A stretch of DNA of 20,876 nt from a virus. The stretch is taken from IMG/VR virus record IMGVR_UViG_3300044858_001383, positions 1 to 20,876 of that record. One strand, given 5' to 3'. This document shows, one piece after another, positions 1 through 20,876 of this stretch. The translations under genes and the position numbers were made by a program. The notes under the pieces were generated by a model, which saw only the letters and a list, made by a program, of their open reading frames with translations, was not told the origin of the DNA and made no database searches. The number at the start of each line of letters is the position of its first letter. Position 1 is the first letter of the stretch.

Positions 1-2167
1 AACCGCCGACGTTGATGTCAAGCGGAACATACGAGCCGGAGCCAGTAATACCGCTTGTAAGCGACGCCAACGAATTGGTCAGCGTCATACTCATCGTGCC
101 GCAGTTGAGCGCAGTACTGTTGTTAAAAAGCGAATACGAACTTGTGTTGCCCGTGCCGTTCGGAATTACGCCCAGCCGACTTGCACCATTAGTTGTACTA
201 GTCTGGAACATGGTGCGGCTAGGCACCGTGGCGTTGGAGAAGTCGCCAACAATACGATCTGCCGTGCCAGTCAGGGCGATACCGCTGTGCGAGTACGCGC
301 CGTTTGACAGGAAGTTAATGGCATCGGCCATTGAGTCAAAGCGGTGCGCTTGGAACGCCGAGAGGCGCCAAGTGGTAGCCGTACCGCCAGCAGTCGGGCC
401 TTGGATATCAAAATACATGTTTTTGATAGCAAGGGGCGACGGGAGATAGGCGTAGCCAGCAAGCGTGTACCACTTGTTAAGTGCCGGAATACGCGCCTCG
501 TACACAAGTGTTGCCAGTTCCCCGGTTTGGTTCTGGTTCCACACAAAGAAGTTGAGGAAGTTAAGGTCGGCGCAAACCGTAACCTTCACGTCCACCGTGA
601 ACGCATACCAGCCAGCCGTCGTGCCGAAACTGGTATCCAACATGCCCCAATACTCGCCCGTCGTGAACGAGGCATCCGTAAACTCGTTGCACTGCTTGAA
701 GAGGCGACCGTCGCTAACGACCGTTCCTGCAAGAGTCAATGCGCCAGAACCGTCCTTGAGCGTGTACGGCGTGACAAACGATTCGGAGGCTACCAGGCTA
801 CCCATGTCGGGCTGGATGCCGTTACGGGCTTCCGTCAGCCACCATCGAGACTTGGGCGTAGCCGGTACAAACGTGCCGGTCAGGTCAATATCGGGTTGCC
901 CGAGTTTGACGTAACCCGAGGTGATGCAGCCGTCGTTGCGGATCGTGCCGCCTTCGGTAGCCGGTGACTGGTTGACAAGTTGCGAGGTCGGATCAACCGT
1001 GCAACTGCCGCCAATGTAGGCGACTTCAGCCTCCGCCACGCACTCGTTCAGAATGACGCGAGAGTTGGTCGCGGCCAAGTTAATGTCCGCCACCACGCCG
1101 CAGTTGTCAAAGTTGATGACGTTGCGCTGTCCCGCGATGACCCACGAACGCTTGGCAACCGTCTGAGCGGTGCGCGTTGAGCCTGACCACGCATCAAGCG
1201 CCACGGTCGATGGGTGCGGGCCATAGGTCGCACCGTTGAACTCAAACCAGCAGCCGTCAAACTTGAGCGGGCAAACCTGCCAGCCAATCTGGCCGGTCGG
1301 GTTGTCGTTGTAGATGTAACCCGCAATGACGTTCAACTCAAAGATGGTGCCGTAGAAGTTAATAGCACCGTAGTTGGACGTGTTGTTGACGTACAAGCCA
1401 CAGATGTTGTCCGTGAACATGCCGCCGTAGAAATACTTGTTACCGGCGTGCATACCGTCGCCACCAAACTTGTTGTTGATGGTGTAGACGCCGTAGTAGT
1501 TGTCGCTGAATCCGCAGGAGTAGAACTCGCTGCCGATGTTGCCGTCAGGGAACAGCACGCCCTTATCCAGACTGACGAAATGACAGCCGTAGAACTTGAC
1601 GTTGTTGGCGTACTGATCGGCAGGGCCAGCCGCAGTCAATGCAGGCGGGCTGCTGTGGTTGCTAATCGGCGGTGAGGCCAGCGTTGTCTGCGAAAAGGCA
1701 AAGCCCACGCCCGTGCGAGTGGCATTGGAGTAAAAGCCAATATCGCGGATTTCGCTGTGGTACGTCCAGAAGTCCAGCGGCGCCGGATTGCTCATCGCCG
1801 CGTACTTGTAAGTCATCGAGGCCGTAGCATCGTTCCACGGCTTGACGATGGTTGACGTAGACCCGTCGCCTTGGATGATGACGCGGCTTGTGATGTTGAC
1901 GTTGCACTTGTACAGACCCTTCGGCATGTACACGCGACGGCTTGCGGCAATCGCAGATTGGATGCCCGACGAGCAGTCAAAGTCGGTCGTACCGGCCAGA
2001 ATCTTCGTGACCTGATCGGCAGTAAAGAAACTCAGGACGTTGACCGATGCTTGCAGTTGGCTAGATGGGGCTTGAACGGTCGTCCCGTTCTGCACCATCG
2101 GCACAGTCTCAGCGCCCGTCAGCGGTAATGATGCTGCCGGAAGTTGAGTGATTTTCTTGCTTTGCAT
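1..2167 (-). CDS. Tail spike / pectate-lyase-like fibre, C-terminus beyond window
   Basis: An open frame of 722 codons runs from an ATG at 2167 to the left edge without a stop, so the C-terminus is missing. A Shine-Dalgarno (AAGGA) lies about 8 nt upstream. The N-terminus (MQSKKITQLPAASLPLTGAE, then VPMVQNGTT) is the short capping module often seen at the virion-attached end of phage spikes and fibres. Residues 62-108 include VYMPKGLYK and RVIIQGDGSTSTIV, which resemble the entry to a pectate-lyase-type right-handed beta-helix. Residues 140-420 are rich in regularly spaced Asn, Gly and aromatics, as in stacked beta-helix turns. A Gly/Thr/Asn-rich region follows. Likely a receptor-binding spike, possibly with glycan-degrading activity; no catalytic residues can be assigned. 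It is the last visible gene of the leftward structural operon. Confidence 0.85.
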   Translation of the reverse strand, partial: MQSKKITQLPAASLPLTGAETVPMVQNGTTVQAPSSQLQASVNVLSFFTADQVTKILAGTTDFDCSSGIQSAIAASRRVYMPKGLYKCNVNITSRVIIQGDGSTSTIVKPWNDATASMTYKYAAMSNPAPLDFWTYHSEIRDIGFYSNATRTGVGFAFSQTTLASPPISNHSSPPALTAAGPADQYANNVKFYGCHFVSLDKGVLFPDGNIGSEFYSCGFSDNYYGVYTINNKFGGDGMHAGNKYFYGGMFTDNICGLYVNNTSNYGAINFYGTIFELNVIAGYIYNDNPTGQIGWQVCPLKFDGCWFEFNGATYGPHPSTVALDAWSGSTRTAQTVAKRSWVIAGQRNVINFDNCGVVADINLAATNSRVILNECVAEAEVAYIGGSCTVDPTSQLVNQSPATEGGTIRNDGCITSGYVKLGQPDIDLTGTFVPATPKSRWWLTEARNGIQPDMGSLVASESFVTPYTLKDGSGALTLAGTVVSDGRLFKQCNEFTDASFTTGEYWGMLDTSFGTTAGWYAFTVDVKVTVCADLNFLNFFVWNQNQTGELATLVYEARIPALNKWYTLAGYAYLPSPLAIKNMYFDIQGPTAGGTATTWRLSAFQAHRFDSMADAINFLSNGAYSHSGIALTGTADRIVGDFSNATVPSRTMFQTSTTNGASRLGVIPNGTGNTSSYSLFNNSTALNCGTMSMTLTNSLASLTSGITGSGSYVPLDINVGG

Positions 2168-2190
2168 GGGCTACGTCCTTCGTTAAATGC

Positions 2191-2355
2191 TTACTGCTTG
2201 GCTTCTTCGGCTTCCGGCTTCGGCATTTGCGCCTCAACCTGTGCCTTCAACTTCTGCCACAGCGGATAGCCGCCCTGACTCGTCGGGAGCGACCCCAACA
2301 AGTTCACGATAGCGACGGCTTCTTCTAGCGTCATCTCTAACTTTGCTTCTAGCAT
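2191..2355 (-). CDS. Small hypothetical protein (54 aa) between the tail genes
   Basis: ATG at 2355, TAA at 2191; the product is MLEAKLEMTLEEAVAIVNLL and then a region ending in a Glu/Lys-rich tail (EAEEAKQ). It is acidic and predicted helical. An AAGGC purine stretch precedes the start. It sits 23 nt upstream of the tail spike start and in the same direction, so it is probably co-transcribed with the fibre genes. I do not recognise the family; a helical accessory or chaperone role for the spike would be a guess. Confidence 0.6.
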   Translation of the reverse strand: MLEAKLEMTLEEAVAIVNLLGSLPTSQGGYPLWQKLKAQVEAQMPKPEAEEAKQ

Positions 2356-2389
2356 CTGTTATGCCTTGTGATGGTTGATATATGCGTTG

Positions 2390-2719
2390 TTACGGTTGTA
2401 CCGACCACGGCAGCGGCGGTGAAACAATCGGCGGGTTGATCTGGCTCTGTATCTGCTGCTCTACCGCAGCCTCGGCAGACTCTTTGTCCACGCCGTTAGC
2501 CCAGCACCAGCCCAGCACTTGTTCTTGCGTAAGGTCAGCGTAAGGCGTGAAAGCCTCGCCCTGCACGACGGCAAACGAACAGGTGGCATAGACGCTTGCG
2601 CTGTAGTCGCCGTTCACGCCGTTGCACGACCAATGTGCGGTAACAACGTAGTCAGCGCCTTCGGGGGCTTGCGGTACGCAGTCCAGTTGACTGATGTTCC
2701 ATGTGATGACGGTAGCCAT
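2390..2719 (-). CDS. Conserved tail-module protein of unknown function (109 aa)
   Basis: The start ATG (2717-2719) abuts the stop of the S74 fibre gene (TAAATG), which argues for translational coupling. The N-terminus reads MATVITWNISQLDCVPQ, followed by YVVTAHWSCNG, a beta-rich domain with several Cys and Trp. The C-terminal third has a helical stretch (VDKESAEAAVEQQIQSQINP) and a Pro-rich end. I have the impression of similar small proteins beside fibre genes in many environmental phages, but I cannot name the family firmly. Virion or tail-assembly role inferred only from position. Confidence 0.8.
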   Translation of the reverse strand: MATVITWNISQLDCVPQAPEGADYVVTAHWSCNGVNGDYSASVYATCSFAVVQGEAFTPYADLTQEQVLGWCWANGVDKESAEAAVEQQIQSQINPPIVSPPLPWSVQP

Positions 2720-4885
2720 TTATTTGCTCTCCAATGCGGCGACTTTGGCCTTCGTTGCGTCTAGTTCTGCCTTCAGTTCTTGAATGGCCTTAACCAGCAC
2801 GGGAATCAAATCCTGCCGCACCGACTTGTACGACTCCTCGCCTTCCGGTGCCGGGTCTTTCCACTCGTCAACCAAATCAGGAAATACCTGAGCAATTTCC
2901 TGTGCGATAAAGCCACGGTCGCCCTTAATGTCCTTGCCCTTGCCTTCCTTCCAGTCAAACTTACGCGGCTTCAATGCAAGGATAGCGTCAAGGCCCACAT
3001 CCAAGTCTTGAATGTTTTCCTTAAATCGCTGGTCGGAAATGGCACTGATGGTCGTGTTGGTGGCGTATACCGTGCCACCCCAACCGACGTAAAACCTATA
3101 GTTGGCTGCGCCGGTTGAATACATTGACCAGTTTTCGGTTGAGTTTGTGCTGTCTACATTGACGCAGCGCATCGTGCCGCCGGGGAAAATTTTTGCGCCA
3201 GCGTTTGCACTTGCAGAAGAACTAGTCGTCCCAACCAGCAAATTCCCACTCGCATCCAGCGTCATCGCCTGCGTGAACGTGATGGACGAATTTGCGGTGG
3301 ATGTTCCTGCGGTATACCAAGAGTGTTGACCCGCCGCTTGTTCGTATTGAGTGGCGTATCCAGCGTCTATGCGCTTGTAAGCACCGTCATAGAACGTATT
3401 GGCAAACATACGGAAGTTGTCGGCGCTACTTCCTGTCAATGCGCCACCGCCTGTTGCTGCTTTTACTTGTATGACAGGCCCAAATGCGCTGCTCCACGCA
3501 CTCGGCGTCACGCCAAGGCCGAGGTTGCCGGAGGAGTCAAGGCGCATACGCTCGGTAACAGTTGCGCTGCCGGTTGCAGTGGTGCCGAAAGTAAGATCGG
3601 TTGGGTTGTCGCCAGCAGCGTGCGTGCCAGAAGCGACAGCGTTCATTCTTGCAAGAATTGTTGGCGTGTTAGAAGTGGTGTCGTTTCCGACAAATCTAAT
3701 GTCGCCTAATACGTTTCCACTTATAACCGTTGTGTCGTTGCGGAAGATATTTATTCCGGCCGAATTGTTAGCGGCTTCTAAAGCAAGCCATCCTTGCGCT
3801 GCGTTTAGGCTTGTCGTCCCGCCGACGAGCAGTTCACCGGCAGAGGTGAGGCGCATACGCTCGGTTGGCGTAAATGCGTTTCCTGCTGTTTGTGCGGTTG
3901 CGGTATTGGTAAAGAACTGAACCGTTCCCGTGCCAACACGGATACCAGCGTTGGCTAAGGTGCCAGTCCAAGAGGACAGGTAACTATCAGCAGATGAACT
4001 GCCGTGGAATCCGTAGCCTAAAACAATGTCGGCAGCACTAAATGCCGTGAAAATGGACGCATATCTGGTGCTTGCCGATCCGCTCCAAGTAAGCGCTCGT
4101 CCCACTGAACCCGATCCAAGGTCTAAAACCGCCTGCGGCGCACTCGTCCCGATGCCGAGGTCTCCGGCAGAGGTGAGGCGCATCTTCTCGCTTGAGTTAG
4201 TACCAAATACAATTGATGCCGAAACCCTTGTTTCAATGGTCGTATCAGTGCTTGATGACGCAATCCTAAACCGGCTAGTTCCCCCGGATGCCATTTCAAG
4301 ATTGGACTGAGCAGATCCATTAATTGTTAAAACGGTTCCGGTCAGCGAACCAATGTTTGGCGTAGTCGTCCCGATACCGACGTTGCCGGCAGAGGTAAGG
4401 CGCATTTTTTCCGTTCCGTTCGTATAGAACGCAATCGGCGTTGTCGTGTTTGTGCCGAAAAGAGCAGAGCGTGCGCCACCAAACGCCGTGTTGCTATCGC
4501 CTACAGCGCCAATAAAGACATCCGTCGCAGATGCCGCGCCGCCGAAATAAAGACCAGCATAGGCGCCTGCGCCTGTGTTGACGTTGCGGATGTTTTCGCC
4601 AATTACCGCATTAGCAGATTGCTCAATTGACAGCCGATAACTAGGCGAACTCGTCCCGATTCCTACGCTGCCGTCAGCAGTAACCACAAACGGAGTAGCG
4701 TCTGGATTAGCCTCGTCCTCAACGCGCAAAGCAAGGCCTGCGCCGGTCTGCGTGATACGCAGGGCGTCGGTAGCCGAGTTGACGGAAATCGCCATCTCAC
4801 GCGGGACGGAATATGTGTCACCAGCGCCCGGAGCGCGAATCTGCGGGACGGCTGGGTCTAACGAAAGGACTTCAAAAGCGGCCAT
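2720..4885 (-). CDS. Tail fibre with C-terminal peptidase S74 chaperone domain
   Basis: A 721-residue structural protein with an RBS (GAGGT, 8 nt spacing). The C-terminal ~105 residues form an intramolecular chaperone of the S74/endosialidase type: it drives trimer folding and then cuts itself off. The catalytic Ser-Lys pair is visible as Ser617 (in ISDQRFKENI) and Lys622. The following LDAILALKPRKFDWK, GFIAQEIAQVFPDLV and a terminal coiled coil (QELKAELDATKAKVAALES) match the family. The shaft carries repeats of MRL(T/D)S(A/S)G followed by a short loop and GIGT or LLVG at residues about 161, 235, 344 and 447, with matching DNA repeats. Residues 15-30 (QIRAPGAGDTYSVPRE) resemble the usual N-terminal part of such fibres. 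Self-cleavage between residues 616 and 617 is expected from the family. Confidence 0.97.
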   Translation of the reverse strand: MAAFEVLSLDPAVPQIRAPGAGDTYSVPREMAISVNSATDALRITQTGAGLALRVEDEANPDATPFVVTADGSVGIGTSSPSYRLSIEQSANAVIGENIRNVNTGAGAYAGLYFGGAASATDVFIGAVGDSNTAFGGARSALFGTNTTTPIAFYTNGTEKMRLTSAGNVGIGTTTPNIGSLTGTVLTINGSAQSNLEMASGGTSRFRIASSSTDTTIETRVSASIVFGTNSSEKMRLTSAGDLGIGTSAPQAVLDLGSGSVGRALTWSGSASTRYASIFTAFSAADIVLGYGFHGSSSADSYLSSWTGTLANAGIRVGTGTVQFFTNTATAQTAGNAFTPTERMRLTSAGELLVGGTTSLNAAQGWLALEAANNSAGINIFRNDTTVISGNVLGDIRFVGNDTTSNTPTILARMNAVASGTHAAGDNPTDLTFGTTATGSATVTERMRLDSSGNLGLGVTPSAWSSAFGPVIQVKAATGGGALTGSSADNFRMFANTFYDGAYKRIDAGYATQYEQAAGQHSWYTAGTSTANSSITFTQAMTLDASGNLLVGTTSSSASANAGAKIFPGGTMRCVNVDSTNSTENWSMYSTGAANYRFYVGWGGTVYATNTTISAISDQRFKENIQDLDVGLDAILALKPRKFDWKEGKGKDIKGDRGFIAQEIAQVFPDLVDEWKDPAPEGEESYKSVRQDLIPVLVKAIQELKAELDATKAKVAALESK

Positions 4886-4896
4886 GTTTAGTTACC

Positions 4897-5130
4897 TCAA
4901 ATCGGGAAGTATTCGGTTCCAGCGCTGTCTTTTACGCTATCAACGCAAACAAACGCAGTACCGGCACTGTCAAGCACAATGGTGTCGCAGTTATAAACAA
5001 CGCCCGCGCTGGATGCGACTTGCCACGGCGGCCCTGGTAGCGGGGTGGCTTCAGCCGTCGCTAACGCAATAATGCCGCCCAGTCCAATACTGACAGCATT
5101 ACGCAGCGGGACGCCGTAGTACCGCGCCAT
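4897..5130 (-). CDS. Small virion-module protein (77 aa)
   Basis: ATG at 5130, one base after the TAA of the upstream 98-aa gene; stop at 4897, 11 nt before the S74 fibre start. A longer in-frame version starting at 5229 would overlap the neighbour by ~100 nt and is not preferred. The product starts MARYYGVPLRNAVSIGLGGI, with a hydrophobic segment at residues 12-25, then a beta-rich region containing two VxxDSAGT motifs (residues 52-57 and 64-72). Its place between packaging/portal genes and fibres suggests a minor virion or fibre-attachment role, which is inference. Confidence 0.75.
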   Translation of the reverse strand: MARYYGVPLRNAVSIGLGGIIALATAEATPLPGPPWQVASSAGVVYNCDTIVLDSAGTAFVCVDSVKDSAGTEYFPI

Positions 5131-5131
5131 C

Positions 5132-5428
5132 TTAGTTCTGGTTAATCGGCTTGGCGTACACCGTGCCAGCAGAGCCGACTTGAATAGCCGACACGCGCCA
5201 CGGAGCGCCAGTACCCGGCGGAACGACAAACGGGATCGGGGTGTTGGCCGGAATCGGGGTGTCCGCCGTGGTGGCCGTTACGCCTTCACCCACGCGGATA
5301 TACGCCGCCGTCGTTGACCACACCACCACGCCCTCGGGGCCGGGGTTCCACGCCGTCGTCGAGCCTGCGGTACCAGTGTACGCGGCGTTGTATGACGGGT
5401 ATTGAACAAGGGGGTTAAGAAGTTCCAC
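5132..5428 (-). CDS. Small beta-rich virion-module protein (98 aa)
   Basis: Begins with GTG (5426-5428), supported by a GAGGT Shine-Dalgarno 7 nt upstream. The product is Thr/Pro/Gly-rich (IRVGEGVTATTADTPIPANT, FVVPPGTGAPWRVSAIQ) and lacks charged helices. That composition is typical of small head-decoration or head-tail-completion proteins of the kind that carry an xRVSAIQVGSAGTVY-like beta pattern. It lies downstream of the DUF5856 gene and 1 nt from the next gene. No family can be named with confidence. Confidence 0.8.
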   Translation of the reverse strand: MELLNPLVQYPSYNAAYTGTAGSTTAWNPGPEGVVVWSTTAAYIRVGEGVTATTADTPIPANTPIPFVVPPGTGAPWRVSAIQVGSAGTVYAKPINQN

Positions 5429-5438
5429 TATCGTGACC

Positions 5439-5801
5439 TCACGCTAAAAATCTGAGCCGGTACAAGGTAGAAAGATACAGCGCGACGATTTCGTCAATAA
5501 TGTTCTGAATAGCCGTTTCGTTTTCGTCACAGAACTTGTAACGGTTAGCCTCAATCTCGGCTAACTGATCCTGCAAAAACTCCACCACATTGCTGGTCTT
5601 TTTTGCCGACATTAACGAAATCGGGCCAATCAGCCCGTGCCGACCCTGATAGGCTTCCGCAAAGTCGTCAGCCAGCCCGATCACGCTCTCGTAAAACTTA
5701 CCGAGCGCCTTGTGCTTGGCGTACGAACGGGTGTTCAGATGCACGGAATGGGTCACATCCCGCGCTAGGAACAACATGCCTACGAAGTCAGCCGGTTTCA
5801 T
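5439..5801 (-). CDS. DUF5856-like phage protein (120 aa)
   Basis: The ATG overlaps the stop of the HNH gene (ATGA, 5798-5801), so it is translated by coupling. The product is mostly helical: MKPADFVGMLFLARDVTHSV, then HLNTRSYAKHKALGKFYESV and a C-terminal helix ending in LSTLYRLRFLA. The His/Asp/Glu-rich helices (HSVHLNTRSYAKH; ADDFAEAYQG) recall the ferritin-like/Dps-like DUF5856 family that sits near portal and terminase genes in many phages. The family assignment is from memory of the pattern. The biochemical role is unknown; metal or DNA binding is a guess. Confidence 0.85.
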   Translation of the reverse strand: MKPADFVGMLFLARDVTHSVHLNTRSYAKHKALGKFYESVIGLADDFAEAYQGRHGLIGPISLMSAKKTSNVVEFLQDQLAEIEANRYKFCDENETAIQNIIDEIVALYLSTLYRLRFLA

Positions 5802-6292
5802 GCTGCGTACTCCAAATAAGCGAACTTTCCGTGCAATTTGGCTTTTGCCTCAAGTGCAACAAGTTCAGCCAACTCAAGGTTGTCGTAATAGCCAAAATGC
5901 TGGATTTTCCTGTTTTTAGAAACAGAAACGCCCCACTTACCAAGGCGCTTATGCCAGCAAACATTTTTAACACCAGACTTATTGTCTTTTCTGACCCGAG
6001 CGTTTTGCGCGTTACCAGAAAACGTGGCTTCCCGCAGATTCTCAATACGATTGTTTTGCGTGTTACGGTCAATATGGTCAATAACTTGAGGCATATAGCC
6101 GTAAAACATAAAAAAGATTAACTGGTGTGCGCCGTAAATCTTTCCTTTGTATTGAATTTTCACTCGATTCAGTGCTTTGTTAAAACTGCCAGCCGGTTTG
6201 CCAACCTTGTCTTGGTTGTTACCCGGACGGCAGTTCCAGTACAAAACACCGTCTTTGTACGTAAAAACTTGTTTTATTTCATCTTGGGTCAT
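5798..6292 (-). CDS. HNH homing endonuclease with AP2-like DNA-binding tail
   Basis: 164 residues. The HNH core is at residues 54-90: His56 in GAHQLIFFMFYG, the Asp-His pair Asp72/His73 in VIDHIDRNTQNNRIENLREA, and Asn81. Residues 106-157 (SGVKNVCWHKRLGKW, then FGYYDNLELAELVALEAKAK) look like the AP2-type DNA-binding repeat found in free-standing phage homing endonucleases. It would nick or cut a target in an uninvaded relative and spread by repair. It overlaps the portal stop and the DUF5856 start, each by ATGA, yet it is clearly richer in A/T than both neighbours, which suggests separate acquisition. No intron boundaries are seen, so it is an intergenic (free-standing) type. Confidence 0.93.
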   Translation of the reverse strand: MTQDEIKQVFTYKDGVLYWNCRPGNNQDKVGKPAGSFNKALNRVKIQYKGKIYGAHQLIFFMFYGYMPQVIDHIDRNTQNNRIENLREATFSGNAQNARVRKDNKSGVKNVCWHKRLGKWGVSVSKNRKIQHFGYYDNLELAELVALEAKAKLHGKFAYLEYAA

Positions 6293-8460
6293 TGTGGCGG
6301 TACTTGACTATTGTCGAGTTCCATGGGCGAAACGCGAGGTTCCATAGTACCAACCAAATCACCGGTAGTCATCATTCCGGCAAGAGTACCCATAATAATG
6401 TCTTGAATTTGATCTTCGTTCAGGCCGGACTGCACAGCGCTAATACGCTTAGTTTCAGCGTCATACGCCTTAATCTGCGCTTCCTGCTCCTTAATCCGCA
6501 GTTCCGTCGCTTCCATCGAGCGCGAGACGTTCTGGAGCATCTGGAACATCTGATCCATTTCAGCGCCCATAGCCTCAATTTGCTGGTTAGCAGCCTGAAG
6601 CGCTGGGTCTTCATCCGGGTCAGACAGCAGTTTCGGATCAATGGTCTTAGCAAGGCGCTTGGCGATTTCCTGCGCCCCCGGCCAATCCATGTTCTTGACG
6701 AACAGATCGCCTGCCACGCCCCAAAGGTTCGGGTTGGCTTGAAGAATCTGCGACATCGCGTCCATCGCCTCTTGGCGCTTGGTCATGTAGGACGGGCCGG
6801 TCGTAACGGCAACGTCGTACTTACCTACGGACGGGTTGTAGATTTTCTCAATAACAACGCCAGCCTGATCCATGATCTTACGGACAGGCTCTTGCTGCAT
6901 CGGGTCAATCCGCACCGTCGAGGTTTCCCCGTCAATGCCGATGATCCGAGCGATACGCTGGGTATCGTAAATCTTCGGAATCAAGTCAACGAGTTGACGC
7001 GTGACGTAGCGGATAGCGCGGGCAAGGTTATCGACGTAGTGATATGACCCCGTATCGCCCTGACGTTCACGCGCCAATATGGCCCGACCCGAGCGCTCGT
7101 TAGACGTGGCGCCAAGGCTAGAGTCATAGTAGCCCGTCGTAGACTTGATGTCGTCCGACGCGCCCATCTTAGCCTGAATCAGCCCGGTTTGAGCAAGGGG
7201 CGGAGCGGCACGTTGCGGCAGCGGCAGCATGTTGCCAGCGCCGTCCGTAACGTCAGGATTGACCTCCAAATACGGCCAGTTTTGGGTGTTGGCGGTCTTC
7301 CACTGATGCTCGTATCCCTCAAACTGCCCACCGTAGCCGATAAACGGCGCTTTGGGGGCCAAGGCGAGCATTTCCGCCTCTTGGGATACCCAGTAGTTGT
7401 ACATGCGCTGCGCGTCTTTAGCGTTACGCACGAGGCCGCTGATGTAGATACGGCCTTCAACCTCAAACTCGTTGCCGACTACGCGGACAACCGGAATAGA
7501 CTTACCCGGCCAGTCCTGCTCTTCCAGCACCTCGTAGCCGTTAATCTTCATCCACTTGATCTTGCGGATGTCTACGTCACGGCTGCGGATCGGAGCGAGG
7601 CCCATCGCCTCCATCTGCGCGGCTTCAGGTGAGCCAGCGTAGGCGGTAGCGCCGCCTGGATAAAGGTTTAACTTCGCTTTTTCGTAGTAAGCGTAGAAGT
7701 ATTCCGCAATCCGTACTGAATCGTCGGTAATCCACTGCGCCAAATTCTCGTCACCAATACCACGGCTCTGGATCGACGAGATTGGCTCGGCGTCAGGAAA
7801 ATGACGCTCAAACTCCTCACGGGGCATGTCCTCGGTTATGAAACACCATTCTGCATCGGCTCCGCACGGGTCTTGGATGTGCGGGTCCATATATACCGAG
7901 AACGAGTTACGAACGCGAGCGATACGGATGTCTTGGTCAAACGAATCTGGGTCGCAATACTCGGTCAAAATGCGGATATAGCCTTCGCCATACGTCACCT
8001 GATTCTCACAGGCGGTGTCATAAGCGACATCAGCGTCGGAGATGTACTCGATGTGCCGGACGATACCGTCAAACACCTCGGCAACTTCAATGTCCGCCTT
8101 GTCATCAACCGGGATGACTTTACCCGCAGGGCGATTCTGGCGCTGGTCGTTAGTGACCTGGCGCACATGCTGGGGCAACTTGTTGATGGTCAAGCAGGGA
8201 CGAGCGTTAATCGTCTGACCCTGCACGGCACCACGGGTTGCCAGCACCTCTTGAGGCCACTGCCAGCGGTTATCCGGCGAACCTGCCATAAAGCGCAGGT
8301 CGTCTAGTTCGCTGTCCCGAGACTCGCTATAAGCCGTCAGGGACAACTGCATCCGGGTACGCGCTTGAGACAGAATGTCTGCCTTATCGCGCCCACGACG
8401 GCTTTCGGGCGTATTAGCCACGTAAGCCGCGCCCTTTATCCCTGTCGGGTCTTTAGCCAT
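6289..8460 (-). CDS. Portal protein, P22 type
   Basis: 723 residues, very close to the usual length of P22-family portals (about 725). The portal forms the dodecameric ring at the capsid vertex through which DNA is packed and ejected. Typical features: a charged N-terminal helical region; the motif RPCLTINKLPQHVRQVTNDQ followed by RQNRPAGKVIPVDD at residues 87-120, characteristic of the family; TYGEGYIRI near residue 156; and a long C-terminal coiled coil (about 626-677) suggesting a barrel-like crown. The ATG overlaps the stop of the upstream 48-aa gene (TAATG), and that gene's Lys-rich tail codons (AAGAAGGG) double as the RBS. The TGA overlaps the HNH start. Confidence 0.97.
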   Translation of the reverse strand: MAKDPTGIKGAAYVANTPESRRGRDKADILSQARTRMQLSLTAYSESRDSELDDLRFMAGSPDNRWQWPQEVLATRGAVQGQTINARPCLTINKLPQHVRQVTNDQRQNRPAGKVIPVDDKADIEVAEVFDGIVRHIEYISDADVAYDTACENQVTYGEGYIRILTEYCDPDSFDQDIRIARVRNSFSVYMDPHIQDPCGADAEWCFITEDMPREEFERHFPDAEPISSIQSRGIGDENLAQWITDDSVRIAEYFYAYYEKAKLNLYPGGATAYAGSPEAAQMEAMGLAPIRSRDVDIRKIKWMKINGYEVLEEQDWPGKSIPVVRVVGNEFEVEGRIYISGLVRNAKDAQRMYNYWVSQEAEMLALAPKAPFIGYGGQFEGYEHQWKTANTQNWPYLEVNPDVTDGAGNMLPLPQRAAPPLAQTGLIQAKMGASDDIKSTTGYYDSSLGATSNERSGRAILARERQGDTGSYHYVDNLARAIRYVTRQLVDLIPKIYDTQRIARIIGIDGETSTVRIDPMQQEPVRKIMDQAGVVIEKIYNPSVGKYDVAVTTGPSYMTKRQEAMDAMSQILQANPNLWGVAGDLFVKNMDWPGAQEIAKRLAKTIDPKLLSDPDEDPALQAANQQIEAMGAEMDQMFQMLQNVSRSMEATELRIKEQEAQIKAYDAETKRISAVQSGLNEDQIQDIIMGTLAGMMTTGDLVGTMEPRVSPMELDNSQVPPQ

Positions 8461-8606
8461 TACTTGCCCTTCTTACCCTTGGCCGCAGCGCGGCGCTTGA
8501 CCGAATACGCGATGGCAAGGGCTTGCTTTACGGGCTTGCCTGCCTTCACTTCGGCTCGGATGTTTTTGCGAAAAGCGCCCTTAGACGCAGACTTAACTAG
8601 CGGCAT
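8460..8606 (-). CDS. Tiny basic phage protein (48 aa), MPLVKSASK family
   Basis: The product is MPLVKSASKGAFRKNIRAEV followed by KAGKPVKQALAIAYSVKRR and a Lys/Ala/Gly tail. I recognise the pattern MPLVKS-x-SK-x-AF-x-KN...GKP-x-KQA-x-AIAYSVKR as a widespread tiny phage protein (DUF6496-like, from memory). It is strongly basic. It is too short for many gene finders, but both ends are fixed by TAATG overlaps with the 63-aa gene upstream and the portal downstream. It may bind DNA or acidic proteins near packaging; the role is unknown. Confidence 0.85.
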   Translation of the reverse strand: MPLVKSASKGAFRKNIRAEVKAGKPVKQALAIAYSVKRRAAAKGKKGK

Positions 8607-8797
8607 TAGCGCATACCCCGCTTTACCATCGGGGTCGGTCGGAAATCAACCGTAGTGCGGATCATTTCCTCGTTTACGCGCTTCGGCATACGCGGAGCAG
8701 GCATCCGGGGCTTCTGCATCCGGCTGTTTTGGATCATGTCACCGACTGTTGCGCCGGGAGACACGCCGATTGGTCCGGGGTTTTTCTTTCCGTACAT
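8606..8797 (-). CDS. Small basic Pro/Met-rich protein (63 aa)
   Basis: ATG at 8797; stop TAA shares a base with the next start (TAATG). The product MYGKKNPGPIGVSPGATVGD contains a Pro/Met/Arg repeat-like segment (MQKPRMPAPRMPKRV) and ends in PTPMVKRGMR. It is basic and predicted disordered. It belongs to a run of four tiny basic genes between TerL and portal. The family is not recognised with certainty. Confidence 0.75.
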   Translation of the reverse strand: MYGKKNPGPIGVSPGATVGDMIQNSRMQKPRMPAPRMPKRVNEEMIRTTVDFRPTPMVKRGMR

Positions 8798-8802
8798 GTT
8801 TT

Positions 8803-8976
8803 TTAACCTTTTTTGGAGGATTTGGCGGGCTTTTTGGCGGTTCGGGCAGATTTTCGGAAAGCGGCAGCCGTTGGAGCGCCTTTAGAACCCGGTTTACGCA
8901 TTTTCTCGCCCGATCCCGCAGCGATTCGAGCGCGTTTAGCATGAATGTTCGCATATAGACCCTTTTTTGCAGCCAT
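8803..8976 (-). CDS. Tiny Lys/Ala-rich phage protein (57 aa), MAAKKGLYANIHAKR family
   Basis: ATG at 8976, one base after the TGA of the preceding gene; stop TAA at 8803. The product is MAAKKGLYANIHAKRARIAA, then GSGEKMRKPGSKGAPTAAAF and a Lys/Ala/Ser-rich tail. This is a pattern I recognise in many environmental phages (xKKGLYANIHAKRxRIxAGSGExMRKPGSKGAPT). A competing frame over the same DNA (8739-8990) overlaps its neighbour by ~60 nt and lacks any family-like pattern, so this frame is preferred. It is highly basic and predicted to be a nucleic-acid-binding or disordered protein; function unknown. Confidence 0.88.
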   Translation of the reverse strand: MAAKKGLYANIHAKRARIAAGSGEKMRKPGSKGAPTAAAFRKSARTAKKPAKSSKKG

Positions 8977-8977
8977 T

Positions 8978-9235
8978 TCAGCACTTCCATCGTTTCAAGG
9001 ATGCCTTGGCACGCTCGCCGTTTTTGGCGTTGCGGGCTACTGCGCCCATACGTTTGCAGAAAGATCGTTTACGAGCAGCATCCTTTTCCGTTTTAGGGTT
9101 AGGTGCGGGCGGTTTCAATTTAGAACCTGTCGCCCGATTGTACCGAGCGCGACCTTTGGCGGTCAATCCAGCCCCTCTTGACACCGGCAATTTTTCTCCT
9201 CTCTTAATTGAGAGGCTGACGGACTTCTTAGCCAT
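8978..9235 (-). CDS. Small basic phage protein (85 aa), DUF6321-like
   Basis: The start is taken as the ATG at 9235 that overlaps the TerL stop (TAATG), not the ATG five codons upstream. The product contains GAGLTAKGRARYNRATGSKL and KPPAPNPKTEKDAARKRSFC, ending ASLKRWKC. The pattern GLTAKGRxxYNRATGSxLKxPxPxPKT...RKxSFCxRM is a family widespread in phages (DUF6321, from memory). It has conserved Cys residues in FCKRM and at the C-terminus. First of the four small basic genes after TerL; function unknown. Confidence 0.88.
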   Translation of the reverse strand: MAKKSVSLSIKRGEKLPVSRGAGLTAKGRARYNRATGSKLKPPAPNPKTEKDAARKRSFCKRMGAVARNAKNGERAKASLKRWKC

Positions 9236-10764
9236 TAGGCACCCATCCAAGTGTTGATCATGCCGCCCTCGCGGCTCGTAGTAATCGTGCGGGGACGCTC
9301 GCGGTATTCGCGGTGCGCGACTGGATACGCAAAGGTCACAGCAATCGCATCGGCAGCGTCAGGCGAGGCAAGGCCGCGTGACTTCATGTCCTTTTTAGAT
9401 TCCAGCAGAATAGCGCCAGAAGAATTGATCTTTTGCTTTGGACCTGTGAGGTCGGCTTTTAGTTGCCGATCATTAGGCAACGCGGCGTCTTTCAGCCACG
9501 TTTTCATTTCGCCCCACAACTCTGCACGTTTGTTTTGCCACATAGCCGGGGTCTTGGACTTCCATCCAAAGTTGACGCCACGCACCACCTTATAACGCTG
9601 CTCTTTCAAACGATCAAGGATGCCGTAACCGAGACCGCCTTCGTCAAGGACGACGAGTGCGGGTTGGTATTCTTCAATGGCGTCAATTACGCGTCCCACA
9701 ATCTCCATCGTGTCTTCGCCTTTGTAGCGCTTGATGGCGATGATGTCGCGTCCTTGGCGGACTGCGATAACCGTCGAGTCTGCTCCACTTCGCGCAGGAT
9801 CGACGCCGATAACTCGTGGCGCTGTTTCGTCCTTATACCGATTACGAGACATTGCGCCATCAACAAGGCTAGGCGGAATAAATTGGTCGTCACCTTCTGA
9901 CGGAAACTCTCCATAGACTTCCACCTTGGCTTGAGGTGAGTCAATGCCATATTCGTCGATGATCTGCTGATACACCGACTTATCGGTTTCTTCAACGGTG
10001 CGAGCGTCAATGTTGCGGGTGTTCCAGAACGCACGTTTAGAATGGAACGCCTCGAAGAAGTAGCCCTCGTTACGACGGGGGTTGCTAAAAGACATCCAGA
10101 AACGATGCGGAGTGTTCTCCGTAAAGAAGCCTGCCGTCACCGACCAGATGGGGTCCGGGATACCGCTGGCTTCGTCGAAAATGACCATCACGCCGTCAAA
10201 GTTGTGGACACCGGCATACGAGTCGGGGTTCTCTTCGGACCACAACCGACCCTCAACGGACCAGTAACGCGTACCTTTTTTAAGGTCACGTTCAACCAGT
10301 TCGGCAAGCCATTTAGCAGGCATGACGCGGGTGGCGCTAATCTCAAACCAATGCGAGTTGATCAGGAGCGCTGCCCACTTAGTGATTTCTGCCCATGTAA
10401 TCGAGCGCAACTGCGCTTCCGAGTTAGCCGACACAATGGTCGTTGAGCCTATGCGGGTACTCAACATCCACAAGATCAGCCAGGACACCAGCGCAGACTT
10501 ACCGATACCGCGACCGGAAGCCGTTGCCATACGCAGGACTTCGTAGGAGGTTGCGGTCTTATTCTTCGCAACATGTGCTGCAATATCTCGAAGTATGTCA
10601 CGCTGCCACTTACGCGGACCTCGGAAGTGTTCAAGCGGGGTGCCTTTCTGGCCCCAAGGGAAAGCGAGTAGCACGAAAGCCTCTGGGTCGTCCTTAATCA
10701 CGGGCGACCAGAGTTTGCTCATCAGCAACTCTTCTTCTTCGGGGCTATAGATCGGCTGTTGCAC
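9235..10764 (-). CDS. terL: Terminase large subunit (packaging ATPase-nuclease)
   Basis: 509 residues, normal for TerL. The N-terminal ATPase shows a Walker A at residues 83-90 (SGRGIGKS) and a Walker B at 192-199 (VMVIFDEA, with Asp197 and catalytic Glu198). The C-terminal RNase H-like nuclease shows metal-binding acids in GVDPARSGADSTV (Asp322), LVVLDEGGLGYG (Asp374) and SPDAADA (Asp469 and/or Asp472). It cuts concatemeric DNA and drives it into the capsid through the portal. The start is GTG (10762-10764) with an AAGGA RBS; it overlaps the end of TerS by 20 nt. Four tiny basic genes separate it from the portal. Confidence 0.97.
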   Translation of the reverse strand: MQQPIYSPEEEELLMSKLWSPVIKDDPEAFVLLAFPWGQKGTPLEHFRGPRKWQRDILRDIAAHVAKNKTATSYEVLRMATASGRGIGKSALVSWLILWMLSTRIGSTTIVSANSEAQLRSITWAEITKWAALLINSHWFEISATRVMPAKWLAELVERDLKKGTRYWSVEGRLWSEENPDSYAGVHNFDGVMVIFDEASGIPDPIWSVTAGFFTENTPHRFWMSFSNPRRNEGYFFEAFHSKRAFWNTRNIDARTVEETDKSVYQQIIDEYGIDSPQAKVEVYGEFPSEGDDQFIPPSLVDGAMSRNRYKDETAPRVIGVDPARSGADSTVIAVRQGRDIIAIKRYKGEDTMEIVGRVIDAIEEYQPALVVLDEGGLGYGILDRLKEQRYKVVRGVNFGWKSKTPAMWQNKRAELWGEMKTWLKDAALPNDRQLKADLTGPKQKINSSGAILLESKKDMKSRGLASPDAADAIAVTFAYPVAHREYRERPRTITTSREGGMINTWMGA

Positions 10765-11233
10765 GTTCGTCCTTCAGAGTCAGGGTTTGGGCAGGCTCAT
10801 GCGTTAATTGATCCGGTACAGCCTCATATATGCGGCCTGCCAAGACGCGAGATTCTGCCTCTTGCAGCGCGGCGACAATACTGATTTGCGACTTAATATC
10901 GACTTGGACTTGCTGCTTGGCGACCCATCCGTGAAGGTGGGTAAGCAGGGCAAGGGCGGCTTTGCTGTCGCCTTTCGTCGCCGCTGTGCGCAACTGTACC
11001 GCCGCCTCAACTTCAGAGTCGGCACGCCCTTTCCCCTCGGCTATGGCAGCCGCGTTATCTAATTGGCAGAGTCTACGGTACTCGACAGGCAGCAACCCAG
11101 CCGCAAAGGCCAAGGCGTCACCCTTTAGCCCCAGTTTGGCAGCCTCGTAAATCTTATCCAGAACCTCTTGCGAAGCCTTTAGTTCCCGAGGCTTAAAAGG
11201 AATGGACTTAAAACTTTCTGTTACAAGGTTCAT
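10745..11233 (-). CDS. terS: Terminase small subunit-like protein
   Basis: 162 residues from the ATG at 11233; an in-frame extension to 11299 would run deep into the upstream gene and is not preferred. It is mainly helical. Residues 20-60 (LDKIYEAAKLGLKGDALAFA, then AGLLPVEYRRL) look like a helix-turn-helix for recognising packaging DNA. The middle (AAVQLRTAATKGDSKAALAL) and the C-terminal region resemble TerS oligomerisation helices. The call rests on this pattern plus the gene directly upstream of and overlapping terL, the standard place for TerS. Confidence 0.8.
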   Translation of the reverse strand: MNLVTESFKSIPFKPRELKASQEVLDKIYEAAKLGLKGDALAFAAGLLPVEYRRLCQLDNAAAIAEGKGRADSEVEAAVQLRTAATKGDSKAALALLTHLHGWVAKQQVQVDIKSQISIVAALQEAESRVLAGRIYEAVPDQLTHEPAQTLTLKDERATADL

Positions 11234-11411
11234 ATCGGAACTCTTTGCCAGAACAGGCAGGAACGTCAAGCATCCATCCGTGGTGCGTGGCGTGGGCACA
11301 CCAGACCTTCTCGGCTAACTTCGTCACTTGAGCAGCCCAGAAGCAGGAGCGGCACACCAAAGCCTTGGCAGCAAACTCTGCCCACTCCAACTCCGACATA
11401 CGTATCGACAT
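11208..11411 (-). CDS. Small Cys-rich protein, possible zinc-binding (63-67 aa)
   Basis: The frame has ATGs at 11411 (67 aa) and 11399 (63 aa); neither has a clear RBS. The product contains AKALVCRSCFWAAQVTKLAE and later VWCAHATHHGW and VPACSGKEF, that is a CxxC pair plus two or three more Cys/His that could hold zinc. It overlaps the TerS start by 26 nt. It would be the first gene of the structural operon. A very similar pattern (ALVCRSCFxA...EKVWC) seems familiar from phage genomes near terS, but I cannot name a family. The absence of a good RBS lowers confidence. Confidence 0.55.
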   Translation of the reverse strand: MSIRMSELEWAEFAAKALVCRSCFWAAQVTKLAEKVWCAHATHHGWMLDVPACSGKEFRYEPCNRKF

Positions 11412-11466
11412 AAGCGGACTGTAACAGAAGGTTTGGCAGGGAAGGAAGGGGAGCGTGTGCGCCTTT

Positions 11467-11545
11467 TGCGACTTTACCCTAGTCCCCCCGTATACGCGTG
11501 CGTGTGTGTATACGGTACCTATAGGAGAAAGGCGCAGAAGTCGCA
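11467..11545. repeat. Nested inverted repeats upstream of the structural operon
   Basis: Outer arms TGCGACTT (11467-11474) and AAGTCGCA (11538-11545) flank an inner perfect pair CCGTATAC (11488-11495) and GTATACGG (11508-11515). Two more palindromes, GGTACC (11514-11519) and CCTATAGG (11518-11525), follow directly. The inner loop is a GT-alternating stretch. It could be an operator or a cruciform that controls the leftward operon, which starts about 60-100 bp away. Confidence 0.6.
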
Positions 11546-11642
11546 GACGGTAATAGCAACGTGCAGGGTGATCCTGCCGGGAGGCCGCGATCTCCAACTA
11601 ATTTGGCTGACGCCAAACAAGCCACCCTGTCGGGAGGCAACC

Positions 11643-11816
11643 GTGGAGCCTGTGTGCCGAGGCGGAAGCGTCACGGGAGATATGACGTTTAGTGCCTTAG
11701 ATGGTGCATCCCTTGCGGGCTGCTTCAGTTACCTCTCAGTCGCTACCAGCGCATCTGGTCAGACGTTGCTAATAAAGGATAACGGTAAAAGGTTTATTTG
11801 TGCAGATGGTAAGTAA
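11643..11816 (+). CDS. Doubtful small ORF (57 aa) in the intergenic region
   Basis: A GTG start at 11643 has a good GGGAGG ribosome site 5 nt upstream. The product contains SVTGDMTFSALDGASLAGCF and ends in LLIKDNGKRFICADGK. A later ATG at 11682 (44 aa) also has GGGAG close by. No family is recognised, no promoter is evident, and it lies alone between divergent operons, so it may be chance. Confidence 0.25.
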   Translation: MEPVCRGGSVTGDMTFSALDGASLAGCFSYLSVATSASGQTLLIKDNGKRFICADGK

Positions 11817-11825
11817 AGGAAAGCG

Positions 11826-11855
11826 AAAAAAGTTTTATAAAAATAAAAAAGTTTT
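11826..11855. repeat. A/T-rich tract with 11-bp direct repeat
   Basis: AAAAAAGTTTT occurs at 11826-11836 and 11845-11855 in a tract that is almost entirely A and T. Such tracts melt easily and often sit beside initiator-binding repeats in replication origins; here the GTTG/CAAC dyads begin 50 bp further on. A role in DNA unwinding or bending is inference. Confidence 0.5.
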
Positions 11856-11904
11856 TGTGAGGGCATCGTAATCGTGACCGGTCAACGCCATGCCCCACCC
11901 CCCC

Positions 11905-12067
11905 TGTTGTTTTGCCACAACACCCTGTTGTGCGTGTACCACAACCCTAAACGCTAATAATTCTCATCATGCGTAAGAGAATCGTTTGCAATACGTAGAT
12001 GTTGCGTGAGTGCAACACGTTGCGTTGTGGCGTGGATGCAACAGTTAGTGTTGCGTGGATGCAACAC
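11905..12067. repeat. Cluster of five GTTG/CAAC dyads with 14-bp direct repeats
   Basis: Dyads: TGTTGT/ACAACA (11905-11922), GTTGTG/CACAAC (11927-11945), GTTGC/GCAAC (12001-12016), GTTGC/GCAAC (12019-12042) and GTGTTGC/GCAACAC (12048-12067). The 14-mer GCGTGGATGCAACA occurs exactly at 12030-12043 and 12053-12066, with a 12/14 match at 12004-12017, so spacing is 26 then 23 bp. The arrangement looks like repeated binding sites for one dimeric protein or for a replication initiator. Confidence 0.7.
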
Positions 12068-12084
12068 GATCAGGTGTCAGCAAT

Positions 12085-12124
12085 CCGTAGTGACTACGGG
12101 AGGCTCTGTAGTCATTTCGACTAC
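12085..12124. repeat. Two adjacent GTAGT-type dyads
   Basis: CCGTAGT/ACTACGG with a single central G (12085-12099) is an almost perfect 15-bp palindrome. It is followed by GTAGTC/GACTAC with a 5-nt spacer (12108-12124). The shared GTAGT core suggests paired operator half-sites for a DNA-binding protein. The function is not shown by the sequence. Confidence 0.55.
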
Positions 12125-12296
12125 TAACGCTAAAGTCCTATAAAAATAGGCATTTACGATCAATGTTAGTAAGTTAGTAAGTATTCTTTCCCTATACTTT
12201 TACTGTACTAACTTTTTTTGCAACTTCACTTCTCTCTATCTTTTTTACTAACAATACGTTTTTCCCCATGCTTTTCAATAGTTTAGGTGTTAGTAA
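12122..12296. repeat. Six GTTAGTA boxes in both orientations
   Basis: GTTAGTA(A) is found on the plus strand at 12165-12172, 12173-12180 (a tandem pair) and 12289-12296. It is found on the minus strand, read as TACTAAC, at 12122-12128, 12206-12212 and 12245-12252. Six copies of a 7-8-mer in 175 bp is far beyond chance, although the region is A/T-rich. They lie 80-250 bp upstream of the rightward promoter, as expected for an activator/repressor array or an origin. Confidence 0.65.
12137..12150. repeat. Short hairpin CCTAT-AAAA-ATAGG
   Basis: Arms CCTAT (12137-12141) and ATAGG (12146-12150) enclose four A. No T-run follows, so it is not a clear terminator. It lies between the GTAGT dyads and the first tandem GTTAGTA boxes. 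Confidence 0.4.
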
Positions 12297-12375
12297 CTTT
12301 TACGCTAACTTCTGAATAGTGCTACTACGCTTACTGACGCAACAGATACCTAGCGTTTTGTGTATGTAACATGTG

Positions 12376-12404
12376 TTGACAGCATCGACACAACAAGGTG
12401 TAAT
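12376..12404 (+). promoter_or_regulatory. Sigma-70-type promoter for the rightward small-gene operon
   Basis: TTGACA (12376-12381), a 17-bp spacer, then TGTAAT (12399-12404): a perfect -35 and a 5/6 -10 at ideal spacing, 38 bp upstream of the first start codon. A second TTGACA copy follows at 12412-12417. The motif TGTTGACA here resembles the half-site of the operator at 20281-20298, so the same regulator could touch both regions; this is inference. Confidence 0.8.
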
Positions 12405-12442
12405 GCAATTGTTGACAGACAAAACACACGGAGCAACTAACT

Positions 12443-12661
12443 ATGTTCAGCATTTCATTCTTTAATACCGTTGATCAGGCCATGGAGTATCGCTACACCA
12501 ACGGCACAGGCGGATGGATATTCGCACCAGAGACTCCGGTAGACGGATCGAAGCATTGGACAGAATGTGCCAAGGTTTTATTGTTTCCGCCTGACTTCAC
12601 TCCGTCGCTAATTATCACGCATCCGCTAACTCGTGGTCAGTCTGGAAAACTTATCTCTTAA
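12443..12661 (+). CDS. Hypothetical protein (72 aa), first gene of the rightward operon
   Basis: ATG at 12443 preceded by GGAG with 9 nt spacing, the same spacing seen before the next two genes. The product begins MFSISFFNTVDQAMEYRYTN, contains GGWIFAPETPVDGSKHW and a hydrophobic middle (AKVLLFPPDF). No family recognised. The stop codon TAA (12659-12661) lies 2 nt before the first hammerhead ribozyme and may form part of its outer stem. Confidence 0.75.
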   Translation: MFSISFFNTVDQAMEYRYTNGTGGWIFAPETPVDGSKHWTECAKVLLFPPDFTPSLIITHPLTRGQSGKLIS

Positions 12662-12663
12662 TA

Positions 12664-12715
12664 GGTCGAAACTGCCGAGAGGCAGTCTAGCGGTAATGCC
12701 GCTACTGACGAGACC
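12664..12715 (+). ncRNA. Type II hammerhead ribozyme, copy 1
   Basis: All conserved core positions are present in type II order. GGTC (12664-12667, stem II 3' strand), GAAA (12668-12671), stem III CTGCC/GGCAG (12672-12685) closed by a GAGA loop, U-C cleavage dinucleotide (12686-12687), stem I TAGCGG/CCGCTA (12688-12704) with loop TAATG, CTGACGA (12705-12711), and GACC (12712-12715), which pairs with GGTC. Cleavage is predicted after C12687, leaving a 2',3'-cyclic phosphate and a 5'-OH. It is transcribed in the direction of the operon. Stem II may extend outward by UUA/UAA and CUC/GAG, which includes the upstream stop codon and the downstream SD. Confidence 0.93.
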
Positions 12716-12737
12716 AACTAACACGGAGCATCTAGCA

Positions 12738-12878
12738 ATGACTCACTTCTTAAACTCTGTCGTGTTCGTAGGCTTCACTCTCGCTTGTGTTGCCATTGTC
12801 ATAGATTCCTTTACACTCGGAGCCGGTGGCATAACCGTTGCCGGTATCGCTGCTTTGATCGACTACGTCCGCAACTAA
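12738..12878 (+). CDS. Small membrane protein (46 aa)
   Basis: ATG at 12738 with GGAG 9 nt upstream; a longer in-frame version would start inside the upstream gene and cross the ribozyme, so it is rejected. The product MTHFLNSVVFVGFTLACVAI continues VIDSFTLGAGGITVAGIAAL and ends IDYVRN. There is one clear transmembrane segment (about residues 7-23) and a second weaker hydrophobic stretch at 27-42. It is the first gene of the cassette bracketed by the two ribozymes. Family unknown; holin-like or host-modulating functions are only possibilities. Confidence 0.7.
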   Translation: MTHFLNSVVFVGFTLACVAIVIDSFTLGAGGITVAGIAALIDYVRN

Positions 12879-12896
12879 CTTTCGGAGAATAAAACA

Positions 12897-13079
12897 ATGC
12901 AACCTAAAGCAAAGGTTTACAGCAACGATTGGTCTACCTACATGGAAAAGACAGGCTCGCTGTGGTGCGTCATCGTTCGCAACGCTCGTGGCGACGTACA
13001 CGACAAGGTGAGGTGTGACGACTACCGCTCTGCCCTGACCTATTGGAAAGCCTTTAACGCTATCGCCAAAGTCGCCTAA
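12897..13079 (+). CDS. Hypothetical protein (60 aa)
   Basis: ATG preceded by GGAG at 9 nt. The product reads MQPKAKVYSNDWSTYMEKTG, then SLWCVIVRNARGDVHDKVRC and a helical end (YRSALTYWKAFNAIAKVA). The pattern is a small beta hairpin followed by a helix. It lies between the membrane peptide and the 126-aa gene in the ribozyme-bracketed cassette. No family recognised. Confidence 0.75.
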   Translation: MQPKAKVYSNDWSTYMEKTGSLWCVIVRNARGDVHDKVRCDDYRSALTYWKAFNAIAKVA

Positions 13080-13105
13080 TTAATAACTACTAGGAGAACC
13101 TAAAA

Positions 13106-13486
13106 ATGCAATCTTTCAAGCCTTTCGACAGTTTCGTATGCCACAACGACACCCGTACCGTCGAAGTCGATGGACTCACTATCGTTGCCACTATCTACGA
13201 AGACACGGATACGCATCCTGAGGACTTTGAATGCTATACCGAGTCAGACATCCGCGCATGGAAGGATGGAGACTGGTGCTACGTTGGCGTGGTGCTGTCG
13301 GTTTATGCGGGTGAGACGTTATTGGTAGACCATGCCGCAAGCCTTTGGGGTATCGACTGCAACTATCCTTCAGGCAATAACGCTTATCTTTCCGAAGTCG
13401 CTAATGACTTGCTATCTGATGCGGTCTGGCAGGGCAAGTCTGCCGTCATTCGTTTGCGCGACTCCCTGCAATCTGTCGCCGCCTAA
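13106..13486 (+). CDS. Conserved phage hypothetical protein (126 aa)
   Basis: ATG preceded by AGGAG (aactactaggagaaccta, spacing ~10). The product has a beta-rich N-terminus (TVEVDGLTIVATIYEDTDTH), an acidic PEDFECYTESDIRAWKDGDW segment, then LLVDHAASLWGIDCNYPSG and NNAYLSEVANDLL. I recognise the combination PxDxxCYT-xxxIxAW-xxxxWxxVG...ASLWGIxxxxPxGxNAYLxEVAN as a recurring protein of environmental and Burkholderiales phages, without an assigned function. Largest gene of the ribozyme-bracketed cassette. Confidence 0.88.
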   Translation: MQSFKPFDSFVCHNDTRTVEVDGLTIVATIYEDTDTHPEDFECYTESDIRAWKDGDWCYVGVVLSVYAGETLLVDHAASLWGIDCNYPSGNNAYLSEVANDLLSDAVWQGKSAVIRLRDSLQSVAA

Positions 13487-13512
13487 CTAATAATTACTCG
13501 GAAAATCTAACA

Positions 13513-13770
13513 ATGAAGCCTTACGCACAATACAAACCAGACGGCAAACTATGGTCAGCAGGTCGCACCATTTATGGCCTTTGCGCTGCTTATAACCATG
13601 CCACAAGCCCGTCACGCCTAATGACGGACGAGCAGCACCAACGTTCCAACGTCTACGCTCGTGCAATCCGTAATCGCATCAGACGCATGGGCTACCGATA
13701 CGGTGAGCATTACTCGGAATGGTCAAATGGTGCGCTCTATCCGTGTTCTGTTAAGTCTGCCAATTCCTAG
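13513..13770 (+). CDS. Hypothetical protein (85 aa)
   Basis: ATG preceded by CGGAAAA, a modest RBS. The product is MKPYAQYKPDGKLWSAGRTI, followed by YGLCAAYNHATSPSRLMTDE and an Arg-rich helix (YARAIRNRIRRMGYRYGEHY). The basic central helix could bind nucleic acid. The stop codon TAG (13768-13770) lies within a 5-bp extension (CCTAG/CTAGG) of the second ribozyme's stem II. Family not recognised. Confidence 0.75.
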   Translation: MKPYAQYKPDGKLWSAGRTIYGLCAAYNHATSPSRLMTDEQHQRSNVYARAIRNRIRRMGYRYGEHYSEWSNGALYPCSVKSANS

Positions 13771-13773
13771 AGA

Positions 13774-13823
13774 GGTCGAAACGCCGAGAGGCGTCTAGCA
13801 GTTACGCTGCTACTGATGAGACC
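13774..13823 (+). ncRNA. Type II hammerhead ribozyme, copy 2
   Basis: Same architecture as copy 1: GGTC (13774-13777), GAAA (13778-13781), stem III CGCC/GGCG (13782-13793) with a GAGA loop, U-C (13794-13795), stem I TAGCAG/CTGCTA (13796-13812) with loop TTACG, CTGATGA (13813-13819), GACC (13820-13823). Cleavage is predicted after C13795. Compared with copy 1, one stem I pair is exchanged G-C to A-U on both sides and stem III is one pair shorter on both sides, so the fold covaries. Stem II extends by CCTAG (13766-13770) with CTAGG (13830-13834) across a 3/6-nt internal loop, taking in the upstream UAG stop and part of the downstream AGGAG. Confidence 0.95.
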
Positions 13824-13844
13824 AACAAACTAGGAGATATGCAC

Positions 13845-14144
13845 ATGGGTTACACAATCAACGACACCGACAACCGTTACAACGGATGGACTAATTACGC
13901 TACGTGGCGCGTCAATCTGGAGATATTCGACGGGTTCGACCCCTCTGACTATTTCTCAGGCTTTGACGCTGACGATATCGACGCATTGGCTGACGGCCTG
14001 TCTGACTACGCTGACCAAGTGTTGTTCGAGTGCGCTACCGTCGAGGGGTTAGCCGCTGACTATGCCCGCGCTTTCCTGTCGGACGTTAATTGGCGAGAGA
14101 TTGCCGAGCATATGTTGGACGCCATCAAGCAGGAGGCCGCATGA
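13845..14144 (+). CDS. Acidic phage protein with NGWTNYATW motif (99 aa)
   Basis: The ATG at 13845 is chosen because AGGAG lies 8 nt upstream; the ATG six bases earlier is only 2 nt from it. The product begins MGYTINDTDNRYNGWTNYAT and has a very acidic middle (DDIDALADGLSDYADQ). The NGWTNYxTWxVNL pattern is a widespread phage family (DUF7249-like, from memory), sometimes linked to host-takeover gene blocks. It is the first gene after ribozyme 2, and its stop overlaps the next start (ATGA) within AGGAGGCCGCATGA. Confidence 0.88.
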   Translation: MGYTINDTDNRYNGWTNYATWRVNLEIFDGFDPSDYFSGFDADDIDALADGLSDYADQVLFECATVEGLAADYARAFLSDVNWREIAEHMLDAIKQEAA

Positions 14145-14338
14145 ACCGCTTTACGGTCACGCTCTGCCGTGTAGAGCATCACGCCTATCAGTTAGAAGTC
14201 GAAGCCGCTACAGCCGAGGAAGCCCACGAGATAGCGGTGGAAACGTGGGACGACGACGACGAGGCGTTCGACCATCTCGGGGTGGTACACGCTGAGGACT
14301 TTATCGAAGACGTTAAAAAGAAAATGGAGGCCGCATGA
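14141..14338 (+). CDS. Small acidic DpnD/PcfM-like protein (65 aa)
   Basis: Start fixed by an ATGA overlap with the preceding gene and an AGGAGG RBS inside that gene's last codons. The product is MNRFTVTLCRVEHHAYQLEV, then EAATAEEAHEIAVETWDDDD and a Lys-rich end. A beta hairpin followed by a helix with xVEAxxxEEAxEIA recalls the DpnD/PcfM-like small-protein group; this is a pattern impression only. It resembles the gene at 14738, so the two may be paralogs. Confidence 0.8.
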   Translation: MNRFTVTLCRVEHHAYQLEVEAATAEEAHEIAVETWDDDDEAFDHLGVVHAEDFIEDVKKKMEAA

Positions 14339-14550
14339 AAATCGAAGTTATCGGAGCGCGTGGTAAGTACACGGGCGATCTACTCTCTGCCGCGCCTGAT
14401 CTTCTGGAGGCGTTACTACTTGCCCTGCCTTACGTTGAGGACGTATTGGACAATCCCGAGCAGTTGGCTTGCTTCAAAGCCGGAGTCGTCCAACGTGACG
14501 TTAAGGCCATCCGTTCTGCAATCTCAAAGGCTACCGGGGAGGCGTTATGA
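14335..14550 (+). CDS. Conserved small phage protein with SAAPDLLEAL motif (71 aa)
   Basis: ATGA overlap with the gene before and the gene after. The product contains GDLLSAAPDLLEALLLALPY and VVQRDVKAIRSAISKATGEA. LxxAAPDLLEAL...AIxxAxGE is a very common small phage protein pattern of unknown function, often found in early gene clusters. Predicted all-helical. Confidence 0.88.
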   Translation: MKIEVIGARGKYTGDLLSAAPDLLEALLLALPYVEDVLDNPEQLACFKAGVVQRDVKAIRSAISKATGEAL

Positions 14551-14741
14551 CGCGAGAGCAAATGATTGAGGCTTTGACGCTTGAAGCCGTCCAGTACATC
14601 TACGAAGCCGCCCTGCGAGGCGACACAGGCTTGCTAGGCGACTATCTGCAATTCGGCTTTGTCGGCTTTGACAACATGAGCGATTCTGACTTGCTGCTTG
14701 AATACGAGACCACCATCGGCGACGCGCAGGAGGCCGCATGA
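14547..14741 (+). CDS. Small acidic helical protein (64 aa)
   Basis: Coupled by ATGA to both neighbours. The product starts MTREQMIEALTLEAVQYIYE and ends with LLLEYETTIGDAQEAA, the final codons again forming the AGGAGGCCGCATGA joint. It is acidic and mostly helical. Family not recognised. Confidence 0.8.
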   Translation: MTREQMIEALTLEAVQYIYEAALRGDTGLLGDYLQFGFVGFDNMSDSDLLLEYETTIGDAQEAA

Positions 14742-14923
14742 AAACGTATGACGTGGTGCTATTCGCATCCATTCAGGAGATTGTGAGCGTACAGGCCAGA
14801 GACGAAGACGACGCTGCCGAGATCGCTCTGCAAATCGTGAAGGCTGGCTATACCGTCCACAGCGAACTGGATTGGGATGTCGAGGAAGTCAACATAGGAG
14901 ATCCTGCCGATGTCGCAGAATGA
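14738..14923 (+). CDS. Small acidic DpnD/PcfM-like protein (61 aa)
   Basis: ATGA-coupled start with AGGAGG. The product reads MKTYDVVLFASIQEIVSVQA, RDEDDAAEIALQIVKAGYTV and an acidic tail. The layout (two strands, then a helix with xVxARDEDDAAEIA) matches the gene at 14141, so they look like diverged paralogs. Its end overlaps the next gene by 14 nt. Confidence 0.82.
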   Translation: MKTYDVVLFASIQEIVSVQARDEDDAAEIALQIVKAGYTVHSELDWDVEEVNIGDPADVAE

Positions 14924-15119
14924 CCAGATACGCGCCGCCCTGATTCTAGGGCGGTCGCTCACCCCGCTCGATGCCTTGCAGGATTATGGATGTTTCAGGC
15001 TTGCCGCTCGGATTGCCGAATTAAGGCGAGAGGGGCTAGACATTGAGTGCAAAACGGAGACAACCAACGGCAAACGATATGCCCGTTATTTCCTGCGGAG
15101 GCCTTATGTCTCGTTATAA
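14910..15119 (+). CDS. Winged helix-turn-helix protein (69 aa)
   Basis: ATG at 14910 with AGGAG 9 nt upstream. The product is MSQNDQIRAALILGRSLTPL, then DALQDYGCFRLAARIAELRR and a beta wing (IECKTETTNGKRYARYFL). The pattern SLTPLDAL-xxxGCFRLAARIxELRxxG is typical of a small phage HTH family (HTH_39-like). It may regulate transcription or replication. It could be the binder of one of the operator arrays upstream of this operon, which is speculation. Confidence 0.88.
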   Translation: MSQNDQIRAALILGRSLTPLDALQDYGCFRLAARIAELRREGLDIECKTETTNGKRYARYFLRRPYVSL

Positions 15120-15234
15120 ACTTTGGCGCAAACTGACTAGGTGGTTTGGCCGTGGCTTGATCGACTGGCGCGAGGTGCCACCGCCTAACGTCCGCTCTAG
15201 CCGCGCACAGCACCCATTGTCCAACTATTGGTGA
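15106..15234 (+). CDS. Tiny basic protein (42 aa)
   Basis: ATG at 15106 with GGAGG 5 nt upstream, overlapping the previous stop by 14 nt. The product is MSRYKLWRKLTRWFGRGLID, then WREVPPPNVRSSRAQHPLSN and YW. It is a Trp/Arg/Lys-rich amphipathic N-terminus that could associate with membrane or DNA. Unknown family. Confidence 0.6.
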   Translation: MSRYKLWRKLTRWFGRGLIDWREVPPPNVRSSRAQHPLSNYW

Positions 15235-15237
15235 CTT

Positions 15238-15447
15238 ATGGAAAAACCACACTTTCCAACCATCGCAGAACTAGAAGCGCTCTTCACAGACGGCAGCACA
15301 CCCCTGACCTACCGCGCACCCCCTAACCCTGCGCGGCTCCAGACGGCTGTGCGGGCGTTTATCAGCGCATGGGACGACGACTTGACGGTTAGGGAACTCG
15401 CGCCTTTCGTCGAGGAAGTGCGCCGAGCATTGGAGGGGCGACCGTGA
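15238..15447 (+). CDS. Hypothetical protein (69 aa)
   Basis: ATG 3 nt after the preceding TGA; no clear separate RBS, so probably coupled. The product begins MEKPHFPTIAELEALFTDGS, contains ARLQTAVRAFISAWDDDLTV and ends with VEEVRRALEGRP. Mostly helical, acidic. Its stop overlaps the next GTG (GTGA). Confidence 0.75.
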   Translation: MEKPHFPTIAELEALFTDGSTPLTYRAPPNPARLQTAVRAFISAWDDDLTVRELAPFVEEVRRALEGRP

Positions 15448-15578
15448 CCGAGTTTCATGAACGATGGGGGATGACCCCATCTTACCCACGGCTGACCCGT
15501 TGCACCCGTCGATATTGGGTGACATATCTGGGCAGGTGTATTGACACGGCGAGGGCGACACTATGGCGGGATTCCTGA
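15444..15578 (+). CDS. Tiny basic protein (44 aa), GTG start
   Basis: GTG at 15444 overlaps the previous stop (GTGA), with GGAGG 8 nt upstream that is encoded in the previous gene. The product is VTEFHERWGMTPSYPRLTRC, then TRRYWVTYLGRCIDTARATL and WRDS. It is rich in Arg, Trp and Tyr. Unknown family. The coupling and the RBS are the main support. Confidence 0.55.
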   Translation: MTEFHERWGMTPSYPRLTRCTRRYWVTYLGRCIDTARATLWRDS

Positions 15579-15625
15579 TAGCCGTCGCCTTGACGGTATT
15601 CGCGTCGATATTGTTCGACGATTAA
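15563..15625 (+). CDS. Possible 20-aa membrane micropeptide
   Basis: ATG at 15563 with GAGGG about 7 nt upstream, overlapping the previous gene by 16 nt. The product MAGFLIAVALTVFASILFDD is a single hydrophobic helix with an acidic end. It is the last frame before the terminator hairpin. The size is at the limit of what can be supported. Confidence 0.4.
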   Translation: MAGFLIAVALTVFASILFDD

Positions 15626-15627
15626 CG

Positions 15628-15648
15628 GAGGGGGCTTCGCGCCCCCTC
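15628..15648. terminator. GC-rich hairpin between convergent operons
   Basis: Arms GAGGGGGC (15628-15635) and GCCCCCTC (15641-15648) with loop TTCGC lie between the end of the rightward operon and the end of the leftward helicase gene. The following TCTCATTT is only moderately T-rich, so it is a plausible but not ideal intrinsic terminator. Being symmetric, it could act in both directions. Confidence 0.65.
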
Positions 15649-15650
15649 TC

Positions 15651-16976
15651 TCATTTCACCATTTGAAGGTCGGGCTTACCCTCGACCATCGCCCGGATGT
15701 CTGACTTGCTGCGGTCTGCTAACTCGGGAGCCACCCACAAGTGTTTCGGCGTCTGATATTCGCGGCTCATTACCCGGCCAATATCCTTCCAGCCGCTCTC
15801 CCGCAGGGCGACAAATAACGTCTCACGAGACGGTTTATGGCCGTCCGTACCTGCGGCAATACCAGACAGCACCTCCGACCACGGAGAGCCTATAACGCCT
15901 CTGGCGAACACTCCGCGACGTTGCCGCACCATGTCAGCGATGAAAGCCTCGCCGCCGCTCATGCCAAGATCAACCATCGCCAATTTCGCGTCAGTCAGTG
16001 GCGGCACGGCTCCGGGGTTGAACGCGCTAACGTCCCGCGCATCGAGGTAACCCGCCACAGCCTCGAACCCACCCTTGCCGTACCAATCCCACAGCCGTGC
16101 GGCTTCGTCGTCCGGTAGGCGTGGCGCTTGCGACCAGATGACGAACCAGCGCCTATCGTCAGCCGGAATCGTAATAGGCGCTCGGTCATTGCTGAACGCC
16201 AGCACGAAGATACGGTTGACCACATAGTACGGATGCTGCTGTTTCTTGTTTACCAGCAGCAATTCAGGCGGCGCAGCGATCACGGGCTTCAGGTTGTTCT
16301 CCATCGCCCTGCGGTCATCGCCCTTGCGGTATCGGATCTCGTTTAGCACGATCACCTCGGACTCGTAGGTATAGCCCCACGAGCCAGCGACCTCTTCAGC
16401 CCTAGCCACGGCTATGTTTTTCAGCGAACCGCCGCCAATAGACCACAGGAAAGGCGCCCAGAGCGTGTCTTTACCGCCACCCGGCAAGCCCGTATGCAGC
16501 ACGGCGTGGTTAATCTTGCGCTGTGGGTTCTGGCGCTTGTAGGCCATCACGTTCAGCACATGCTCGCGCTCGAAGTCGGTCGGAATCATCCGATGCAAGT
16601 GGTTTAGCCACAGCGAGACATCCGCGCTCTGTGCGGCTGGCCTTGAGTCTTTCCACTTGTTGACGTAGCCCACCCCGGCTTTCTTCAGCAACTCAGTTTC
16701 ACCCGGCGCATACGTCAGGGCGTTAGCGACGTAACTACCCATCGCAGCCCGGTTCTCATCGAAGAACGTAGCCGCCTCAATGCGTCTAGCCTTGTTGTGT
16801 ACGGAGTAACACGGCGTACCCCGAAACAGGGCGTTAAACGTCTGCCGGGAATAGTCCTGATGCGTCTTCACATCGAAAAACAGGTCGCCTTCGGCAACGT
16901 AAACGAATCGTTTAAACCAGTCGGCCGGTGCCAACTGCGATACATCACCATCCGCGAGACTTTCGTATTCATCCAT
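15651..16976 (-). CDS. DUF5906-type replicative helicase (SF3-like ATPase)
   Basis: 441 residues from the ATG at 16976; an in-frame GTG at 17006 would add ten residues. A P-loop lies at about 163-170 (GLPGGGKD), a Walker B-like VIVLNE at 208-213, and a sensor/arginine-finger region FSNDRAPITIPADDRRWFVI around 261-280. This order matches the helicase half of phage primase-helicases (DUF5906 / NrS-1 polymerase-like helicase). No primase catalytic motifs are seen in the ~150 N-terminal residues, so the primase must be elsewhere or absent. It unwinds DNA for phage replication. Last gene of the leftward operon, preceded by a structured leader. Confidence 0.92.
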   Translation of the reverse strand: MDEYESLADGDVSQLAPADWFKRFVYVAEGDLFFDVKTHQDYSRQTFNALFRGTPCYSVHNKARRIEAATFFDENRAAMGSYVANALTYAPGETELLKKAGVGYVNKWKDSRPAAQSADVSLWLNHLHRMIPTDFEREHVLNVMAYKRQNPQRKINHAVLHTGLPGGGKDTLWAPFLWSIGGGSLKNIAVARAEEVAGSWGYTYESEVIVLNEIRYRKGDDRRAMENNLKPVIAAPPELLLVNKKQQHPYYVVNRIFVLAFSNDRAPITIPADDRRWFVIWSQAPRLPDDEAARLWDWYGKGGFEAVAGYLDARDVSAFNPGAVPPLTDAKLAMVDLGMSGGEAFIADMVRQRRGVFARGVIGSPWSEVLSGIAAGTDGHKPSRETLFVALRESGWKDIGRVMSREYQTPKHLWVAPELADRSKSDIRAMVEGKPDLQMVK

Positions 16977-16980
16977 TGCA

Positions 16981-17013
16981 TTACCCCACTGGTCTGCTAT
17001 TCTCACGGAGCAT
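16981..17013 (-). CDS. Ten-codon leader ORF before the helicase
   Basis: ATG (17011-17013) with GGAG 9 nt upstream encodes MLRENSRPVG and stops at TAA, 4 nt before the helicase ATG. The GGAG-N9-ATG spacing matches that of several good genes in this phage. The leader is in another frame from the helicase, so it may couple translation to it. Whether it is translated cannot be told from sequence alone. Confidence 0.4.
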   Translation of the reverse strand: MLRENSRPVG

Positions 17014-17029
17014 TGCTTGATTCTCCGTG
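17004..17029 (-). promoter_or_regulatory. Hairpin hiding the leader ribosome site upstream of the helicase
   Basis: On the transcribed (minus) strand CACGGAG (17029-17023) and CTCCGTG (17010-17004) form a perfect 7-bp stem. The loop is 12 nt. The GGAG ribosome site is inside the 5' arm and the leader AUG is at the 3' edge of the loop. This arrangement could limit translation of the leader and, by coupling, the helicase. Confidence 0.5.
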
Positions 17030-17050
17030 TAATTCTCCTAGAGAGTCCTT

Positions 17051-17076
17051 AGCCCCACTTCGGTGGGGCTTTTTTT
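17051..17076 (+). terminator. Strong intrinsic terminator, plus strand
   Basis: AGCCCCAC (17051-17058), loop TTCG, GTGGGGCT (17063-17070) followed by seven T: a textbook rho-independent terminator reading rightward. It lies between two leftward genes, so it would stop antisense RNA or readthrough from the rightward operon. Read leftward, it lacks a U-run, but the stem sits just after the stop codon of the 106-aa gene and could still weaken transcription or protect RNA ends. Confidence 0.85.
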
Positions 17077-17395
17077 ATGGACTGCCCATTCGTCGGTTTG
17101 CCGAGATGGTTCGCCAAGTGTCGAGGACGATGCGCTCTGTCTCGCGCTTATTCGCCATCTTCGAGTACAGCGCCACAGCCGCACAGTATCGCTCATGCGC
17201 TTCCTTAGTGGCGTGGTGGGTCGCGGCAATCGCTTGCCGCTCCGCCACCGTACCCTCGGCATGAGTGAAGACGGCCTCACGGGTCGCCTTCCAGCCATAC
17301 TCAGCACGCTCCATCTCAGCCTTTGCCAGCGCACACGGCTCGTCTGTATCGACGAGGTACCGCAGCGCTTTCTCGGCTCTTTCTTCGCTAATCAT
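17075..17395 (-). CDS. Conserved small helical phage protein (106 aa)
   Basis: Start ATG overlaps the DUF736-like stop (TAATG, 17393-17397). The product begins MISEERAEKALRYLVDTDEP and contains CALAKAEMERAEYGWKATRE, HATKEAHERYCAAVALYSKM and RETERIVLDTWRTISANRR. The pattern ALRYLxxTDEP-xAxxKAxMERAE...KRETE-xIV-xxWR-xxxANRR is a recurrent all-helical phage protein found in recombination/replication operons, of unknown function. Stop TAA lies just before the terminator hairpin at 17051-17076. Confidence 0.88.
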   Translation of the reverse strand: MISEERAEKALRYLVDTDEPCALAKAEMERAEYGWKATREAVFTHAEGTVAERQAIAATHHATKEAHERYCAAVALYSKMANKRETERIVLDTWRTISANRRMGSP

Positions 17396-17667
17396 TAGAA
17401 GCCCAACGGATCGTTAAGGTCAGCCTTTGACCAGTTGTCCTCGGTCAACGTACCGGCAGGCGGTGCCTTCTGCGGCATCTGTTGGCCTTCCTTTAACTGG
17501 ACGCTAATAGACAAAAAATTGTTACCGGCTTTCGAGGACTTCTTCCAGGCAGACAGTTTGTATTCCACGCCGCCGACGTTCAGGTCGCCGGTAAAGTCTG
17601 GGCGCTTTTCGTTGCCCTTCTTGTCATTCGGGAACAGCACGCCACGGTTAGTGTTGTCATAGTTCAC
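17395..17667 (-). CDS. DUF736-like protein (90 aa)
   Basis: The product starts MNYDNTNRGVLFPNDKKGNE and contains FTGDLNVGGVEYKLSAWKKS and GNNFLSISVQLKEG. The pattern YDNTNRGxLFxNDKK...HPDxxGxxxVxGxExxLSAWxKxSxKGxxFLSxSV is the DUF736 family, a small OB-like beta protein found on phages and plasmids beside replication or recombination genes. A single-stranded DNA-binding helper role fits the context (exonuclease upstream, helicase downstream) but is inference. Its start overlaps the exonuclease stop (ATGA, 17664-17667). Confidence 0.88.
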   Translation of the reverse strand: MNYDNTNRGVLFPNDKKGNEKRPDFTGDLNVGGVEYKLSAWKKSSKAGNNFLSISVQLKEGQQMPQKAPPAGTLTEDNWSKADLNDPLGF

Positions 17668-18275
17668 AGAGTCATCTCCTTCAATTTAGAAACTTTAGCA
17701 TCCAACTCGACCAAAAAATCCTTTACCTCTTTTTCCAAAAGCGTAATGCAATCTGTATCCCGAGGGATACGCACTACCAACAGTTGTAACTCCTCGGGCA
17801 TCCTCGGATCGTATGAAACCCAATCGCACCAGTCCGTACCCGTGCAAGCCATCTGCCATTGCATCTGATAAAAATATTTCTGCGGCGGGTCACGCTCAAA
17901 GAGGTACTCGATGTGCGTAGCCGTAGACGGGCACTTGATCTCGACGCAGCCATTCACGCCCACCAATCCGTCAGGGCTAGCGCCTGCCATCTCGATTGCA
18001 GGGTGATTGATAAACCCCACCTCAGTAACAAGTTCGCCCACTTTGGCGCTGTAAGCGTCACGGGCTGCCCCTTCCTGCTCAACGCCCCATTCCATCGCGG
18101 CATTGCTAAACCCTTCGGTCGGCTTGCCGGTCAGTCGTTCGCATACCAGTTGTGCCATGTAGTTGTTACGAGTCGCGGCGTAGCCGGTTCTCGTGCGTGC
18201 CACTACGTCAGCCACCTTCGAGGCAGTCACCTTGCCCAACCTGGCGGCGTGCCATTCTGTTGTCCTTTGCTCCAT
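17664..18275 (-). CDS. YqaJ-type (lambda exonuclease-like) recombination nuclease
   Basis: 203 residues from the ATG at 18275, which shares a base with the previous stop (TGATG) and has AGGAG 7 nt upstream; a GTG one codon earlier is less likely. Residues 1-25 (EQRTTEWHAARLGKVTASKV) and the helix EWGVEQEGAARDAY match the family. The PD-(D/E)XK centre is AGASPDGLVG (Asp102) and CVEIKCPS (Glu112, Lys114). It digests one strand from a double-strand end, giving the single strand that the ERF protein encoded upstream anneals. The pair forms a Red-like recombination module. Confidence 0.95.
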   Translation of the reverse strand: MEQRTTEWHAARLGKVTASKVADVVARTRTGYAATRNNYMAQLVCERLTGKPTEGFSNAAMEWGVEQEGAARDAYSAKVGELVTEVGFINHPAIEMAGASPDGLVGVNGCVEIKCPSTATHIEYLFERDPPQKYFYQMQWQMACTGTDWCDWVSYDPRMPEELQLLVVRIPRDTDCITLLEKEVKDFLVELDAKVSKLKEMTL

Positions 18276-18499
18276 CACTCTTCTCCTGTCTCCATGAGAC
18301 GTTTAAGTTCTCGACACTCTCGTTCCAATCGAACAGCCTTTTCAGTCAGCGCAAGCACTTGGTCTAGTGCTTGATCCCGCTGCTCCAGTACGCGCTTCAA
18401 CTTCTCGGCCAACGCTTGCGATAGTTCCGACGAGTCAGGGATCGCCATTGTGTGACCGATGATTTCGTAATCCGACATCAGCGCGTAATAGGGAGTCAT
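18275..18499 (-). CDS. Small coiled-coil protein (74 aa)
   Basis: ATG (18497-18499) overlaps the previous stop (ATGA). The product is MTPYYALMSDYEIIGHTMAI, then a long charged helix (SQALAEKLKRVLEQRDQALD, QVLALTEKAVRLERECRELK). It is a clear coiled coil over residues 30-70. It could be an oligomerisation or accessory subunit for the recombination proteins; unknown. Confidence 0.8.
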   Translation of the reverse strand: MTPYYALMSDYEIIGHTMAIPDSSELSQALAEKLKRVLEQRDQALDQVLALTEKAVRLERECRELKRLMETGEE

Positions 18500-18720
18500 T
18501 GCAGTTCACCTTGCTTCCAGAGCAGATAGTCGTACTGCTTTATCCCTCGATGCAGGGCGGAGGCCATGTGCATAGGCTTCAGCCCCCACTCATCAGCCAG
18601 CGGTCTGTAATTGATACGCTTCTTATTAGCCTTCGCTTTGGCTCTACGTTCACGCAGCACTTTGTACTGCTCAAACGTAATGCCAGGGTTGTAACGCGAC
18701 GGTTTGGTGTAAGTTTTCAT
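18496..18720 (-). CDS. Small basic HTH-like protein (74 aa)
   Basis: The start is taken at the ATG 18720, 4 nt after the previous stop; an in-frame start at 18819 would overlap the upstream gene by ~95 nt. The product begins MKTYTKPSRYNPGITFEQYK, has a Lys/Arg-rich helix (RERRAKAKANKKRINYRPLA) and ends DEWGLKPMHMASALHRGIKQ plus a short tail. The last part looks like a helix-turn-helix. DNA binding is likely; the exact role is unknown. Confidence 0.8.
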   Translation of the reverse strand: MKTYTKPSRYNPGITFEQYKVLRERRAKAKANKKRINYRPLADEWGLKPMHMASALHRGIKQYDYLLWKQGELQ

Positions 18721-18724
18721 AACT

Positions 18725-19219
18725 TCACGGATACTTTTCCAATCGTAGGTGTTGAGGGGAAATAACTCGTGTGGTTTCGGAATAATCTGAAGGTGTCGCC
18801 TTCTCCCATGCCAAGTCATGCGGCAACCAACCCAAAATCTCTACAGCGCGTATTTCTGGCATGACGGGTTTGGCGACGAACAACACCAAGCCTTTGCCAA
18901 CTTGATGCTGGCGCACAGCGGCAGTGTTACTGGTTCGCACGCGGCGAACCTCAATGTTTCTGCCAACGTCCGGCCAATCCTTATAGAGTTGGTGATCGCG
19001 GGCATCCCATACGTGAGCGTGCCAATAACGATTGGTGTACTTGGCTACGGCTAACTCTGCCGCACAAGCGGCCACCTGTGCCGTGCGGTCATCTTCCATG
19101 CGCTTCGGGTCGTAATGCAGGGCGTCTTGGCTATCCCATCGCGCTGAACATCGTCGAGCGCCGACAAGGTTTACCAAGTCGTATTCCCACCGCTCTAATT
19201 CAATGATGGGGTAACTCAT
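18725..19219 (-). CDS. Conserved phage protein, possible PD-(D/E)XK fold (164 aa)
   Basis: ATG overlaps the previous stop (ATGA). The middle reads AAELAVAKYTNRYWHAHVWD, then DWPDVGRNIEVRRVRTSNTA and KGLVLFVAKPVMPEIRAVEI, ending with HDLAWEKATPSDY. The order E..AVAKY...PDVG..IEVR...LVLF.A..P...I.GW is a recurrent phage family; the PDVGxxIEVR stretch looks like the acid pair plus strand of restriction-endonuclease-like folds, with Arg in place of the usual Lys. Nuclease activity is therefore only possible. It lies in the recombination operon. Confidence 0.85.
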   Translation of the reverse strand: MSYPIIELERWEYDLVNLVGARRCSARWDSQDALHYDPKRMEDDRTAQVAACAAELAVAKYTNRYWHAHVWDARDHQLYKDWPDVGRNIEVRRVRTSNTAAVRQHQVGKGLVLFVAKPVMPEIRAVEILGWLPHDLAWEKATPSDYSETTRVISPQHLRLEKYP

Positions 19220-19527
19220 AACTCTGGCACCTCATACCATTTCAGAATGATTTTGGCGGCATCGCGGTGGTCTTTCATCACGCGAATGTCTTTCGCTTTG
19301 TTCTTCTCAAAGAACCCGTTGGGACATGCGCCAGCCTCGCGCTCTGCAATCATGTCATCCATCGTTTGAATGGTGTTTGTCAGAGACCAAGCCACGATGT
19401 ATGTCTCCACATCGCTTAGTATTTGTTTCACAAGTCGCTGCTCTTTCAATTTGAGGCCAACTTGCTTTTCTTTTCGCTGAACAGGCTCAGATGCACCTTT
19501 CGCTCGCTTGCGTTTAGACTTTTCCAT
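19216..19527 (-). CDS. Basic helical hypothetical protein (103 aa)
   Basis: ATG at 19527 with a weak GGA upstream; the frame overlaps the end of the ERF gene by 82 nt, unusually long here. The product begins MEKSKRKRAKGASEPVQRKE, a disordered basic tail, then helices (LVKQILSDVETYIVAWSLTN) and MKDHRDAAKIILKWYEVPE. If the true start is internal, the basic tail would be lost. Family not recognised. Confidence 0.72.
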   Translation of the reverse strand: MEKSKRKRAKGASEPVQRKEKQVGLKLKEQRLVKQILSDVETYIVAWSLTNTIQTMDDMIAEREAGACPNGFFEKNKAKDIRVMKDHRDAAKIILKWYEVPEL

Positions 19528-20027
19528 ATTCCGTTTAACTCCTCGATAGTGGCTGCTAGTTGTACTGCCGCCTCAACGGCAGGGTCGGTCGTGGCTGCGG
19601 CGACTTCATGCGTCTGTGAGTCAGCATCGTTGTCGCCTTCAGTCGGGATGCAGAACGCTTGAAAGGCGGCGTACTTGTAAGCGGCAGACATGGCTTTGTT
19701 ACTGGCCTTATCGCCCGAGTCCATCGCCTCGCCTACGGTAATGACCGTGTGCTTGCTACCGTCTTCGGCGGCTACGAAATCAAACTCTACGGTCAGCGTG
19801 ACGTAGAACAGCGCCGTGCCTTGGCGGTTCTGGCGCTCAATAACCTGTCGGTCAGTCACGCGAGGCAAGATGCACAGGCCGTGCTTTGACAGCAGCGGCG
19901 AGAGCGCACCGTACACAGCGTCAATGCCACGGAACGCGTAGCCCTGCGACTGGTTCTTGCTGTCTTTGCTGATGCCGATCTTGGATAGTTCGGCGGTGAC
20001 AGCGGCAATCTTCTCGTAGACCTTCAT
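19446..20027 (-). CDS. erf: ERF-family single-strand annealing recombinase
   Basis: 193 residues. The ERF core is evident: MKVYEKIAAVTAELSKIGIS, then QGYAFRGIDAVYGALSPLLS, the beta strands ALFYVTLTVEFDFVA, and GEAMDSGDKASNKAMSAAYK followed by YAAFQAFCIPTEG. P22 Erf-like proteins form rings that anneal complementary single strands. With the YqaJ nuclease encoded downstream it makes a recombination pair. The C-terminal ~50 residues are variable and Ala/Glu-rich. ATGA overlap with the gene upstream. Confidence 0.95.
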   Translation of the reverse strand: MKVYEKIAAVTAELSKIGISKDSKNQSQGYAFRGIDAVYGALSPLLSKHGLCILPRVTDRQVIERQNRQGTALFYVTLTVEFDFVAAEDGSKHTVITVGEAMDSGDKASNKAMSAAYKYAAFQAFCIPTEGDNDADSQTHEVAAATTDPAVEAAVQLAATIEELNGIWKSLNASERKVHLSLFSEKKSKLASN

Positions 20028-20236
20028 TGCGGGTTCCTCAGTTTGGCCGATGCGGCGTCAATCGCAGCAATGCACTCGGCAAACGCTTGGTGCAGTTTGA
20101 AAGCGCCTTCGGCTTCGATGCGGTTGAGTTCGTTTAAGCCTTCGATGACGTTGAAGGCGGCGTGTTCGGCGCGGCAGTGCAACTCCATGAGTCGGTCGCG
20201 TTCCTGCTCGGCCAAGATTTGATAATCGTTTTCCAT
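20024..20236 (-). CDS. Small helical protein, first gene of the leftward operon (70 aa)
   Basis: The ATG at 20236 is chosen because GGAGAAA lies 6 nt upstream; an ATG at 20248 (74 aa) and a TTG at 20257 lack such a site. The product begins MENDYQILAEQERDRLMELH and has helices (HAAFNVIEGLNELNRIEAEG; AFAECIAAIDAASAKLRNPQ). Predicted helical, acidic. It couples to erf by ATGA. Unknown role. Confidence 0.8.
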   Translation of the reverse strand: MENDYQILAEQERDRLMELHCRAEHAAFNVIEGLNELNRIEAEGAFKLHQAFAECIAAIDAASAKLRNPQ

Positions 20237-20269
20237 GTCTTTCTCCATCGGGGCCAATCCCCGAAGTGC

Positions 20270-20297
20270 AGTATACTCCCGTTGACGATCATGTCAA
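20270..20297 (-). promoter_or_regulatory. Leftward promoter of the recombination/replication operon
   Basis: On the minus strand TTGACA (20297-20292), a 16-bp spacer and TATACT (20275-20270): perfect -35 and 5/6 -10. The -10 is 33 bp from the chosen start at 20236. The -35 lies inside the palindrome at 20281-20298, so a bound repressor would block it. Confidence 0.85.
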
Positions 20298-20298
20298 C
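20281..20298. promoter_or_regulatory. Palindromic operator shared by divergent promoters
   Basis: GTTGACGATCATGTCAAC has 6-bp perfect arms (GTTGAC/GTCAAC) and a 6-bp centre. It contains both divergent -35 boxes. It is the natural target for the Cro-like protein encoded 20 bp away. Only one copy is present here. Confidence 0.75.
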
Positions 20299-20310
20299 AC
20301 CTGTTACTGT
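20282..20310 (+). promoter_or_regulatory. Rightward promoter with extended -10
   Basis: TTGACG (20282-20287), 17-bp spacer, TACTGT (20305-20310) preceded by TGT, giving an extended -10 (TGTTACTGT). The -10 itself matches only about half of the consensus. The expected transcription start falls at 20316-20318, on or next to the ATG of the Cro-like gene. Confidence 0.6.
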
Positions 20311-20317
20311 GCAATCT

Positions 20318-20476
20318 ATGACACCGAAACAACTACTGAAGATTTATGGCTCCCAGAGCGAGATTGCTCGGGCGTTGGGCGTAACCCGGCAGGCTGTGCT
20401 GCGCTGGTTCAAGGAAGACAAGATTCCTGCGTTGCGCCTGTACCAAATTCAATGCGTGCTGAAGGTCAATGAATAA
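20318..20476 (+). CDS. Cro-like repressor (52 aa), probably leaderless
   Basis: The ATG at 20318 gives MTPKQLLKIYGSQSEIARAL, then GVTRQAVLRWFKEDKIPALR and LYQIQCVLKVNE. The helix-turn-helix SEIARALGVTRQAVLRWFKE followed by KIPALRxxQI is the Cro/YdaS-type repressor layout. An in-frame ATG at 20291 (61 aa) lies inside the operator and upstream of the predicted transcription start, so the shorter form is preferred. No RBS precedes 20318, which agrees with a leaderless messenger. It would regulate both divergent promoters. Confidence 0.88.
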   Translation: MTPKQLLKIYGSQSEIARALGVTRQAVLRWFKEDKIPALRLYQIQCVLKVNE

Positions 20477-20783
20477 TCCAGTTACGAATAGCACCGACAT
20501 ATCGTGGGCGTCACAAGCCAATGTGCGCTATTGGGAAAGCGTCAAACACACGCCGTTTGGCAAACTGCGGTTAGCCGATGCGTACCTTGCTCGGATCGGC
20601 GTAGGCGACTGGCAGCAGCGTGCAGAGCGCACCTCGTGGCTTAAGAACTACGTAGGCGACATCCTGCGGTCGTTGGACGATGCCACTGAGGCATACGGCG
20701 ACCCGCACGTTCGAGGCATGGTGCGGGAACTGTGGGGCGAACCCGGCGTGACGAAGTTGAAGGCTAGGTGCAAACCGGCATAA
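20469..20783 (+). CDS. Hypothetical protein (104 aa)
   Basis: ATG at 20469 overlaps the end of the Cro-like gene by 8 nt, with GAAGG just upstream. The product includes SQANVRYWESVKHTPFGKLR, LADAYLARIGVGDWQQRAER and MVRELWGEPGVTKLKARCKP. Helical and basic. I recall no family; its coupling to the regulator suggests a replication or early function. Confidence 0.78.
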   Translation: MNNPVTNSTDISWASQANVRYWESVKHTPFGKLRLADAYLARIGVGDWQQRAERTSWLKNYVGDILRSLDDATEAYGDPHVRGMVRELWGEPGVTKLKARCKPA

Positions 20784-20790
20784 TCGGCGT

Positions 20791-20876
20791 ATGCGCTACG
20801 CCAAACGTCGAGACAACAACCACACCGACATCGTAGAAGCCTTACGTAAGGCAAACTTTGAGGTCATTGACTACGC
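20791..20876 (+). CDS. Start of a probable VRR-NUC-like nuclease, cut by window edge
   Basis: ATG at 20791 and 28 full codons before the right edge. The visible N-terminus MRYAKRRDNNHTDIVEALRK followed by ANFEVIDY resembles the start of phage VRR-NUC/Holliday-resolvase-like nucleases (MRYAKRxDxNxxEIVxALRxAG). The catalytic residues lie beyond the window, so the call is tentative. Confidence 0.6.
   Translation, partial: MRYAKRRDNNHTDIVEALRKANFEVIDY

Follow-up and report, generated by a model that had tools for sequence, protein, structure and literature searches.

Tandem or multiple hammerhead ribozymes that flank single genes or short gene blocks in prophages were reported by Perreault et al. 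2011 (PMC3088659), together with many hammerheads that lack a pseudoknot, and the tandem hammerheads of A. tumefaciens are able to cleave in E. coli (PMC3088659). Hammerheads often flank small nonconserved open reading frames, and their role in bacteria and phages has been described in review as an open question (PMC6155905). Here, we analyzed a viral contig of 20,876 bases (the window, meaning the whole stretch of DNA analyzed), in which family searches identified a P22-type portal, a terminase with P22-like phage relatives, and the recombination genes ERF and YqaJ. The terminase is separated from the replication/recombination genes, which lie on the other strand, by a run of small + strand genes (~12443-15444) that holds two hammerheads, HHR1 and HHR2, arranged as follows:

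12443 to 12661, + strand: gene A, 72 aa, without a family match; 2 nt separate its TAA from HHR1
12664 to 12715, + strand: HHR1, complete type II hammerhead ribozyme (descriptor, covariance model R1, minimum free energy fold, RF02276 at 28.3 bits)
12664 to 12667, + strand: HHR1 stem II, 5' strand GGUC, partner GACC at 12712-12715 (sequence, descriptor)
12668 to 12671, + strand: HHR1 core GAA(A) (sequence)
12671 to 12686, + strand: HHR1 stem III hairpin ACUGCC-GAGA-GGCAGU, with a GNRA loop and including A15.1-U16.1 (fold, descriptor, covariance model)
12688 to 12704, + strand: HHR1 stem I hairpin UAGCGG-UAAUG-CCGCUA (fold, descriptor, covariance model)
12705 to 12711, + strand: HHR1 core CUGACGA (descriptor)
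12716 to 12740, + strand: leader of 25 nt with ribosome-binding site and ATG, AACTAACACGGAGCATCTAGCAATG, common to hammerhead-free genes of relatives
12738 to 12878, + strand: gene B, 46 aa, first after HHR1
12897 to 13079, + strand: gene C, 60 aa
13106 to 13486, + strand: gene D, 126 aa, phrog_5644
13513 to 13770, + strand: gene E, 85 aa; 3 nt separate its TAG from HHR2
13774 to 13823, + strand: HHR2, complete type II hammerhead ribozyme (descriptor, covariance model R1, minimum free energy fold)
13781 to 13794, + strand: HHR2 stem III hairpin ACGCC-GAGA-GGCGU (fold, descriptor)
13796 to 13812, + strand: HHR2 stem I hairpin UAGCAG-UUACG-CUGCUA (fold, descriptor)
13813 to 13819, + strand: HHR2 core CUGAUGA, with U at N7 (descriptor)
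13839 to 14144, + strand: gene F, 101 aa (99 aa if begun at the second ATG), DUF7249/phrog_871, first after HHR2

Both elements carry the full type II core (CUGANGA, GAAA, a UH cleavage site, and A15.1-U16.1), and folds and covariance model alignment give both the type II topology, in which stems I and III are closed by loops and stem II is open. Cleavage is predicted 3' of C12687 in HHR1 and 3' of C13795 in HHR2, each corresponding to C17. The two copies are identical at 45 of 52 aligned columns (~87%); the stem I pair G12692-C12700 of HHR1 is A13800-U13808 in HHR2, and stem III of HHR2 is one pair shorter on both sides. An earlier sequence-only reading of this DNA had given the same coordinates, core bases, stems, cleavage sites, percent identity, and G-C to A-U swap, all of which we recovered from the sequence. 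Folded alone, each element has the hammerhead as its minimum free energy structure (HHR1, -23.7 kcal/mol, z -4.2; HHR2, -20.2 kcal/mol, z -3.1), and hammerheads of other types were not found within the window. A strict descriptor of the full type II element matched the window exactly twice, at HHR1 and HHR2, compared to ~0.007 matches expected per 20.9-kb window from the six it made in 17.65 Mb of first-order Markov chance sequence.

Covariance model R1, trained on 52 elements from other phages that share this shape, with the window and its close relatives excluded (L135, a distant locus carrying a DUF7249 gene, stayed in), scored HHR1 at 71.6 bits (E 1.3e-21) and HHR2 at 68.1 bits (E 1.8e-20), and the next-best match in the window reached 10.8 bits with filters off. 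Though the training sequences were picked by a descriptor demanding paired stems, this demand hardly matters for R1, because 129 of 133 DNA matches to a pattern limited to core and near-core positions, among the matches listed, have at least 4 bp in both stem I and stem III. In the alignment of the 52 relatives, 13 of 16 pairs vary on both sides with pairing kept. The sequence-only reading had regarded covariation between the two copies as strong evidence of function; the window pair alone is thin in this respect, with one swapped and one lost pair, whereas the relatives supply strong covariation, which along with the independent covariance model supports its identification of both elements as complete type II hammerheads.

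Viral type II elements split, among the matches listed, into a long-loop and a compact group. In long-loop elements, stem II is mostly 3 bp long and the stem I hairpin spans 20-24 nt, with a loop that can pair with bases 3' of stem II; pairing of this kind of at least 4 bp was present in 103 of 105 listed matches compared to 55 after shuffling. Compact elements have a 4-bp stem II and a stem I hairpin mostly of 17 nt with a U-N-A-N-G loop closed by G-C, and are flanked by an A 5' of stem II and usually by another A 3' of it. This group has no such pseudoknot: loop I and the 3' flank formed 4 bp or more in only 5 of 71 of the compact matches listed, against 8.2 when shuffled. The window pair falls in the compact group, in its form with the 17-nt stem I hairpin, and outside the pseudoknotted class. 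Of 116 loci listed, 59 held only long-loop elements, 56 only compact elements, and one held both. The pseudoknot-free form is not new as such, since Perreault et al. already noted hammerheads of this kind; we found no earlier description of the compact form in the main texts of the open-access literature. Stem III loops of four bases were GNRA or UNCG in 80 of 114 cases among the matches listed, as a stable hairpin would predict.

The Rfam type II model (RF02276), proposed by the sequence-only reading as a check, gave HHR1 28.3 bits, under the cut-off of 37, and did not report HHR2. Neither element appears in the cmscan listing, with no match at the Rfam gathering cut-off (37 bits). The same model recognized 13 long-loop elements in four loci and none of the ~25 compact elements in that scan, and a second scan recognized 0 of ~36 compact elements. 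With none of ~60 compact elements recognized across scans, a gap in Rfam is indicated.

Type II elements are placed tightly between genes. Across viral loci, the distance from stop codon to ribozyme has a median of 1 nt (-3 to +6 in 123 of 161) and that from ribozyme end to the next start a median of 26 nt (usually ~20-28 nt), among the matches listed; the corresponding medians are 2 and 21 nt for the compact subclass, also among the matches listed, and 3 and 23 nt in bacterial genome contigs. In the window, the stops lie 2 and 3 nt upstream and the starts 22 and 15-21 nt downstream. Beginning at the stop codon and ending before the next leader, the ribozyme thus occupies the whole stop-to-leader space. 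Stop triplets inside the motif, such as TAGTCGAAA, could explain part of the adjoining of the stop codon. Type III elements (closed stem II pattern matches, L284-L403) lie a median of 32 nt past the stop with 0 of 24 within -3 to +6, and type I elements show mixed distances, both among the matches listed; this contrast comes from a small, redundant sample and is suggestive only.

Two or more type II elements (2-8) were found in 31 of 116 viral loci listed, on the same strand in all 31, and the window likewise has the makeup of a phage or prophage cluster, with at least two same-strand hammerheads around short genes (A-F). The earlier suggestion that two in one operon is unusual lacks support: given these 31 loci and the clusters published in 2011 (PMC3088659), the window pair is typical. 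Compact pairs ~290-330 nt apart repeatedly flank a single gene of ~90 aa in bacterial genome contigs, most of them from Gastranaerophilales and from many of their genomes (loci L407, L408, L416, L417, L421, L425, L431, L433, L434, L458, and L467), where the protein has diverged and the pair is kept. One viral contig carries eight same-strand type II hammerheads (L110:8125-11317), one of them directly preceding a protein with an ArdA antirestriction-like start (MTEIRIYAACLASYNNGRLYGQWIDC; compare the ardA link of Perreault et al.), and another with two hammerheads has an Rfam tmRNA match of only 66 bases (L129:6081-6146).

The small-gene run is only a putative early operon. No promoter-like site rose above shuffled background, and promoter and terminator scans of the operon were both at background level. 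A possible promoter missed by the consensus scan, TTGACA and TGTAAT separated by 17 nt, lies ahead of gene A at 12376-12404, and intergenic direct repeats, GTTGCGTG(G)ATGCAACA, precede the operon at 11999-12070. No tRNA was found in the window, and no direct nucleotide relative among named phages. The nearest terminases (~69-70% aa) belong to Phage DSL-LC05 and MW202483, neither of which has a type II hammerhead, and the nearest named phage is labeled Gammaproteobacteria. A specific tie between the hammerhead and gene F (DUF7249) was considered and rejected, as a type II hammerhead lies directly upstream in only 8 of 80 relatives of F.

Close relatives with 96-99% identical terminases share these small genes, but their order varies and hammerheads may be present or absent. 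Writing H for a hammerhead, the window reads A-H-B-C-D-E-H-F, L203 B-A-H-F, L202 H-x-B-E-D-F, L206 B-C-F, L207 and L210 B-F, L005 B-J, and L007 B-C-E-H-x. Window positions 12662-12740, comprising ribozyme and leader up to the start codon, are 97.5% identical over 79 nt to L202 2797-2875, and the genes to either side are unrelated. Homology between L206 and the window begins at 12716 and 13824, the first base past each ribozyme, showing a clean absence of both ribozymes from L206. A single hammerhead joins A to F in L203, aligning to HHR1 toward A and to HHR2 toward F; two compensated pair changes distinguish its stem I from that of HHR1, and gene A with its upstream flank is 92.5% identical. 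The L007 element has lost the 1.1-2.1 pair to an A-A mismatch and looks, from its sequence, like the product of a crossover within stem I. The leader AACTAACACGGAGCATCTAGCAATG recurs before different genes with and without a hammerhead (L202:2551, L206:3610, L207:3133, and L210:3326), making it a stereotyped linker between genes in this group of phages. In L025, L032, and L219, a hammerhead-free gap before the DUF7249 gene can hold a plain hairpin, GGGCGGCGCCCAYGGCCGCCC, closely resembling the stem III hairpin of the L019 and L031 hammerheads, as if the two interconvert.

We propose, with a probability of roughly 0.6, that HHR1 and HHR2 are type II hammerheads acting as intergenic mRNA separators in a shuffled small-gene operon. 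The transcribed RNA would self-cleave after C12687 and C13795, and since stem II is the open stem, each cut would fall between two closed hairpins. The upstream mRNA would then end in the stem III hairpin with a 2',3'-cyclic phosphate, and the downstream mRNA would begin with the stem I hairpin carrying a 5'-OH and continue into its own leader. This would divide the operon message into A, B-C-D-E, and F onward, each piece bearing a hairpin at every ribozyme-made end and a standard leader regardless of the gene upstream. We infer that such cleavage in the cell would separate the mRNAs, that the end hairpins would protect and stabilize them, and that the standardized 5' end would insulate the next gene. 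Judging from topology, types I and III would be unable to leave a hairpin on both products. Observed ribozyme sequence and fold, covariation, stop-to-leader position, stable stem III loops, portability, exact presence or absence in relatives, and flanking pairs in bacterial contigs all count in favor of separation, with the A. tumefaciens tandem hammerheads and the engineered insulator RiboJ as precedents. Against it, several close relatives have no hammerhead at all, so the element is dispensable; the compact subclass lacks the loop I pseudoknot, which is the source of the speed of other type II hammerheads; and with the native upstream sequence of HHR1 included, a nearest-neighbor model that takes no account of tertiary contacts favors another fold over stem II (-40.4 versus -36.3 kcal/mol), leaving a stem II probability of ~0.

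The shuffling of genes also lends itself to another account, that the ribozymes persist mainly as ~50-75-nt patches of DNA homology for cassette exchange by the ERF annealase and YqaJ exonuclease, with cleavage incidental or ancestral. Both enzymes are encoded in the window, the order of genes A-L differs in nearly every close relative, the 79-nt block of L202 sits between unrelated genes, the L203 hammerhead is part HHR1-like and part HHR2-like as if B-E had been gained or lost there, and the L007 element with its mismatch resembles a crossover in stem I. However, stem sequences change without loss of pairing around a constant core, which requires selection on RNA, and many hammerhead-free junctions in relatives still shuffle, where the short leader alone is repeated. 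We therefore consider this unlikely as the main reason for persistence; a recombination patch is compatible with a separator and may act alongside it, but would not alone keep the stems paired.

The refolding of HHR1 could instead reflect a translation-coupled switch, in which the catalytic core is sequestered by base pairing with the 3' end of gene A until a ribosome completing that gene releases it for cleavage. The drop in stem II probability to ~0 with upstream sequence is as this predicts, but when native upstream contexts were ranked against swapped contexts, HHR1 ranked at 0.15, HHR2 at 0.67, and the compact subclass at a mean of 0.45 +/- 0.03 where 0.5 is expected, which argues against a general switch design. 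This rank test over 72 elements found no systematic disruption of stem II by upstream sequence across the compact subclass, and translation-coupled refolding as a general effect was rejected, a Wilcoxon comparison being discounted for its skew; a switch at HHR1 itself we regard as quite improbable. Least probable is excision of a 1,108-nt RNA (12688-13795, genes B-E) that is circularized by an RtcB-type ligase in the manner of a retrozyme, since, though two same-strand ribozymes would free exactly this segment with 5'-OH and 2',3'-cyclic phosphate ends, relatives with one or no ribozyme are common, no retroelement gene was found among the Pfam-scanned window proteins, and Perreault et al. saw no circular or spliced RNAs when they looked for such products of tandem hammerheads (PMC3088659).

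Extending the mRNA separator reading beyond the window, we tentatively suggest that the compact, pseudoknot-free subclass is a portable stop-to-start spacer in many phages, which moves with the leader and might serve as a natural insulator, yielding hairpin-capped, context-independent messages and rendering gene shuffling harmless to expression. HHR1 and HHR2 are a known kind of element, and their value lies in the context of natural alleles: near-identical phages provide plus and minus ribozyme alleles before the same genes, and the same ribozyme between different genes. These alleles, along with the hairpin predicted on both products, make the separator or insulator idea directly testable, and the behavior of a ready-made spacer between unrelated genes bears on what phage hammerheads do.

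The hammerhead of the engineered insulator RiboJ derives from a plant satellite RNA. As with RiboJ, cleavage by a hammerhead placed before a ribosome-binding site would leave the message with a uniform, hairpin-bearing 5' leader. The RiboJ hammerhead normalizes the 5' untranslated region and a separate 23-nt hairpin is added (PMC7536230), whereas the proposed insulators of the window would have stem I for their 5' hairpin. HHR1 and HHR2 share their permutation, core, and cleavage-site context with the type II hammerheads of bacteria, prophages, and phages (Perreault et al. 2011, PMC3088659; RF02276), which are likewise intergenic and clustered around small phage genes; the window pair differs in its 4-bp stem II, 17-nt stem I hairpin, UNANG loop, and lack of a loop I/3'-flank pseudoknot. 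As in retrozymes and other hammerhead circular RNAs (PMC4918200, PMC7761336), two same-strand hammerheads bracket a defined RNA, but unlike retrozymes, the window pair has a different permutation, encloses coding genes, and has no retroelement features noted. Theta ribozymes of gut phages (PMC10879173) are likewise a class of self-cleaving ribozyme in phage genomes; they are HDV-like and tied to suppressor tRNAs (PMC10879173), in contrast to the hammerheads of this tRNA-free window.
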